From an uncultured Clostridia bacterium (GTDB lineage: Bacteria; Bacillota; Clostridia; Christensenellales; Borkfalkiaceae): a stretch of DNA of 64,000 nt. Made by a program: the position numbers and the translations under genes. The stretch lies in assembly GCA_947627565.1 (NCBI GenBank), contig CANQWO010000001.1:87172-151171 (forward strand), given 5' to 3'. Positions 1 through 64,000 of the stretch are shown here, piece by piece; within the stretch, counting starts at the first letter, position 1; every line of letters begins with the position of its first letter. Below the pieces are notes generated by a model, which was given only the letters and a program-made list of their open reading frames with translations, was not told the origin of the DNA and searched no databases.

Positions 1-307
1 CCGCGCTGGCGGCCGCGAGCGGGCCCGTAAGCGCCTGAAAGAGCCCCTCCTGCGCCCCCTTCATGCCGCCGTTGGCGAGGAGATAGCCGAAACCCGAGAT
101 GGGAACGGTTGCGCCCGCGCCGGCGAAGTCGACGAGGGGCTGATACAGGCCGAGCGCGGTGAGGGCGATCCCGGACAGCATGAACAGGACGAGGATCTTC
201 CCGGCGGTGAGGTCCGTAAAATTGATCACGATCTGGGCGATCATGCAGATGAGTCCCCCCACGGCGAAGGCCTTGGCGAACATGAAAACGATGTTGAGAT
301 ATTCCAT
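1..307 (-). CDS. spoVAE: Stage V sporulation protein AE (SpoVAE/SpoVAEB), partial at window edge
   Basis: Reverse translation from ATG at 305-307 gives MEYLNIVFMFAKAFAVGGLICMIAQIVINFTDLTAGKILVLFMLSGIALTALGLYQPLVDFAGAGATVPISGFGYLLANGGMKGAQEGL..., typical of SpoVAE; lies directly after spoVAD. Confidence 0.88.
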   Translation of the reverse strand, partial: MEYLNIVFMFAKAFAVGGLICMIAQIVINFTDLTAGKILVLFMLSGIALTALGLYQPLVDFAGAGATVPISGFGYLLANGGMKGAQEGLFQALTGPLAAASA

Positions 308-342
308 ATGTATCCCCTTTCGCATCGCCGCAGAAGGAGCGC

Positions 343-1335
343 TCAGCGCTCCAACGTGACGGCGTGCGCAATGCAGGGGATGCTCTCCCCCTGTCCCGAG
401 GAGACGGTGGAGAGCAGGGCGCCCGTCGCGACGAAAAGAATGCGCTTGAAACTGCCCGCCATCAATTTGGAATAGAGATAGGAATTGAGCACCACGGCGG
501 AACATCCGGCGCCGCTGCCGCCCTGAAATTCATCCTCGAGAACGTCGTAGATGATCTCGCCGCAATCGACATGGTTCGCCGAGATATCCAATCCTTTTTC
601 CCAGGTGAGGTCCTTCAAAATGCGGCTTCCGAGCGCACCGAGGTCGCCCGTGACGATCAGATCGTAGGTCTCGATGTTCTCCTTCGTCCCGCGGAAGTGG
701 GCGAGGATGGTATCGCACGCCGCCGGGGCCATGGCGGCGCCCATGTTGTTGACGTCGGTGACGCCGTAATCGACGACCTTGCCGAGCGTTGCGGAGGTGA
801 TCCTGACGCCGTCCCCCTCCCCCGTCACGAGCGCCGCGCCCGCGCCCGTGACCGTCCACTGCGATTGCGGAGGACGCGTGCAACCGAGCTCCAGCGGATA
901 GCGGTATTGCCGCTCCGCCGAGGCGAAATGACTGCCCGTCGCCGCCACGGCCCGCCGGATATATCCGCCGTCCACAAAGGCGGCCGAGACCGCGAGCGAT
1001 TCCGCCATCGTCGAACATGCGCCGTAGACGCCTAAAAACGGGACGGAAAAATCGCGGGCCGCAAAGCTCGCCGAAATAATTTGGTTGAGAAGATCGCCCG
1101 AAACGATCATATCGACCTCGTTGCGATCCAGACCGGCGTTGGAGATCGCGCCGTCGATGACGGTGGAGAGCATCTTACACTCCGCCTTTTCATACGTCGA
1201 TTCGCCGTACATATCGTCCGAGAGCGCCGTCTCGACATATCTGCCGATGATGCCGCGGCATTCCTTGGGGCCCGCAATGGTGCTCGTCGCAACGATGCGC
1301 GGTTGGTTTTTGAAATAAATGGTTTGATTTCCCAT
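343..1335 (-). CDS. spoVAD: Stage V sporulation protein AD (thiolase-like SpoVAD)
   Basis: ORF 343..1602; likely start MGNQTIYFKNQPRIVATSTIAGPKE... at 1335; conserved GVYGACSTMAESLA and GGSGAGCSAVVLNSY. Confidence 0.9.
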   Translation of the reverse strand: MGNQTIYFKNQPRIVATSTIAGPKECRGIIGRYVETALSDDMYGESTYEKAECKMLSTVIDGAISNAGLDRNEVDMIVSGDLLNQIISASFAARDFSVPFLGVYGACSTMAESLAVSAAFVDGGYIRRAVAATGSHFASAERQYRYPLELGCTRPPQSQWTVTGAGAALVTGEGDGVRITSATLGKVVDYGVTDVNNMGAAMAPAACDTILAHFRGTKENIETYDLIVTGDLGALGSRILKDLTWEKGLDISANHVDCGEIIYDVLEDEFQGGSGAGCSAVVLNSYLYSKLMAGSFKRILFVATGALLSTVSSGQGESIPCIAHAVTLER

Positions 1336-1398
1336 AGATCCCTCGATTGCATTTTCCGCAGACCGACGGGTTTTTATGCGCTGACAGACATGACAAAA

Positions 1399-1420
1399 CG
1401 GCCCCGCTTCCGCGAGGCCG
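1399..1420 (-). terminator. Putative intrinsic terminator downstream of the GTPase/chaperone cluster
   Basis: CGGCCtCGCggaaGCGgGGCCG hairpin followed by TTTT on the minus strand. Confidence 0.5.
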
Positions 1421-1448
1421 CTCATGGGAAATTCGTCGTTGCCGTCTT

Positions 1449-2372
1449 TTAAGGAAAGAGCGAAATGAGCTTGGCGATGCACGTCCAGATCACAAACGCA
1501 GGCCATGCGAAGAGGAACAAGAGGCCGAAGGCGAGCGCCACCAGCACCGTGTAGAGGCATGCGCAAGGGACGAGCATGACCGGCGACACGAAGAGCAGCC
1601 ACCGGGAGAGGGACAGAACGGGGCGCGTGAGCGAATCCGTGAAATTATCCCGCGCAAGGGTGAGCGTCTCCTGCCAAAGCTGTGCGACGCACCGCCCGAT
1701 CCACGGAAAATAGATGCCGAACGCCCGCCCCACATCGCTGAACGTCGCATACTTGTTGAAGACGAAGCAGGAGAAATCGTGTTGGTCCACGACCGCGGTC
1801 CAGGCGATCTTGCCGCCGAAAATCAATGCGTAGATCAGCGCGGCGATGCAGTAGAGGAGGCAGATCAATGCGAGAACGGAGAGGACGGCAAGCGCGACGC
1901 CCGCGAGAATGCCGAGTTCCGCCAAGATCACGGCGACAATGAGGCAGAGCCCGAACACGATCACCGCGAGCGCGACGACGAGCCACATCCATTTCCGGAA
2001 GGAGAGGACGCGATACCCCTGCGAGCGGGCGACGGCGTTGCTCGCGATGGTGAGATTGTCTTGGAAAGCCGTCTGGGCAGCGGTGAGAGAGATGACGAAG
2101 AGGCGCTCAAATACCGCCATAACGGCCCCGCTCGAGCGCGCGCTGTAGCCCACGCCCGCCCGGATCGCGCCGATCAACGCGCGGATATAGATGAACAGCG
2201 CATAGCAGAGCCCGATGACAACGCCGATCCCGACAAACACCGCAAGAATGATCCAACTGACATAGACGGCCAACATGATGAGGATGAACGCTATGATCAG
2301 GTAGACCAATAAAGAACCGAGGACCTCTCCCAAAGTAGGCCGCGTATAAACTACATATCTACGCCCGAACAT
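1449..2372 (-). CDS. Polytopic membrane protein, last gene of the GTPase/chaperone cluster
   Basis: 307 aa with several hydrophobic segments; follows the upstream gene with a short gap. Confidence 0.75.
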   Translation of the reverse strand: MFGRRYVVYTRPTLGEVLGSLLVYLIIAFILIMLAVYVSWIILAVFVGIGVVIGLCYALFIYIRALIGAIRAGVGYSARSSGAVMAVFERLFVISLTAAQTAFQDNLTIASNAVARSQGYRVLSFRKWMWLVVALAVIVFGLCLIVAVILAELGILAGVALAVLSVLALICLLYCIAALIYALIFGGKIAWTAVVDQHDFSCFVFNKYATFSDVGRAFGIYFPWIGRCVAQLWQETLTLARDNFTDSLTRPVLSLSRWLLFVSPVMLVPCACLYTVLVALAFGLLFLFAWPAFVIWTCIAKLISLFP

Positions 2373-2388
2373 AATTTTCCTTTGTAAC

Positions 2389-2739
2389 TCAATATAGAAT
2401 TTGCAAGATCTTCTTGTATAGTTTGCCGTCCACTTCTACGAGGGAACGCTGTCCGCCGGTAAACTCGAACGAGATGAGCACGGCCTGCCGCCCCGCCTGC
2501 CCGATGGTGGAGGCCATGAGCCCCGCGGGGCCCAACAGGGCATTGCTGACGTAGCCGCGCAGAAACGAACCCCAAAAGGAGTTCCCGCTCTGGCTCGTGA
2601 CCAGTTCGAAATTGCTGACGTTGTTTTTATTCACGTCGAACCGTGTGAGACGGTGCATGAACGACAGCTTTTTGCCGCCGACGATCACGTCCCAACCCGC
2701 ATAGTCGCCTGCGATGACTTTGTTTTTTGCAGATGCCAT
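2389..2739 (-). CDS. Hypothetical protein (116 aa)
   Basis: ORF collinear with neighbours, 8 nt gap to the upstream gene. Confidence 0.65.
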   Translation of the reverse strand: MASAKNKVIAGDYAGWDVIVGGKKLSFMHRLTRFDVNKNNVSNFELVTSQSGNSFWGSFLRGYVSNALLGPAGLMASTIGQAGRQAVLISFEFTGGQRSLVEVDGKLYKKILQILY

Positions 2740-2746
2740 AGGATCC

Positions 2747-3847
2747 TCACTTGTCGATGGTTATCGTCCATACGCCGTCCCGAAAGGAGAGGCGGATCGT
2801 GCAGGAAATGTTCCTCTCGCGGCAATGGTCCTGCGCCGCCTGCATGAGGAGCTCCTGCTGTCTTTGAAGAGGAAATTCACAGCGATATACGATCGAATAC
2901 GAACGCTCGCCGCGGCTCAAAAGCCGCTTAAATTCATAGATCGAAGAGATCGTCTCGGCCGAAGACGCCGCGCTCCCCTGCTCCGCGTTCACGGGCGCCC
3001 TTTGGACGGGAGCCTGCGTTCTTTGGACGGGAATCGCCCTTTGGACGGGAGCTTGCGTTCTTTGGACGGGAGCTTGCGCCTCCCCGCCCTGCGCGCCTTC
3101 GTATGACGTGTCGCTGCAGACGGGCACCGAGGCGCGATCCCATACATGCGTACTCTGCATCGCGGCGTCGCTGTAATTGAAATAGAGATAGCGCAAGGGT
3201 GCGGACGCATTCGGATTGGCGCCGAGCAGGTAGGTCGCGTCGAGATGATAGTAGTTCCCGTTGATGCGGACGATGTTCCATGCGTGCGGGCCGCTTCCGT
3301 TTTGGCCGCTGCCCGTCCCCGCGACGACAATGCATTCTATGCCGATGCGGTCGCACAAATACTTTACGGCACGGGAAATCCCGCTGCACTGCGCACTGTG
3401 GAAATACAGCGCGGAGGCGGCGTTTTGATTGCGCGTGTTGTTGATATTGTATTTCACGTTGCGCGCGATCCATTCGGCGACGGCCCGCTCTGCCGCTTCC
3501 CCGCCCGCGGGAAAACGGCGCTGAAAATCATCGGCGAGCTTCTCCATAGAAGCGCGGATGCGGCGGATCTCAAAGGGAGAATATAACAGCTTGAAGCGGA
3601 GGATCGTCTCTTCCCCTTGCGGATAGCCCATGGGCGGAGCGCCCCTGCGCACGACCTGAAATTCCGAACCGTATTGAAAAAATTCCGGATGATCGCCGAG
3701 GAACGCTTCGGTCGCCGCCGAGATCGACGCGGCGGGAATGGCCCCGCTGAAATCGGCCCGGTCGGAATTTTGCTGCGCCGCGCGCTCCATCGCCGCATAG
3801 ACCCGAAGGCCCTGCGCATCCAACCGCTGCTTCCAATATTCGTACAT
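2747..3847 (-). CDS. Transglutaminase-like cysteine protease superfamily protein with PVQR repeat linker
   Basis: Cys-His-Asp motifs QCSGISRAVKYLC / GPHAWNIVRI / YYHLDATYLLG; ATG (MYEYWKQRL) at 3847. Confidence 0.78.
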   Translation of the reverse strand: MYEYWKQRLDAQGLRVYAAMERAAQQNSDRADFSGAIPAASISAATEAFLGDHPEFFQYGSEFQVVRRGAPPMGYPQGEETILRFKLLYSPFEIRRIRASMEKLADDFQRRFPAGGEAAERAVAEWIARNVKYNINNTRNQNAASALYFHSAQCSGISRAVKYLCDRIGIECIVVAGTGSGQNGSGPHAWNIVRINGNYYHLDATYLLGANPNASAPLRYLYFNYSDAAMQSTHVWDRASVPVCSDTSYEGAQGGEAQAPVQRTQAPVQRAIPVQRTQAPVQRAPVNAEQGSAASSAETISSIYEFKRLLSRGERSYSIVYRCEFPLQRQQELLMQAAQDHCRERNISCTIRLSFRDGVWTITIDK

Positions 3848-3852
3848 CGCGA

Positions 3853-5304
3853 TTATCGGGCGCTCCAATACTTCTTGAAATTGAGAGTCGGGCTCGCCTT
3901 ATCGATGAGCCAAAGGATGGGATCGGCCACCCCTTCCGGCGTGAACGCCGAACCGTCTACGACGTGCCCGAGCGCGCTGCAAGTGAAATATTGCACGTTG
4001 TCGAAGCGCGACTTCACCGTGTTGATGAAATCTGCCTGGTCGTTTTCCAGCAGGAACTGTTCGCACAGCTTGTTTTGGACCTCGAACCGGGTAGTTTTGA
4101 CGTCCGCCGCAAGTTGATTCTTGACGGCCGTCTCGCCGATCTTTTCGTCGATGAGCGGGAGGTCCCCCTTCACGAATACGACGGCGAGCTTCTGCGTGAT
4201 GCGCTGTTTGGACGACAAGTTGCGCATGTTTTCGAGAAGTTTGATGAGCATGCCCATGATCTCGGAGATCGGCATCTCGCTCGGGTGGAACTCCGCGATC
4301 GCCGCCTCGTCCATGCCCGCTTCCGCCATCAGTTGGTCGCGGAACGTCGGAATGGAGAGCGGGTCGATCACCATCAAAAAGCCGTTCGCAAAGTTATAGC
4401 CGACCTGTTCGTCCATGCCCGTGCCGACGCCGTAGACTTCGCCGCCGACGTCGCACAGCGAGATCTCGTTGCGGACCTTGCTCTTCTTGGGCGAAAAGAA
4501 AAATTCATAGTACATCAGCCGCATTTCCGAAGTCTTCTGCGGAAGACGGCCCTGTTCCATCTCGCGGAGGTTGTCGTTGAGATAGTCCGTGCCCTGTTCG
4601 ATGTGCTCATAGTTGAAATCGAGCTGGTTCTGCGCGAGCTGCTCGAGTTCACGGATGGCCATATTGACATAGCACGTCTTGCCCGAGCTGGGCCCGCCCA
4701 ACACCGGGATACTGATATTGACGAGGAAGCCGTTGCCCTTCAACTCATAGCCGCACTTGGGGCAAATGGCCGTGAGCTTCTGGCGGCCGTTGAAGAACGT
4801 CGTCGGAAGTTTTCTCCCGCAGTTGCACTGACGCTTCAGAATGCCGTATTTCGAAGGTTTCAGCTTGGTGTGCACAACGCCGCAGCCGGGGCACTGGTAG
4901 TAAGGCAGTGCGAATTTATACTGGCACTGCGGACACGAGGAGCCGATCTTGCGCAATCTGCAGAGCGCCGTATCCGACAGCCACAGGAGACTGAATCCCA
5001 AATAGATCAGCGCCATGATGAGCGCGACGATGAGAATGTGCGCGGCCGAAAGGACGGCGAGCAGGGAAGTCGTGATAAAGAGCGTCGAGAGAAGACAGGC
5101 CACATAGTAGGCCGTCTTGATGAGCGTCAGGAGCAGTCTGCCGAATCCGAAATCGTCGATGAGATCCCCCCACGTATCCGTGAGGCCCTCGAACTCGTCG
5201 CTGAGCGTTTCACCCAAGCGGGAAAATCCGTTTTTGATGGTCCGCCACAGGTCGTCGTAACATCTGCCGAAAAAGTAATTGATCTTAGCCGGTTGTTTCT
5301 CCAT
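3853..5304 (-). CDS. Membrane-anchored double-zinc-ribbon TRAFAC-type GTPase (DO-GTPase2-like), copy A
   Basis: N-terminal TM segments; CPQCQYKF..CPGCG and CNCG..CPKCG ribbons; P-loop GGPSSGKT; DVGG (G3-like); VVFVKGDL (G4-like). Confidence 0.72.
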   Translation of the reverse strand: MEKQPAKINYFFGRCYDDLWRTIKNGFSRLGETLSDEFEGLTDTWGDLIDDFGFGRLLLTLIKTAYYVACLLSTLFITTSLLAVLSAAHILIVALIMALIYLGFSLLWLSDTALCRLRKIGSSCPQCQYKFALPYYQCPGCGVVHTKLKPSKYGILKRQCNCGRKLPTTFFNGRQKLTAICPKCGYELKGNGFLVNISIPVLGGPSSGKTCYVNMAIRELEQLAQNQLDFNYEHIEQGTDYLNDNLREMEQGRLPQKTSEMRLMYYEFFFSPKKSKVRNEISLCDVGGEVYGVGTGMDEQVGYNFANGFLMVIDPLSIPTFRDQLMAEAGMDEAAIAEFHPSEMPISEIMGMLIKLLENMRNLSSKQRITQKLAVVFVKGDLPLIDEKIGETAVKNQLAADVKTTRFEVQNKLCEQFLLENDQADFINTVKSRFDNVQYFTCSALGHVVDGSAFTPEGVADPILWLIDKASPTLNFKKYWSAR

Positions 5305-5306
5305 CG

Positions 5307-5576
5307 TTACGCCCCCAATTCATCCTTCAAAGCGCCGAAGTAGTTGATGAAACTACGGACGATCCCGACGGCAGACCCGTATACCATACAGCCAGCGAGG
5401 ATCGCGACGAAGATCGTGACTGCGATCGCCACGATCGTGAGCGCGATCATCAATAAGGCCAACGCGACCCCGAGCGCCAAAAGCGCAAGTGCAATATAGA
5501 GAAGCAGTACTAAAATGCCTGCAATGGGAGAGAGCTCCCAAGCTCCCTCCCACAGGTCAGAAATAAAATCCCACAT
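5307..5576 (-). CDS. Small membrane protein paired with GTPase copy A
   Basis: 89 aa, highly hydrophobic; 2 nt from the downstream GTPase and 4 nt from the upstream one. Confidence 0.7.
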   Translation of the reverse strand: MWDFISDLWEGAWELSPIAGILVLLLYIALALLALGVALALLMIALTIVAIAVTIFVAILAGCMVYGSAVGIVRSFINYFGALKDELGA

Positions 5577-5580
5577 GGTG

Positions 5581-7014
5581 TTATTTGCTCCAATACTTCT
5601 TGAAATTGATCGTCGGGCTCGCCTTATCGATGAGCCAAAGGATGGGATCGGCCACCCCTTCCGGCGTGAACGCCGAGCCGTCTACGACGTGCCCGAGCGC
5701 ACTGCATGTGAAATACTGCACGTTGTCGAAGCGCGACTTCACCGTGTTGATGAAATCCGCCTGGTCGTTTTCCAGCAGGAACTGTTCGCACAGCTTGTTT
5801 TGCGCGCTGAAACGGTTGGCCTGCGTATCCGCCGCAAGCAGATCTTTGACGGCCGTCTCACCGATCTTTTCGTCGATGAGCGGGAGGTCGCCCTTCACAA
5901 ATACGATGGCAAGTTTTTGCGTGATGCGCTGTTTGGACGACATGTTGCGCATGTTTTCGAGAAGTTTGATGAGCATGCCCATGATCTCGGAGATCGGCAT
6001 CTCGCTCGGATGGAACTCCGCGATCGCCGCTTCATCCATGCCCGCTTCCGTCATGAGCTGGTCGCGGAACGTCGGAATGGAGAGCGGGTCGATCACCATC
6101 AGGAAGCCGTTTGCATAGTTATAGCCGACCTGTTCGTCCATGCCCGTGCCGACGCCGTAGACCTCGCCGCCGACGTCGCAGAGCGAGATCTGGTTGCGGA
6201 CCTTGCTCTTCTTGGGCGAGAAGTAAAATTCATAGTACATCAGCCGCATTTCCGAAGTCTTCTGCGGAAGACGGCCCTGCGCCATCTCACGAAGGTTGTC
6301 GTTGAGATAGTCCGTACCCTGTTCGATGTGCTCGTAGTCGTAGTCCAACTCGTTTTTCGCGAGCTGTTCGATCTCACGGATGGCCATGTTGACATAGCAC
6401 GTCTTGCCCGAGCTGGGCCCGCCCAACACCGGGATACTGATGTTGACGAGAAAGCCGCCGCCGCTGAGGACGTTGTTGCACTTGGGGCAGATGGCCGTGA
6501 GTTTCTGGCGGCCGTTGAAGAACGTCGTGGGAAGTTTTCTCCCGCAGTTGCACTGACGCTTCAGAATGCCGTATTTCGAAGGGTTGAGTTTGGTGTGGAT
6601 CGCGCCGCAACCGGGGCACTGGTAGTAAGGCAGTGCGAATTTATACTGGCACTGCGGGCAGGAGGAGACGATCTTGCGGAATCTGCAAAGGATCGTATCC
6701 AACAGCCACAGGAAGCTGAATCCCAAATAGATCAGCCCCATGATGAGCAGCGTGACGACAACGTGGATCGCGGAAAAGAAAATGCAAATGACCGTCGAAA
6801 TGATCGACGAAAGAATGAGCAGCGCAAGCCAATAGCCGAATTTGATCGCGCCGATGGGATTCAAAAACTTTTTCTCGCGGATGATCTTCCCGAGATGACG
6901 CCCGCAATTGGCGAGCGATCTTCCGAGATTGCGGAACGTGTTTTTGATCGTGTTCCCCAGATCCCGGTAGCATTTCCCAAAAAAGTAATTGATTTTTGCC
7001 GGTTGTTTTTCCAT
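5581..7014 (-). CDS. Membrane-anchored double-zinc-ribbon TRAFAC-type GTPase (DO-GTPase2-like), copy B
   Basis: Close paralog of 3853..5304 over the zinc-ribbon and GTPase regions; GGPSSGKT, DVGG, IVFVKGDL; divergent N-terminal TM part. Confidence 0.72.
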   Translation of the reverse strand: MEKQPAKINYFFGKCYRDLGNTIKNTFRNLGRSLANCGRHLGKIIREKKFLNPIGAIKFGYWLALLILSSIISTVICIFFSAIHVVVTLLIMGLIYLGFSFLWLLDTILCRFRKIVSSCPQCQYKFALPYYQCPGCGAIHTKLNPSKYGILKRQCNCGRKLPTTFFNGRQKLTAICPKCNNVLSGGGFLVNISIPVLGGPSSGKTCYVNMAIREIEQLAKNELDYDYEHIEQGTDYLNDNLREMAQGRLPQKTSEMRLMYYEFYFSPKKSKVRNQISLCDVGGEVYGVGTGMDEQVGYNYANGFLMVIDPLSIPTFRDQLMTEAGMDEAAIAEFHPSEMPISEIMGMLIKLLENMRNMSSKQRITQKLAIVFVKGDLPLIDEKIGETAVKDLLAADTQANRFSAQNKLCEQFLLENDQADFINTVKSRFDNVQYFTCSALGHVVDGSAFTPEGVADPILWLIDKASPTINFKKYWSK

Positions 7015-7082
7015 AGTACTTCCTCTTTTCTAAATTCTCTCGATGGGCCGCTTCAAAAACCTCGAACGGCCCTACCTGCATG

Positions 7083-7274
7083 TCATTTCCCGACCGTACT
7101 CCCGAATGCCTTAAAGTAGTTTTTCAACCCCGTGAAGACACTGATCCCGGCGCCGACAAACGCCCCGCCGGCCAGAGAGATGAACATCAGAAACAGATAC
7201 GTTGCGCTCGAAAACAGCAAGATCGCAAGCGCAAAGAGTCCGATGCCGCCGCCTTTCTTTTTACTCATAATCAT
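7083..7274 (-). CDS. Small two-TM protein paired with GTPase copy B
   Basis: 63 aa MIMSKKKGGGIGLFALAILLFSSATYLFLMFISLAGGAFVGAGISVFTGLKNYFKAFGSTVGK; collinear with the cluster. Confidence 0.6.
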   Translation of the reverse strand: MIMSKKKGGGIGLFALAILLFSSATYLFLMFISLAGGAFVGAGISVFTGLKNYFKAFGSTVGK

Positions 7275-7329
7275 TTCTCCTTTCTATAATATATAAAATT
7301 TTTCTCTTTTCCGCTCATGGAAGCGCAGG

Positions 7330-10173
7330 TCAGCGCTTATTATGCTTGCCCGGGACCTGTTTGGGATCGGGGGCTTGCGGATTCCCCTGCGGCTGTACCG
7401 GGCCCGTCTTTTGGGGATCGGGCGCCGCGGCAGCATCCTTCTGCTTCGGCTCCTTGTTTTTGCGGCCGAACAGCCGCTCGAACAATCCCGCCTTCTGCGT
7501 CGCGTTAAATTCCGTGACAAAATCGGCGACGGGCTTCGAGGGATCCTGTCCCTGCACGTCCTCCAGCAACTGCTTCTTTTTGCCGCCGCGGAAACTGTCG
7601 AGGCAGGCAAACGTGAATTGCTTGATGTCGTCCTTCAGGGGATCCGGAGGCATTATGCCGCCGCGCGGGTCTCTCTTCGCAGGCGCATTCTTGTACGCGG
7701 CGTATATGATCAGGGACTTCATGAGATTTTCGACGTCCACTTTGGTCTTGTCCATCGCCTCAATGAAGGCCTTCTGGAATCCCTTGATCCTGAGAAGCTG
7801 GTAGATCGCGAGATTGAACGCGTCCTCGGGCTTCAGCGACATGCAGAGCAGCCCGTCCGCCAACAGAAGCACGCGGTCGGTATAGTTGTTGACAAAGCTC
7901 TCATATTGCGACATCGTCTGAAGACACGGGTAGGTGGATTGGCCCTTCCCCGCGAGCTGCGCGACCTCTTCGTACTTCGCGTTGTTCGCCTCGGCTTCCG
8001 CATTGTTCCCGAACGGCTTTTTCTTCACCTGGTAGCGCTCCGTCGGCATCGACATGCCCTGCTGGGCGACAAAGTAGGCGTCAATGGGAATATTCCATTG
8101 CTGCGCGGAGTGGAAGAGATTTTGATATTCTCTCGTAAGGGAGGCGTCTTTGAGACTGCTCTCGATCTCTTTCGGACCGGCTTTCGCGACCGTATAGCCA
8201 TAGAACTTCTCCACGATCCACCGGTCCACCTTGTTGTCGATGAGCCAGATCTCCGTGAACAGCGACACGGCATCGCGGGTCTTATTGCCCACAACGCCCG
8301 CAAAGTAGCGGTCAAGCTGCCTTGCAAAGTTGTTCTCGGGGTCTCTGTGTTGGAGATAATACTCTCTGTAGTATTTGAGAAGGCCGTCCCGCGTGACGGT
8401 GCTGTTTGCGAAAATATACCGCTCCATCTCCGAGAAGAACTCCGCAAGTGCGGGATCTCCGCGGAGCAGCTTGTCCGCAGCGGAAAATTCCGCGGCCTCG
8501 CCGCAGAAGTTATAGTACACTTTCACCATCTCCTCGTTGCGGCCGGCAAGCAGATAATTCTTCATATAATACGCCGCCGTGGAAGCATTCCCGCAGAGCA
8601 TGCGGACGAGAGACAGGAACCAGTTGCGGTCGAGGTTCGCATAGCCCTTGGACGTCAGCGCGTCCATGCAGCACTTCGCGAGGTCGAATTGATTTGCATT
8701 GTGCGCCCGCGCGCATGCGAAGAGCTTATCGACCTTCTCGCGGTCTCTCTGCCCCGCGTAAGCGGCGATGACGTTCTTGAGGAACGCGTCCGCACCGGAA
8801 AGCTCCGGACGGAAATCATAGACGCCCGCAAAGAGCAGGTAAACTTTATTGAAAGAATTGCCGTTTGCCTCAAGATATGCCTTCCCGGAATCCTGCGCGA
8901 AGTGCGCGGTCACGAAATCCTTGAAGGGATAGGGAATGACGCGCTTGAATCCGTCGACATAGGCCTCCGGAGCCGCCGCCGTCTGCGCATACGTGTTGAA
9001 ATAGTAGTCGACGACGGCGCGCTTGTTCTGCGCGTTCATGAGACGGTAGAGCGACGTGCAGAAATTCTTGAGCCCGTCGCCCTGCGGATAGTCGTTCCGG
9101 ACGATGCGGAGCGCCATCGCGTCGGCAAATCCGTTTGCGTCGAATCCGTGATATTTGAGGGCGTCCTCATAGGCCGTTACCAATTCGTCGAGAGTGAAGG
9201 CGTAGTCCCCTTTCAGCAGACGGCAGACCGCCGTTGCGCGGTCGGGGGTCAGGCCGGTCTCCTTGACGACCAACGAAATGCGGTCGGCAAATTCCAAAGC
9301 CTGGCGGGCATCCACCGCAAGCAGATCGACGACAGCGGAGACATAGGCGCCCGGCGTAACCGTCGTGAGCGTGTTGCTCTTGAAATCGAAGACGAGCGCG
9401 CCGGACAACTGTTTCTGGCGGTAGTCGATGACGGCGAGGCCGTCTCCCGCGACCGAAGAGATCAGCGGGCGCACATCGGGCGTGATGCGCACGTTGACGT
9501 TCTTATCCTCGGGCGATGCGAGAATGAACGTCAGCTTTTTCACGAGGCTGCCGGGAAGCGCAAGCGTGGCCGCCCGGTACCAAAGCGGAAGATTGGCGGG
9601 CTCGTCGTTCAGATAGATGGGCTTGCCCGCGTCCATGTTGTCGATCACGGCCTGTACGAGCAATTTGAGCGACTCCTTTCTCCCGGGCGCGCTCAAAAAC
9701 GTGCGGATCTCCGCCTCGGAGATCGCCTGCGACGTCGGGATCTCGACCTGCGGGAGCGGAGGCGGATTGGTCGCGCGCCATTCCTCGAGCGTCAGATCGC
9801 GGCGGAAGAGATCGGACCGGATAAACGTGGCGGGTTTGAATGCGGAGTCTTCCCCGAAGATGAATGCGTGGATGAGATAGTTCCCCATTCTCCCCTGGTT
9901 TTCAAATCCCTTATACTCGTGTCCGATATAGACGGACTGGGCAATGCAATATCTTCCGGTCGGCAGACGGAAATAAGCGAATACGCGCGGAAACAGCGTC
10001 TCGATCTCCTGTTCCGTCGGCTCATACGGTAAGCCATTCGGAGCACGGTACTTCATCATGAGAGAGATCACGGCCTCTTCTTCGCTCGTGACGTCAGCCG
10101 ATTTGGAATACAGGCTGAAACCGAAATTCGGTGCATTTTTCCATGATGTATAAATGTACTGACTTGCTTTCAT
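7330..10173 (-). CDS. GTPase-associated protein 1-like (GAP1-N-type N-terminus), 947 aa
   Basis: N-terminus QYIYTSWKNAPNFGFSLYSKS and IAQSVYIGHEYKGFENQGRMGNYLIHAFIFGED resemble the Y-x-G-x-D/E-Y-x-G-R-x-GN-(F/Y)-x-x-H-A signature of GAP1-N domains; adjacent GTPase genes. Confidence 0.62.
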   Translation of the reverse strand: MKASQYIYTSWKNAPNFGFSLYSKSADVTSEEEAVISLMMKYRAPNGLPYEPTEQEIETLFPRVFAYFRLPTGRYCIAQSVYIGHEYKGFENQGRMGNYLIHAFIFGEDSAFKPATFIRSDLFRRDLTLEEWRATNPPPLPQVEIPTSQAISEAEIRTFLSAPGRKESLKLLVQAVIDNMDAGKPIYLNDEPANLPLWYRAATLALPGSLVKKLTFILASPEDKNVNVRITPDVRPLISSVAGDGLAVIDYRQKQLSGALVFDFKSNTLTTVTPGAYVSAVVDLLAVDARQALEFADRISLVVKETGLTPDRATAVCRLLKGDYAFTLDELVTAYEDALKYHGFDANGFADAMALRIVRNDYPQGDGLKNFCTSLYRLMNAQNKRAVVDYYFNTYAQTAAAPEAYVDGFKRVIPYPFKDFVTAHFAQDSGKAYLEANGNSFNKVYLLFAGVYDFRPELSGADAFLKNVIAAYAGQRDREKVDKLFACARAHNANQFDLAKCCMDALTSKGYANLDRNWFLSLVRMLCGNASTAAYYMKNYLLAGRNEEMVKVYYNFCGEAAEFSAADKLLRGDPALAEFFSEMERYIFANSTVTRDGLLKYYREYYLQHRDPENNFARQLDRYFAGVVGNKTRDAVSLFTEIWLIDNKVDRWIVEKFYGYTVAKAGPKEIESSLKDASLTREYQNLFHSAQQWNIPIDAYFVAQQGMSMPTERYQVKKKPFGNNAEAEANNAKYEEVAQLAGKGQSTYPCLQTMSQYESFVNNYTDRVLLLADGLLCMSLKPEDAFNLAIYQLLRIKGFQKAFIEAMDKTKVDVENLMKSLIIYAAYKNAPAKRDPRGGIMPPDPLKDDIKQFTFACLDSFRGGKKKQLLEDVQGQDPSKPVADFVTEFNATQKAGLFERLFGRKNKEPKQKDAAAAPDPQKTGPVQPQGNPQAPDPKQVPGKHNKR

Positions 10174-10182
10174 AGCAACCTC

Positions 10183-11292
10183 CTATTTTACTGTTGGAAT
10201 ATATTTGTTGACGGAAAGCAACCAAAGCAACGGGTCGAGAACACGCCTCGGGCTGATGCGCGACGACAGGTTGTTCCCCGAAGGGACGTTGCCCAGCGAC
10301 GACACGCCGAAGAACGAACATTTCTCGAAGTTGTGGATGAGGACCAGAAGCTCCTCGTCGAGCCAGTTGACAATGAGCGTCTCCATCTCTTTCTGGCAGT
10401 TTTCATAGTCCGATTGGACAAAGACGCCGCGCTTCAAATGCTCGGATTCCTCCCGAAGGCAGCTTCCCTCCGGCAGGATATCGAACTTCTCGAGCGCGTC
10501 GATCTTGGTAAACACGACGGCAAGCGGGATCTTGATCGTCCCCTTGATGTTCTTCACCTGTCGGATGTTATCGACCACGCGGTTCAGAACGACGTTGATG
10601 TCCGTATTCTTGTTGGGCAGGTCCATCTTGCCCTGCAATTGGTCGCGGATCGAGGAGACCTGCAGCGGGTCGAGGAGCAGAATGATGCCCTTCGAGTTGG
10701 GAATATAGCGGTTGAAGACCACCATGTTGTCCTGGCTGTCGAGATTTTCGCCCGCGGTATCATAGAACGTCAGCGCCGCGGACTTTGCGATGCGGTTCTT
10801 CTTGTCGAGGAAGCGCAACGGGAAGATGAGCGGCGGGATCTCGCCGGCGTCCGTCGAATTGACGACGACGTTATGGTTGAAGAGCGGATCGTAGTAATAC
10901 GCGTCGTAATACTTCTTGGATTCCTCGCTGCTCGTGATGGAGAGCATGCAATTATATTTGATCGACATCTTCTTGCGGATCTCGTTGACGAGGACGCCGA
11001 TATAATTGGACTTCCCCGAAGCCTTGGCGCCGAGAAGCGCGATGGGCAAACTGGAATCCTCGAGGAAATCGCGCGGGATGAGCTTATCGACCGTGGGGCA
11101 ATAGAGCAATTTGCTGGCCTCTTTGCAGCCCATGCATGCGCTCTTGCGGTTGGTCGGGATCCAGCCCGCCGCGTCTTTGACGACTCCTTTCCGGCATACC
11201 GCGCTGGTCCCGTTGATCGAATATGTGCATTTTACGCCGCAATCCGTTAAAGAATGTTCCGCATAACAATACGGACAAGTGAATTTTGCCAT
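10183..11292 (-). CDS. TRAFAC-type GTPase with N-terminal zinc-binding Cys cluster (DO-GTPase1-like)
   Basis: CPYC N-terminus, further Cys pairs; P-loop GAKASGKS; FYDTAGE; VVFTKIDAL. Confidence 0.72.
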   Translation of the reverse strand: MAKFTCPYCYAEHSLTDCGVKCTYSINGTSAVCRKGVVKDAAGWIPTNRKSACMGCKEASKLLYCPTVDKLIPRDFLEDSSLPIALLGAKASGKSNYIGVLVNEIRKKMSIKYNCMLSITSSEESKKYYDAYYYDPLFNHNVVVNSTDAGEIPPLIFPLRFLDKKNRIAKSAALTFYDTAGENLDSQDNMVVFNRYIPNSKGIILLLDPLQVSSIRDQLQGKMDLPNKNTDINVVLNRVVDNIRQVKNIKGTIKIPLAVVFTKIDALEKFDILPEGSCLREESEHLKRGVFVQSDYENCQKEMETLIVNWLDEELLVLIHNFEKCSFFGVSSLGNVPSGNNLSSRISPRRVLDPLLWLLSVNKYIPTVK

Positions 11293-11323
11293 GGTGTAAT
11301 GACCTCTTAAACGATACTTTTGC

Positions 11324-14300
11324 TTACAAATGGATCACTTCTTTGAGCTGGACATACCCCGTGTTTTCATCCGCGGGGAAGAGTGCGAAACTCATGTCGC
11401 GCGCCATCGGCGGGACCGTGAGCGTGAGCTTTGCCGAATAATCTTTGCTGAATAATCCCTTCTTGAGCGGCATCTTCACGATCTTTTCCACGAGTTCGCC
11501 GCGGCTCTTGTTGAGCGGCTTGGGAGAACCGCGCATCAAAAGCATATCGGGCACTTCGGCCTCGGAATCGGCCGCAAATTTGATGGAGACCTTGAACGGC
11601 TTCATGGGATTGGCGGTATATTCCATACAGAATTTCACCGTCATCCGGTCGCGCTGGCAGATCACCTCTTCGAGGCGCTCGCCGTTCGTGACGGACGTCC
11701 TTCCGCCCAGCGCAACTTCGGTAAATACCGTCACATAGTAACTGATATTGCGCTTTAAGCTGAGCTTGATCCCGCCCGTGCTCTTAAATTCCGAAGCGGA
11801 GATCTTGATGGTATCGGCGGGGTCGGTGAGTTCGCTGACATATCCCCGCTCGCTGATCTTTGCAATGACGTTGACGCAGCTCGGGTGCAAATTCCCGCTC
11901 ACGATCCCGCCCGTATTGTCGCTCTTATAGCTCAGATCGCGGACGCCGCAGATGCTGTTGACTTCCACGGGCGGCGCGACGATGTAGAGCTGGTCGTTGG
12001 AGACGAGCGGATAGACGTAGCCGACGACGTCTTGCGGCAACACAAAGGACATCTGGTCGCCGAGGAAGCTGACCGTCAACTCCTTGGCGCCCTTCATCAT
12101 CTCGCTGTATCCGGCGATCTGAAGCAACGTGTCGGTGCGGCAAGCCAACTTCTGCGGAGAGAAGAGGAGATGCAACGTCCCCGTATCCGCCTTCGCGGCA
12201 AAGGAATATTCGCAGCCGGAGAGCCGTTTGACGGTAACGCCCGTGATGGGCTTGAGCATCTCGAAGGTCTTGAAACAGCGGGACACGCCCTTGGAGTAGA
12301 ACGTCTGGCCCGCGATCTCGTATTTGCAGAGGATGAGATAGCTGTATTCCCCCATCACCGCGTCGGCGAATCCATCCTTGGCGACGTTCTTCACCGCTTC
12401 GCCGTCGCCTGCGCGCTGCGGCGCCACGGGGCCCTTCTGCCGCCAGACCTGGATCTCTTTGACGTTGTCGGGAGCATCCCACTTGACCGCGATCTTGCCC
12501 TCGATCATCTCCTGCCGCAAATTCGTGATGTCGCTGAATATCTGGACCGGCGTCCGGCAGACGGCGACGGGAGAATTGACGCCCGCGCGCGTCGCATAGA
12601 CGCCGTAGTAATACCGCGTCGCGGAGGAGACCGATTTATCCTCGAAGAAGTCGATGGAGAGGAAGCTCGCGACCACGCTGCCGTCCTCCGCATTGGCGGG
12701 CATCGAGCCGACTTTGCGGATCACGGAATAGGTCGTTCCGCTGCGCGAGGGCGAGAGCTGCCACATCAGACGGACGGAACTGCCGCCCAATTCGAAACGG
12801 ACGTTGAGGGGCGGCTTGGGCGGATACTGCGCGATGAACAGCCGGGCTTCGTTGAAGTCCGCGCACAGTTCCAAGGCGCGCATCGCGGCCGCCGCGGCCT
12901 GGTCGTCGTTGTTTGCGGCGATCGCGGCCCGCGCGTTTTGCAGTTCCGTGCGCGCGCGGGAGATGACCGCCTCGATGTCCGCCGCGATCTTGGCCGTGTC
13001 GGCGGGACGGTATGACGGGAAAGAACGCTTGACGTTTTCGATCGCGTTCTTGGCCTGGATATAATTCTTTTCGGCAATAAACTTCTTCACGCCCTCGATC
13101 GCGGCGCGGTATTTGTTGCCGATCGTCTCTTCGATGTTTTTGCGCTTGGAGAGCTCGGCTTCGTATTCCGCGACCTTCTTGAAGATCGTAGAATTGGGGA
13201 AGCGCTTGTAATCGCGGACGATATTCTTGATGGACGAGAGATTCATCTCGACGGCCGAAAGATCGCAATCGGGCGCAAGCAACATGCGATCGAGCTGCGC
13301 CGTCGTCTTCGTGAACTGTTCCTTGCCCTGATAGGAGGCGCCGCAGGCGGCGCAGAGCTTGGATTTCATCGTAAACGACATCTTGCCGCCGCAGTTCCAG
13401 CACAGGATCTCGAACGGTTTTCCGCAGTGCGGGCAGACTTTCGCGCCCGCCTCATAGATCTTTCCGCAGTCGGGATACGGGCAGATCTCGAGGTCCTTTA
13501 CGCCCGTCCCCTCTTTATCGCCGCCGGCGACCGTCAACGCATACGCTTTCAGGCCCGCGCCGAGCATGACCTCGACGGAATCGATGCTGCGGCCCAACGT
13601 GTCCATGATGATCTGCGCGAAATTATAGAACTCGTTCAAAGAGATGGATTTTGCGCCGTATTGCTTGCGGAGCGCAAACTGCTTCCAGATCTTATCGCGC
13701 AGTTTGATATAGTCATTGTAGTGGCCGCGCGCCTCTTTGACAAGCAAAATCGTCTCTACGTCGCCGCAGAGAGTCTTTCCGAGCGTTCGGGCGCTTCGGT
13801 CCCCTTTCGCCATGTATTCGTTGTACGCCTTTTGCTTCGCCGCATTGATGTCCGCCTCCGACGCATTCGGCGAAACGCCGAGAAATTCGTAGAGCGTGGA
13901 CATGCGCAACGAAGATTGCAGCGAATCGGAAATGCGGTCGAAATCTTTGAACGGGATCTTGACACCCGCGATGTCGTCAATATATTTGACGGAGCCGTTT
14001 CCGATAAACGCCAAGACCTCTTTTTCCAACTCGGGGAACGTATAATACTGCGCCTCTTTGTTGGCGTTGTTTCTCAGCGTCTGCAATTCGCTCTTGAAGA
14101 TCATGCCGTTGTTGAGGGCAATGTTCTTCACAAGGTCCATCATCTCATTGAGCTTGAACCGGACGGCGGCGTCGGCCTCCTGCTTGCGCAGATTGCCGTC
14201 GTGCATGACCGTCTCCATGTCTGCGGTGAGCGCCTTGAGACGCTCGCCGTAGGCATTGTCGTCGGTGATGGCCTTGATGTCTGCGATCGCCTTGTCGATG

Positions 14301-14395
14301 ACCTTGACATTGGTCTCTTTCGCGCTCAGTTTGAGCGCGATGAAGTAATTGAAATTGGGGGAACTGCGTTCCTGTTGCGTTCTTGTTTCAGCCAT
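11324..14395 (-). CDS. Large multidomain protein: J-domain-like segment lacking HPD, multiple zinc ribbons, FN3-like domains
   Basis: STLYEFLGVSPNASEADINAAKQKAYNEYMAKGDRSA (J-like); CPYPDCG..CPHCG..CWNCG..CAACG; beta-rich PPLNVRFELGGSSVRLMWQ... repeats. Confidence 0.65.
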   Translation of the reverse strand: MAETRTQQERSSPNFNYFIALKLSAKETNVKVIDKAIADIKAITDDNAYGERLKALTADMETVMHDGNLRKQEADAAVRFKLNEMMDLVKNIALNNGMIFKSELQTLRNNANKEAQYYTFPELEKEVLAFIGNGSVKYIDDIAGVKIPFKDFDRISDSLQSSLRMSTLYEFLGVSPNASEADINAAKQKAYNEYMAKGDRSARTLGKTLCGDVETILLVKEARGHYNDYIKLRDKIWKQFALRKQYGAKSISLNEFYNFAQIIMDTLGRSIDSVEVMLGAGLKAYALTVAGGDKEGTGVKDLEICPYPDCGKIYEAGAKVCPHCGKPFEILCWNCGGKMSFTMKSKLCAACGASYQGKEQFTKTTAQLDRMLLAPDCDLSAVEMNLSSIKNIVRDYKRFPNSTIFKKVAEYEAELSKRKNIEETIGNKYRAAIEGVKKFIAEKNYIQAKNAIENVKRSFPSYRPADTAKIAADIEAVISRARTELQNARAAIAANNDDQAAAAAMRALELCADFNEARLFIAQYPPKPPLNVRFELGGSSVRLMWQLSPSRSGTTYSVIRKVGSMPANAEDGSVVASFLSIDFFEDKSVSSATRYYYGVYATRAGVNSPVAVCRTPVQIFSDITNLRQEMIEGKIAVKWDAPDNVKEIQVWRQKGPVAPQRAGDGEAVKNVAKDGFADAVMGEYSYLILCKYEIAGQTFYSKGVSRCFKTFEMLKPITGVTVKRLSGCEYSFAAKADTGTLHLLFSPQKLACRTDTLLQIAGYSEMMKGAKELTVSFLGDQMSFVLPQDVVGYVYPLVSNDQLYIVAPPVEVNSICGVRDLSYKSDNTGGIVSGNLHPSCVNVIAKISERGYVSELTDPADTIKISASEFKSTGGIKLSLKRNISYYVTVFTEVALGGRTSVTNGERLEEVICQRDRMTVKFCMEYTANPMKPFKVSIKFAADSEAEVPDMLLMRGSPKPLNKSRGELVEKIVKMPLKKGLFSKDYSAKLTLTVPPMARDMSFALFPADENTGYVQLKEVIHL

Positions 14396-14420
14396 ATAAA
14401 AATCCCGTTATGCGTTGCTA

Positions 14421-16505
14421 TCAGCCGAGCGAAGTGAAACTGCCCGAGGACTCCGTCGCGATGCCGTCCGCGATCTCGCGGAACGTCGCGACCAATTTGC
14501 TGAGATCGATCTTCTTTGCTTCGCCGGGAGACGCGATCTTGCGCAAAAAGTCGTAGTCCGCATCGCCGACGCCGATCGCATAGATCTTTACGCCGTCGGC
14601 CTTCAGCCTGTCGGCGCTCCGGATGGCGTCGTCCTGATGGAACCATTCGCCGTCGGTCAAAACGACGAGGATGCGGTTGGCATCCGTCTTGCGCTTTTCT
14701 CTGCGGTAGAAGTCGAGCGGATCCGCCGATGTGCCGCCGTCTGCATCCAGACGCCGGACCGCCGCGGAAACTTCGCTCTTCTTCGCCTCTTTGCACAGCC
14801 AACTGCTGGAATTTGCAAAGCTGATGACGGACGTTTTCGCGTCTTCGCCGAGCTGGGCGACAAACTCCAGAATGGATTTTTTGGCTTCATCGATGGGCGC
14901 GCCGTACATACTGCCCGAGGTATCGATCGCGAACGCGACGTCGACCTGCGCCTTCTTTGCCGCTTCCTCCTTTTCGCGGAGGAGCCGGGCGATGATGTCT
15001 GCGATGCTCTCCGTTACGGCGGATTTCTCCACCTTGAGCGCAGTGCCGTCGGAGAGGCTGCCCGTGACTTCGACCACGCCGTTTTGGTCGTAGAGGAAGT
15101 TGATCGTGAAGTTGTTTTTCTCTCCGCGCTTCATGCCGGATACGACATATTTATAGAGCAACGTGCAGTCGTAGGGCGAAGTGGATTCCCCTTGCAGGAC
15201 GAAGACTTGCAATTTGTCGCCGCCGAAGTTATAGCTCTTGCCGTAAGGGACGCCCACGTTGCTGTTCTTCTTGATGATGATACTGTTGATGATATTCTTG
15301 CCGTCTGCGGTAAACGCGAGCATGCCGAGCCCGTGCGAGGTGACGTCGCGGATGCTGCCGCTGTCGATCGTGAGGGAGATCGGACCGCTTGCGCCGCTGC
15401 TCTTCGCCGCGCCGCCGCCCATCGAGAGCGTGATGCTGCCCGCCACGCACAGATGCGCCTGCATGGCGGCGCCGGACGCGACGATGGTATCTACCTTGCT
15501 CCCGATCGTTCTCGGTTCCTTCCCGAATTTCTTGCGGATGGTATCGAGGACCTGCGGCATACGCGTGGAGCCGCCGACGAGCACGATCTCGTCGATGGAA
15601 TGCCAACCGAATCCGTTTCCGAGTTCTTCGAAACATTTTTCGGTGAGCATGATCGTCTCCGCCATCAAACGGCGCGTCTTCTCTTCAAACTCTTCGCGCG
15701 TGATGGTGTATTGCCCGCTGAATCCCTCGCTGCGCACGGTGACCGTCGTCGCGGGGACATTCGAGAGTTGCTTCTTCGCCTTTTCGCAACGGACCACGAG
15801 CTCGGTGTAATCCTCCTTGTTCGCGGCGATGTCGACGCCGAACTCGTCCTGAAACCGGTCGACGATCTCGTCGACGATGGTCTTATCCCAGTTGCGGCCG
15901 CCCAATTGGTGGTCGCCGTTGGTGGCGATGACGTCCACTTGCGCGCCGTCGATCTTGGCGATGGTGACGTCGAACGTGCCGCCGCCGAGGTCATAGACCA
16001 TGGCCGTCTTTTTGCCGCCGCCCGTAAGGCCATAGGCGATGATGGCGGCCGTCGGCTCGTTGATGATCTTGAGGACGTTGAAGCCCGCCTTTGTGCCCGC
16101 GCGGATGGTGGCCTGCCGCTGCGCTTCGTTGAAATACGCGGGAACGGTGATGACCGCGCCCGAAATATTCACGCCGTTGGCCTTTTCGACGGAAGTTTTG
16201 AGGTTTTTCAGGAAGACGCCCGAGAGCATCTCCGCATCGTAGCTCTTTCCGTCGAGCGTGCGGGCAAAATAGGGATCCCCCATCATGCTCTTATAGAACG
16301 CCGCGGCGTTGAGGTTCCCCGCCGCCTGCTGGTCCTTCGCTTCCTGCCCGATCAGAGTCTCGCCGTCCTCGATGCATACGACGGAGGGCGTGATCTCCTC
16401 ACCGATGTCATTTTTGAGGATCTCCACTTTGCCAGAAGCCGCATCGAACGTCGCGACGGCGGAGTAAGTCGTCCCCAAATCAATCCCAACATTGATCGTT
16501 TTCAT
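14421..16505 (-). CDS. Hsp70 NBD fused to C-terminal vWA domain
   Basis: MKTINVGIDLGTTYSAVATFD, YDLGGGTFDVT, VLVGGSTRMPQV; C-terminal VDVAFAIDTSGSMYGAPIDEAK (MIDAS DxSxS) and VVLTDGEW. Confidence 0.88.
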   Translation of the reverse strand: MKTINVGIDLGTTYSAVATFDAASGKVEILKNDIGEEITPSVVCIEDGETLIGQEAKDQQAAGNLNAAAFYKSMMGDPYFARTLDGKSYDAEMLSGVFLKNLKTSVEKANGVNISGAVITVPAYFNEAQRQATIRAGTKAGFNVLKIINEPTAAIIAYGLTGGGKKTAMVYDLGGGTFDVTIAKIDGAQVDVIATNGDHQLGGRNWDKTIVDEIVDRFQDEFGVDIAANKEDYTELVVRCEKAKKQLSNVPATTVTVRSEGFSGQYTITREEFEEKTRRLMAETIMLTEKCFEELGNGFGWHSIDEIVLVGGSTRMPQVLDTIRKKFGKEPRTIGSKVDTIVASGAAMQAHLCVAGSITLSMGGGAAKSSGASGPISLTIDSGSIRDVTSHGLGMLAFTADGKNIINSIIIKKNSNVGVPYGKSYNFGGDKLQVFVLQGESTSPYDCTLLYKYVVSGMKRGEKNNFTINFLYDQNGVVEVTGSLSDGTALKVEKSAVTESIADIIARLLREKEEAAKKAQVDVAFAIDTSGSMYGAPIDEAKKSILEFVAQLGEDAKTSVISFANSSSWLCKEAKKSEVSAAVRRLDADGGTSADPLDFYRREKRKTDANRILVVLTDGEWFHQDDAIRSADRLKADGVKIYAIGVGDADYDFLRKIASPGEAKKIDLSKLVATFREIADGIATESSGSFTSLG

Positions 16506-16543
16506 ATCTTTTTCCTATGCCGGCGATGCCGTTTCTGACGCGC

Positions 16544-18217
16544 TTATGCAAGCGTGAAGCCGGAGACTTCGTCGAGGCCCTTGCTCGCCGCGTCGCCGCC
16601 CTTGCGGACAGGATGGACTTCATGACGGACGCCCGTATCGAGCTCCACAAGCGTAAGAATGAGCTGGCCGTTGATGTCGACGTCGAGCGTGACTTCCACG
16701 CGCGCATCGCCGCGGACGGGCGGCGTGAACGGGACGGGCATCTCTTCATAGAGCGGCGCGCACTTGTCTTCGGCGACGTCGTCGGTCAGTTCTTCGTTTT
16801 CCAAAATGAAGATGTTGACGGAATCGAACATGCCGCCGTCTGCGCCGCCGACGGTGAGGTTGGGAATGACGGACGCCGTCGTGCCGTGCGCGGGCTTCGG
16901 CGTATCCTTCTTGACGAGGTTGAGGAATTTGGGCTGGCCGTTGCTGTAATAGCGGAGGCAATACGACTTGGTGCAGAGCTCGATGATCTCGTTCTGCGTG
17001 CCGCCCGTGCCCTCGAAGCTCGTGGAAAGGCTCATGCTCTCGCCGCCGAATCCGCCGGGAACGGTTCCCGCATCGGCCGTCGCGGGCGTGCCGTCTTCGT
17101 TGAAGTTGCTGTCGACGCTCATGCCGCTCGCAACGAGCGCGGCGCCGTTGGAGACCGCCTTATCGGGGTCGAAGGAGACGAGCGGCTTGTTGTAATACGC
17201 CGTAAGGCCTTCCTCGACCTGCTTCATTCTCGTGGAACCGCCGACGAGGATGATCTCGTCGATCTCGGCCATCGTCATGCCCTTCTTTTCGAGCATCTGG
17301 TCGATGAGGGCGGTCGTCTGCGCAAACAGACCGCGGGTGAGTTCGTTGAACTTCTCGCGCGTGATCTCGATCCTCGCCTTGCTGCTCTCGAAGTTGGGCG
17401 TCATGGTGGCGCTCTCCTTCTGGGTGAGCATCTTCTTGGTCGCCTCGGCCTTTTCGCTGAACCAAACGGTCTGCTCGGGGTCGTTCTTCATGGCCTCTTC
17501 GTCGCAGCCCGTCTCATTGCAAAATTCCGAACGGACATAGTCGGAAATGGCCTTATCCCAGTCCTTGCCGCCGAGCTTGTGATCGCCGCCCGTCGTGACG
17601 ACCTGGTACTTTCTGTCCTGTCCGTTGAAATCGAGACGCATGACGGTGCAGTCGAACGTGCCGCCGCCGAGGTCGTAGATGAGCACGGTCTTGTGCATAT
17701 CTTCGGGATGGGAGTTGCCGTATGCGATCGCCGCGGCAGTCGGCTCGTCCATGATCTTGAGGACTTTGAGCTTCTGGCCGTTGGAAAGTTCGACCGCTTC
17801 GCCGGCCTTTCTCGTCGCCTCGCGCGCCGCGTCGCCGAAGTATGCGGGGCAGGTGATGACCGCGCCTTCGATCTCGTCGCCCTGGAGCCACTTTTCGGTG
17901 TCCGCAATGAGCTTCTTGAGAATGACGGACGAAATGGCGCTTGCGGACATTTGCTGGCCGTTGATCTCCTTCATGAAGTTGGGATCGCCCATGTAGTTCT
18001 TGACGCGCTCAATGACTCTGTCGGGATCCATCGCGCCCGCTTCACGGGCCGCGGAACCGACGACGACCGTCGAGCCGTCCGCATCGAAATAGACGATGGA
18101 CGGAGTCGTCTTCTCGCCTTCGCTGCTCTCCACATTGGTGATGACGCCGGTGTCGTCTACATAGCTGACGACGGAATACGTTGTACCGAGATCGATGCCG
18201 ATTTTTCTGGATGCCAT
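16544..18217 (-). CDS. Hsp70/DnaK-like chaperone without obvious C-terminal lid
   Basis: RKIGIDLGTTYSVVSYVDD, YDLGGGTFDCTV, ILVGGSTRMKQV; 557 aa ending shortly after the beta-type region. Confidence 0.85.
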   Translation of the reverse strand: MASRKIGIDLGTTYSVVSYVDDTGVITNVESSEGEKTTPSIVYFDADGSTVVVGSAAREAGAMDPDRVIERVKNYMGDPNFMKEINGQQMSASAISSVILKKLIADTEKWLQGDEIEGAVITCPAYFGDAAREATRKAGEAVELSNGQKLKVLKIMDEPTAAAIAYGNSHPEDMHKTVLIYDLGGGTFDCTVMRLDFNGQDRKYQVVTTGGDHKLGGKDWDKAISDYVRSEFCNETGCDEEAMKNDPEQTVWFSEKAEATKKMLTQKESATMTPNFESSKARIEITREKFNELTRGLFAQTTALIDQMLEKKGMTMAEIDEIILVGGSTRMKQVEEGLTAYYNKPLVSFDPDKAVSNGAALVASGMSVDSNFNEDGTPATADAGTVPGGFGGESMSLSTSFEGTGGTQNEIIELCTKSYCLRYYSNGQPKFLNLVKKDTPKPAHGTTASVIPNLTVGGADGGMFDSVNIFILENEELTDDVAEDKCAPLYEEMPVPFTPPVRGDARVEVTLDVDINGQLILTLVELDTGVRHEVHPVRKGGDAASKGLDEVSGFTLA

Positions 18218-18265
18218 AAAATTTTTCTCCTCATATGATTTTTATTATGATTTTTATTTGATGTC

Positions 18266-18284
18266 CGGCGGCCGTTCGCCGCCG
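18266..18284 (-). other. Intercistronic stem-loop between GrpE-like and dnaK-like genes
   Basis: CGGCGGC/GCCGCCG 7-bp arms, 5-nt loop, no adjacent U tract on the minus strand. Confidence 0.4.
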
Positions 18285-18325
18285 CGCGTTCCCTTGTTTC
18301 CGCCCGCCCGGGGCCGTTTCTCTTC

Positions 18326-19579
18326 TCAACCGTTGTACTTATAGACGTCTACTTTGGACCAGTAGAGCACTTTCCCATTATAAGTATAGCAATCGGTGTA
18401 GCGGCGGGCGATCTTCCTGTCTTTCGCAGGGTCGTCCGTGGGATAGACCTTCAGGATCTTATCGCGCGAGGAATCGAGCGTATCCGAGATCTCCGTGAGA
18501 ATGGCCACGCCGCTGACGAAGAGGATCTTGTCGATCCCTTCCAAAGCGTTGGTCAGGATCTCGGCGTATTTCTCCGCCTTGTTCTCTTCGGTGACCGTCT
18601 CCGCCATATCGGCGAGGAGCCCGTCCGTTTCGTAATACAGCGCGACGAGCTGGCGGTAGAGCGGGAGAAGGATCGCGTCGGAATAGTTGTCGTCGAGCGA
18701 GGCGACGGCGCTCTCCAAAGCGGCGCGCTCGGCGTCCGCCGCGCAGTTCTCTTCGAGAAGCGCCTCCAACCCGGCGTTCTTGTATTCAATGAAGCGGAGC
18801 AATTCGTTGAACGAAGGCTTCCCCGCAAAATACGAGACTTCGGGCTGCGGCTCCTTCGCCGCGACCTCCGGCTTGGCAAATTCGATCTTCCGCGGCTTGG
18901 CGTGAAGAAGCGACTTGCCGCGATACTTAAATTCGTCGCCGTCCAGTTCGACGCTCTGGTTCAGGAGCGTCTCCTCGAGATCGGCCTTGATGTACCCCGC
19001 GTATTTCAGGGCGTCCTTCGTGCTCTTGGAATAATTCTCCACGTCGCGCAAAGTCTTGCGGTAATCTTCGCGGAGATCGATCAAAGAGGCGCAGAGCGGC
19101 TTGACGAGTTTGAGCGCGAAATCTTCGCGGTACGTCTGCACTTCGCGGGTGAGCTTTGCGATCGTCTCATCCTTGCCCTTCGTGAGGCGGATCAATCTCG
19201 CAAGCCCGTCATAATACTGCGCAAGCAAATTGCGGAATTGCTCGAAATTTACCGTCTCCACGGGAATCTCGATTTCGGTCGCCTCCGGGCCGGCCTCAAT
19301 CGCCTCCTCGGCGGCTTCGGCTACGGCCACCGCCGCTTCTTCCCGAAGTTCCTGCGCGACCGGCGATCCCGCCGGGGTTTCCGACGCTTCCGCCGGGGCC
19401 TCCGCCGTGTCTTCGGCCTCGGGCACGGGGGCCTCCGCATCTGCCGAAACGGGCGCGGGCGCTTCCATCTCTGCCGGAGCCACCTCGACTACGCCGAGCT
19501 CCGCGGCCGTGCATGCGGGCGCGGCGACAGGTTCGGACGCCGGGCCCTGCGGCATGTTTGTCTTTTCGTCTTCCGCCAT
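18326..19579 (-). CDS. GrpE-like coiled-coil protein with Ala/Glu/Pro-rich N-terminus
   Basis: Helical region ETIAKLTREVQTYREDFALKLVKPLCASLIDLREDYRKTLRDVENYSK; first gene of a cluster followed by two Hsp70s and a J-like protein. Confidence 0.45.
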   Translation of the reverse strand: MAEDEKTNMPQGPASEPVAAPACTAAELGVVEVAPAEMEAPAPVSADAEAPVPEAEDTAEAPAEASETPAGSPVAQELREEAAVAVAEAAEEAIEAGPEATEIEIPVETVNFEQFRNLLAQYYDGLARLIRLTKGKDETIAKLTREVQTYREDFALKLVKPLCASLIDLREDYRKTLRDVENYSKSTKDALKYAGYIKADLEETLLNQSVELDGDEFKYRGKSLLHAKPRKIEFAKPEVAAKEPQPEVSYFAGKPSFNELLRFIEYKNAGLEALLEENCAADAERAALESAVASLDDNYSDAILLPLYRQLVALYYETDGLLADMAETVTEENKAEKYAEILTNALEGIDKILFVSGVAILTEISDTLDSSRDKILKVYPTDDPAKDRKIARRYTDCYTYNGKVLYWSKVDVYKYNG

Positions 19580-19686
19580 AACTTATCTCCTCTTTTCGCG
19601 GGTTTTCGCGGTTTTGCGATTTCGCGGTTTTCGCGGGCCGACCGCTTTTTCGCGAAATCGACCACATCAATTACAGGTTCATATTT

Positions 19687-19746
19687 GTACTATTATAATA
19701 GTACCATACACCCCCCCCCTCGATGTCAACTGCTATTCGGTAAAAA
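19687..19746 (-). promoter_or_regulatory. Promoter-like element P1 with G9 tract upstream of the cluster
   Basis: Minus strand: TTTTTACCGAATAGCAG-TTGACA-TCGA-GGGGGGGGG-TGTATGG-TACTAT-TATAAT; 20 nt from TTGACA to TACTAT, 26 nt to TATAAT. Confidence 0.55.
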
Positions 19747-19907
19747 TAAATATAATTATATTTTATAATATGTATAAGAAATACTTATATTTTGGTATTT
19801 TTTGGCACATGTTTGGCGATTTTTCCCATTTTTTCGACGCGGACCGCGCGACACCGCTCCACGGCGATCCGACAACGGTGTGGCAAAATCTTCATAGTGT
19901 GCCGTTT

Positions 19908-19957
19908 CTATCATATCACATACCCCCCCCCTGTATGTCAAGCGTTATTCGTAAAAA
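19908..19957 (-). promoter_or_regulatory. Promoter-like element P2 with G9 tract, homologous to P1
   Basis: Minus strand: TTTTTACGAATAACGC-TTGACA-TACA-GGGGGGGGG-TATGTGA-TATGAT; 20 nt spacer. Confidence 0.55.
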
Positions 19958-20033
19958 ATTCCATAAATTTATTTTGCAAACAAAATTTTGCGCCGGGCAG
20001 GAGCCGAGGGCAAAAATAGCTCCGCGAAGAGTA

Positions 20034-20063
20034 AAAAAACCGACCTGCGAGAGGTCGGTTTTT
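20034..20063. terminator. Intrinsic terminator downstream of tsaD (possibly bidirectional)
   Basis: ACCGACCT..AGGTCGGT stem flanked by A and T tracts. Confidence 0.8.
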
Positions 20064-20108
20064 ATCATTTTGAAGCCCGCATCGCGGACATGGTACCCAC
20101 GGAATGCG

Positions 20109-21140
20109 TCACGGAGCGGGATCACTGCCGCTGCGGCGCAACGGGATGCTCGCTTCGGCGTTCAGCGTGAGCGGGGAAAAATTGCCCGCGCGATATTGGA
20201 TGAGCCCTTCGGCGGCGATCATCGCGGCGTTGTCGGTACAGTGCCGCTTGGCGGGAAGGACCAATGCGAGCCCCGCCTTTTGACAGGCGGCGCCGAGGGC
20301 CTCGCGCAGATAGCCGTTCGCGACCACGCCGCCGCCCGCCGTGACGACGGTCACGCCCTTCTCTTGGGCGGCCTCCACCGTCTTTTCGACGAGGATGTCG
20401 AGGGCGGCATGTTGGAACGAACAGGCGAGGTCGGCGGGGCGATAGGAGGCCCCTCTCGCGGACATGGTATGGACATAATTGATGATGTGCGTCTTGAGAC
20501 CGCTGTAGGAGAAGTCGTATCCGCCGACGCCTTTGAGCATCTTCGGCATGGGGATCGAAGGGGTCCCCTCCCGTGCGAGCGCTTCGACGTGCGGGCCCCC
20601 GGGGTAGGGAAGAGAGAGCACGCGGGCGACCTTATCGAAGGCCTCCCCCGCCGCATCGTCGCGCGTGCCGCCCAGCACCTCAAATTCCGTCTCCGTCTTC
20701 GTATACAGGATCGCGGTATGCCCGCCGCTGGCGAGGAGCGTGACAAAGGGCGGTTTCAGAGCGGGGTCCTCGAGATAGGCAGCCGCAAGATGGCCGCGGA
20801 TGTGGTCGACGCCGATGAGCGGGATCCCGCACGAATAGGCGAGGCCCTTGGCAAAGGAGAGCCCCACGAGAAGCGCGCCGAGGAGTCCCGCACCGTATGT
20901 GACGGCAACGGCGTCGAGGTCGGAAAGTCCGACGCCCGCCGCGTTTATGGCGCGCGATACGACTTCGTCTACCGCGTCGGTGTGAGCACGGGAGGCAATC
21001 TCGGGGACGACGCCGCCGTATTTTGCCTGCACGGCGGCCGAAGAGATGATTTCGTCCGACAAAAGCGAACGGCCGCGGATGACCGCAGCCGCCGTCTCGT
21101 CGCAGGAAGATTCAATGCCTAAAATCAGCGGTTCCTTCAT
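20109..21140 (-). CDS. tsaD: tRNA N6-adenosine threonylcarbamoyltransferase TsaD
   Basis: MKEPLILGIESSCDETAAAVI, HIRGHLAAAYLE, LLASGGHTAIL. Confidence 0.95.
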   Translation of the reverse strand: MKEPLILGIESSCDETAAAVIRGRSLLSDEIISSAAVQAKYGGVVPEIASRAHTDAVDEVVSRAINAAGVGLSDLDAVAVTYGAGLLGALLVGLSFAKGLAYSCGIPLIGVDHIRGHLAAAYLEDPALKPPFVTLLASGGHTAILYTKTETEFEVLGGTRDDAAGEAFDKVARVLSLPYPGGPHVEALAREGTPSIPMPKMLKGVGGYDFSYSGLKTHIINYVHTMSARGASYRPADLACSFQHAALDILVEKTVEAAQEKGVTVVTAGGGVVANGYLREALGAACQKAGLALVLPAKRHCTDNAAMIAAEGLIQYRAGNFSPLTLNAEASIPLRRSGSDPAP

Positions 21141-21169
21141 AAATTCGATCCGGAAAAGTTTTGGAGAGC

Positions 21170-21310
21170 GCGCCCCTTCAGCCTTGCTACGATGAGGGAG
21201 GCCCCTTCACCCGCTTCGCGGGAGCCCCCTTCGGGGGGACGCCGAGGAGAGCGATGACACAAAAGGCAGGGGGCATGTCTGCGATCACCCTATCGCGTTC
21301 TCCTAAGGGG
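21170..21310. repeat. Intergenic multi-hairpin element (putative dispersed repeat)
   Basis: CCCGCttCGCGGG and CCCCCttcGGGGG hairpins in a non-coding gap between tsaD and prfB. Confidence 0.35.
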
Positions 21311-22408
21311 TCAGGATTTTTTGAGATAGTCGATGATGAAGCCTTGGATGTTGCCGTCCATAACCCACTGCACGTCGCCCACTTCATAGCCCGTTCTGTG
21401 GTCCTTCACGAGCGTGTAGGGGCAGAAGACGTAGGAGCGGATCTGCGAGCCCCATTCGATCTTCTTGGTTTCCCCCTTGAGCGCCGCCTCGGCGGCCATG
21501 CGCTCCTCGATCTGCTTTTCAAGCAACTTCGAACGGAGATATTTGAACGCCATCTCCTTGTTTTGAAGCTGGCTGCGTTCGTTCTGACAGGTCACGACGA
21601 TGCCCGTCGGGAAGTGCGTAATGCGGATGGCCGTCTCCGTCTTGTTGACCTTCTGCCCGCCCGCGCCCGAACTCCGGTACACGTCGATGCGGATATCTTC
21701 GTCTTTGATCTCGATCTCGGCGTCGTCGTCCACTTCGGGCATGACTTCGAGGGAGGCAAACGACGTCTGGCGGCGCTTGTTTGCGTCGAACGGCGAGATG
21801 CGCACGAGGCGGTGCACGCCGATCTCGGCCTTCAAATAGCCGTAGGCGTTCTCCCCCTCCACTTTGAAATCCACCGATTTGAGCCCCGCCGCGTCGCCCG
21901 CCAAGCGGTCGATCTCGGTGACCTTATAGCCGTTCATCTCGGCATAGCGGCAATACATGCGGTAGAGCATGGAGACCCAGTCGCAGGCCTCCGTCCCGCC
22001 GGCGCCGGCATGGATGGAGAGGAGCGCGTTGGAGTTATCGTATTTCCCGCGCAGCAGCGCACGGACGCGCATCTCTTCGATGTCCGTCTCCGCCGCCGCC
22101 ATCATCTTGTCGAGTTCTCCGATGAGTTCCTCTTCGCCCGTCTCTTCGATCAGGTCGATGATCTCGCCCGCGTCGTCGAGGGCCTTTCTGCCCTTTTCAT
22201 ACGAAGCGATCTTGGCCTCGTTGGAGGCGATCTCCCGCCCGATCTTGGCGGAACGCTCGAGGTCCTGCCAGACCTCGGGCTTCTCCTGTTCGGCGCGGAG
22301 CGCCTTCAACTGATCGTAGCGATGGTCGATGTCGAGGGCATACTTGGCCTCCCCGAGCGTCTCCTCGAGATCTTTGATTTTCAGTCTGTAGTCGTCTGCT
22401 TTGAACAT
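21311..22408 (-). CDS. prfB: Peptide chain release factor 2
   Basis: GGQ motif RSSGAGGQKVNKTETAIRITH; full-length RF2-like in one frame. Confidence 0.93.
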   Translation of the reverse strand: MFKADDYRLKIKDLEETLGEAKYALDIDHRYDQLKALRAEQEKPEVWQDLERSAKIGREIASNEAKIASYEKGRKALDDAGEIIDLIEETGEEELIGELDKMMAAAETDIEEMRVRALLRGKYDNSNALLSIHAGAGGTEACDWVSMLYRMYCRYAEMNGYKVTEIDRLAGDAAGLKSVDFKVEGENAYGYLKAEIGVHRLVRISPFDANKRRQTSFASLEVMPEVDDDAEIEIKDEDIRIDVYRSSGAGGQKVNKTETAIRITHFPTGIVVTCQNERSQLQNKEMAFKYLRSKLLEKQIEERMAAEAALKGETKKIEWGSQIRSYVFCPYTLVKDHRTGYEVGDVQWVMDGNIQGFIIDYLKKS

Positions 22409-22435
22409 ATCGTCGCTCTGCGGATCCTTGTTTTT

Positions 22436-25400
22436 TTATCGGCTCTGGTCGATGTCGGAGAGCATGTGGCACTTCTTGTATTTGAGGCCGCTCCCGCACC
22501 AGCAGGGATCGTTGGGCCCCGGCTTCTTCTTGCTCTTCATCGTCGCGGGGTTGAATTTTTCCGAACCGCTCGTGACGAGCCTGCTCTTATCGATGCCCTT
22601 CGGGAGCGCCGTCACCGTCGTCTGCTGCGGCTCGGCGGTACGGGCGGGCACATTGGTCGCCTCGGGCGCACGGACCGTGACCTGCGGCTGCGGCTGTGCG
22701 GGAGCGAAATTGGCCGTGGGATAGATGCGGGGCGTCGCGCGCTGCGGTGCCTGCGCCTCCTCTCCGCCCTCGGCGGGCCGAACGGCATTCGGATAGACGC
22801 GCACCGGCTCCGGCTTCCTCGGCATCGGACGGAAGCGGAGAAGATAGGTGATCGTGCGGTTTTGGATGCGCTCGATCATTTCGTCGAACATCGCAAAGCC
22901 CTCTTGCTTATAGGCAATGACGGGGTCCATCTGCGCATAGGAACGCAGGCGGATGCCCTTTCGGAGCTGATCCATGGCGTCGATGTGGTCGATCCACTCG
23001 TCGGTGACGAAGCGGAGGAGGACATAGCGCTCGAGCGCATGGAAATTCATGTTGGTCATTTCGACGCAGAGGTCGTCCGTCTCGGCGATCTTCTGCTCAT
23101 AGGCCTCCTCGACTTTCTTGGAGATCTTCCGGATGGCAACGTCGAAATCCCACTTCTCCAGCCGCTCTCTGGTGACGTAATGCGTCCCCTCGGGGAGATA
23201 CCCGCGCTCGAGTTCGGCGTTGAGATCGTCTTCGTTCCACTTGGCGGGAATGTCGTCGCCCTCCACCGTGTGACGGACGCGATCTTCGACGAAATCGGGG
23301 ATATACTTCAAAATTTGGTCGTGGACGTCCTCGCCGCGGAGCACCTTCATGCGCTCGGCATAGATGAGCTGGCGCTGCTTGTTCATGACGTCGTCGTATT
23401 GGAGGACCGTCTTGCGGATCCCGAAGTTGCGGCCCTCGATCTGTTTCTGCGCATACTCGATGAGGCGGGTGAGCATCTTGCTCTCGATGCTCTCCTCCCG
23501 GATCTTGCTGCGCTCATAGATGGATTGCATGCGTTCGCCGCCGAAGCGCCGCATCAGATCGTCTTCGAGCGAGAGGAAGAAGATGGAGACGCCCACGTCG
23601 CCCTGACGGCCGGAACGCCCGCGGAGCTGATTGTCGATACGGCGCGACTCGTGCCGCTCCGTCCCGATGATGCAAAGACCGCCCGCGGCGATGACCTTCT
23701 GCTTCTCCGCGTCCGTCTGTTCCTTGAATTTGGCATACAGCGCGCTGTAATGCTTGCGGACGGCCATGACGTCTTCGTCCACATCGGCATAGCTCGTCGC
23801 AAGCTCGATGACGTCGTGTTCGACGCCCTCCTCGCGGAGCTGTTTCTTGGCAAGGTATTCGGGGTTGCCGCCGAGCAGGATATCCGTACCGCGGCCCGCC
23901 ATGTTGGTGGCGATGGTCACGGCGCCGTATCTGCCCGCCTGCGCCACGATCTCGGCCTCGCGCTCGTGGTTCTTGGCGTTCAAAATATTGTGCTTGACGC
24001 CGTTGGCGCGGAGCAATCTCGAGATCTCCTCGGATTTTTCCACGGACACCGTGCCCACGAGGATGGGCTGGCCCTTTTCGTGGCGCTCCATGATCTCGCG
24101 GACGATGGCCTTTTTCTTGCCCGTCGCCGTCGAGAAGACGCGGTCGTGAAGGTCGTTGCGCGCGATGGGACGGTTGGTCGGAATCTCGATGACGTCGAGC
24201 GAATAGATGGTGCGAAATTCCCCTTCCTCCGTCTTGGCGGTACCCGTCATGCCCGAGAGCTTCTTATAGAGACGGAAATAGTTCTGGAAGGTGATGGTCG
24301 CGACCGTCTTGTTCTCTTCCCGGATCGCGATGCCCTCCTTGGCCTCGATGGCCTGGTGGAGGCCCTCGGAATACCGTCTGCCGATCATGAGACGGCCCGT
24401 AAATTCATCGACGATGACGATGCCCTTTCTGGGATTGCCGTCGTCGTCCTTTTCGTCGGCGATGATGTACTGTTCGCCGAGATTGAAGAGGTGGTGAGCT
24501 TTGAGCGCCTGCTGGATGTGATGGTTGATCTGCGCGGCTTCGTTGCTGTCCCAAACTCTCTGATAGAAATCTTCGTCGGTATCGTTGTCGTTCCAGACTT
24601 TGATGTTGAAAACCTGCGCCGCTTTCTTCGCGCCGAGTTCGAGAAGGTGGACCTCCCGCTCCTTGCGCTCGATGAGGTATTCCCAGCCGAGCATCTCCGA
24701 TTTATCCAGCTTGCTCTGCGCGGGGCGGCCCTTTTTCGAACGCTTGATGATGCGGTCCTGATCCTTGGCCTCTTCGAGCTTGGCCGCCGCCTCCTCGTCG
24801 CCGTCCGCCGCGCGGCGGGTCAAGTCGTCGAGATAGTCGGCAAACGCCTTTTCGAGCTCGTCGTCGTAGCCGCCCTTGAGGCTGCGGACAAATTTATCGG
24901 CGCGCTCATAGAGATCGGAGGATTTTCCGCCGCGGTGGGAAATGATGAGCGGCGTCCTCGCCTCGTCGATGAGGATGGAGTCCACTTCGTCGACAATCGC
25001 AAAGTTGAGGTCGCGCTGGACCATATCTTTGAGGGAATATGTGAGATTGTCCCGCAGATAGTCGAAACCGAACTCGTTGTTGGTCCCGTAAGTAATATCG
25101 GCCTGATAGGCGGCGCGCTTGTCGTTTTCCGACATCCCCGGAACGACGACGCCCACCGTAAGCCCCATGAATTTGTGGACTTTGCCCATCCATTCGGCGT
25201 CGCGGCGGGCAAGATAGTCGTTGACGGTGACGATGTGCACCCCTTTGCCGCTCAGCGCCTCGAGATAGGCGGGGAGCGTGGCGACGAGCGTCTTGCCTTC
25301 GCCCGTCTTCATCTCGGCGATACGGCCTTGGAAGAGGCAGATGCCGCCGACGATCTGCACATGGAAGTGCTTCATGCCGAGGACGCGCCAGCTCGCTTCG

Positions 25401-25609
25401 CGAAGCGCCGCAAACGCGTCGCAGAGGATGTCGTCGAGCGTTTCGCCCTTGGCGAGCCGCTCCTTAAAGACGGCCGTCTGGCTTCTGAGTTCTTCGTTGG
25501 ACATCGCCTGGTATTTGGGCTCGAGCGCCTCCACGGCCTCTGCCGTTTTGTTGAGTTTTTTCAGGCTCTTGCGGCTGTCGCTGTCTTTGATATAAGAAAT
25601 CAATCCCAT
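22436..25609 (-). CDS. secA: Preprotein translocase subunit SecA
   Basis: MKTGEGKTLVATLPAYL, DEVDSILIDEARTPLIIS, C-terminal PNDPCWCGSGLKYKKCH zinc motif. Confidence 0.97.
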   Translation of the reverse strand: MGLISYIKDSDSRKSLKKLNKTAEAVEALEPKYQAMSNEELRSQTAVFKERLAKGETLDDILCDAFAALREASWRVLGMKHFHVQIVGGICLFQGRIAEMKTGEGKTLVATLPAYLEALSGKGVHIVTVNDYLARRDAEWMGKVHKFMGLTVGVVVPGMSENDKRAAYQADITYGTNNEFGFDYLRDNLTYSLKDMVQRDLNFAIVDEVDSILIDEARTPLIISHRGGKSSDLYERADKFVRSLKGGYDDELEKAFADYLDDLTRRAADGDEEAAAKLEEAKDQDRIIKRSKKGRPAQSKLDKSEMLGWEYLIERKEREVHLLELGAKKAAQVFNIKVWNDNDTDEDFYQRVWDSNEAAQINHHIQQALKAHHLFNLGEQYIIADEKDDDGNPRKGIVIVDEFTGRLMIGRRYSEGLHQAIEAKEGIAIREENKTVATITFQNYFRLYKKLSGMTGTAKTEEGEFRTIYSLDVIEIPTNRPIARNDLHDRVFSTATGKKKAIVREIMERHEKGQPILVGTVSVEKSEEISRLLRANGVKHNILNAKNHEREAEIVAQAGRYGAVTIATNMAGRGTDILLGGNPEYLAKKQLREEGVEHDVIELATSYADVDEDVMAVRKHYSALYAKFKEQTDAEKQKVIAAGGLCIIGTERHESRRIDNQLRGRSGRQGDVGVSIFFLSLEDDLMRRFGGERMQSIYERSKIREESIESKMLTRLIEYAQKQIEGRNFGIRKTVLQYDDVMNKQRQLIYAERMKVLRGEDVHDQILKYIPDFVEDRVRHTVEGDDIPAKWNEDDLNAELERGYLPEGTHYVTRERLEKWDFDVAIRKISKKVEEAYEQKIAETDDLCVEMTNMNFHALERYVLLRFVTDEWIDHIDAMDQLRKGIRLRSYAQMDPVIAYKQEGFAMFDEMIERIQNRTITYLLRFRPMPRKPEPVRVYPNAVRPAEGGEEAQAPQRATPRIYPTANFAPAQPQPQVTVRAPEATNVPARTAEPQQTTVTALPKGIDKSRLVTSGSEKFNPATMKSKKKPGPNDPCWCGSGLKYKKCHMLSDIDQSR

Positions 25610-25662
25610 CTTTTTTTGCTCCGAATAGCGCGCCGAAGGGCGCGCGAAATGTTCACTTCCCT

Positions 25663-25690
25663 ATTCTACTATATTTTTAGGAAATTTCAA
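25663..25690 (-). promoter_or_regulatory. Putative sigmaA-type promoter of secA
   Basis: TTGAAA (25685-25690) N16 TAGAAT (25663-25668) on the minus strand. Confidence 0.55.
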
Positions 25691-25788
25691 AGCGATTTTC
25701 GGGCGTTTTCGAGAATTTCACCGAAGAACATAAAAAAAGGCGGGCGGATCTTCGGCCTTCTGCGCGAAAATTGTCTCCATGGAAAAAC

Positions 25789-25810
25789 GCCCGCGGGCCT
25801 TTCCGCGGGC
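25789..25810 (-). terminator. Intrinsic terminator downstream of deoC-like gene
   Basis: GCCCGCGG..CCGCGGGC stem followed by GTTTTT on the minus strand. Confidence 0.65.
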
Positions 25811-25829
25811 TTATCCGGATCTCGACGCG

Positions 25830-26588
25830 TCAGATCGGCTTTTCGGCGTTCTGCGGCGGCAGGACGCGTTCCGCTTCCTCCCTGGCCTGTTCGTACATCT
25901 CCTTTGCGATGCGGTCGGGATCGGCCGTCTGGACGAGGGAGCCCCCCGCTTTGGTGAGCGAACGGAGCTGTTCGGCGTTTTCCACGCCGGAGACGTCGAC
26001 CCGGATCTTCCCGCCGCCCGCGCGCAGCGCCCGCAGTACCAACTGCACTTCCCCGCGGACGCAGACGGCGTCGGCGCCCCCGTCCGCCGCGGCCTTTGCG
26101 CCCAGCGCCACCTCCTCTTCGCTCAGCGTATGGTCCTCCAACGAGACGACGAGCGCCATCTTTTTGGCCACGCGGCGCACTTTCTTCACTTCGCGTTTGA
26201 GATAGGACGCGTTCGCCGCCCGCAGCGCGGAGTAGCAGAGCACCAGCCTGATCTCCCGCGCACCCAGCGCGATGGCCTTCTTGGCCTCTAACTTCTTGAC
26301 GGGCATCAGCGTCTCCCCCGTCCCGCCGACGAGGCAGATGACGTATGCCTGGCTCCCCTCCAAATGTTTCCGTGCCGACGCAACGCTCACCGGCGAGACC
26401 AATACCCCGTAGGCGGTAAGTTTCCGCACGTTTTCGCAGGCCGTCTTGAGGGCGTAGCGGTCGGTCTCGCGGCGGGAAGCATCGACGATGAGCTTATGCA
26501 GGGTGACGGCGATCTCCGCCTCCCGCCTCGTTCTCTTAAATTCTCCGTATTCCACGGCCTCCGCCGCGGAGAGCACTGTTCCTTCCAT
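25830..26588 (-). CDS. DeoC-family (deoxyribose-phosphate aldolase-like) protein lacking catalytic residues
   Basis: DeoC-like core (VKKLEAKKAIALGAREIRLVLCYSAL; SEEEVALGAKAAADGGADAV) with the KTSTG and VKASGG lysines not conserved. Confidence 0.7.
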   Translation of the reverse strand: MEGTVLSAAEAVEYGEFKRTRREAEIAVTLHKLIVDASRRETDRYALKTACENVRKLTAYGVLVSPVSVASARKHLEGSQAYVICLVGGTGETLMPVKKLEAKKAIALGAREIRLVLCYSALRAANASYLKREVKKVRRVAKKMALVVSLEDHTLSEEEVALGAKAAADGGADAVCVRGEVQLVLRALRAGGGKIRVDVSGVENAEQLRSLTKAGGSLVQTADPDRIAKEMYEQAREEAERVLPPQNAEKPI

Positions 26589-26671
26589 ATACCATGAGCT
26601 TTCCCGAAAAAACGGGAAAATATTCCCATCTTGCGCAATTTATGACAGCGCCCTTCTGTTACAATGGAGCC

Positions 26672-26923
26672 ATGAATCTTCTCATTCCCTGGTTGGGCGG
26701 CCTGTATGCCGCGATCCTCCTCTTCGCCTGCTTTGTCCTCGTACATATCCTCAAACTGGCGCGCATCGGCTACCGCGCCCGCAGAAATCTTCCCGCCGAG
26801 AAGCCCAAGGAGACGCCGCCGGCGCCCGAACCCGTCTATTACATCGTCGAAAAAAAGAAAAAACGCGCCAAGGCGGCCTACTCGGAGCCCAAGCGCATTT
26901 CCTTCCACGAGGAAAAATCATGA
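26672..26923 (+). CDS. Small membrane protein with basic cytoplasmic tail
   Basis: MNLLIPWLGGLYAAILLFACFVLVHILKLARIGYRARRN...EKKKKRAK. Confidence 0.65.
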   Translation: MNLLIPWLGGLYAAILLFACFVLVHILKLARIGYRARRNLPAEKPKETPPAPEPVYYIVEKKKKRAKAAYSEPKRISFHEEKS

Positions 26924-26927
26924 CATC

Positions 26928-26958
26928 GAGCGGCCCGCCGTTCTTCGGCGGGCCGCTC
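26928..26958. terminator. Strong hairpin terminator
   Basis: GAGCGGCCCGCCG-ttctt-CGGCGGGCCGCTC, perfect 13-bp arms. Confidence 0.75.
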
Positions 26959-27106
26959 TTCATTCTTCCTCAAAAGCAACGACAACGCATGACCATATCT
27001 TTATATGAAATGATAAAAGCGACAGCGATCAAAGCGGCGGGAGAAGTCCCGCCGTTTCGCTCTATTGGAACGTTCGCCGAATTTGAACGTTCGCCGAAAG
27101 GGCCCG

Positions 27107-27457
27107 TCAGCCCTCGTAGTGCTCGATGTTGCGGCCGGAATCCCAGAGCCGCTCGAGATAGTAAAATTTCCGCGATTCTTCATTGAAAATCTGCACAACG
27201 ACATCGCCGTAATCCAAGACGCCCCAACGCCCTTCGCGGAGCCCCTCGGTACGGTCGGGATAGAGCTCGTATTTCTTCTTGAGCTGTTCCTCCACCTGAT
27301 CGCCCAGCGCGCGCACTTGCGTCGTCGACTTACCGCTCGCAATGACAAAATAACTGCACACGACAGTCTGGTCGGTAACATTGATGATGACGATGTCCTC
27401 TCCCTTCTTCTCGGCGAGCGCCGCGGCGCAGGCTTTTGCAAGTTCATAGCTTTCCAT
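27107..27457 (-). CDS. rsfS: Ribosomal silencing factor RsfS
   Basis: DIVIINVTDQTVVCSYFVIASGKSTTQVRALGDQVEE...WGVLDYGDVVVQIF. Confidence 0.93.
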   Translation of the reverse strand: MESYELAKACAAALAEKKGEDIVIINVTDQTVVCSYFVIASGKSTTQVRALGDQVEEQLKKKYELYPDRTEGLREGRWGVLDYGDVVVQIFNEESRKFYYLERLWDSGRNIEHYEG

Positions 27458-27530
27458 GATCGATACCCCCTGATTTTCTATTTTTTGCCGTTTTCATCGG
27501 GCAATACGCGCATTTATGTCTCGCATAGTA

Positions 27531-28664
27531 CTATGAAAACGGTTGATTTTTGTGTTTTACGACCCAATCATAGGCGCTCTGCGTCAAACCGTAGATCGGC
27601 GTTCCGCTCTCGGAGAGATAGGCAAGCTGGGCGCGGAGCGCGGCCTCCAGACAGGCGTCGAGGTCTTTCCAAAAAAGATCGCGCAGAACGTCCACCCCCG
27701 CGAACGTTCTCCCTTCCTCCAACAGGTCGGAGAGAAAAATGAGCTTGCCGAGCGGCGTCATGTCCTCCCTGCCGCTGGCGTGGTAGCGGATCGCATCGAG
27801 GATCTCCTCGTCCTCCACGCCGAGGCGGGCGGCAAGCCGGGCGCCCGTATACTGATGCAGGACGGGCGCGGGGACATCGGACGGGACGCGGCAGTCCGCC
27901 ACGAGCGCGTCGTCCGCGGAGAGATTCTTCGCGCAGTCGTGCAACGCGGCCGCAAGCAGAGCCTTTTCCTCGGGGATCCCGAGCGATCTGGCCCGCGCGC
28001 AGGCCATTTTTGCGACCCGAAAACTGTGCTCTCGCCGCGTTTCCTTCTCATAGGAGAGCGCCCTTTCAATGACGGGATAGGCGTAGAGCCCCCTCTCTGA
28101 AATGTAATGATAGACTTCGCCGTCGAGCGCGGCGGGCCGCTTTCCGAACGCAAGTTCCACGCGGATCTCCGTCGACGAGACGGCCTCGCCCGTAAAGGGC
28201 ACCTCGGCATACCGCTTGCCGAAGCGGTCATAAAATTTCTCCCTGAGCGCCGCCGTCGACGCGGTTCCCCTGCCGCATGCCGCGAGCGTCACGCAGGACA
28301 AGATCGCATCGGGCTCCCGCCATGTGAAGAAGTCCTCGAGCATGTCTGCGCCCACCAAAAAATAGCGCTCGGCCGCAGGATAGCGCGCCTTGAACTTTTC
28401 GCAGGTCAGGTACGTATAACTGGTCCCGCCGGCCGCGAGTTCTTCGTCGCTCACCGCGGCAAAATCCAGCCCCCGAAGGGCGATTTCTGCCATTTTCAGC
28501 CGACTTTTCCCGTCGGCAGCCGCGCCGCTCCGCTTGTGCGGGGCGATGTAGGAAGGCATCACGATGAGACGGTCGAGGCCGAGCGCCCTTTGCGCCGCGA
28601 CGACGCAGCCGATGTGCTGCGAATGGATCGGGTCGAACGAGCCTCCGAAAATTCCGATCTTCAT
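27531..28664 (-). CDS. nadD: Nicotinate-nucleotide adenylyltransferase fused to YqeK-type HD domain
   Basis: MKIGIFGGSFDPIHSQHIG; C-terminal REHSFRVAKMACARA..ALHDCAKNLS. Confidence 0.92.
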   Translation of the reverse strand: MKIGIFGGSFDPIHSQHIGCVVAAQRALGLDRLIVMPSYIAPHKRSGAAADGKSRLKMAEIALRGLDFAAVSDEELAAGGTSYTYLTCEKFKARYPAAERYFLVGADMLEDFFTWREPDAILSCVTLAACGRGTASTAALREKFYDRFGKRYAEVPFTGEAVSSTEIRVELAFGKRPAALDGEVYHYISERGLYAYPVIERALSYEKETRREHSFRVAKMACARARSLGIPEEKALLAAALHDCAKNLSADDALVADCRVPSDVPAPVLHQYTGARLAARLGVEDEEILDAIRYHASGREDMTPLGKLIFLSDLLEEGRTFAGVDVLRDLFWKDLDACLEAALRAQLAYLSESGTPIYGLTQSAYDWVVKHKNQPFS

Positions 28665-28734
28665 GGCACCATTTTACCATATCTTTTTGCCCTTTGCAAG
28701 ACTAATTTGCGAAATTCCCGTCAAAAATACATTC

Positions 28735-29508
28735 ATGAAACACATTTCTTTCCCGCTGGTCGCGGACGTCGTGTTCTATACCGTCTGCGCATTCCTCCCC
28801 GCCGTCGGGATCATGCGGTTTTACCGTCTTCCGGCGGCCGTCGTGTTTTCGGCGGCGACCTGCATCGCACTGGCCGTCGGCGCGACAGCCTTTGCCGTGA
28901 TGTATACGCGGCGGGAAAAGACGGTCGTGGGCAAAGCGGCAAAAAAGCGGCGGGACGACCTCATGCTGCACCTCGCGCTCGAACGCCGGGACCGCGTGTG
29001 CGAAGCGCTCGCGCGCGCCTTGACGGCGGACGGGACGGAGGCGACCGCCGCAGAGGACGCCGTCGCTTCGGGCGGGGAATTGTTCCTCCCGGCCTTCACC
29101 ATGCAACCGCTCTCCGCGGACGCCATCGCCGCACTCCTCCGAAAATACGGGGAAGAGAAGTTTACCGTCGTCTGCAACGAACTCACGCCCGAGGCGGAAA
29201 AACTCGCGCGGGCGTTCGGGAAAAACATTCTCGGCGGAGACGGCGTCTTTGCGCTCTTCGAGCGGACGGGGACCACGCCGGAAAAGCTCATCCTCGCCGA
29301 CCTCCCCCGCCCCAAGCTGCGCGCCCGTCTCCGCCGCTCGTTCTCCAAACGCAATTCCAAGCCGTTTTTTGTCAGCGGATGCCTGCTCCTCATCATGAGC
29401 CTCTTCACGCTCTTTCCGCGCTACTATCTGATCGCCGGATGCGCGCTCTTGCTCCTCGCCATCGGCGTGCGGCTGTTCGGATGCCCCGATCATGCGGTCG
29501 GAAAATAG
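28735..29508 (+). CDS. Membrane protein of unknown function
   Basis: N- and C-terminal TM pairs flanking a soluble central domain; start MKHISFPLVADVVF. Confidence 0.65.
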   Translation: MKHISFPLVADVVFYTVCAFLPAVGIMRFYRLPAAVVFSAATCIALAVGATAFAVMYTRREKTVVGKAAKKRRDDLMLHLALERRDRVCEALARALTADGTEATAAEDAVASGGELFLPAFTMQPLSADAIAALLRKYGEEKFTVVCNELTPEAEKLARAFGKNILGGDGVFALFERTGTTPEKLILADLPRPKLRARLRRSFSKRNSKPFFVSGCLLLIMSLFTLFPRYYLIAGCALLLLAIGVRLFGCPDHAVGK

Positions 29509-29547
29509 TAATATGTCACGCATAATACTTCACAGAATAAGAAAATC

Positions 29548-29572
29548 GGCCCGTTTCGGGGCCTTTTTTTAC
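29548..29572 (+). terminator. Intrinsic terminator
   Basis: GGCCCgtttcGGGGCC followed by TTTTTTT. Confidence 0.6.
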
Positions 29573-29585
29573 GGTTTTTTTCCGA

Positions 29586-31040
29586 TCAGAGCGATTCGAG
29601 CGACCGAATTGCGCGCGGCAACAGACGAATGACGTCGGCGCCGTCGGGCGCGTATTCCCCCATCTCTTTCGCTGCAGATTCGCCCGCGCGGCCGAGGAGA
29701 TAACAGGCGGCCACGGACGCCTCGTAGGGCGGAACGCCGCGGGCGCAGGTCCCGGCGAGCAGGCCGGAAAGGACGTCGCCGCTCCCCCCTTTCGCGAGGG
29801 CGGGAGAACCCGTGCACGAGATGGCGACCCGCGTTCCGTCGGTAATGACGGTCCGATTATTTTTCAGCACGACGGTGACGCCGTACTCCGCGGCGAAGGA
29901 CTTCGCACAGCCAATCGGGTCCTTTAAGATCTCCTCGACGGACCGATCCGTCAGGCGGGAAAATTCCTTGATGTGCGGCGTGAGGACGACGGGGCACGCC
30001 CGCTTTCGGAGCAGGTCCGTGCCGTATGCGGAGAGGGCGTTGAGCGCGTCGGCGTCGAGCACAAGCGTGCCCGCGCGGTAGGTCGCGAGGAGTTCTTCGA
30101 GCATTTCCTTCACGGCCGGCGTCGCCCCCATGCCGAACGCGACCGCCTGCGAGGTGAGCGGCTCCCCCGCATACAACTTGACGATGCACGCGGGATATTT
30201 TGCGGCGATCACGGTGCGGCGCATTTCGTCCGTCGCGGGATTCCCGGAATGAGGCAGACGGAGCTCGGTATAGCCCGCCCCGCTCTTCAGCGCGGCGCCC
30301 GCCGCAAGGAGCGGTGCGCCGAGGGAGCCGTAGCCGGCGAGAACGGAGACTGTGCCGTAGTCCCCCTTGTTGGAATGCGAACGCCGCTTGGGGAAGAGCG
30401 CGGCGACGTCTTCGGCCTCCCAAACTTCCGCGCCGCCCGCAAGGGGAAGCCCGATCTCCGCGACCTCAATCTCTCCCGCGAGATCGGCGCCGTCGGAGAG
30501 GAGCAGCGCCGTCTTGAGGCCGCCCATTGTCACGGTCTCGTCCGCACGAACGGCGGGGCCGCTCGCAAGCCCGCCCTCCCGAAGGCCCGAGGGGACGTCG
30601 CAGGAGATGACGTGATCGCACGTCTTGAGAAAGTCTACGGCCGCGGCATATGCGCCCTCGATGGGCCGCGCGAGCCCCGTTCCGAAGAGACAATCGACGG
30701 CGACGCGGAAATGCCTGCGCGGGAATACGCCGAACACTTCCCCCGGGAACTTCTCGCGCGCATCTGCGGCCGCTCCCGTCAATTTCTGCGCAAGACAGAC
30801 GGCCGCGACGTCGTATCCCCGTTCCCGCAACAAGCGGGCCGCGACAAAGCCGTCGCCGCCGTTGTTGCCGCCGCCCATGAGAAAGACGGCGTCGTCGGCG
30901 CCGCAGGCGCGCATGGCACGTTCCGCCGCGTCGGCAAGGGCGCGCCCGGCGCGCTCCATCAGGGTGGGGACGTCCGTCCCGCTCTCGATCGCACGCTTTT
31001 CCGCAGCGGCGATCTCCGCAAACGTATATGCATATTTCAT
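29586..31040 (-). CDS. nnr: Bifunctional NAD(P)H-hydrate epimerase / ADP-dependent NAD(P)H-hydrate dehydratase
   Basis: GGGNNGGDGFVAARLL; VVLTPHIKEFSRL; GSPALAKGGSGDVLSGLLAG. Confidence 0.93.
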   Translation of the reverse strand: MKYAYTFAEIAAAEKRAIESGTDVPTLMERAGRALADAAERAMRACGADDAVFLMGGGNNGGDGFVAARLLRERGYDVAAVCLAQKLTGAAADAREKFPGEVFGVFPRRHFRVAVDCLFGTGLARPIEGAYAAAVDFLKTCDHVISCDVPSGLREGGLASGPAVRADETVTMGGLKTALLLSDGADLAGEIEVAEIGLPLAGGAEVWEAEDVAALFPKRRSHSNKGDYGTVSVLAGYGSLGAPLLAAGAALKSGAGYTELRLPHSGNPATDEMRRTVIAAKYPACIVKLYAGEPLTSQAVAFGMGATPAVKEMLEELLATYRAGTLVLDADALNALSAYGTDLLRKRACPVVLTPHIKEFSRLTDRSVEEILKDPIGCAKSFAAEYGVTVVLKNNRTVITDGTRVAISCTGSPALAKGGSGDVLSGLLAGTCARGVPPYEASVAACYLLGRAGESAAKEMGEYAPDGADVIRLLPRAIRSLESL

Positions 31041-31049
31041 AGTCCACCT

Positions 31050-31730
31050 TCAAACGCGTATGGAGATTTCGGCAGCGGAGAGCGCTCTCCTGCCGGACGC
31101 AGTCTCGATTTCCAGCCGCCCGTCGGGCAAAATGCGCCGCGCCGTCGCGGGGTAGCTTTCTTCCCCCTCCAGGACGGTGACCGTCTGCCCCAAAAATCCA
31201 ACGCGCGCCAGATACTCTTTCAGCGTCGTTTCGCGGAGGAGATTGGCGATCAAGCTGCGGCGCACGTCCTCCGCGTCGAGCGGTCTTTGCGCGAGCTCTC
31301 GGAGCGTTACGGCCGTTCCGCCGAGCGCGGAGACGTCGTTGGAGACATTGAGCCCGATGCCGACGATGCTCGCGCGCACCCACCCGCCCGACAGCGTATT
31401 TTCGATGAGGATGCCGCACAGCTTCCGGCCGTCCGCATAGATGTCGTTGGGCCACTTGATTTGGGGGCGCACGCCGTATTCCTCCGCCGTTAGACAGACC
31501 GCGACGGCCGCGTGCGTCATGATGGAAAACGCGTCCGCCACGGGAAGCGCCGCGTAAAACGTGAGGGCAGAGAGGTAGACGCCGCCCTCTTCCGAGAGAA
31601 ACGTGCGGCCCTTGGTGCCTCTTCCGCCCGTCTGGCGGCGTGCGCAGACGATCATATCTTCTCCGCCGCCCAAATAGGATCGCAAATAATCGTTGGTGGA
31701 GGATGTCTCCTCCAATCGGATTACACGCAT
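31050..31730 (-). CDS. birA: Biotin--[acetyl-CoA-carboxylase] ligase without HTH domain
   Basis: ETSSTNDYL, RRQTGGRGTKGRTF, QIKWPNDIYADGRKLCGIL. Confidence 0.9.
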   Translation of the reverse strand: MRVIRLEETSSTNDYLRSYLGGGEDMIVCARRQTGGRGTKGRTFLSEEGGVYLSALTFYAALPVADAFSIMTHAAVAVCLTAEEYGVRPQIKWPNDIYADGRKLCGILIENTLSGGWVRASIVGIGLNVSNDVSALGGTAVTLRELAQRPLDAEDVRRSLIANLLRETTLKEYLARVGFLGQTVTVLEGEESYPATARRILPDGRLEIETASGRRALSAAEISIRV

Positions 31731-31771
31731 GCCGTCTCCTCGCCTCCCATCGCCAACGTCTCCGGCCATGC

Positions 31772-32389
31772 CTACGGCTCCTCCGAGAGGTAGGCGACCA
31801 GCGCGCCTCGGGCCGTCTCGTAGTCGAAGCCCTTGGACAGCAAATGGGCATAGGCCTTCTTCGCGGTCTTCGGATCGTTCGCATCTTTGCCGCGCAGATA
31901 TTTTTCAAGGACGCGAGACGCGCACGCCCCTTCGTCGCCGAGCGCGGAGACCGCGGCGTCGATATCTCCCTCGGAGACGCCCTTGCGCTTCAGCTCCAGC
32001 GCGATGAGGCGCGACCCCTTTTTCTGCGCCATGTTCTCCGCATATGCACGGGCATACGCGGCGTCGTCGAGAAATCCGTAGCGCTTCATCCTCCCGACGA
32101 CTTCGTCTGCGACGTCCTCCAGATATCCCTTCTTTTTGAGGAAATCGCGCACTTCGCGCTCCGTCTTCATCGAAGCCGTGATGTGCAGGAGCGCCTTATC
32201 GAACGCCTCATCTTGCTCGCTCTCGAGCTGATAGGCGGCGAGCTCCTCTTCGGTGACGGTGCTCCCCGCTTTGAGACGGTGCCGCATGACCGTCTCCAAT
32301 TTCATGCCGCACAGAAACCGCCCGTCCACTTCGATGTTGCAACGGGCCGCGTCGTACTTTTGCGGTGTGATGGCTGTGATCTCAGACAT
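31772..32389 (-). CDS. recX: Regulatory protein RecX
   Basis: RecX repeats: REVRDFLKKKGY, YGFLDDAAYARAYAENMAQKKGSRLIALELKRKGVS. Confidence 0.85.
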   Translation of the reverse strand: MSEITAITPQKYDAARCNIEVDGRFLCGMKLETVMRHRLKAGSTVTEEELAAYQLESEQDEAFDKALLHITASMKTEREVRDFLKKKGYLEDVADEVVGRMKRYGFLDDAAYARAYAENMAQKKGSRLIALELKRKGVSEGDIDAAVSALGDEGACASRVLEKYLRGKDANDPKTAKKAYAHLLSKGFDYETARGALVAYLSEEP

Positions 32390-32410
32390 GGGTGCCTCGT
32401 TTTGCGTGTA

Positions 32411-33574
32411 CTATACGCCGTAAGACGGCCAAATGCGGTTTGCTTTGAACCAATCGGTGTCCTTTAAGATCGTGGAATTGTTCGTGCCCGAGACGGAGAA
32501 TGCGGCCCCGTCGGACCTTACCACGATGTTCCCGTTCATAGACGTGTAGCCGTCGCCCGTCGACAGCGTCGTCACATAGATGTTCTTCGTGTAGCGGGCG
32601 ACGCGGTCGATCATGGCCTGCGTGGGGAATGTGTTGTCGCCGTTATCGGTATATTCGTTGCTCCCCGCGATACAGCAGACGCAGACGTATTCGGGACGGA
32701 TGACGGAGAGCAGGGCGTCCGTCGAAGACGTCTTACTGCCGTGATGGCCCGCCTTGAACAGCTTGCACTGCGGGAGCTCGTTGTATTGTACGAGATATTT
32801 CTCCCCCTTCTCCTCGAGATCGCCCGTGAAGAGGTAATTGTACTCCCCCTGCGCGATATAGAAGCAGACGGAATAGTCGTTCTCATCCGAGGCGCTGTGA
32901 TCGTAATAGTAGTTATAGAGAAAGTTGAGCGTGATCCCCTCTGCCAATTCATAGCTGCGCTGCGCGCCGTTTTCGTTGTTGTAACATTCGAGCGCGGTAT
33001 AATGCACGGCGCCCTCCGCCACTTCGGCGTCGCGCTCGGTGCAGTAGCGGCCGTAGACCTGCGTCGTCTTTTTCGTGTTGGGGAAATCGATGATCGTCTC
33101 GCAGACATAGCGGCGGAACAGGCTCTCGTGATAGGAATTGCCCGCAAACGCCGCGATGTGGTCCTGGTCGGCGTGCGTCACGATGACGTATTCGAGCACG
33201 CCGTCGCTGCAATAGGAATCGACATAGCGCTCGATGGTATCCGCGGAAGTTTCCCGCGAGCCGCCGTCGATCAGGAGCTCCGTATTTCCCGTCTGAATAA
33301 AGATGCAGTCGCCCGTATAGCGATTGCCGAGTTCGAGGAAATGGATCGAAAGCTCGCCCGTCGCAGGCTCCTCCGCGGAGGGTCCTTCCGTGGAAGGCCC
33401 ATCCGTAGAGGGACCTTCCGGGCCGGGCGCCTGTCTCTTGGAATAGACATAGAAATACCAATACGCCGCCGCGAGCAGGACGATGACGAGAAACAGGCAG
33501 ACGAGGGCCAAGAGGAGTTTGCGATTGCGCCGCGCCCTCTTTGCGGCGTTCTTTCGATGTTTGGAATTTGCCAT
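32411..33574 (-). CDS. Membrane-anchored ComEC/Rec2-like metallo-beta-lactamase fold protein
   Basis: N-terminal TM, Pro/Gly/Ser/Glu linker, THADQDHIAAF, GHHGSKTSS. Confidence 0.82.
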   Translation of the reverse strand: MANSKHRKNAAKRARRNRKLLLALVCLFLVIVLLAAAYWYFYVYSKRQAPGPEGPSTDGPSTEGPSAEEPATGELSIHFLELGNRYTGDCIFIQTGNTELLIDGGSRETSADTIERYVDSYCSDGVLEYVIVTHADQDHIAAFAGNSYHESLFRRYVCETIIDFPNTKKTTQVYGRYCTERDAEVAEGAVHYTALECYNNENGAQRSYELAEGITLNFLYNYYYDHSASDENDYSVCFYIAQGEYNYLFTGDLEEKGEKYLVQYNELPQCKLFKAGHHGSKTSSTDALLSVIRPEYVCVCCIAGSNEYTDNGDNTFPTQAMIDRVARYTKNIYVTTLSTGDGYTSMNGNIVVRSDGAAFSVSGTNNSTILKDTDWFKANRIWPSYGV

Positions 33575-33601
33575 AGGATAAAATCAGGCGACGGGGTCGC
33601 G

Positions 33602-35140
33602 TCAGTAGCGGAACGTCACAAAGCTCCAACTCATGGCGGGGAGCGTGAGCGTTACTTTGCCGTCTTTGACGGCGGGAAGTTCCTTTTCGTGCGGGACGAC
33701 GGCGTCCGGCCGATCGAAACCGTTGGTCGCGGCGAGATCGCTCTCCGCCATCTCCACATAGGATGTCGCTTTCAGCGCCCCGAACGAGCGCAATTCCAGC
33801 TCCACTTCCCGTGCGGACTGGCTGTAATTGCAGAGCGACGCGCAGACCGTCCGCGTCGTTTTATCGTGGTTGACGGCCTCGTTGATGCAACGGGCCGCGC
33901 CGTACATGGTCTCAAAGCTGTCGGAATCGGAGAACGTGCGAAGCGTCTCGCCGCGCGCCGTCGAAGCGATGGCCCGGAAGGGATAGAAAGTCGTCTGTTT
34001 GAAGGTCCCGCCGCCCTTCTCCGTCATGATGGGCGCGATGACGTTGACGAGCTGTGCAAGGCAGCCGAGCTTGACGACGTCGCAGTTGTTGAGCAGCGTG
34101 TTCATGAGCCCCGCGAACACGATGGCGTCGCGGAAGGTATAGACGTCTTCGAGAAGGTGCGGCGCCGACTTCCAGAGCGGCTCGCGGCGGGGCGCGGTGA
34201 CCGACCAGATGTTCCATTCGTCAAACGAGATCGCGAGGCGCTTCTTCGAACGCACCTTGGCGCGGACATATTCGATGGTCGCCTTGAGCGTTCCGATGTA
34301 TTCGTGCATGTCGTCTGCGGAGCCGAGGAAATCCTCGAGCGGGCGCTCCCGGTCCTCATCGTACATATAGTAGCGGTGCATCGAAAGATAGTCGACGGCC
34401 CGATAGGTGTGCTCCAAAACGACGCGGTCCCACTCGGGGAACGTCTTCATCTCATGGTTGGAGGAGCCCGAGACGACGAGCTTCAGAGGCTCGGACCCCC
34501 ACGTTGTGCCGTTGTCCTCCTTGAGTTCGCCGTTGGCCCAGCGCATGACTTTCGCGGCCTCGAGCGCCTTCTTGCCGTACTCATCGGCCGAGAGATGGCC
34601 GATCTGCCAGGGGCCGTCCATCTCGTTTCCGATGCACCAATAGCGGACATGGTATGGCTCGATTGCGCCATTGGCTTTCCGCATTTCGGAAATCGCCGTC
34701 CCGCCCGCATGGTTGCAATACTCCACGAGCTGTGCCGCATCCTTGATCGTGCCCGTCCCCATGTTGACGGCCATCATGGGCGTAACGCCCGATTTTTTGC
34801 ACCACTTCATAAATTCGTCCGTGCCGAATTGATTGCTCTCCGTCGTAAACCATGCGAGGTCGAGGCGGGTCGGGCGCGTCTCTTTGGGGCCGATGCCGTC
34901 GCGCCAATCGTAGCCCGAGAGGAAGTTCCCCCCGGGATAGCGCACGATGGGCACGTTCAATTCCTTGATGAGGCCGATGACGTCGGCGCGGAAGCCGTCC
35001 GCGTCCGCCGTCGGGTGTCCCGGTTCATAGATGCCCTCATAGACGGCCCGCCCCAAATGCTCGATGAATGAGCCGTAGAGATTGGGATCGACGGTACCGA
35101 CTGCGAGATTGGCGTCGGCAAAAATTTTTACTTTTTTCAT
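33602..35140 (-). CDS. abfA: Alpha-L-arabinofuranosidase (GH51)
   Basis: NLYGSFIEHLGRAVYEGIYEPGHP, RYPGGNFLSGYDWRDGIGP, WCIGNEMDGPWQ. Confidence 0.93.
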   Translation of the reverse strand: MKKVKIFADANLAVGTVDPNLYGSFIEHLGRAVYEGIYEPGHPTADADGFRADVIGLIKELNVPIVRYPGGNFLSGYDWRDGIGPKETRPTRLDLAWFTTESNQFGTDEFMKWCKKSGVTPMMAVNMGTGTIKDAAQLVEYCNHAGGTAISEMRKANGAIEPYHVRYWCIGNEMDGPWQIGHLSADEYGKKALEAAKVMRWANGELKEDNGTTWGSEPLKLVVSGSSNHEMKTFPEWDRVVLEHTYRAVDYLSMHRYYMYDEDRERPLEDFLGSADDMHEYIGTLKATIEYVRAKVRSKKRLAISFDEWNIWSVTAPRREPLWKSAPHLLEDVYTFRDAIVFAGLMNTLLNNCDVVKLGCLAQLVNVIAPIMTEKGGGTFKQTTFYPFRAIASTARGETLRTFSDSDSFETMYGAARCINEAVNHDKTTRTVCASLCNYSQSAREVELELRSFGALKATSYVEMAESDLAATNGFDRPDAVVPHEKELPAVKDGKVTLTLPAMSWSFVTFRY

Positions 35141-35159
35141 CCTGGTTTTCCCCTCGTCT

Positions 35160-35507
35160 TCATATGACGCCGAGAAGCGACGCGATATTGACGACCGCTT
35201 CGTCGATGTTGTGCAAAAATTTGTTGATGGCCTTGCGGGCGCCCTCGTCGATGACGCCGTCTTCCGTCGTGCGGAGAACGGCTATGATCATGTCGAAATT
35301 TTCATAGATGACTTCGCAGTCGGGGTCGATGGCGCGAAATACCTCGTCCTCACTGCCGTGTTGTTCGCGATACATCTCCTTGACGGCCCGATTCATCTCC
35401 CCGAAGAGTTCGAGGTTGCCGCTTTTGAAGAGTTCGGCCATCGTGCCGTTGAGGCGCACAAGCTGGGTGATGAATGCGATGTGATGCTGATTGGCTTCCT
35501 GTTCCAT
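35160..35507 (-). CDS. Hypothetical protein (115 aa)
   Basis: Start overlaps the stop of the upstream gene (TAATG), suggesting coupling. Confidence 0.6.
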   Translation of the reverse strand: MEQEANQHHIAFITQLVRLNGTMAELFKSGNLELFGEMNRAVKEMYREQHGSEDEVFRAIDPDCEVIYENFDMIIAVLRTTEDGVIDEGARKAINKFLHNIDEAVVNIASLLGVI

Positions 35508-36709
35508 TATAAAATCACTCCGTTTTTTTCAAGAAGGGCGCGCGCGGTATCCACGCTGTCGACGCCCGTCTTGTTTTTGATGGGGGCAAATTCGTGCTCG
35601 CGCTCCACCTCAAAGGGAAGGCAGCTCCCCGCCAATTTGACCATGTCGAGGATGAGCGTCTCGAATTTATAGCCGTTCTCCCGCTCCGGCTTTTCGTATG
35701 CGCCGTTTTGATAATACGGGATCTTCTTTTTGACGACGTGCATGGGAATGCTGCGGGAGGCGATCTTCTCGAGCTGCTTTGCCTCGAACAGATAATTGAG
35801 AATGACGCCATAGAGATAGAGGAGGTCGCCGTTCCCGTCCCGCGCGTTCGCCATCTCCTCCGTGAGTTCATAATATTCCACGACCGATGGAAGCCCGTCT
35901 TCGAGACACATGACGCCCACCTTCTCGTGGGGTTCGGCCTTGCAGACGACTTTGGCGCCGCATTTCTTGCCGCTCAAAATCGTCGCGCCGATAAAGACGG
36001 GGTCGGCAATGCGCTGCAAAACGTTGTCCACCGCAAAGACGTTGTACCACTCGATCGCGGGGAAATCGGCGTCGGCCCCGGCGCGCTTCATGGAGGAATA
36101 CCAGCCGCCGTTGCCGTTGGGCGAAAGCGCCGGCTTGCCCCTGTCCTCGAGGAGGAGCCTGCCTTCGAAATCGACGGCGGGCGCCATCTCCTGGCGGAAA
36201 AAACGAACATATGCGGCCGGATAGCCGAAATAGGCGTGCGCCGCGAGGAACGCCTGCGTCTCGGCGTCGTTCTTTTCGCTCGTCATGATGAGGAGCGGCA
36301 CATACGCCCCGCAGTGCGCCGTCACCTGCAGAAGGTTGGCGATCAACTGTTCGAAGATGTAGAGCGGGCGCGTGAGGCCGATGTCGTACATGCCCTTGGG
36401 GGCGTCCGAACCGAGCCGCGTGCCCTGCCCGCCCGCGAGAAGGACCGCGCAGACCTTCCCCGCGCGGATGGCTTCGACGCCGACCGCCTCAAACTCCGCG
36501 CGCTTCGCTTGGATCTCGGCGCGACGCAGACCCGCAATGGGCGTGATGACACCCCTGCCGTGCAGGTCGCCGGGGTCCTTCCAATGCGACACAAGATCCC
36601 AATCGAGCGCTTCGAGCGCGGCATAGAACGCGGCCTCCTCCTCGCCGCCGAGCGGCTCCGCAAGAAGATGTTCCTGCCCCCTTTCTTTGAGTAGCTGTTT
36701 GATGTCCAT
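35507..36709 (-). CDS. UDP-N-acetylhexosamine / UTP-sugar pyrophosphorylase (UDPGP family)
   Basis: CAVLLAGGQGTRLGSDAPKGMYDIGL, LSPNGNGGWY, UDPGP-type architecture. Confidence 0.88.
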   Translation of the reverse strand: MDIKQLLKERGQEHLLAEPLGGEEEAAFYAALEALDWDLVSHWKDPGDLHGRGVITPIAGLRRAEIQAKRAEFEAVGVEAIRAGKVCAVLLAGGQGTRLGSDAPKGMYDIGLTRPLYIFEQLIANLLQVTAHCGAYVPLLIMTSEKNDAETQAFLAAHAYFGYPAAYVRFFRQEMAPAVDFEGRLLLEDRGKPALSPNGNGGWYSSMKRAGADADFPAIEWYNVFAVDNVLQRIADPVFIGATILSGKKCGAKVVCKAEPHEKVGVMCLEDGLPSVVEYYELTEEMANARDGNGDLLYLYGVILNYLFEAKQLEKIASRSIPMHVVKKKIPYYQNGAYEKPERENGYKFETLILDMVKLAGSCLPFEVEREHEFAPIKNKTGVDSVDTARALLEKNGVIL

Positions 36710-36745
36710 AATTCCTCCCTTCTTTCCTTCCTTTCCTTTCTTTGC

Positions 36746-36818
36746 GGCGCAAAATTATGCGCGAGTCCGGCGCAAATTCGGCGCGATTTAGGCGCGATTT
36801 GGGCGTTTCGTCGGGCGC
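36746..36818. repeat. 11-12 bp periodic GGCGC(R)AWTT degenerate tandem array
   Basis: ggcgc-like cores at 36746, 36758, 36769, 36780, 36791, 36802, 36814. Confidence 0.6.
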
Positions 36819-36834
36819 CATATGATGCGTCCGC

Positions 36835-38886
36835 CTACTGCCGCTTTTCCAATAAAAATGCGCCGCCGTGATACGGTTTTCCGAAAATGTGAAGCCCATC
36901 CTCGGACATGGTATGCTCCAAATCGGTGTAGGCTTCGACCAAACGATACCCGGCCGCGCATACGGTTTCCTCGGCGCAGTCCAAAAAATGCGCCAAGACC
37001 AGGAGACGGGTCTGATACTGTTTGAGATAGAGCTGACGGCCCGCGGGAGCGCGGTAATATTCGACCGTGCTGTCGATGGAGACGATGTCGCCGAAGCGGA
37101 CGATATCCTTGACGCGGCCGTAAAATTCCAGCCCGCGCAACACAAGCGCCTTCTTTTCCGGGGACATTCCGCAGACGTCGCCCGAGAGGCAGATGCGCCC
37201 CATCATCGCCGCCGTCAGGGAATAGACGGTGCGGCTGTCGGGCTCGTTTTCGCGCAGGACCGCCCAGATCTGGGACTGCCGCGCGGGAATGACGCGGGAG
37301 ACATTGGCCGCCACGAGCGGGATCTCCTCGCACTCATGCGCGTCGGAAAAGGAACACATGGATACCATGCCCATGCGCTTGGGCTCGATGCGGCTGCCGC
37401 CCGAGGAACAGTTTTCGATGACGAGATCGGGCAGGGCGTCTTTGAGGCGGGCCAGCCATTCGAGGCTCGCCTCCGCGACCTCCCGTCCGCCCTCTCCGAT
37501 CGCCGCGCCGTCGTCGCTGTCGCACCCAACGCCGTAGGTATCGTTGTAGTCGATCTTGAGATAGCCGAAGCCGTTCGCGCGGAGGAAGTCGATCATGCGC
37601 TCCCGGAGCAGGCGCTCCGTCTCCTCCGACCTGAGATCGAGGAAGCGGCGATTCTTGGACGTAATGACGCGGCCGTCCCGCCGAAGCAGGAGCTCCTCCC
37701 GGGAAAACGTCTTGCTGTCGCGCCCCACATTTTCAAATTCGAACCAAATGCCCGGTACCATGCCCGCGTTTCGGATGCGCGCGGCGACGCGGCGGATGCC
37801 GTTCGGGAAGAGCAGTTTGCTCTCGTCCCAGTCGCCGATGGCGTTGCACCAGCCCTTGTCGTCGGGCTTATACCAGCCGCAGTCGATCATGAAATAGCCG
37901 ATGGGAAAATCTTTGACGGCCGAAAGGATGCGCGCGATGTTTTCCTCCGAGGGACAGCCCCATGTGGTGCAATATTCGTTGAAGAGCACGGGCATCTCCG
38001 TCTCCGAAGCGGGAACGGCGAGGCGGGCGTCCTGAAAGTGCACGAACGCGTTGCAGACCGCCGTGACGTCGCGGCCGAGCGCAAAGTATGCCCGATCGGT
38101 GGAAAACGTCTCGCCCGGCAGAATTTCCTTGCGCCAATGGGCCGTCTCATAGTCGGAGAGGCCGCCCGAAAACGCACAGCTCTCCTTCTCCTTATAGAGC
38201 TCCAACTGCCACGAATAGGGCGCTTCGAGGAACACGCCGAGGCAGTAGCCGTCGCCCTCCACGGCGCCGAACGGGAACCAGCCGCGGTTGGGCATGCTGC
38301 CGACTTCGCCCCACTTCTCCACTTTGACGCCGTAGCGCGCCCAACTCATGTCGAGGCCGAGCGCGGAAAATTCATCCGCCCGCAGGCGGCACTCGCGCGA
38401 CCACGCCGAGGTCATACGGTACAGTTTGAAATGCTCCGTGCGCCCCGTCTTTGCGGCGCCGATGCCGGAGAGCGAAATGCTGTCGAGCCGCTCCAAACAC
38501 CGCACCTCCTCGCTCTTGTTGCGGTATTCGACGCGCGTCGAGAAGACGCCCGTCTCCGCGTCATAGCGAAGTTCATGCAGATATTCGTTGCCGTTTTCAT
38601 CGGATAAGACCGTATCGACGCCACCCATGTCCGAAGTCTGCGCTTTGATTTTCAAAATAGTGGAACTATGGTCCCGCATCGTGACGCCCTCGGTATAGTC
38701 AATGAGCGCTTCGTCGCCGGAAAAGGCGACCTGCACGAGACTGTCCATCATGAGTTTTTCGACGGCGGCCCTTGCGTCCTTCGGATAGACGGCGAGCCCG
38801 ACCGTCGTCTTCCCCTCGTGCCCTTCGATGGGGACCTCGCGGTAGATGACTTCGGCATTGCCGAAGACATATTGTTTCAAAAACAT
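36835..38886 (-). CDS. Alpha-galactosidase (GH36)
   Basis: FMIDCGWYKPDDKGW, YLKIDYNDTYGVG, LVIENCSSGGSRIEPKRMG. Confidence 0.88.
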   Translation of the reverse strand: MFLKQYVFGNAEVIYREVPIEGHEGKTTVGLAVYPKDARAAVEKLMMDSLVQVAFSGDEALIDYTEGVTMRDHSSTILKIKAQTSDMGGVDTVLSDENGNEYLHELRYDAETGVFSTRVEYRNKSEEVRCLERLDSISLSGIGAAKTGRTEHFKLYRMTSAWSRECRLRADEFSALGLDMSWARYGVKVEKWGEVGSMPNRGWFPFGAVEGDGYCLGVFLEAPYSWQLELYKEKESCAFSGGLSDYETAHWRKEILPGETFSTDRAYFALGRDVTAVCNAFVHFQDARLAVPASETEMPVLFNEYCTTWGCPSEENIARILSAVKDFPIGYFMIDCGWYKPDDKGWCNAIGDWDESKLLFPNGIRRVAARIRNAGMVPGIWFEFENVGRDSKTFSREELLLRRDGRVITSKNRRFLDLRSEETERLLRERMIDFLRANGFGYLKIDYNDTYGVGCDSDDGAAIGEGGREVAEASLEWLARLKDALPDLVIENCSSGGSRIEPKRMGMVSMCSFSDAHECEEIPLVAANVSRVIPARQSQIWAVLRENEPDSRTVYSLTAAMMGRICLSGDVCGMSPEKKALVLRGLEFYGRVKDIVRFGDIVSIDSTVEYYRAPAGRQLYLKQYQTRLLVLAHFLDCAEETVCAAGYRLVEAYTDLEHTMSEDGLHIFGKPYHGGAFLLEKRQ

Positions 38887-39227
38887 CCGATCACCTCGAT
38901 CTCGATCCCGACGACGCCGTATTGCGCCTGACGGGAGGGTGCGTAGTATTGTTCCATGTCCCTGTAACTCGCCGCGGCGAGCTCGCTTTCGCGGTATCCG
39001 CATGCGGGGAGCGGAAGCGCGGCGTAGAGCGCCGCGAAATCGGGAAAGACGTGCAGTGCGAGGACCCGCGCGTTTAGCGGCTCTCCCGTCTCCGTGTTGC
39101 GGAACGTGACGAAGTCCCCCACGGACAATTTTCTTCGCTTCTCGTCATAGAGGCGAAGTTCGATCGTCTTTTCCCCGCTCTTGACGCGCGCCCACGGCCC
39201 GGGATCCAAATTCATTTGCAAATTCAT
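38877..39227 (-). CDS. ASCH domain protein
   Basis: MNLQMNLDPGPWARVKSGEKTIELRLYDEKRRKLSVGDFVTFRN. Confidence 0.82.
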   Translation of the reverse strand: MNLQMNLDPGPWARVKSGEKTIELRLYDEKRRKLSVGDFVTFRNTETGEPLNARVLALHVFPDFAALYAALPLPACGYRESELAAASYRDMEQYYAPSRQAQYGVVGIEIEVIGCF

Positions 39228-39240
39228 CGTCTTAAAAATC

Positions 39241-39264
39241 GAGGCGGTACGTTTGTACCGCCTC
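39241..39264 (-). terminator. Intrinsic terminator after araA
   Basis: GAGGCGGTAC-aaac-GTACCGCCTC followed by GATTTTTAAG on the minus strand. Confidence 0.8.
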
Positions 39265-39279
39265 ACGGTTTGCTTTCGG

Positions 39280-40740
39280 TTATTTCTTCATTTTCCAAAC
39301 GGCGTCCGCCCACATGAGCTGCTTTTTGAAGTCTTCGATCTTGGTGTTCTCATCAATCAGAACGACTTCCACGCCCCACATGTTGCCGAGATCGACCATT
39401 TCCTGCGCCGTGACGACGGAGGAGACGACGGTGTGATGCGCGCCGCCCGCATAGATCCATGCGGCCACGCCCTCTTTGAAGTTGGGTTGATATTTCCACA
39501 TCAGGCCGCCGACGGGGAGATTGGGCATCGGATGAGGATATTTCACGAGCTCGATCTTCTGAACGATGAGGCGCATCCGGTCGCCCATGTCGATCATGGA
39601 GACGGCGATGGCTTCGGGCGCTTCGATCCCCTCGAAGACGAGGCGGGCGGGATCGCTCTTGCCGCCGATGCTCAGAGGATGGACCTGGATCTCGGGCTTG
39701 GTCGCCGCGAACTGCGGGCTGACCTCAAGCATGTGCGCGCCGAGGCAGAGGCCGTCTTCGAGATCGTAGGTATAGTCCTCCATGAGGCCCGTGCCTTTCT
39801 GGTCGGCCATGTATTGCATGGTCGCGCCGAGCGCCGCGATCTTCCAGTCGCCCTCCGCGCCGAAGCCGTAGCCCTTGGATTGCAGGTCCTGAATGGCAAG
39901 GCCGGGAAGCTGGTTGAGCCCGTGCAGCGAGCCGAAGTGATCGACGATCCCGAGATACCCGCCCTTCTTGCGGCAGAAACGCTCGATCGCGATCTCATAC
40001 TTTGCCTGCTCGCGGACGACCTCTATGCGGTCCGTGGCCATCGTGTATTTTTCATTGTATTCCGCCATGAGCGCGTCGACGTCTTCCTCGGAGACTTTGT
40101 CGATATACTCGACGAGATCGCCGATGGGGTAATAGTCGACCTGCCAGCCGAGACCGATGTGCGCCTCGACCTTGTCGCCCTCGGTGACGGCGACATCGCG
40201 CATGTTGTCGGAAAATCTTGCGACTTTCACCTGCTTGGAGAACGCGTAGCCGGCGGCGACGCGGCACCACGAGGCGAGCTCTTCGAGCGCCGCGGGATCC
40301 TTATAGTAGCCGACGATGACCTTGTTGTCCATGCGAAGGCGCGAGACGATATATCCGAACTCTCTGTCGCCGTGGGCGGCCTGGTTCTCGTTCATGAAGT
40401 CCATGTCGATGGTATCGTAGGGCAGTTTTTCGTTGTATTGCGTCGCGAAATGGCACATGGGTTTTTGAAGCATCTTGAGGCCCTTGATCCACATCTTGGC
40501 GGGCGAGAACGTGTGGCACCATGTGATGATGCCGACGCAGTTTTCATCCGCATTGACGCGTTTGACGGCGGCAACGACTTCATCGGAGCTCTTGCACGTC
40601 GTGAGATAGCGGACGGTCACGGGGACAAAGCGGTTGACATAGAGCGCCATCTCCTTGGAGTGTTGGGCAACATGCTCGAGCACGTCCTCGCCGTAGAGCG
40701 TCTGAGAACCGGTGAGCCAATAAACTACTTTTTCTTTCAT
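39280..40740 (-). CDS. araA: L-arabinose isomerase
   Basis: VVYWLTGSQTLYGEDVLEHVAQHS; HTFSPAKMWIKGL. Confidence 0.95.
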   Translation of the reverse strand: MKEKVVYWLTGSQTLYGEDVLEHVAQHSKEMALYVNRFVPVTVRYLTTCKSSDEVVAAVKRVNADENCVGIITWCHTFSPAKMWIKGLKMLQKPMCHFATQYNEKLPYDTIDMDFMNENQAAHGDREFGYIVSRLRMDNKVIVGYYKDPAALEELASWCRVAAGYAFSKQVKVARFSDNMRDVAVTEGDKVEAHIGLGWQVDYYPIGDLVEYIDKVSEEDVDALMAEYNEKYTMATDRIEVVREQAKYEIAIERFCRKKGGYLGIVDHFGSLHGLNQLPGLAIQDLQSKGYGFGAEGDWKIAALGATMQYMADQKGTGLMEDYTYDLEDGLCLGAHMLEVSPQFAATKPEIQVHPLSIGGKSDPARLVFEGIEAPEAIAVSMIDMGDRMRLIVQKIELVKYPHPMPNLPVGGLMWKYQPNFKEGVAAWIYAGGAHHTVVSSVVTAQEMVDLGNMWGVEVVLIDENTKIEDFKKQLMWADAVWKMKK

Positions 40741-40789
40741 AATATTTTTACCTCTCTATTGATTTTTATGGTTGGCCGCCGCTGCGGCA

Positions 40790-41485
40790 TTACTTCTGTC
40801 CGTAGTAGGCGTTCTTGCCGTGCTTGCGGAGATAGTGCTTATCCATCATGAAACGGTCGGCGCGGACGATGCCGGGATTGATCTGCTCGGTGAGCGCCGC
40901 CATCTTGGCGACCTCCTCGATGACCGTCGCGTTGTAGACCGAATTGTCGCCGTCCTTGCCGAACGCAAAGACGCCGTGGCTTTTGACGAGGACGCCGGGC
41001 ACGGCGAGCGGGTCCAGATCGTCCGTCTTGAAGCGCTCGATGATCACAAGCCCGGTGTTCTTCTCATATTCCCCCTCGATCTCGGCCTGTGTGAGAGACC
41101 GCGCGCAGGGAATATCGCCGTAGAAATAGTCGGCGTGCGTGGTGCCGTAAAACGGGATGTCCCGCCCCGCCTGCGCCCACGCCGTCGCATACGTCGAATG
41201 GGTGTGCGTGACGCCGCCGATCTTGGGAAACGCCTTATACAGTTCAATATGGGTGGGCGTATCCGACGAGGGACGGAGCGACCCTTCGACGACCTTGCCG
41301 TCCAAATCGACGACCACCATGTCTTCGGCCTTCATCCCGTCATACGAGACGCCCGAGGGCTTGATGACGATCAGGCCCGTTTTGCGGTCGATCTCGGAGA
41401 CGTTGCCCCATGTAAACAGCACGAGGCGGTGCTTCACGAGATCGAGATTGGCTTGCAATACTTTTTGTTTCAATTCCTCTAACAT
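40790..41485 (-). CDS. araD: L-ribulose-5-phosphate 4-epimerase
   Basis: [44 protein letters not shown]. Confidence 0.94.
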
Positions 41486-41544
41486 TGAGTTCCCCCCTTT
41501 GACCGCATCGGCGTGTGTGCCGCCGCGGTTTCTTTCAACCTGAT

Positions 41545-43134
41545 TTATTTCAAACTCTGCACCGCTTCGCGAACGATGGGCAGCCCCGCGACATAGCGCT
41601 CCGCAAACGCCTCGAAGCCGGCGACGTCGGCGGGGTCGGGCGCAAGCGTGACGCCCTCCTGTCCCGCAAAGACGCGGTTTTCGAGGTAATCTTCGAGCGA
41701 TTCATCCTTCGTCTTGCGGATCATGTAGTTCGCGAGAACGGCCATACCCCATGCGCCGCCCTCTCCCGCCGTCTTCATGACGGTGACGGGCGCATTGATG
41801 GCGGCCGCGAGATAGCTCTGGCCGACGCGCTCCGTCTTGAAGAGGCCGCCGTGGCCCGTGATGCGGTCGAGCTTGACGCCCTCCTCCTTGAGCATGATAT
41901 CGCAGCCCACTTTGAGCGTTCCGAACGCGGAATAGAGATGGCTGCGCATAAAGTTGGCGAGGTTGAAGCGGCTGTCCGCCTTTCTGACAAACAGCGGACG
42001 GCCGTGCTCGACATGGGTGATGTTCTCATTGGAGACATAGTTATAGGGAAGCAATCCGCCGCAATCCTTGTCGCCCTCTTCGGAGGCAAAGTACAGCATG
42101 TCGTAGAGCTTCCACTTGGGGATCTCCACGCCCGCCAGTTCGGCAAATTCGCCGAACAGGTTGACCCAGCCGTTGAGATCGGATGTGCAGTTGTTGCAGT
42201 GCACCATGCCGACGAGGTCGCCGACCGGCGTCGTGACGAGGTCGATCTCGGGATAGGGCTTGGAGAGCTCCTTTTCGAGCACGATCATCGCGAAGACGGA
42301 AGTGCCCGCGGAGACGTTGCCCGTGCGCTTCTTGACGGAATTGGTGGCTACCATGCCCGTGCCTGCGTCTCCTTCGGGAGGGCAGAGCGGAATGCCGGGC
42401 TTCAGATTGCCCGTCGGGTCGAGGAACTTCGCGCCCTCGGGCGTGAGGCGGCCCGCGTCTTCTCCGGCGAGCAAAATTTCGGGCAAAATGTCTTCCACGC
42501 GGAAGGGAACCTTGCCCTTGACGAGCTCATTGAACTTGCGGAGCATGACGGGATCGTATTGCTTGGTGCGGGGATCGACGGGGAACATACCCGAAGCCTC
42601 GCCGATGCCGATCACCTTCTTGCCCGTGAGCATCCAGTGGACATAGCCCTCGAGGGTCGTTTGGAACACGATGTCCTTTACATGTTCCTCGCCGTCTAAA
42701 ATGGCCTGGTAGAGGTGCGCGATGGACCACCGCGCGGGAATGTGATATCCGAAGAGTTCGGTGAGACGTTCTCCCGCATAGGCCGCCGTGTTGTTGCGCC
42801 AGGTGCGGAACGGCACGAGCAGACGGTCGTTCTTATCGAAGACCATGTAGCCGTGCATCATGGCCGAAAATCCGATAGCGCCCAACGTGGTGAGCGTGAG
42901 ACCGTATTTCTCCTTGACGTCCTTCGCGAGGCTCGCATAGGTATCGCGCAGACCCTCGTGGATATCCTCGAGCGAATAGGACCAGATGTTTCCGATATGA
43001 CGGTTTTCCCAATCATGACTGCCCGACGCGATGGGCGTATTGTCCTCGTCCACGAGCACCGCCTTGATGCGCGTGGAACCAAATTCGATGCCGAGCGCAG
43101 TCCTTCCCAACTCGATCGCTTTGCTTGCTTCCAT
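41545..43134 (-). CDS. FGGY-family carbohydrate kinase, probable ribulokinase
   Basis: [34 protein letters not shown]; clustered with araA/araD. Confidence 0.85.
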
Positions 43135-43177
43135 AGTATCTCCCCCCTGCTTTGATAGTACGCATGCGCACATAATT

Positions 43178-43206
43178 ATTATAAATTAGTTTCCCTGAAA
43201 ATTCAA
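43178..43206 (-). promoter_or_regulatory. Putative promoter of the arabinose operon
   Basis: TTGAAT N17 TATAAT on the minus strand. Confidence 0.6.
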
Positions 43207-43245
43207 TAGGGAAAACAAAAATTTTTTGTATTTTTTCCAAATCAT

Positions 43246-43278
43246 ACCGCCCGCCGTGCGGTTCGCACGGCGGGCGGT
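43246..43278 (-). terminator. Intrinsic terminator after mscS-like gene
   Basis: ACCGCCCGCCGTGCG..CGCACGGCGGGCGGT perfect 15-bp arms. Confidence 0.75.
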
Positions 43279-43285
43279 GATCCGA

Positions 43286-44305
43286 TCATTCCTCTGTCTC
43301 GGGCGCGTCCTCTGCGGGCGCGGCGTTTTCGTCTGTCGGGGCTGTGTTCTCGCTTGCGGGCGCGGCGTTCTCGTCTGAGGGCGCCATGTGCACGTCCACC
43401 TGCGGGAACGGGATGTGGATTTCGTTCTCTTCGAAAACCGTCTTGATGGCGCAGCGCATTTGGCGCTGGGCTGCGAAGAAATCGCCCTCGCTGCACTTGG
43501 CGCCGAAATGCAGATCCACGCTCGACGCCGAGAGACTGTCGACCCCGTTGAAGTCGATATCGCCGAGAAGGGTCGGACACATCGCCCTGAGCTTTGCCTT
43601 GTTCGCCTCAAAAACTTCCTTGACGTGCTGCAAATTCTCCTCATAGCCGACGCCGACGAGGACGGTCGGATAGGAGATCTCCCGGCTCTGGTTGATGAAC
43701 ACTTTGATGGTGCTGTTGTTGGCGACGCGGATGTCGCCGCTGTAATTGATGAGCTTGGTGTTGCGGATGCCGATCTCCTGCACGGTACCGCGCCAGCCGT
43801 CGATGGTAACGATGTCCCCCACCTGCAGCGTGCCGTCGCACACGAGGAAGACGCCCGCGACGACGTCGGCGATGAGGCTCTGCATCCCGAGGCCGACGAT
43901 CAGAGTGAGGACGCCCGCGCCGGCGATCAGCGCGGCCACGTTGACGCCCCAGACGGCGAGCACCGCGATGAGCCCCGCGGCCCAGATCACCACGCGCGCG
44001 ATGCTCACGGCCAGCTTTCCGACGGTCACCCTGCGCGGCGTGCCCTTGAAGATCTTGCGCATCACAAAGCCGAGCACATAGAGGACGAGCAGCGTGATAA
44101 AGAGCGCTTCGATGCTTCCGAGGATGCGGGGCAAAAACGAGAGCAGCGTATCGAGAAATCCGTAGCCCGTCTTGATGCTTGTCCAACCGTTTTCGCCGTA
44201 AATTTCATCGTAGAAGATGAACCCCAGCACCACAATGACCGCGAACAGCACCAAAAATACCAACCCGACGATCTTGCGCGTCTTTCCCTTATTCACAGAT
44301 CCCAT
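43286..44305 (-). CDS. Small-conductance mechanosensitive channel (MscS family)
   Basis: LIAGAGVLTLIVGLGMQSLIADVVAGVFLVCDGTLQVGDIVTIDGWRGTVQEIGIRNTKL. Confidence 0.92.
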   Translation of the reverse strand: MGSVNKGKTRKIVGLVFLVLFAVIVVLGFIFYDEIYGENGWTSIKTGYGFLDTLLSFLPRILGSIEALFITLLVLYVLGFVMRKIFKGTPRRVTVGKLAVSIARVVIWAAGLIAVLAVWGVNVAALIAGAGVLTLIVGLGMQSLIADVVAGVFLVCDGTLQVGDIVTIDGWRGTVQEIGIRNTKLINYSGDIRVANNSTIKVFINQSREISYPTVLVGVGYEENLQHVKEVFEANKAKLRAMCPTLLGDIDFNGVDSLSASSVDLHFGAKCSEGDFFAAQRQMRCAIKTVFEENEIHIPFPQVDVHMAPSDENAAPASENTAPTDENAAPAEDAPETEE

Positions 44306-44318
44306 ATTGTCTCCTCCA

Positions 44319-45521
44319 CTAATCACAGCTATGATAAAGAACGGCCAAGCCGCCCTCCGACGTCTCGCGATAGCGCGCCGAGAGGTCTTTGCCCGTTTCA
44401 TACATCGTCTTGACGACGGTATCGAAAGAAATTTTGCGCGTCCCCGCCAACACATGGGCGAGTTCGGCCGAGGACAGCGCGCGCAGACAGGCGACGGCGT
44501 TGCGCTCGATGCAGGGGATCTGCACATATCCGCCGATGGGATCGCAGGTGAGCCCGAGCTGGTGCTCGAGCGCGATCTCGGCGGCGTACTCCGTTTCGTC
44601 GAGTCCCGCGCCGAAGAGGCGGCAAACGGCTGCGGCGGCCATGGAAGTCGCCGTCCCCACCTCCGCCTGACAGCCCGCTTCCGCCCCGCTGACGGAGGCG
44701 TTTTGTTTGACGGTGACGCCGACGAGCCCCGCCGTCGCGAGCGCGGCGACGATGCGCTTCTCGGAGAACCCGTGTTTGTTCGAAAGATAATAGAGCGCCG
44801 CGGGGAGCACGCCGCTGGCGCCGCATGTGGGCGCGGTGACGATGGTCCCGCCCGACGCGTTCTCCTCGCTCGTCGCAAACGCGAACGCGCATAAGAGCCG
44901 CTTTTCGCGCTCCTCGAGCTGTTCGTCCTCGGGGATCGATTCGAACAGCATCTTCGCTTTGCGCTCCACTTTGAGTTTGCCGGGGAGCACGCCCGACGCG
45001 GTGAGCCCCCTGCGGATGGTCTCCCGCATGGAATGCCAGACCTCCGCGAGGAAATCGTAAATTTCCTCCCCCTCGAAGTCGTAGACGACCTGTTCCAAAC
45101 TGCAATTTTTTTCCCTGCAATAGGCGAGGATCGCGTCGAAATCGGCGAAGGGATAGACGTGGGCGCGCGGGACCTCCGGATCGGAAGCCTTGCGGATGGT
45201 CCCTCCCCCCACGGAGAGATAGCGCGTCCTTTCGAGGAGACGGGCGCCGTCGTAGGCCTCTAAATCCAGCGTGTTGGGATGCGGAAGATCGCGCGCGGCG
45301 GGGTCGAAGACGACTTCACAGGGCTTGGAAAATGCCTCGATCAGGGCGCGGTCCGTGAGATGCCCCTTGCCCGTGAGGGCGAGCGAGCCGTAGAGCACGG
45401 CGACAAAACGCGTCGCGCCGGGATGTACGGCTTCAAATTCCTGCGCCGCGCGGACAGGGCCCATCGTGTGCGAGCTCGAGGGCCCTTTGCCGATCTTGTA
45501 GAGTTCCCGTAACGATTCCAT
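44319..45521 (-). CDS. sdaA: L-serine ammonia-lyase (single-chain)
   Basis: IGKGPSSSHTMGPVRAAQEF; TAPTCGASGVLPAALYYL. Confidence 0.92.
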   Translation of the reverse strand: MESLRELYKIGKGPSSSHTMGPVRAAQEFEAVHPGATRFVAVLYGSLALTGKGHLTDRALIEAFSKPCEVVFDPAARDLPHPNTLDLEAYDGARLLERTRYLSVGGGTIRKASDPEVPRAHVYPFADFDAILAYCREKNCSLEQVVYDFEGEEIYDFLAEVWHSMRETIRRGLTASGVLPGKLKVERKAKMLFESIPEDEQLEEREKRLLCAFAFATSEENASGGTIVTAPTCGASGVLPAALYYLSNKHGFSEKRIVAALATAGLVGVTVKQNASVSGAEAGCQAEVGTATSMAAAAVCRLFGAGLDETEYAAEIALEHQLGLTCDPIGGYVQIPCIERNAVACLRALSSAELAHVLAGTRKISFDTVVKTMYETGKDLSARYRETSEGGLAVLYHSCD

Positions 45522-45529
45522 AATGCTCC

Positions 45530-47047
45530 TCAATTCTTGAAGTGGCGGCGATCGCCGACCAACATGGCCATGCCGTATGTATCGAGCAGGGCGAGCGCGT
45601 CGGCATCGGGCGCCTCGGAGGCGACGATGGCCGTAATGCCCGCCCGATGGCTCAGTTCGATCAGATCCGCGGAGGAAAAGGCGGCGTCGGACGCGAGCAC
45701 GGCGCCTCTTACGGCGTCGCCCGCGAGCGCCAAAGCAAACGAGAGCGCCAACGCGCGGCTCGTCTGTCCCGTTCCGATCCCCACCGTTTTGGTCGCCGTT
45801 CCGATGACGACGGCGCTCGAGCGCGCGTGCTTGGCGACCTTGTAATTGAACGCGAGGGCGGCGAGCTCCTCCTCCGTCGGCTTCCGCGCCGTGACGACCG
45901 ACGTCGTTCCAAAGAGCGACGTATCATAGGTCTGCACGAGCAGACCCCCGTAGATCTTGGTCATATCCAGCGTGGAAAACTGCACTTTGCTGCGGATGTC
46001 GGGGCTCTCCATCAGGATCAATTCCGTCTCGCAGGCGAGCTCGGCCATGGCTTCGGGCGTAAATCCAACGGCCAATACCGACTCGATCCCCCGCCCCGCA
46101 AACAAGTGGGCGACGCGCGCGTCCACAATGCCGTTGACGGCGATGATGGTGTTCCGGAATCCGCCCCCAAGTCCCGAAAAGGCCTCGTAGATGCTCCCGC
46201 CCGTACTCACCGCCGAGACGGCGCAGTGCTTGCAGACCACGGCGGCGGGACCGTCAAATTCCTTGACGAGCTCCAGCGCGGTATTCAGGTCCTCCATGCA
46301 GTTATAGGTGAGCGCGGGCCCCGAGAGCTGCCTGGCGCGCGCCAGAGAGCCCTCTTTGAGCAGACGTTCGCGGTAGACCGCCGCCCGTTGGTGCGGATTT
46401 TCGCCGTAGCGCATGTCCTGCGCCTTCTCGAACGTCACGGTGAGTGTCTTGGGGAAGGGAATATCGAGCTCGTGGGAGAGATACTGTGCGACCAGCGCGT
46501 CGTAGGACGCCGTATAGGAGAACGCCTTATACATGAGATACTTCCGCTCGTCCTCGGGGATGAAGCCTGCCGCGAGATCGCAGAGGACCCGGTCGTAATC
46601 ATCGGGATCGCAGACGGCGACGGCCTGCATGAAGTGTTTGGCCGCGGCGTCCAAGAGCGCAACGCCGCCCGCGTCGATGTGCGAGGAGGCCTCCTCAAAC
46701 GAAAGCCCCGCCTCCATATCGCGTTCGAACGGATAGAGGTTGACGACGACGAGCTGGATGGGATAGACGTCCTCCTCGTCGAGCGCGGCGCGCTGTTCGG
46801 GCGTGAGACACCCCGCGATGATGCCCGTATAGATGGCGGGATGTACCGCGCGCACCTTGCCGCCGAGCGGCTCGGGATAGCCCGTGAGATCGTGCGCCGA
46901 AAGAACGGGGAGCCCGCCCTCTTTCAGGACCTGCGCCGTCCCCTCCGTCGCGATGAGCTCGTAGCCGTATTCCACGAGATAGCGGCAAAATTCGACGACG
47001 CCGCGCTTATCGAAGACGCTGATATACGCCCGCTTTTTCTCTTCCAT
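45530..47047 (-). CDS. purH: Bifunctional IMP cyclohydrolase / AICAR formyltransferase
   Basis: AYISVFDKRGVVEFCRYL, GKVRAVHPAIYTGIIA, DMRYGENPHQRAAVY. Confidence 0.93.
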   Translation of the reverse strand: MEEKKRAYISVFDKRGVVEFCRYLVEYGYELIATEGTAQVLKEGGLPVLSAHDLTGYPEPLGGKVRAVHPAIYTGIIAGCLTPEQRAALDEEDVYPIQLVVVNLYPFERDMEAGLSFEEASSHIDAGGVALLDAAAKHFMQAVAVCDPDDYDRVLCDLAAGFIPEDERKYLMYKAFSYTASYDALVAQYLSHELDIPFPKTLTVTFEKAQDMRYGENPHQRAAVYRERLLKEGSLARARQLSGPALTYNCMEDLNTALELVKEFDGPAAVVCKHCAVSAVSTGGSIYEAFSGLGGGFRNTIIAVNGIVDARVAHLFAGRGIESVLAVGFTPEAMAELACETELILMESPDIRSKVQFSTLDMTKIYGGLLVQTYDTSLFGTTSVVTARKPTEEELAALAFNYKVAKHARSSAVVIGTATKTVGIGTGQTSRALALSFALALAGDAVRGAVLASDAAFSSADLIELSHRAGITAIVASEAPDADALALLDTYGMAMLVGDRRHFKN

Positions 47048-47096
47048 GGTGACCTCTTGCGATAAATTCTTCAAACCGCACATACTGCATACGGCT

Positions 47097-47387
47097 ATGA
47101 TCTTCCTCTACGTTCTCCTGACCGTCTATATCGCCGCCGTCAACTTCTACGGCTTCCGCTTCATCAAATTGCAACGGGACAGCGCGGACGCGGGCGAGAC
47201 GCCCGCAGGCGACGGAAAACTCTTTCTCACCGCGATCATGGGCGGCGCGCTCTCCATCTACATCTCCATGTTTGCGATGCGATACCGCCTTTCGAGCTTC
47301 GTTCTCATGGTATTTTTGCCCCTTCTGGCCGTTTTCAATCTCTACTGCTTCTATATGGCCTATCGCATGATCTGGCTGTTTCTATGA
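47097..47387 (+). CDS. Small membrane protein (DUF1294-like)
   Basis: MIFLYVLLTVYIAAVNFYGFRFIKLQRD...; divergent from purH. Confidence 0.6.
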   Translation: MIFLYVLLTVYIAAVNFYGFRFIKLQRDSADAGETPAGDGKLFLTAIMGGALSIYISMFAMRYRLSSFVLMVFLPLLAVFNLYCFYMAYRMIWLFL

Positions 47388-47395
47388 CGCCGCGG

Positions 47396-48217
47396 CTACG
47401 GGCGGAAGCGCGCTTCGAGGAACTTGGCGACGCCGTCTTCCTCGCAATAGCCGGTAACGCCCGTCGCCTTCGCTTTGAGCCATGCGTCCGCATTCATGAC
47501 GGCGTATTTCTCTTCGCAGACGTCGAACATATCCGAATCATTGGAGGTATCGCCGAAGCACACCACCCGGTCGCAGCCGAGATATTCCCGCAAAAAGCGC
47601 ACGCCGTTGGCCTTGGTCGCCTCGCGGGGGGAGATCTCCATCCAAAAATCGTTCTGATAGGTCTCCTGGTGAAAGATGCAGATGAAGCGGGTATCGTATT
47701 TCAGGTCGTTCCACGCGCTCTCGAGCTGTTCCCGGGGACCGACGCATTTGAAATACAGAACGGTATCCTCGATGAGCGCTTCGGGCGATTCGACGGCGAC
47801 GAGGCGGTCGTCGCCCATGCGGCGGGAGAGATAGCGGCGGATGCCCTCGCTCTCGGCGCCCTTCATCCACACGACGCGCTCCTTCCCGGGCACGGCGCTG
47901 AACACGATGGGAACGATGCCGAACCCGAGGAGCACGGAGAGGACGTATTGTTTCCAATCGTCCTCGAATACGACGTATTTCAGCGTCTCTCCCTTGATGA
48001 AATCGTAGATGATGCCGCCGTTATAGAGGATCGCCGGCACGCGGATATTCAATCCGGAAACCGCGCGGCAAGCGCTCCGCGCAGATCTTGCCGTCGCATA
48101 GGTGAGCATCAGGCCCTCGTCGATCAGGCGGTTGAGATGCTCGCGGCTGTATGCCGATACCTTTTCCTCGCTGGTCAGAAGCGTTCCGTCCAAATCGGTC
48201 ACAAACAGTGTCTTCAT
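47396..48217 (-). CDS. Cof-type HAD-IIB hydrolase
   Basis: FVTDLDGTLLTSEEKVSAYS; VVCFGDTSNDSDMFD. Confidence 0.9.
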   Translation of the reverse strand: MKTLFVTDLDGTLLTSEEKVSAYSREHLNRLIDEGLMLTYATARSARSACRAVSGLNIRVPAILYNGGIIYDFIKGETLKYVVFEDDWKQYVLSVLLGFGIVPIVFSAVPGKERVVWMKGAESEGIRRYLSRRMGDDRLVAVESPEALIEDTVLYFKCVGPREQLESAWNDLKYDTRFICIFHQETYQNDFWMEISPREATKANGVRFLREYLGCDRVVCFGDTSNDSDMFDVCEEKYAVMNADAWLKAKATGVTGYCEEDGVAKFLEARFRP

Positions 48218-48389
48218 AATTCTCCGTATTTACTTCTCTCCACCATTATAGCACGTACAGCCCATAAATGCACCGCCGACAAGGCGGTTTTCCGGAAAAA
48301 GTTTTGTTTGTCAGCTATTGACAGAAGTTGTGAAAACACTCGCGAAAAAAGCGGTTTCTTGACAAAAAAAGCGTTTTTGGAAGACAAGA

Positions 48390-48409
48390 TGCGGACATGG
48401 TATGCCCGC
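48390..48409. repeat. Copy of intergenic motif CGGGCATACCATGTCCGC
   Basis: tGCGGACATGGTATGCCCG; other intergenic copies near 20083 and 50463. Confidence 0.5.
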
Positions 48410-48423
48410 ATGACTTCATGAAC

Positions 48424-48969
48424 CTATAAAAATTCCACGCTGCCCGTCTCGAGACGGTAGAGCGCTCCGACGGTGCGCGCAAATCCGCCGCCCAATTTTT
48501 CACGGACGGTCCGAACGCCGTGCAGCACATTTTTCCTGCTCGCCTCGACGGGGTCGGCCGTTTCCCCGACGGCGAGGGCGATCTCCTGCGTGAGCGCGGC
48601 GATATAGCCCTCCCCGCCGCCCGAAAGCGCCGCGGCGACGGCGCCGCAGCCCGTATGGCCGAGTATGACGACGAGCGGACAGCCGAGATGCGAGACGGCA
48701 TATTCGATGCTCCCGAGCTGGTGCGGGCCCATGACGTTGCCCGCGACGCGGATCACGAAGAGTTCACCGAGGCCCGCGTCGAAGAGGGCCTCCGGCACGA
48801 CGCGGGAATCCGAACAGCAAACGACGACGGCAAAGGGCGCCTGCCCCTCCGCACAGAGCTGTTTCCTCCGCGGGACGGTGTAATCCCCCAGCCGCCGCTC
48901 TCCGAGGTAGCGGGCGTTCCCCGCCCTGAGTTTTTCCAGCGCGCTCTCCGCCGTAATGGATGGTTTCAT
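48424..48969 (-). CDS. Beta-class carbonic anhydrase
   Basis: VVCCSDSRVVPE, GHTGCGAV. Confidence 0.93.
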   Translation of the reverse strand: MKPSITAESALEKLRAGNARYLGERRLGDYTVPRRKQLCAEGQAPFAVVVCCSDSRVVPEALFDAGLGELFVIRVAGNVMGPHQLGSIEYAVSHLGCPLVVILGHTGCGAVAAALSGGGEGYIAALTQEIALAVGETADPVEASRKNVLHGVRTVREKLGGGFARTVGALYRLETGSVEFL

Positions 48970-48975
48970 AGTAAG

Positions 48976-49004
48976 ATTGTATCATCCGGCCGCCCGGTTG
49001 TCAA
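48976..49004 (-). promoter_or_regulatory. Putative sigmaA-type promoter of carbonic anhydrase gene
   Basis: TTGACA N17 TACAAT on the minus strand. Confidence 0.7.
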
Positions 49005-49018
49005 GAGATTGGAAAAAA

Positions 49019-49045
49019 TGCGCCGCAAATTTCGTTTGCGGCGCA
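49019..49045. terminator. Intrinsic terminator
   Basis: TGCGCCGCAAA..TTTGCGGCGCA followed by T-rich tract. Confidence 0.75.
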
Positions 49046-49049
49046 AAAA

Positions 49050-49241
49050 TCAGTCCTCTTTGACAAAGTACATGCAACCCGCGGCGAGATACTCCCCGAT
49101 CTTTTCGCGCAGACGGAGCTCGGAGACGCCGAGTTTTTCCGCCATACAGCGCATACAGAGGCGCGCCGCATTGGCATTCAGCTTGCGGTTGAGGCCGAGC
49201 TCGTTGAAGGAGAGCGGCTTTTCGCACTTCGCGCAGGTCAC
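49050..49241 (-). CDS. Small Cys-rich (zinc-ribbon-like) protein, GTG start
   Basis: VTCAKCEKPLSFNELGLNRKLNANAARLCMRCMAEKLGV; GTGA overlap with the upstream gene stop. Confidence 0.65.
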   Translation of the reverse strand: MTCAKCEKPLSFNELGLNRKLNANAARLCMRCMAEKLGVSELRLREKIGEYLAAGCMYFVKED

Positions 49242-50362
49242 TTCGCGACCACCCGAAGCCGATAGACCTTGCAGGAATGCGGGGGCAACGACGCGAACAG
49301 AATGCCGTTGACCGCGCGCAACGTCTCTCCCGTATAGAGCTCTTTGCCGCACAGCGTCCTGCCGCTGATCGAGGGCACGCCGAGGTCGTCGGCCGCATAC
49401 CATGTGTTCGCGGGCGCATCGGAGAGGTTGAAAAATCCGCATGCGATATCCCCGTTCGCGAGTTGGCGGATGATCACGGGCACGTCGTCGGTGAAGTTGC
49501 GGCAGATGTAGGGCCGGGCGCCGCGCGCGTCCTGCTGGATGGCGATGAGCTCCCGGTTGGTGAGGATGGAATAGGTCGTCTCGTCCATATTGCGGACGTC
49601 ACAGCCGATCATCAGAGGCGACGCAAGCAGGCACCATGCCGCGAAGTGGACGCGATATTCGTCGTCTGTGCACCCCTTGAGGCCGACATGCCCCTTCCCG
49701 TGCATGCCGACGATCAGCATGTCCATATCGTTGAAACACCCGACGCCGCCATAGGGCAAGATATCGTATTGCCGCTTGATGAGTTCGCGCACGGATTCCC
49801 AGGTATCGACAATGTCCCCCGTGGAGCGCCACATGTTGGCGCCGGTCGTCCCGATCCATTCGTGGGTCTCGTCGGCGCCCCAACTGCACGCGCTGAAGAG
49901 GATGTCCCGCCCGCAGCCCGCGAGCGCCAGCCCCATGCGGCGGTAGAGATTGGCGCCGTCCGCCGAGAGCGGCTTATGACAATAGTCGTATTTCAAAAAA
50001 TCCACGCCCCAGCCCGCGAACGTCTCCGCGTCGAGGAACTCCCGATCGTAGCTGGAGGGATAGGCGGCGCAGGTCAAGAGGCCCGCGCAGGAATAGATGC
50101 CGAACTTCAGCCCCTTGGAATGGATGTAGTCGGCGACATACCGCATGCCGTGCGGAAACTTTTTCGGATCGGGCACGAGCCGCCCGTCTTCGCCGCGCTC
50201 CCTGCAGGCCCAGCAGTCGTCGATGACGACGTATTCATAGCCCGCGTCTTTCAGCCCGGAGGAGACGATGGCGTCGACGGAGGAAAAAATCAATTCCTCG
50301 CTGATGTTTTCGGCAAATGTGTTCCAGGTGTTCCAGCCCATGGGCGGCGTATTTTTGATCAT
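49238..50362 (-). CDS. Alpha-galactosidase (GH27)
   Basis: TPPMGWNTWNTFAENISEE, VVIDDCWA, FLKYDYCH, CFNDMDMLIVG. Confidence 0.94.
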   Translation of the reverse strand: MIKNTPPMGWNTWNTFAENISEELIFSSVDAIVSSGLKDAGYEYVVIDDCWACRERGEDGRLVPDPKKFPHGMRYVADYIHSKGLKFGIYSCAGLLTCAAYPSSYDREFLDAETFAGWGVDFLKYDYCHKPLSADGANLYRRMGLALAGCGRDILFSACSWGADETHEWIGTTGANMWRSTGDIVDTWESVRELIKRQYDILPYGGVGCFNDMDMLIVGMHGKGHVGLKGCTDDEYRVHFAAWCLLASPLMIGCDVRNMDETTYSILTNRELIAIQQDARGARPYICRNFTDDVPVIIRQLANGDIACGFFNLSDAPANTWYAADDLGVPSISGRTLCGKELYTGETLRAVNGILFASLPPHSCKVYRLRVVAK

Positions 50363-50396
50363 GTTGCTCCCTCGCTCGATTTTTCGTGTTTGGTTC

Positions 50397-50426
50397 ATTA
50401 TAGCGCGGAGGTCCCGCATTTGTCAA
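50397..50426 (-). promoter_or_regulatory. Consensus sigmaA-type promoter of GH27 gene
   Basis: TTGACA N18 TATAAT on the minus strand; GCGG-N5-CCGC in the spacer. Confidence 0.8.
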
Positions 50427-50462
50427 GCCGTTTTTGATATTTTGAAAATGATGCGGCATATC

Positions 50463-50480
50463 GCGGACATGGTATGCCCG
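50463..50480. repeat. Copy of intergenic motif CGGGCATACCATGTCCGC
   Basis: GCGGACATGGTATGCCCG; matches 48391-48408. Confidence 0.5.
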
Positions 50481-50487
50481 TTTTATG

Positions 50488-52497
<2,010 letters not shown>

Positions 52498-52542
52498 ATC
52501 GAAATATCGAAATCGCGATAAAAAAATGACCGAGGTAACGAG

Positions 52543-53232
52543 ATGAAGGTATTTTGTTGGGATTTTCATGGGACGCTCACCCTTGCAAATTCGCTCTGGG
52601 GCGACTGCATTTTCGACATCTTAAAGGAGGTCGTTCCGAATTGCACAGACGAACTCTGTGAAAGCGTGCAAGAGGGCATGTGGGGCAAATATCCTTGGGA
52701 TATGCCCGAGCAGTTCCCCCTCCGCGGCGAATCATGGTGGGCGTGCATGGAACAAAGTTTTTCGGAGAACTGCGTAAATTTTGGGATCCCCGCTGCGCTC
52801 GCGGAAAAGGCTGCGCGCCTGTTCCGCCCGACCATCAAACAGCTCGCGCGCTATACGCTGTATGAAGACGCCATCCCCACCCTGCGCGCAGTTCGGGCAC
52901 GCGGAGCAAAAAACGTGCTCCTCTCCAACAACTATCCCGATCTCGACGAAGTTGTGGAAAAACTCGGAATTGCGCCCTATTTCTCGGACATGGTGGTCTC
53001 CGGCGAGGTCGGTTACGACAAGCCGCGCAGGGAAATTTTCGAACTTGCGAAACAAAAATTCCCCGATGCGGAGTACTTCATGATCGGTGACAATCCCGTA
53101 GCCGACGTTCAGGGCGGCAAGCAGAGCGGCATGACGACGATCCTCGTCCACCGAGGTTTTTGCGAGGAGGCCGACTTCTGCTTCGACGATTTGAAGTCCG
53201 TCCTCTCTTCGGAGACAATATGGAAATCGTAA
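52543..53232 (+). CDS. HAD-superfamily hydrolase
   Basis: CWDFHGTLTLANS; VLLSNNYPDLDE; MIGDNPVADVQGGKQSGMTTILV. Confidence 0.88.
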   Translation: MKVFCWDFHGTLTLANSLWGDCIFDILKEVVPNCTDELCESVQEGMWGKYPWDMPEQFPLRGESWWACMEQSFSENCVNFGIPAALAEKAARLFRPTIKQLARYTLYEDAIPTLRAVRARGAKNVLLSNNYPDLDEVVEKLGIAPYFSDMVVSGEVGYDKPRREIFELAKQKFPDAEYFMIGDNPVADVQGGKQSGMTTILVHRGFCEEADFCFDDLKSVLSSETIWKS

Positions 53233-53527
53233 ATTTTGATATAAGAACCTCGTGTCCTTTCTCACCCTTTCCGCACAGGACTGCATTGCAGAACCTACCC
53301 TTACGCCGTGGCTTGGGTTTTTCCATACTACGCCCGCCTATCGAGGGCGCCGCTATGGGAAAATCCTCATCGACCATGCCTGTCGAGCCGCCAAAGAAAT
53401 GGGTTATCATAAAATCTATATCGCGACCGACTATATAAATTTATACGAAAAATACGGCTTTCCCCACCTTGAAAATCGCGTTGACATTTATGGCACAGAC
53501 AGCCGTGTCTATGAAAGGAAATTGTAA
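53220..53527 (+). pseudogene. GNAT acetyltransferase remnant with internal deletion/frameshift
   Basis: MEIVNFDIRT in one frame, then LVSFLTLSAQDCIAEPTLTPWLGFFHTTPAYRGRRYGKILIDHA... in another; middle of the N-terminal domain missing. Confidence 0.65.
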
Positions 53528-53638
53528 AATAGAATGCGAAAGATAAATTTCGATGCAGACGAGATCAAGGAAGAATATTGGAAAGCGATCGAGGAGTCAG
53601 TCGATCGATCTTAAAAAACGACATGAAAGGAGGACGCC

Positions 53639-54037
53639 ATGGATTGTATTTTTTGTAAGATCGTGCGCGGCGAGGTGCCGAGCAGAAAGGTCTATGAAGA
53701 CGCGCACACGCTCGTCTTTATGGACGTCGCGGGGGATGTTGACGGGCACATGCTCGCCGTCCCGAAGCGGCACTGCGAAAATCTTCTCGACTGCGACGCC
53801 GAGGATCTTTGCGCCCTCATGCGCGCGGCGAAACATGTTGCAAGCCACCTCACAGAGCATTGCGGGTATGACGGCGTGAATCTTCTGCACGCAAGCGGCG
53901 AGAGCGCGGGACAGTCCGTCCCCCATTTCCACGTTCACATCATTCCGCGGAGGACGGGCGACGGCGTTGACGCATGGCCGAAATTCGCGGGCGCAGAGAC
54001 GGAAATCGACGCAATCTGGAACAAAATCAAGCTGTAA
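53639..54037 (+). CDS. HIT family protein
   Basis: CIFCKIVRGEVPSRKVYED; HFHVHIIPR. Confidence 0.94.
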   Translation: MDCIFCKIVRGEVPSRKVYEDAHTLVFMDVAGDVDGHMLAVPKRHCENLLDCDAEDLCALMRAAKHVASHLTEHCGYDGVNLLHASGESAGQSVPHFHVHIIPRRTGDGVDAWPKFAGAETEIDAIWNKIKL

Positions 54038-54157
54038 ATCAGCTTTGGCGCGATTTGCCGCGAATGCTTTACTTTTTTCTCCCCGTATGATACAATAAAA
54101 GTCCCCCGTCGGGCCGAAATGTTGAGACGGCGGGACTAACAAGAACGGAGCAGCACC

Positions 54158-54724
54158 ATGCGGAACAGAAAGGATATTCGGTTGCAACTTCTGCAAAACT
54201 ATTTCTCCATTCGGGGGAACGAAGCGACGTTGATGCTCGTCTACGATTCGTTCGAGGAATTGATCAACCAAAATTTCGGGGGCGACAGCATCCAAAAACT
54301 GAACGATAAGCTGTTCTCGGACATCAACGAGGCCGTTGCTCTGCTGCCCCGAAAATTCAAATTGAATCTGCAGATCGTGATCAAAGACTTCGGCGAATAC
54401 ACCCAAGCGGAGTGCGCGGAGATCGTCAAACAAAATATCTATCTGACCGCGTACCGCACGATCAAGGCCGACAATCAAAAACTTGTGAGCGGGTGGTCGC
54501 TGATCGGCATCGGCGCCGCCGTTCTCGTTTTGAGCTACTTCCTGCGCAACTACGATCTTTGGTTCGACCTCATCAACATCAGCGGGACCCTGTTCGTCTG
54601 GGAGGGCGTCAATATGGCGTTCCTCGAACGCAATCTCGAGCACAAGGCGATCAAAAAGCTCGCGAGGTCCATCCGCAACATCACGATCGAATCCGACGGG
54701 CAAGCCGGAGCGCAAATTTCGTAA
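54158..54724 (+). CDS. Hypothetical two-TM protein
   Basis: Soluble N-terminal domain followed by WSLIGIGAAVLVLSYFLRNYDLWFDLINISGTLFVWEGV. Confidence 0.65.
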   Translation: MRNRKDIRLQLLQNYFSIRGNEATLMLVYDSFEELINQNFGGDSIQKLNDKLFSDINEAVALLPRKFKLNLQIVIKDFGEYTQAECAEIVKQNIYLTAYRTIKADNQKLVSGWSLIGIGAAVLVLSYFLRNYDLWFDLINISGTLFVWEGVNMAFLERNLEHKAIKKLARSIRNITIESDGQAGAQIS

Positions 54725-54786
54725 AACGCGCCCCCTCGTCCCCTTTCGGTTCGGATTTCATTCCATATGAGCATTTCAAAGACATA

Positions 54787-54828
54787 AAAACACATGCCCC
54801 GCCGGCTTGCCGGCGGGGCATGTGTTTT
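54787..54828. terminator. Bidirectional intrinsic terminator between convergent genes
   Basis: AAAACACATGCCCCGCCGGC-tt-GCCGGCGGGGCATGTGTTTT, perfect 20-bp arms. Confidence 0.92.
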
Positions 54829-54842
54829 CCGATGCGGTCCCG

Positions 54843-56762
54843 TTACAGAAGTTCTACGCTGTGGCGCATAGCGCCGAAGTCGTTGGCCATCAGATTGTAT
54901 TCCATGACGATCTGTTTGACGCTGTGCGCGGGGATGACGATCTCCCAACTCGTGGCGATGTCAAACGGATCGCCGTCGGTATGACCGGGGCCGGCATGGA
55001 TGGTAAAGACGGGTGCGAGGCCGTCCTCGGTGATGACCGAGCCGTCCGGGTTGCGGAATATCATCGGGATGACGCCGTTGGGCAAGATGTTGATGCGCAC
55101 GGTGCGCGGCTTATCGCCCTGGTTGACGAAGGTGAAGACATCCTGATAGTCCTTCATCCAGTTGCCGATGCTCGGAAATTCCCCTATCGCATCGTAATTC
55201 GGATATTTCCCCGTGGCCGTGTAATGATGGATGTCGTAGGTGACGGGCTGGCCCTTAAAATACGTGTGGAGGACGCTGATATCCGTGCCGACGGCGTCGG
55301 TCATGGGAGCGTTGATCACGTTGCCGGCGGAGTCTGTGCCGGCGGATTGAAGATTGATGTGGGTCACCCACGACGTCTTATCCTTCTGTTCGTGCGCCGT
55401 GATGCCGGGGATGAGCGACGCGGGCTCTCCCTTTACCGGCGTGTCCTTGTCGTCGCTGTAATAATTGGTGAACGTGACGGGAAGGCTCTGCGGCTGCGTC
55501 GCGTCGTTGAACGTCCACGCCGCGCGGCCCTCTACGACATACCCTTCATCCCAGCCGTCTCCGAAGGGATAGGAGTTGCCCTTATACTGCGCGCTGTCCT
55601 CCTCGATGTTCTGGGGTTTGGTATAGATATAGAAGGCCCCCTCCGCGTTTCCGCCGACGACATCGAAGAGCACCGCTCCGTTGGCGATCCATGTGAGGAG
55701 CTGGTTGGCCGTCCCCGCGACGTTGAATCCCGAAAAGGCGTCTTCCGTCGTCCCGCCGATGGGATACATATGTTCTCCCGCGGGGATGCGGTAGGTCGTG
55801 GGTTGGAAATTGTGGGGCGCGGTATCGACGAATTTCAGCCATGCGTCAAAGAGCTGTTTTTGGCCGGGGAGGAGCGACTTCACGCCATCCAGCGAGAAAC
55901 CGGTGTTGTAAAAATCCACCCACTCCTGCTGGCCGAACCAAGCGCCCGAGCCCTCATGCTGATAGCCGATGTTCCTGACGGTGATATACATGTCCTCTTT
56001 GCTGTTGTTGGTGACGCGGTAGCCATAGTAGACGCCGTTGCTTCTGAGCCCGCGGTCCATGAGGTACATGCTCTGGTGCTCGAACGTGAAGAAGACGGAG
56101 CGGTCGGAGACGTCCTGCCGCGTAAGGCAGGAATTGACGACCTCCGGCGTGAGATCTTCGGGCGCGTTGCTGTAGATATACAGCGTGTCGGGGCGTTGGG
56201 TATAGGTGAGCGCGGCCGATTCCAGCGGATCGGCAGTGGGGTCGGCGCTCGTCACGCTGAACTGCTTGGGATCGGGCGCCTCGGCTACATCGAACGGAAG
56301 CGGCGATTTGTTCTCCTTCGCGGTGACATCGAGGCGGACCGCGCTCTTGACGGGAAACGCATTGAAATACACGATGTCGCCCTCTTTGAGCGTGAGCTGA
56401 AAGCCCTCCGACGTGTTCTCCAATTGTTTCCCCTCTGCATCATAGACCTCGACGCGGGAGACGACCGACGTCGCAAACGAGACGGAATAGGTGTCCGTCC
56501 ACGGCGCCTGCATCTTGAGCTTGCAGCTCGCCCCCTGTTCCACGCCGTAGAACGACGAGAGCCGGACGGCGGGCAATTTTTCAAACGTCGCAAGGTCGAA
56601 CGCGCCGCTGTCCACGGTCTGGTTCGTGATCGTTTGCTTGCACTCGTCGCAGACGCCGTCGTGATCGGCGTCGACGTGGGTATGCGCGGGCTCCCCCGCG
56701 CAGGCGCACAAGAGAAGCATCGAGAGCGCAAGCGTTACTGCCGAAAATTTCTTGAATTTCAT
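54843..56762 (-). CDS. Large secreted lipoprotein of unknown function
   Basis: MKFKKFSAVTLALSMLLLCACAGE lipobox; HTHVDADHDGVCDECK Asp-rich motif. Confidence 0.75.
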   Translation of the reverse strand: MKFKKFSAVTLALSMLLLCACAGEPAHTHVDADHDGVCDECKQTITNQTVDSGAFDLATFEKLPAVRLSSFYGVEQGASCKLKMQAPWTDTYSVSFATSVVSRVEVYDAEGKQLENTSEGFQLTLKEGDIVYFNAFPVKSAVRLDVTAKENKSPLPFDVAEAPDPKQFSVTSADPTADPLESAALTYTQRPDTLYIYSNAPEDLTPEVVNSCLTRQDVSDRSVFFTFEHQSMYLMDRGLRSNGVYYGYRVTNNSKEDMYITVRNIGYQHEGSGAWFGQQEWVDFYNTGFSLDGVKSLLPGQKQLFDAWLKFVDTAPHNFQPTTYRIPAGEHMYPIGGTTEDAFSGFNVAGTANQLLTWIANGAVLFDVVGGNAEGAFYIYTKPQNIEEDSAQYKGNSYPFGDGWDEGYVVEGRAAWTFNDATQPQSLPVTFTNYYSDDKDTPVKGEPASLIPGITAHEQKDKTSWVTHINLQSAGTDSAGNVINAPMTDAVGTDISVLHTYFKGQPVTYDIHHYTATGKYPNYDAIGEFPSIGNWMKDYQDVFTFVNQGDKPRTVRINILPNGVIPMIFRNPDGSVITEDGLAPVFTIHAGPGHTDGDPFDIATSWEIVIPAHSVKQIVMEYNLMANDFGAMRHSVELL

Positions 56763-56780
56763 AATTCCTCCTGTAATCAT

Positions 56781-58775
56781 TCACCAACGCTCGATGCGCT
56801 GAGAATTTTGTTCGTCGTGGGGAAGTGCGACCTCGATGCCCGCAGAGAGCTTCAGATCGCGGGAAGAACTGCCGACGAAGACGGTATAGCTGCCGTCTTC
56901 CACGCGCCAATCGCGGATCGCGGGGCTCCAATAGGCGAGATCCCGCCGGGTGAGGCTGAACGTGACGCACTGCTCCTCCCCCGCTTTCAGCGCGATCTTC
57001 CGGAACCGCTTGAGTTCGTGCGGCGGACGGGCGACGAGTGGATGCTTTTGGCCGACATAGAGCTGTACGACCTCCTTGCCCGCGACCGCCGACGTGTTTT
57101 TGACTTTGACGGAGACTTCGTATCCCCCGTCCTTCTCCTCGACGCGAAGCGCCGAATAGTCGAACGCGGAATAGGAAAGGCCGTAGCCGAACGGGAAGAG
57201 CACCTCTTCGCCGCGGGCGTCGTAGCCGCGATAGCCGACAAAGACGCGCTCCGCATAGACGTCGGTATACCCGTCGCCGTGGCGGACGACGTTGGGGCTG
57301 TCCTCATAGGGGAAGCTCTCCTGCAATCTGCCCGAGAAGTTCTCCCTGCCCGTGAGCAGTTTGCCGAGGGCCTCGTTGCCGCCCTCGCCGTTGAAATTGG
57401 TGAAGACGACGGCATTGACGCAGCCGATCCAATTGCTCATATCGACGGCGCTGCCGCCATAGACGACGACCGTCGTGTTGGGATTGGCCGCGCCGACGCG
57501 GCGGATGAGTTCCTCCTCCAAAGGCGTGAGGCGGAGCGTCATGCGGTCGCCGGCCTCGCAGTCCGTCTTGGCGTCGAATCCCACGACGACGACGGCGGCG
57601 TCCGCCTGTTCCGCAAAGGCGATGGAGCCGCGCAGGTTGTGGAACCTGTGAGACGTCCCGAAGGGATAGTAATGCGTCTCGCGGTAACGCAGATCGAGCG
57701 TTGCGTTCTCCGCCTGTATGCAGTCCATGAGGTTGACGGGCTCGAACGCGCTCGCCACCTCCGCCGACCCGCCGCCGCCATAGACGCCCGTCCGCGCCTT
57801 ACAGCCGCAGACGAATACCTTTTGGCCGTCTTTGAGCGGCAACGCGCCGTCGTTTTTGAGAAGCACCGCGGCCTCCGCGGCGATGCGCACCGTGGCCTTG
57901 TGGCGCTCCTCGGGCGTCGTCGTCACGACGCGCTTCTTCTTGTTCTCCTCGATCCGCTCGACGAGCGCAAGAAGGCGGTCTACGGCGGCGTCGATCTCCT
58001 CATCCGTGATGTAGCCGCGTTCATAGGCGGCCTTGAGATTGGGAAATGCCTCGTCGGAGTGCGGCATCTCGAGGTCGAGCGTGGCTTTCAGCGCCTTTGC
58101 GCGGTCGACGACGGCGCCCCAATCGGAGATGATCGCGCCGTCGAAGCCCATCTCTCCTCTCAGGATGTCGTGCAAGAGCAGGCGATGCTCGGAACAATAG
58201 ACGCCGTTGAGGAGATTATAGGAGCACATGACCGTATACGGCTTTGCCTCCACGGCGCGCGCAAACGCGGGCAGATAGATCTCGTGCAACGTGCGGTCGT
58301 CCACCTCGCTCGACTGATAGAACCGGTCGTGGTCGCTGTTGTTGACGGCGAAGTGTTTGACCGAGGTGCCGATCCCCTTGGACTGCACGCCCTCGATATA
58401 GGCGTATGCCATCTCGCCCGCCAGATAGGGATCCTCCGAAAAATATTCGAAATTGCGGCCGTTATACGGCATGCGCTTGATGTTGATGCCCGGCGCGAGC
58501 AAGACGTCGATATTCTTTTCGATCGCCTCGTCGCCGAGAAGCTGCCCCATCTCATGGGCGAGCGCGGGGTCCCATGTGGACGCCAACGCGCTCAGCGTGG
58601 GGAACGCGACCGCCTTGTCCCACTTCGCCTCCGTCTCCGTCTGGTGGATCTTGACGCCGTGGGGGCCGTCGGAAAAGGTGATCCGCGGCAGATCGCCGAG
58701 GCGTTCGAGATACCAGCAATCATATCCCGTGAGCAGCGTGAGTTTTTCATCGATCGTCATGGTTTTTCTGTTCAT
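56781..58775 (-). CDS. Glycoside hydrolase family 3 (beta-glucosidase-like)
   Basis: VKHFAVNNSDHDRFYQSSEVDDRTLHEIYLPAF; GFDGAIISDWGAV; C-terminal FN3-like region. Confidence 0.92.
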   Translation of the reverse strand: MNRKTMTIDEKLTLLTGYDCWYLERLGDLPRITFSDGPHGVKIHQTETEAKWDKAVAFPTLSALASTWDPALAHEMGQLLGDEAIEKNIDVLLAPGINIKRMPYNGRNFEYFSEDPYLAGEMAYAYIEGVQSKGIGTSVKHFAVNNSDHDRFYQSSEVDDRTLHEIYLPAFARAVEAKPYTVMCSYNLLNGVYCSEHRLLLHDILRGEMGFDGAIISDWGAVVDRAKALKATLDLEMPHSDEAFPNLKAAYERGYITDEEIDAAVDRLLALVERIEENKKKRVVTTTPEERHKATVRIAAEAAVLLKNDGALPLKDGQKVFVCGCKARTGVYGGGGSAEVASAFEPVNLMDCIQAENATLDLRYRETHYYPFGTSHRFHNLRGSIAFAEQADAAVVVVGFDAKTDCEAGDRMTLRLTPLEEELIRRVGAANPNTTVVVYGGSAVDMSNWIGCVNAVVFTNFNGEGGNEALGKLLTGRENFSGRLQESFPYEDSPNVVRHGDGYTDVYAERVFVGYRGYDARGEEVLFPFGYGLSYSAFDYSALRVEEKDGGYEVSVKVKNTSAVAGKEVVQLYVGQKHPLVARPPHELKRFRKIALKAGEEQCVTFSLTRRDLAYWSPAIRDWRVEDGSYTVFVGSSSRDLKLSAGIEVALPHDEQNSQRIERW

Positions 58776-58778
58776 GAT

Positions 58779-60050
58779 CTACCTCTCAGTCTTTGCATGA
58801 ATTGCAATGCGCGCACCGTTTCTGCGGCGCGACTCCTCGGCGCAGATGGCCATGAGGTGGCTCTCCACGGAATTTTCGAGGGATGTGACCTGTTCCGTCT
58901 CCCCGCAAAGCATGCCGTAGAGCGTATCGAGAAGGCCGTATTCCCCGCCGCCGTGCCCTTTATCCGTGTTTTCGAGCGAGGCGATTCTAACGGTCTCGGC
59001 CGCACCGCCGAACGGCTTCAGCACGATCTCGCCGCGCGGTTCATCGAGCACGATCTCGCCCAAAGTCCCGAACAGCCGCATGACTCTGCCGCAGTCCGCC
59101 GTAAACGCCGTCATCGTGAGCGAGGCTTTGACCCCGTTTTCAAAGGTGAAATCGGCGATTTGATGGTCTACGACGTCGTTGTCGCAGAAGTAGACGCACC
59201 GGCCGTATTCCCCCGTCTCGATGGCCTGTTCGAGGGCCTCCTCGGTGATGGGATAGCGGGAGGTCAGTTGCACATACGGCCAATCGGACGCAGGCCGCCC
59301 CGCGGCCTTCCAACCGTCGACGTAGATGCGCTTGGCGCTGTATGCGCACGTCTCGACCAACGGACAGACGACGCAGCGCTTTTGGGCCGCCTCGGGGGCG
59401 CATTCCGCCTTGAAATAGGCGAGATCCCCCACCGACGAGACGCTCTCGCACCTCGCGCCGGCAAAATACTGCAAGAGATCGAGGTCGTGGCAACACTTGG
59501 CCAAGATCATCGGCGCCGTCTCTTCGCTGCTGTGCCAATTCCCGCGCACAAAGCTGTGCGCCTGGTGCCAATAGGCGACCTGCTCGATGGTTTGGATGGC
59601 CACGAGCCGCCCGATGGCGCCGCGCTTCAGATATTGCCCGATCGTGAGATAGGCCGGCGCGTATCGTAAGACGTGGCACACCAGCGCCTTCCGGCCCGTC
59701 TCCCGCTGAACGCGGAGCAATTCTTCGAGCTCTTCGCGGTCGGCCGAAACGGGCTTTTCGAGCAGAACGTCGTAGCCCAAACGAAACGCCCGGACGCACT
59801 GCCGCACATGGTCGCGGTCCATCGTCGCGATCACGAGGAGATCGGCGCGCTTCTTTTCGAAAAACCGCGCCTCGTCCGTGAACGTTTCCGAGACGCCGAA
59901 ACGGCGGCCGTACACTTCCAAACGGTACGGCGACGTATCGCAGAGCGCGGTGATGCGGAATCTCTCCGCCTGTTGGGTGAATAATGTTCCGTAAGTTTCC
60001 GCGCCACGGTTCCCGCATCCGAGAATGGCCACGGTATAAGTAGGATTCAT
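58779..60050 (-). CDS. Gfo/Idh/MocA family oxidoreductase
   Basis: VAILGCGNRGAETYG N-terminus; VLLEKPVSADREE. Confidence 0.92.
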   Translation of the reverse strand: MNPTYTVAILGCGNRGAETYGTLFTQQAERFRITALCDTSPYRLEVYGRRFGVSETFTDEARFFEKKRADLLVIATMDRDHVRQCVRAFRLGYDVLLEKPVSADREELEELLRVQRETGRKALVCHVLRYAPAYLTIGQYLKRGAIGRLVAIQTIEQVAYWHQAHSFVRGNWHSSEETAPMILAKCCHDLDLLQYFAGARCESVSSVGDLAYFKAECAPEAAQKRCVVCPLVETCAYSAKRIYVDGWKAAGRPASDWPYVQLTSRYPITEEALEQAIETGEYGRCVYFCDNDVVDHQIADFTFENGVKASLTMTAFTADCGRVMRLFGTLGEIVLDEPRGEIVLKPFGGAAETVRIASLENTDKGHGGGEYGLLDTLYGMLCGETEQVTSLENSVESHLMAICAEESRRRNGARIAIHAKTER

Positions 60051-60754
60051 GCCTGGATTCGCTCCTCTCCGCCGAAGGCGGGACTTTGATTGAAAATGTC
60101 TACAAAATAACTCGTGATGTTCTGCGGCCGCGTGATCGCGCCGCCGATGATCACATGTTCGATCCCCGCGTCTAAGATGCTCTTCAGCTCCATGAACGAG
60201 TGGATCCCGCCCTCCGCGACCACCGTCGCCGACGCGATCTCCTCCTTCAGCCGCCGGCAGAATCCCACATCGGGGATCGCGATCCCCCGGGTCTCCTCCG
60301 TGTAGCTCCGCAGGGTCGTCGATATATAGTCGAAGCCGAGCCGCTCCGCGTTCTTCGCCTCCTCAAACGTCGCAATGTCCGCCATCAGCGCCTTGTCCGT
60401 ATGCGCACGCGCATACCGGACCAGCTCCTCCAGCGTCTCCCCGTTCGGACGCGGACGCAGCGTCGCGTCCATCGCGATCACCGCGCACGACGCACCGATC
60501 AACGCCTTCACTTCCTTCCGCGTCGGCGTGATGTATACCGCCGAATCCGCATAGTCCCGCTTGATCAGCCCGATGATCGGCAGTTTCCCTTCGATCCGTC
60601 GGTTGATCGCATTGATGTCCCGCACCGTGTTCGCGCGGATCCCCACGGCGCCGCCCTGCCGCGCCGCTTCCGCCATCTTTGCGATCGTGCTCCCGCCGTA
60701 CAGCGGCTCATGCTTCAATGCCTGACACGATACTACCAATCCCCGCGGGATCAC
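60047..60754 (-). CDS. nanE: Putative N-acetylmannosamine-6-phosphate 2-epimerase
   Basis: MKEVIPRGLVVSCQALKHEPLYGGSTIAKMAEAARQGGAVGIRAN; VVAEGGIHS; VIIGGAITRP; 4-nt overlap with downstream gene; exact ATG approximate. Confidence 0.9.
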   Translation of the reverse strand: MIPRGLVVSCQALKHEPLYGGSTIAKMAEAARQGGAVGIRANTVRDINAINRRIEGKLPIIGLIKRDYADSAVYITPTRKEVKALIGASCAVIAMDATLRPRPNGETLEELVRYARAHTDKALMADIATFEEAKNAERLGFDYISTTLRSYTEETRGIAIPDVGFCRRLKEEIASATVVAEGGIHSFMELKSILDAGIEHVIIGGAITRPQNITSYFVDIFNQSPAFGGEERIQA

Positions 60755-60809
60755 TTCTTTCATACTGTCCTTCTCCATGTCTCTGCCATGCCGGCCGAAA
60801 ACCGCCGCA

Positions 60810-62600
60810 TTATGCCACGGTCACGTCCGCAAGATCGCTGTAAAGCCCGAAATCCACGTCGGCCTTGTCGCCCGAATTTTGCCGGAGGTAGAAGAGCACT
60901 TTGGCCGTCCCCTCGCCCTCGGATACGACGATCACCTCGCATTCGCGCTCCTCCACCCAGCCGTTATAATTCATGCAGGGCAGGGTGACTTTGCCCGCCG
61001 CAAGATCGGCCTTTGAAACCGTTTCGGGCACGAGGATCTTCTTCGCCAACATGGCGCAATCCTCCGCGACGTCCGTCGTCGCGACGTTGCACTTGGTGCG
61101 GAAGTTGCTGAGATCGTAGAACGTCCAACTGTTTTCGGCATAGCCGCGGGCGAGCCATGTGGCCCAAAGATTGTTCGTGAGCGGATTGATCGTCTCGTCG
61201 TCGTTGTGGGCGCGCTCGTCGAGACCGACGTTATACTTCCGCGTGACATGCCGCATGCATTCGGGCATCTTCTCCCGCGTGACATATTGGCCGTCCCAAA
61301 ACTTGGGATAGTCGGGCTTGGTCTGGGTATAATAGGAATTTCCGCCGCCGAGGTAGCCCACCGGGATCTCGGGGAAGATGCTCCGCATCCTTTCCGCCCA
61401 GATGGAATAGAAGGTGATGGCGTACCACCTGCCCTCCATCTCGGGATGGCGGTCCATCACTTTTTTGAGGTTCTCGATGGCGTGCAGCGCGTCGGCCGCG
61501 CGCTCGGTGCCCTCGTCGAGCTTCATCTCGAGAATGAAGATGACGTCGGTTTTGGCGAGGAGCCCGATCACCTCTTCGAGCGTCGGGAACGTCTCCTCGT
61601 ACTTCTTGGTGTAATCGCTGAGCGTATATTTGCGGATGGCATCCGCCGTCGTGTTGGGGAAGTTGCCATTGCCGTTGGACGTCATGCTCATCGTGGAATT
61701 GTGACAGATGAAGAGCTGTTCGTCGGCGGTGATCTGAAGGTCGATCTCGATGTGCGTGGCGCCCTCGTTGAACGTCGCCGCGACGGCCGTCGGCGACTGC
61801 TCGTTGCAGTAGCCCGTAATGCCGCGGTGCGCCGCGATGAACTGCGCGCGCGCAAAGCCCTCCTTCTCGAAGACGGCGAGCGCCTCCGAAGCCGTCTCGG
61901 CCCGATTTACGACGACGCCGTAGCAGCCGGCCGCCATCGCCTTGACCGCCTCCTCCTTGTCCTCCGCATACGCCCAGCAGCTTTTGGTCATTGCCTCGAC
62001 GTATTCGGCCGCGACGGAGAGATTTTCCTCGCCCGCGTCGTAGAGAAGGACGTTACAGCCCGCCCGGTTGGCCTCCGCGATTCGCGGCCATTCCGCGTAG
62101 CGCGAATCGGTCAGCGGATGGGAGGTGAGATCGTAGACGGTGTTGACGAGAAAGGCGGTGTCGTCCGCATAGAGCGTCTCGATGACCGAGATGTCGTCTG
62201 TGACGGCCATCATATCGGAGATCGTATACGTCTTCTCGAGCCAATTGACGAAGGCCGCCGCCGTCGCCGCGCTGAGGCGGACGACGGGAATAAATTTCGC
62301 GCGGAGATAGGTGTTGAAGACGCTTACAAGCGACTTTGTCTCGCCGGAAAGCGTGACGTTCATCTCGCTGTCGGGCGTGACGATGACCGAGTCGATCCCG
62401 GCGGGAGACGACGGGATGTCGGCGAACGAGCGGGGTTCGAGCACGATCGTCGGATCGAGCATGAGTCCGCTCTCGCTGCCGCCCGCCGTAAGATAATCCG
62501 TATACACGGTGGCCGCCGCCTGTGCGGGGACGCCTTCACCGGCCGCAACGCAGGCGACCATCAGGCATGCCGCCGCGGCGACCGCAATGATTTTTTTCAT
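60810..62600 (-). CDS. Secreted glycerophosphodiester phosphodiesterase family protein
   Basis: Signal peptide; FIAAHRGITGYCNEQSPTAVAATFNEGATHIEIDLQITADEQLFICHN. Confidence 0.88.
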   Translation of the reverse strand: MKKIIAVAAAACLMVACVAAGEGVPAQAAATVYTDYLTAGGSESGLMLDPTIVLEPRSFADIPSSPAGIDSVIVTPDSEMNVTLSGETKSLVSVFNTYLRAKFIPVVRLSAATAAAFVNWLEKTYTISDMMAVTDDISVIETLYADDTAFLVNTVYDLTSHPLTDSRYAEWPRIAEANRAGCNVLLYDAGEENLSVAAEYVEAMTKSCWAYAEDKEEAVKAMAAGCYGVVVNRAETASEALAVFEKEGFARAQFIAAHRGITGYCNEQSPTAVAATFNEGATHIEIDLQITADEQLFICHNSTMSMTSNGNGNFPNTTADAIRKYTLSDYTKKYEETFPTLEEVIGLLAKTDVIFILEMKLDEGTERAADALHAIENLKKVMDRHPEMEGRWYAITFYSIWAERMRSIFPEIPVGYLGGGNSYYTQTKPDYPKFWDGQYVTREKMPECMRHVTRKYNVGLDERAHNDDETINPLTNNLWATWLARGYAENSWTFYDLSNFRTKCNVATTDVAEDCAMLAKKILVPETVSKADLAAGKVTLPCMNYNGWVEERECEVIVVSEGEGTAKVLFYLRQNSGDKADVDFGLYSDLADVTVA

Positions 62601-62610
62601 GGTACCCTCC

Positions 62611-63195
62611 TCAATTCAGCCCGATGATGAGCTCGAAACTCGCGGAATATCCGCCGCATTTGACTGTGATGATGCAATTGCCGCGCTTTACCGCCTTGAC
62701 GCGCGCGATCGGGCCCTGATACTCGACGGTCCCGAACGCCTCGTCCGAGCTCTCCCACGTGACGGGCTCTCGGAGCCCTTCGGCGATCCACGCCTTGACG
62801 GTCACGACGGTATTCTTGCGGAGAATGAGCTTGCCGGAGGGAACGTTGACGGTCACGGGGTAGGCCGTGACGGTCACTTCGCAGTGCGCGAGCTCGCGTT
62901 CGCCGTCCATTGCCTTTACGGTGACGGCGCCCTCCGAGACGGCCGTGACCGTCGCCGTGAGGCCGCTGCCCGCGACCGTCGCAATGCCGGGATCTTCGCT
63001 CGTCCACACATAGGAGACCGCCGCGGAACTTTCGGCGTAGGGAACAAGCGTGAGCGTGCCGCTCTCCCCCACCGCCAACGTCAATTCCGTGCGGTCGATG
63101 GTATAGGTGGGCGGGACGGAAGACGTCTGGTTGCATGCCGCGAGAAGTCCCGCCGCCAAGACGAGCCCGAGCAGGATCGGAATACTTTTTTTCAT
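62611..63195 (-). CDS. Lipoprotein with Ig-like (BIG-type) domains
   Basis: MKKSIPILLGLVLAAGLLAACNQ lipobox; ELTLAVGESGTLTLVP..YVWTSEDPGIATVAGSGLTATVTAVSEGAVTVKA. Confidence 0.8.
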   Translation of the reverse strand: MKKSIPILLGLVLAAGLLAACNQTSSVPPTYTIDRTELTLAVGESGTLTLVPYAESSAAVSYVWTSEDPGIATVAGSGLTATVTAVSEGAVTVKAMDGERELAHCEVTVTAYPVTVNVPSGKLILRKNTVVTVKAWIAEGLREPVTWESSDEAFGTVEYQGPIARVKAVKRGNCIITVKCGGYSASFELIIGLN

Positions 63196-63313
63196 GATTT
63201 TTTCTCCATAAGATCGCATATCGAACTGCGCGCGCATTTCCCCTATGAAACCGCGCAATGTGCGCCGCCGCATAGAGAGAGGGCCGCGCGGGTCCTCTTT
63301 CTGTCCGGCGGGA

Positions 63314-64000
63314 TCAGCCTTTGACGGAGCCAAGCTGCAGGCCGCCCTTGATGTAGCGCATGACGTAGGGGTACATGGCGATGATGGGAATGACGCTGAC
63401 AAGCATGGCCGCCGCTTCGACGTTTTTGGCATTGGCTTGCAGCCACGGATTGTTCTTGTCGCCGCCGCCCTTGGAGAACTCCTGCAGCATGAGATAGAGA
63501 TAGTAGGCGAGCGGCTGCTGGTCCTTGGCGCTGGCCTGGATGAAGAGGAGCGCCGAGCCGTAGCCGTTCCAGCAACCGACGATGGTGAAGAAACAGCATG
63601 TGCCGATGATGGGCAGCGACATGGGCACGACGATCAGGAAGAAGAGTTGAAGCTCAGACGCGCCGTCGAGCCGCGCCGCCTCTTCGATGTCCGTCGAAAG
63701 TCCCTCGAAGAACGTCTTGAAATACAGCATGTTGCCGATGTTGCAGAGGTTGGTGATGATGATGGCAAACAGCGTATTGAGAAGCCCCATCGAGTTGATC
63801 AGCAAATAGATGGGAATGATCCCGGGGCCGAAGAGCATCGCGAAGATGAAGAACGCGAGAATGGGGCCGCGGAACGGGAAATCGCGCTTGGAGAGCGGAT
63901 AGGCCGAGAGCGCCATGATGAGATTGGAGAGCACCGTGACCGAGACCGTCAAAATGACGGAGTTCATGAACGCGCGCCAAAACTCCATCATTTTGACGGT
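63314..64000 (-). CDS. Carbohydrate ABC transporter permease (LplC/YtcP type), partial at window edge
   Basis: MALSAYPLSKRDFPFRG, EAARLDGASELQLFFLIVVPMSLPI (EAA loop), C-terminus MRYIKGGLQLGSVKG. Confidence 0.92.
   Translation of the reverse strand, partial: TVKMMEFWRAFMNSVILTVSVTVLSNLIMALSAYPLSKRDFPFRGPILAFFIFAMLFGPGIIPIYLLINSMGLLNTLFAIIITNLCNIGNMLYFKTFFEGLSTDIEEAARLDGASELQLFFLIVVPMSLPIIGTCCFFTIVGCWNGYGSALLFIQASAKDQQPLAYYLYLMLQEFSKGGGDKNNPWLQANAKNVEAAAMLVSVIPIIAMYPYVMRYIKGGLQLGSVKG

What the first reader, a model, noticed from the sequence alone, without database searches (positions are those of the whole stretch)
19687..19957. Two homologous promoter-like elements with G9 homopolymers between the -35 box and the -10 region
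Seen in sequence: both copies share TTTTTAC(C)GAATA-N4-TTGACAT-N3-G9 on the coding strand of the cluster, about 212 bp apart. Downstream hexamers TACTAT (P1) and TATGAT (P2) lie 20 nt from TTGACA, and P1 also has a perfect TATAAT at 26 nt. Other promoters here use 16-18 nt spacers (50397-50426, 48976-49004). Established: homopolymer tracts in promoter spacers cause slipped-strand phase variation in several bacteria. Alternative: G-tract operators of CsoR/RcnR/FrmR-type regulators look similar (P2 reads ATACAGGGGGGGGGTATGT).
Basis: partly seen in the sequence, partly recalled or inferred. Interest (0 to 1): 0.82.

Follow-up and report, generated by a model that had tools for sequence, protein, structure and literature searches.

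The report
Poly-G slippage switches in bacterial promoters
Two promoters in this uncultured Clostridia genome carry a run of nine Gs between their two RNA-polymerase contact boxes, and the same arrangement recurs across most species of the genus, often in front of surface lipoprotein genes, so it looks like a widespread slipping-DNA dial for gene expression.

Summary
G9 runs at 19711-19719 and 19923-19931 (- strand) sit between TTGACA and a -10-like hexamer, spacer 20 in both. TTGACA-N-G7+-N-TATAAT occurs in 72 of 101 genomes of the genus and 8 of 398 others in the phylum; the reversed control gave none in the genus. Three other families of the order also carry it. Ordinary TTGACA/TATAAT promoters here have a 17-bp spacer (111 of 142); the poly-G ones spread over 13-21 bp and avoid 17 (17 of 183). 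The tract lies anywhere in the spacer, which argues against an operator. In two sister species one promoter has 317 of 320 flanking bases identical and differs in length only by G8/G9. Downstream genes are often lipoproteins (28 of 60, against 2 of 17 controls). The focal pair precedes an Hsp70/GrpE-like/DO-GTPase/GAP1-N2 operon, a predicted conflict system; two of four orthologous loci keep a poly-G promoter. Best reading: porA-type spacer-length promoters varied by strand slippage. Switching itself was not observed, and one paralogous family is nearly uniform (mostly G8), so the rate may be low. I found no earlier report in the papers searched.

The parts
19692..19729 (-). Promoter P1: TTGACA (19724-19729), G9 tract in spacer, TACTAT (19698-19703) at spacer 20 with TG one base upstream, TATAAT (19692-19697) at spacer 26
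19711..19719 (-). P1 G9 tract
19910..19941 (-). Promoter P2: TTGACA (19936-19941), G9 tract in spacer, TATGAT (19910-19915) at spacer 20 with TG one base upstream
19923..19931 (-). P2 G9 tract
20035..20063 (-). Terminator-like hairpin after tsaD; separates P2 and P1 from the upstream gene
18326..19579 (-). First gene downstream, 417 aa, weak GrpE C-terminal match (below Pfam cut-off)
16544..18217 (-). Hsp70-like protein, 557 aa
14421..16505 (-). Hsp70-like protein with vWA domain, 694 aa
11324..14395 (-). 1023-aa protein with double zinc ribbon (below cut-off); J-domain-like and FN3-like segments judged by eye
10183..11292 (-). DO-GTPase2 family protein
7330..10173 (-). GAP1-N2 protein (GAP1-M below cut-off)
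5581..7014 (-). DO-GTPase2 family protein with zinc-ribbon-like region and hydrophobic segments (by eye)
3853..5304 (-). DO-GTPase2 family protein, paralogue of the previous gene

Best explanation
P1 and P2 are sigma-70-type promoters whose spacer contains a poly-G tract. Gain or loss of Gs by replication slippage changes the -35/-10 distance and so changes transcription of the downstream operon. The same design is used across this genus and in some other families of its order, often for surface lipoproteins and here for a predicted GAP1-N2/DO-GTPase/Hsp70 conflict system. Most tracts currently hold the spacer away from 17 bp, so the assembled state is probably low or off, with slippage able to bring it towards 17. 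Shown: the promoter architecture, its recurrence and clade restriction, the spacer distribution, one clean orthologous G8/G9 difference, and target enrichment. Inferred: hypermutability, reversibility, and the effect on transcription.
For: TTGACA-N{0,12}-G7-N{0,13}-TATAAT in 72/101 genus genomes, reversed control 0 there; 8/398 other phylum genomes (Fisher p 2e-53). The poly-C version has 14 sites in 11/101 genomes. Order-wide 49/297, concentrated in families f1, f19, f170 and f174. Spacers: tract-free 111/142 at 17; with tract 17/183 at 17, p 4e-39; other families show the same pattern, 6 at 17 against 20 at 16 and 12 at 18. Tract position is free, 0-11 nt from either box. G001/G079 orthologous promoter: flanks 317/320 identical, G8 against G9, spacer 16 against 17, no other indel. 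A second orthologous promoter has spacers 14, 15 and 16 in three species. Same-genome pairs with shared spacer flanks but G8/G9 or G9/G10: G031, G008. Lipobox in 28/60 downstream genes against 2/17 behind tract-free promoters (p 0.011). Focal orthologues in G071 and G068 keep poly-G promoters at spacers 17 and 16. Precedent: PorA transcription follows the number of Gs between -10 and -35 (PMC3899988).
Against: No reads, strain series or expression data. In G002, paralogous promoters with diverged flanks are almost all G8 (one G7), and four G030 paralogues are all G9, so slippage may be slow or length selected. MutS1 is present in 41/41 genomes, so the genus is not obviously repair-deficient. 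Both focal promoters sit at spacer 20 and their -10 hexamers are not perfect consensus. Orthologues in G033 and G067 showed no G7 run in the fetched loci. Short-read assemblies can misstate homopolymer length (caution in PMC4577077).
Confidence: 0.74

Rival explanations
1. Slow evolutionary tuning: tract length sets promoter strength and is selected between species, but switching within a population is too rare to act as phase variation.
For: Near-uniform tract lengths among paralogues in G002 and G030; MutS1 present; all clear length differences seen are between species or between paralogues.
Against: Does not explain why poly-G is used rather than any spacer sequence, or the lipoprotein bias; one sister-species promoter changed length only in the tract among 320 flanking bases.
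Confidence: 0.15
2. The G tract is a fixed structural or regulatory element, either a protein-binding site or A-like DNA that shifts the best -35/-10 distance, with no role for length change.
For: Clade restriction; strong G-over-C strand preference; T follows the tract in 95/115 sites; P2 has an inverted repeat around the tract.
Against: Tract position within the spacer is free and spacers are spread on both sides of 17; no shared flanking repeat; no link to CsoR-family presence.
Confidence: 0.08
3. Neutral poly-G expansion in unconstrained spacer DNA, or an assembly artefact.
For: Homopolymers are mutable; several tracts lie at contig ends (G009, G089, G106).
Against: Reversed control 0 and poly-C rare in the same genomes; clade restriction; lipoprotein bias; most tracts are internal to contigs with intact promoter flanks.
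Confidence: 0.03

Closest known systems
Neisseria meningitidis porA promoter (poly-G between -35 and -10)
   Same: Poly-G in the spacer of a promoter; a one-G change alters the -35/-10 distance (PMC3899988).
   Different: There a single well-studied gene in a pathogen; here a recurrent design in uncultured Clostridia, with tracts anywhere in the spacer and current lengths mostly off 17. Function untested here.
Poly-C opc promoter (Neisseria) and poly-A vlp lipoprotein promoters (Mycoplasma hyorhinis), from memory
   Same: Homopolymer-length control of promoters, surface proteins as targets.
   Different: Different base and lineage; not compared by sequence here.
Invertible-promoter phase variation in Clostridioides difficile and gut Bacteroidales (PMC11868660)
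   Same: Phase variation in gut anaerobes.
   Different: Works by site-specific inversion, not slippage in a homopolymer.
GAP1-N2 GTPase-centric conflict systems, Hsp70/GrpE theme (PMC7159879)
   Same: Focal operon has DO-GTPases, GAP1-N2, two Hsp70-like proteins, a GrpE-like protein and a DnaJ/FNIII-like protein.
   Different: A length-variable promoter is not mentioned in the passages read; 'phase variation' occurs 0 times in that paper's main text.

Membership tests
SSR (slipped-strand) phase-variable promoter | Homopolymer tract within the -35/-10 spacer | tested here: met
SSR (slipped-strand) phase-variable promoter | Tract length differs between close relatives with otherwise matching flanks | tested here: met
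   G001/G079, 317/320 flanking bases identical, G8 against G9; one clean case, not at the focal locus
SSR (slipped-strand) phase-variable promoter | High, reversible switching within a population | not testable with these tools
   No reads or strain series; G002 paralogues are near-uniform
SSR (slipped-strand) phase-variable promoter | Expression depends on tract length | not testable with these tools
   No expression data
CsoR/RcnR/FrmR G-tract operator | Inverted repeat flanking the G tract | tested here: not met
   4 of 115 sites against 3.5 expected; P2 alone of the focal pair has one
CsoR/RcnR/FrmR G-tract operator | Regulator gene present where the sites are | tested here: not met
   G008, G121 and G123 have no PF02583 match but 6-7 sites each; G121 is 95% complete. 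The window's own genome does have one (G000:C7).
GAP1-N2 GTPase-centric conflict system, Hsp70/GrpE theme | DO-GTPase, GAP1-N2 and Hsp70 genes in one operon | tested here: met
   against PMC7159879
GAP1-N2 GTPase-centric conflict system, Hsp70/GrpE theme | GrpE and DnaJ-FNIII components | tested here: inconclusive
   GrpE match below Pfam cut-off; J-domain-like and FN3-like segments read by eye only

The most novel reading that the evidence does not exclude
A set of poly-G phase-variable promoters, shared across several families of an uncultured Clostridia order, holds surface lipoproteins and a predicted immune operon in a default weak state away from the 17-bp spacer, with slippage producing rare high expressers.
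Probability: 0.45. Interest if true: 0.78.

Novelty: new variant of a known kind. Interest (0 to 1): 0.62.

Why it matters
If confirmed, it would show homopolymer-slippage control of promoters as a genus-wide strategy in uncultured Clostridia, extend it to a predicted anti-invader operon, and give a simple sequence signature for finding phase-variable surface proteins in metagenomes.

Tried and rejected
CsoR-type operator. Loss of MutS as the cause of tract instability: MutS1 present in 41/41. Phage origin: 8 stretches matched in the viral contig collection; their hosts were not looked at. PADLOC gave one weak match among the eight focal operon proteins, an Hsp70. Literature searches for homopolymer promoter phase variation in Firmicutes, Clostridia or Christensenellales returned no matching report in the titles and abstract openings listed. 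The genus was not named: one relative is titled uncultured Clostridia bacterium, Lapin-012 bin96.

Full report
Observation. The two G9 runs and their boxes are as described. On the minus strand P1 is TTGACA-TCGA-G9-TGTATGG-TACTAT and P2 is TTGACA-TACA-G9-TATGTGA-TATGAT, both with spacer 20; P1 also has TATAAT at 26 inside a perfect 18-bp palindrome. P1 and P2 align over the whole promoter, consistent with a local duplication. A terminator-like hairpin follows tsaD upstream, so P2 and P1 are placed to drive the operon that begins with the 417-aa gene at 18326-19579.

Recurrence. TTGACATNNNG8 occurs only at these two sites in the genome. The wider pattern TTGACA-N{0,12}-G7-N{0,13}-TATAAT is in 72 of 101 genomes of the genus with no reversed-control hit, and in 8 of 398 other phylum genomes. 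In the order it is in 49 of 297 genomes, concentrated in families f1, f19, f170 and f174. The poly-C version has 14 sites in 11 of 101 genomes.

Spacer length. In G083 and G030 ordinary TTGACA/TATAAT pairs are at spacer 17 in 111 of 142 listed cases. Poly-G promoters in the genus are spread from 13 to 21 with two outliers, and only 17 of 183 are at 17. The dip at 17 relative to 16 and 18 holds in the other families (6 against 20 and 12), and pooled gives p 0.0009. The tract sits 0-11 nt from either box. A binding site would be expected to keep a fixed geometry; these promoters do not. The dip at 17 is my reading of a preferred weak state (inference); it could also reflect selection against very strong consensus promoters.

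Length change. The cleanest case is one promoter in sister species G001 and G079: 317 of 320 flanking bases identical, no other indel, G8 against G9, spacer 16 against 17. Another orthologous promoter has spacers 14, 15 and 16 in three species, though there a base beside the tract also differs. Against fast switching, paralogous promoters in G002 are nearly all G8 and four in G030 are all G9.

Targets. By a simple lipobox rule 28 of 60 genes behind tract promoters (G002 left out) are lipoproteins, against 2 of 17 behind tract-free promoters (p 0.011). A further set gave 21 of 36, partly overlapping and including a few genomes outside the genus. The control set is small.

Focal operon. Pfam finds Hsp70 twice (once with vWA), DO-GTPase2 three times and GAP1-N2, with sub-threshold GAP1-M and GrpE matches. 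This matches the Hsp70/GrpE theme of GAP1-N2 systems described in PMC7159879. Of four other genus genomes with the 417-aa gene, G071 and G068 keep a poly-G promoter (spacers 17 and 16) and G033 and G067 showed none in the fetched loci. L093 gives the same promoter as G071 and appears to be the same genome.

Alternatives. CsoR-type operators lack support. MutS1 is present in 41 of 41 genomes. Tracts near contig ends could reflect heterogeneity, repeats or sequencing trouble and are not used as evidence.

Literature. PMC3899988 describes the porA precedent. The searches did not turn up a report of this in Clostridia; only titles and abstract openings of their listed papers were read.

Noticed in passing
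window 3853-19579 (-): Operon matches the Hsp70/GrpE theme of GAP1-N2/DO-GTPase conflict systems; PADLOC-DB gave no match to its GTPase or GAP1 proteins.
   Followed up: partly
window 19687-19704: Perfect 18-bp palindrome GTACTATTATAATAGTAC overlaps the P1 -10 region.
   Followed up: no
G002, L100-L114: Family of paralogous lipoproteins (MNTKKWL...), copies seen with their own TTGACA-N4-G7/8-TGN-TATAAT promoter.
   Followed up: partly
115 tract promoters: The base after the G run is T in 95 of 115 sites.
   Followed up: no
L048, L058, L060, L061, L076: Several tract promoters precede zinc-ribbon proteins (MKYCQ-CG..., MYCNHC...).
   Followed up: no
G009 C5, C15, C19, C24, C26: Tract promoters lie within 40 bases of contig ends (G20 at the end of C5), as if assembly broke in the tract.
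   Followed up: no
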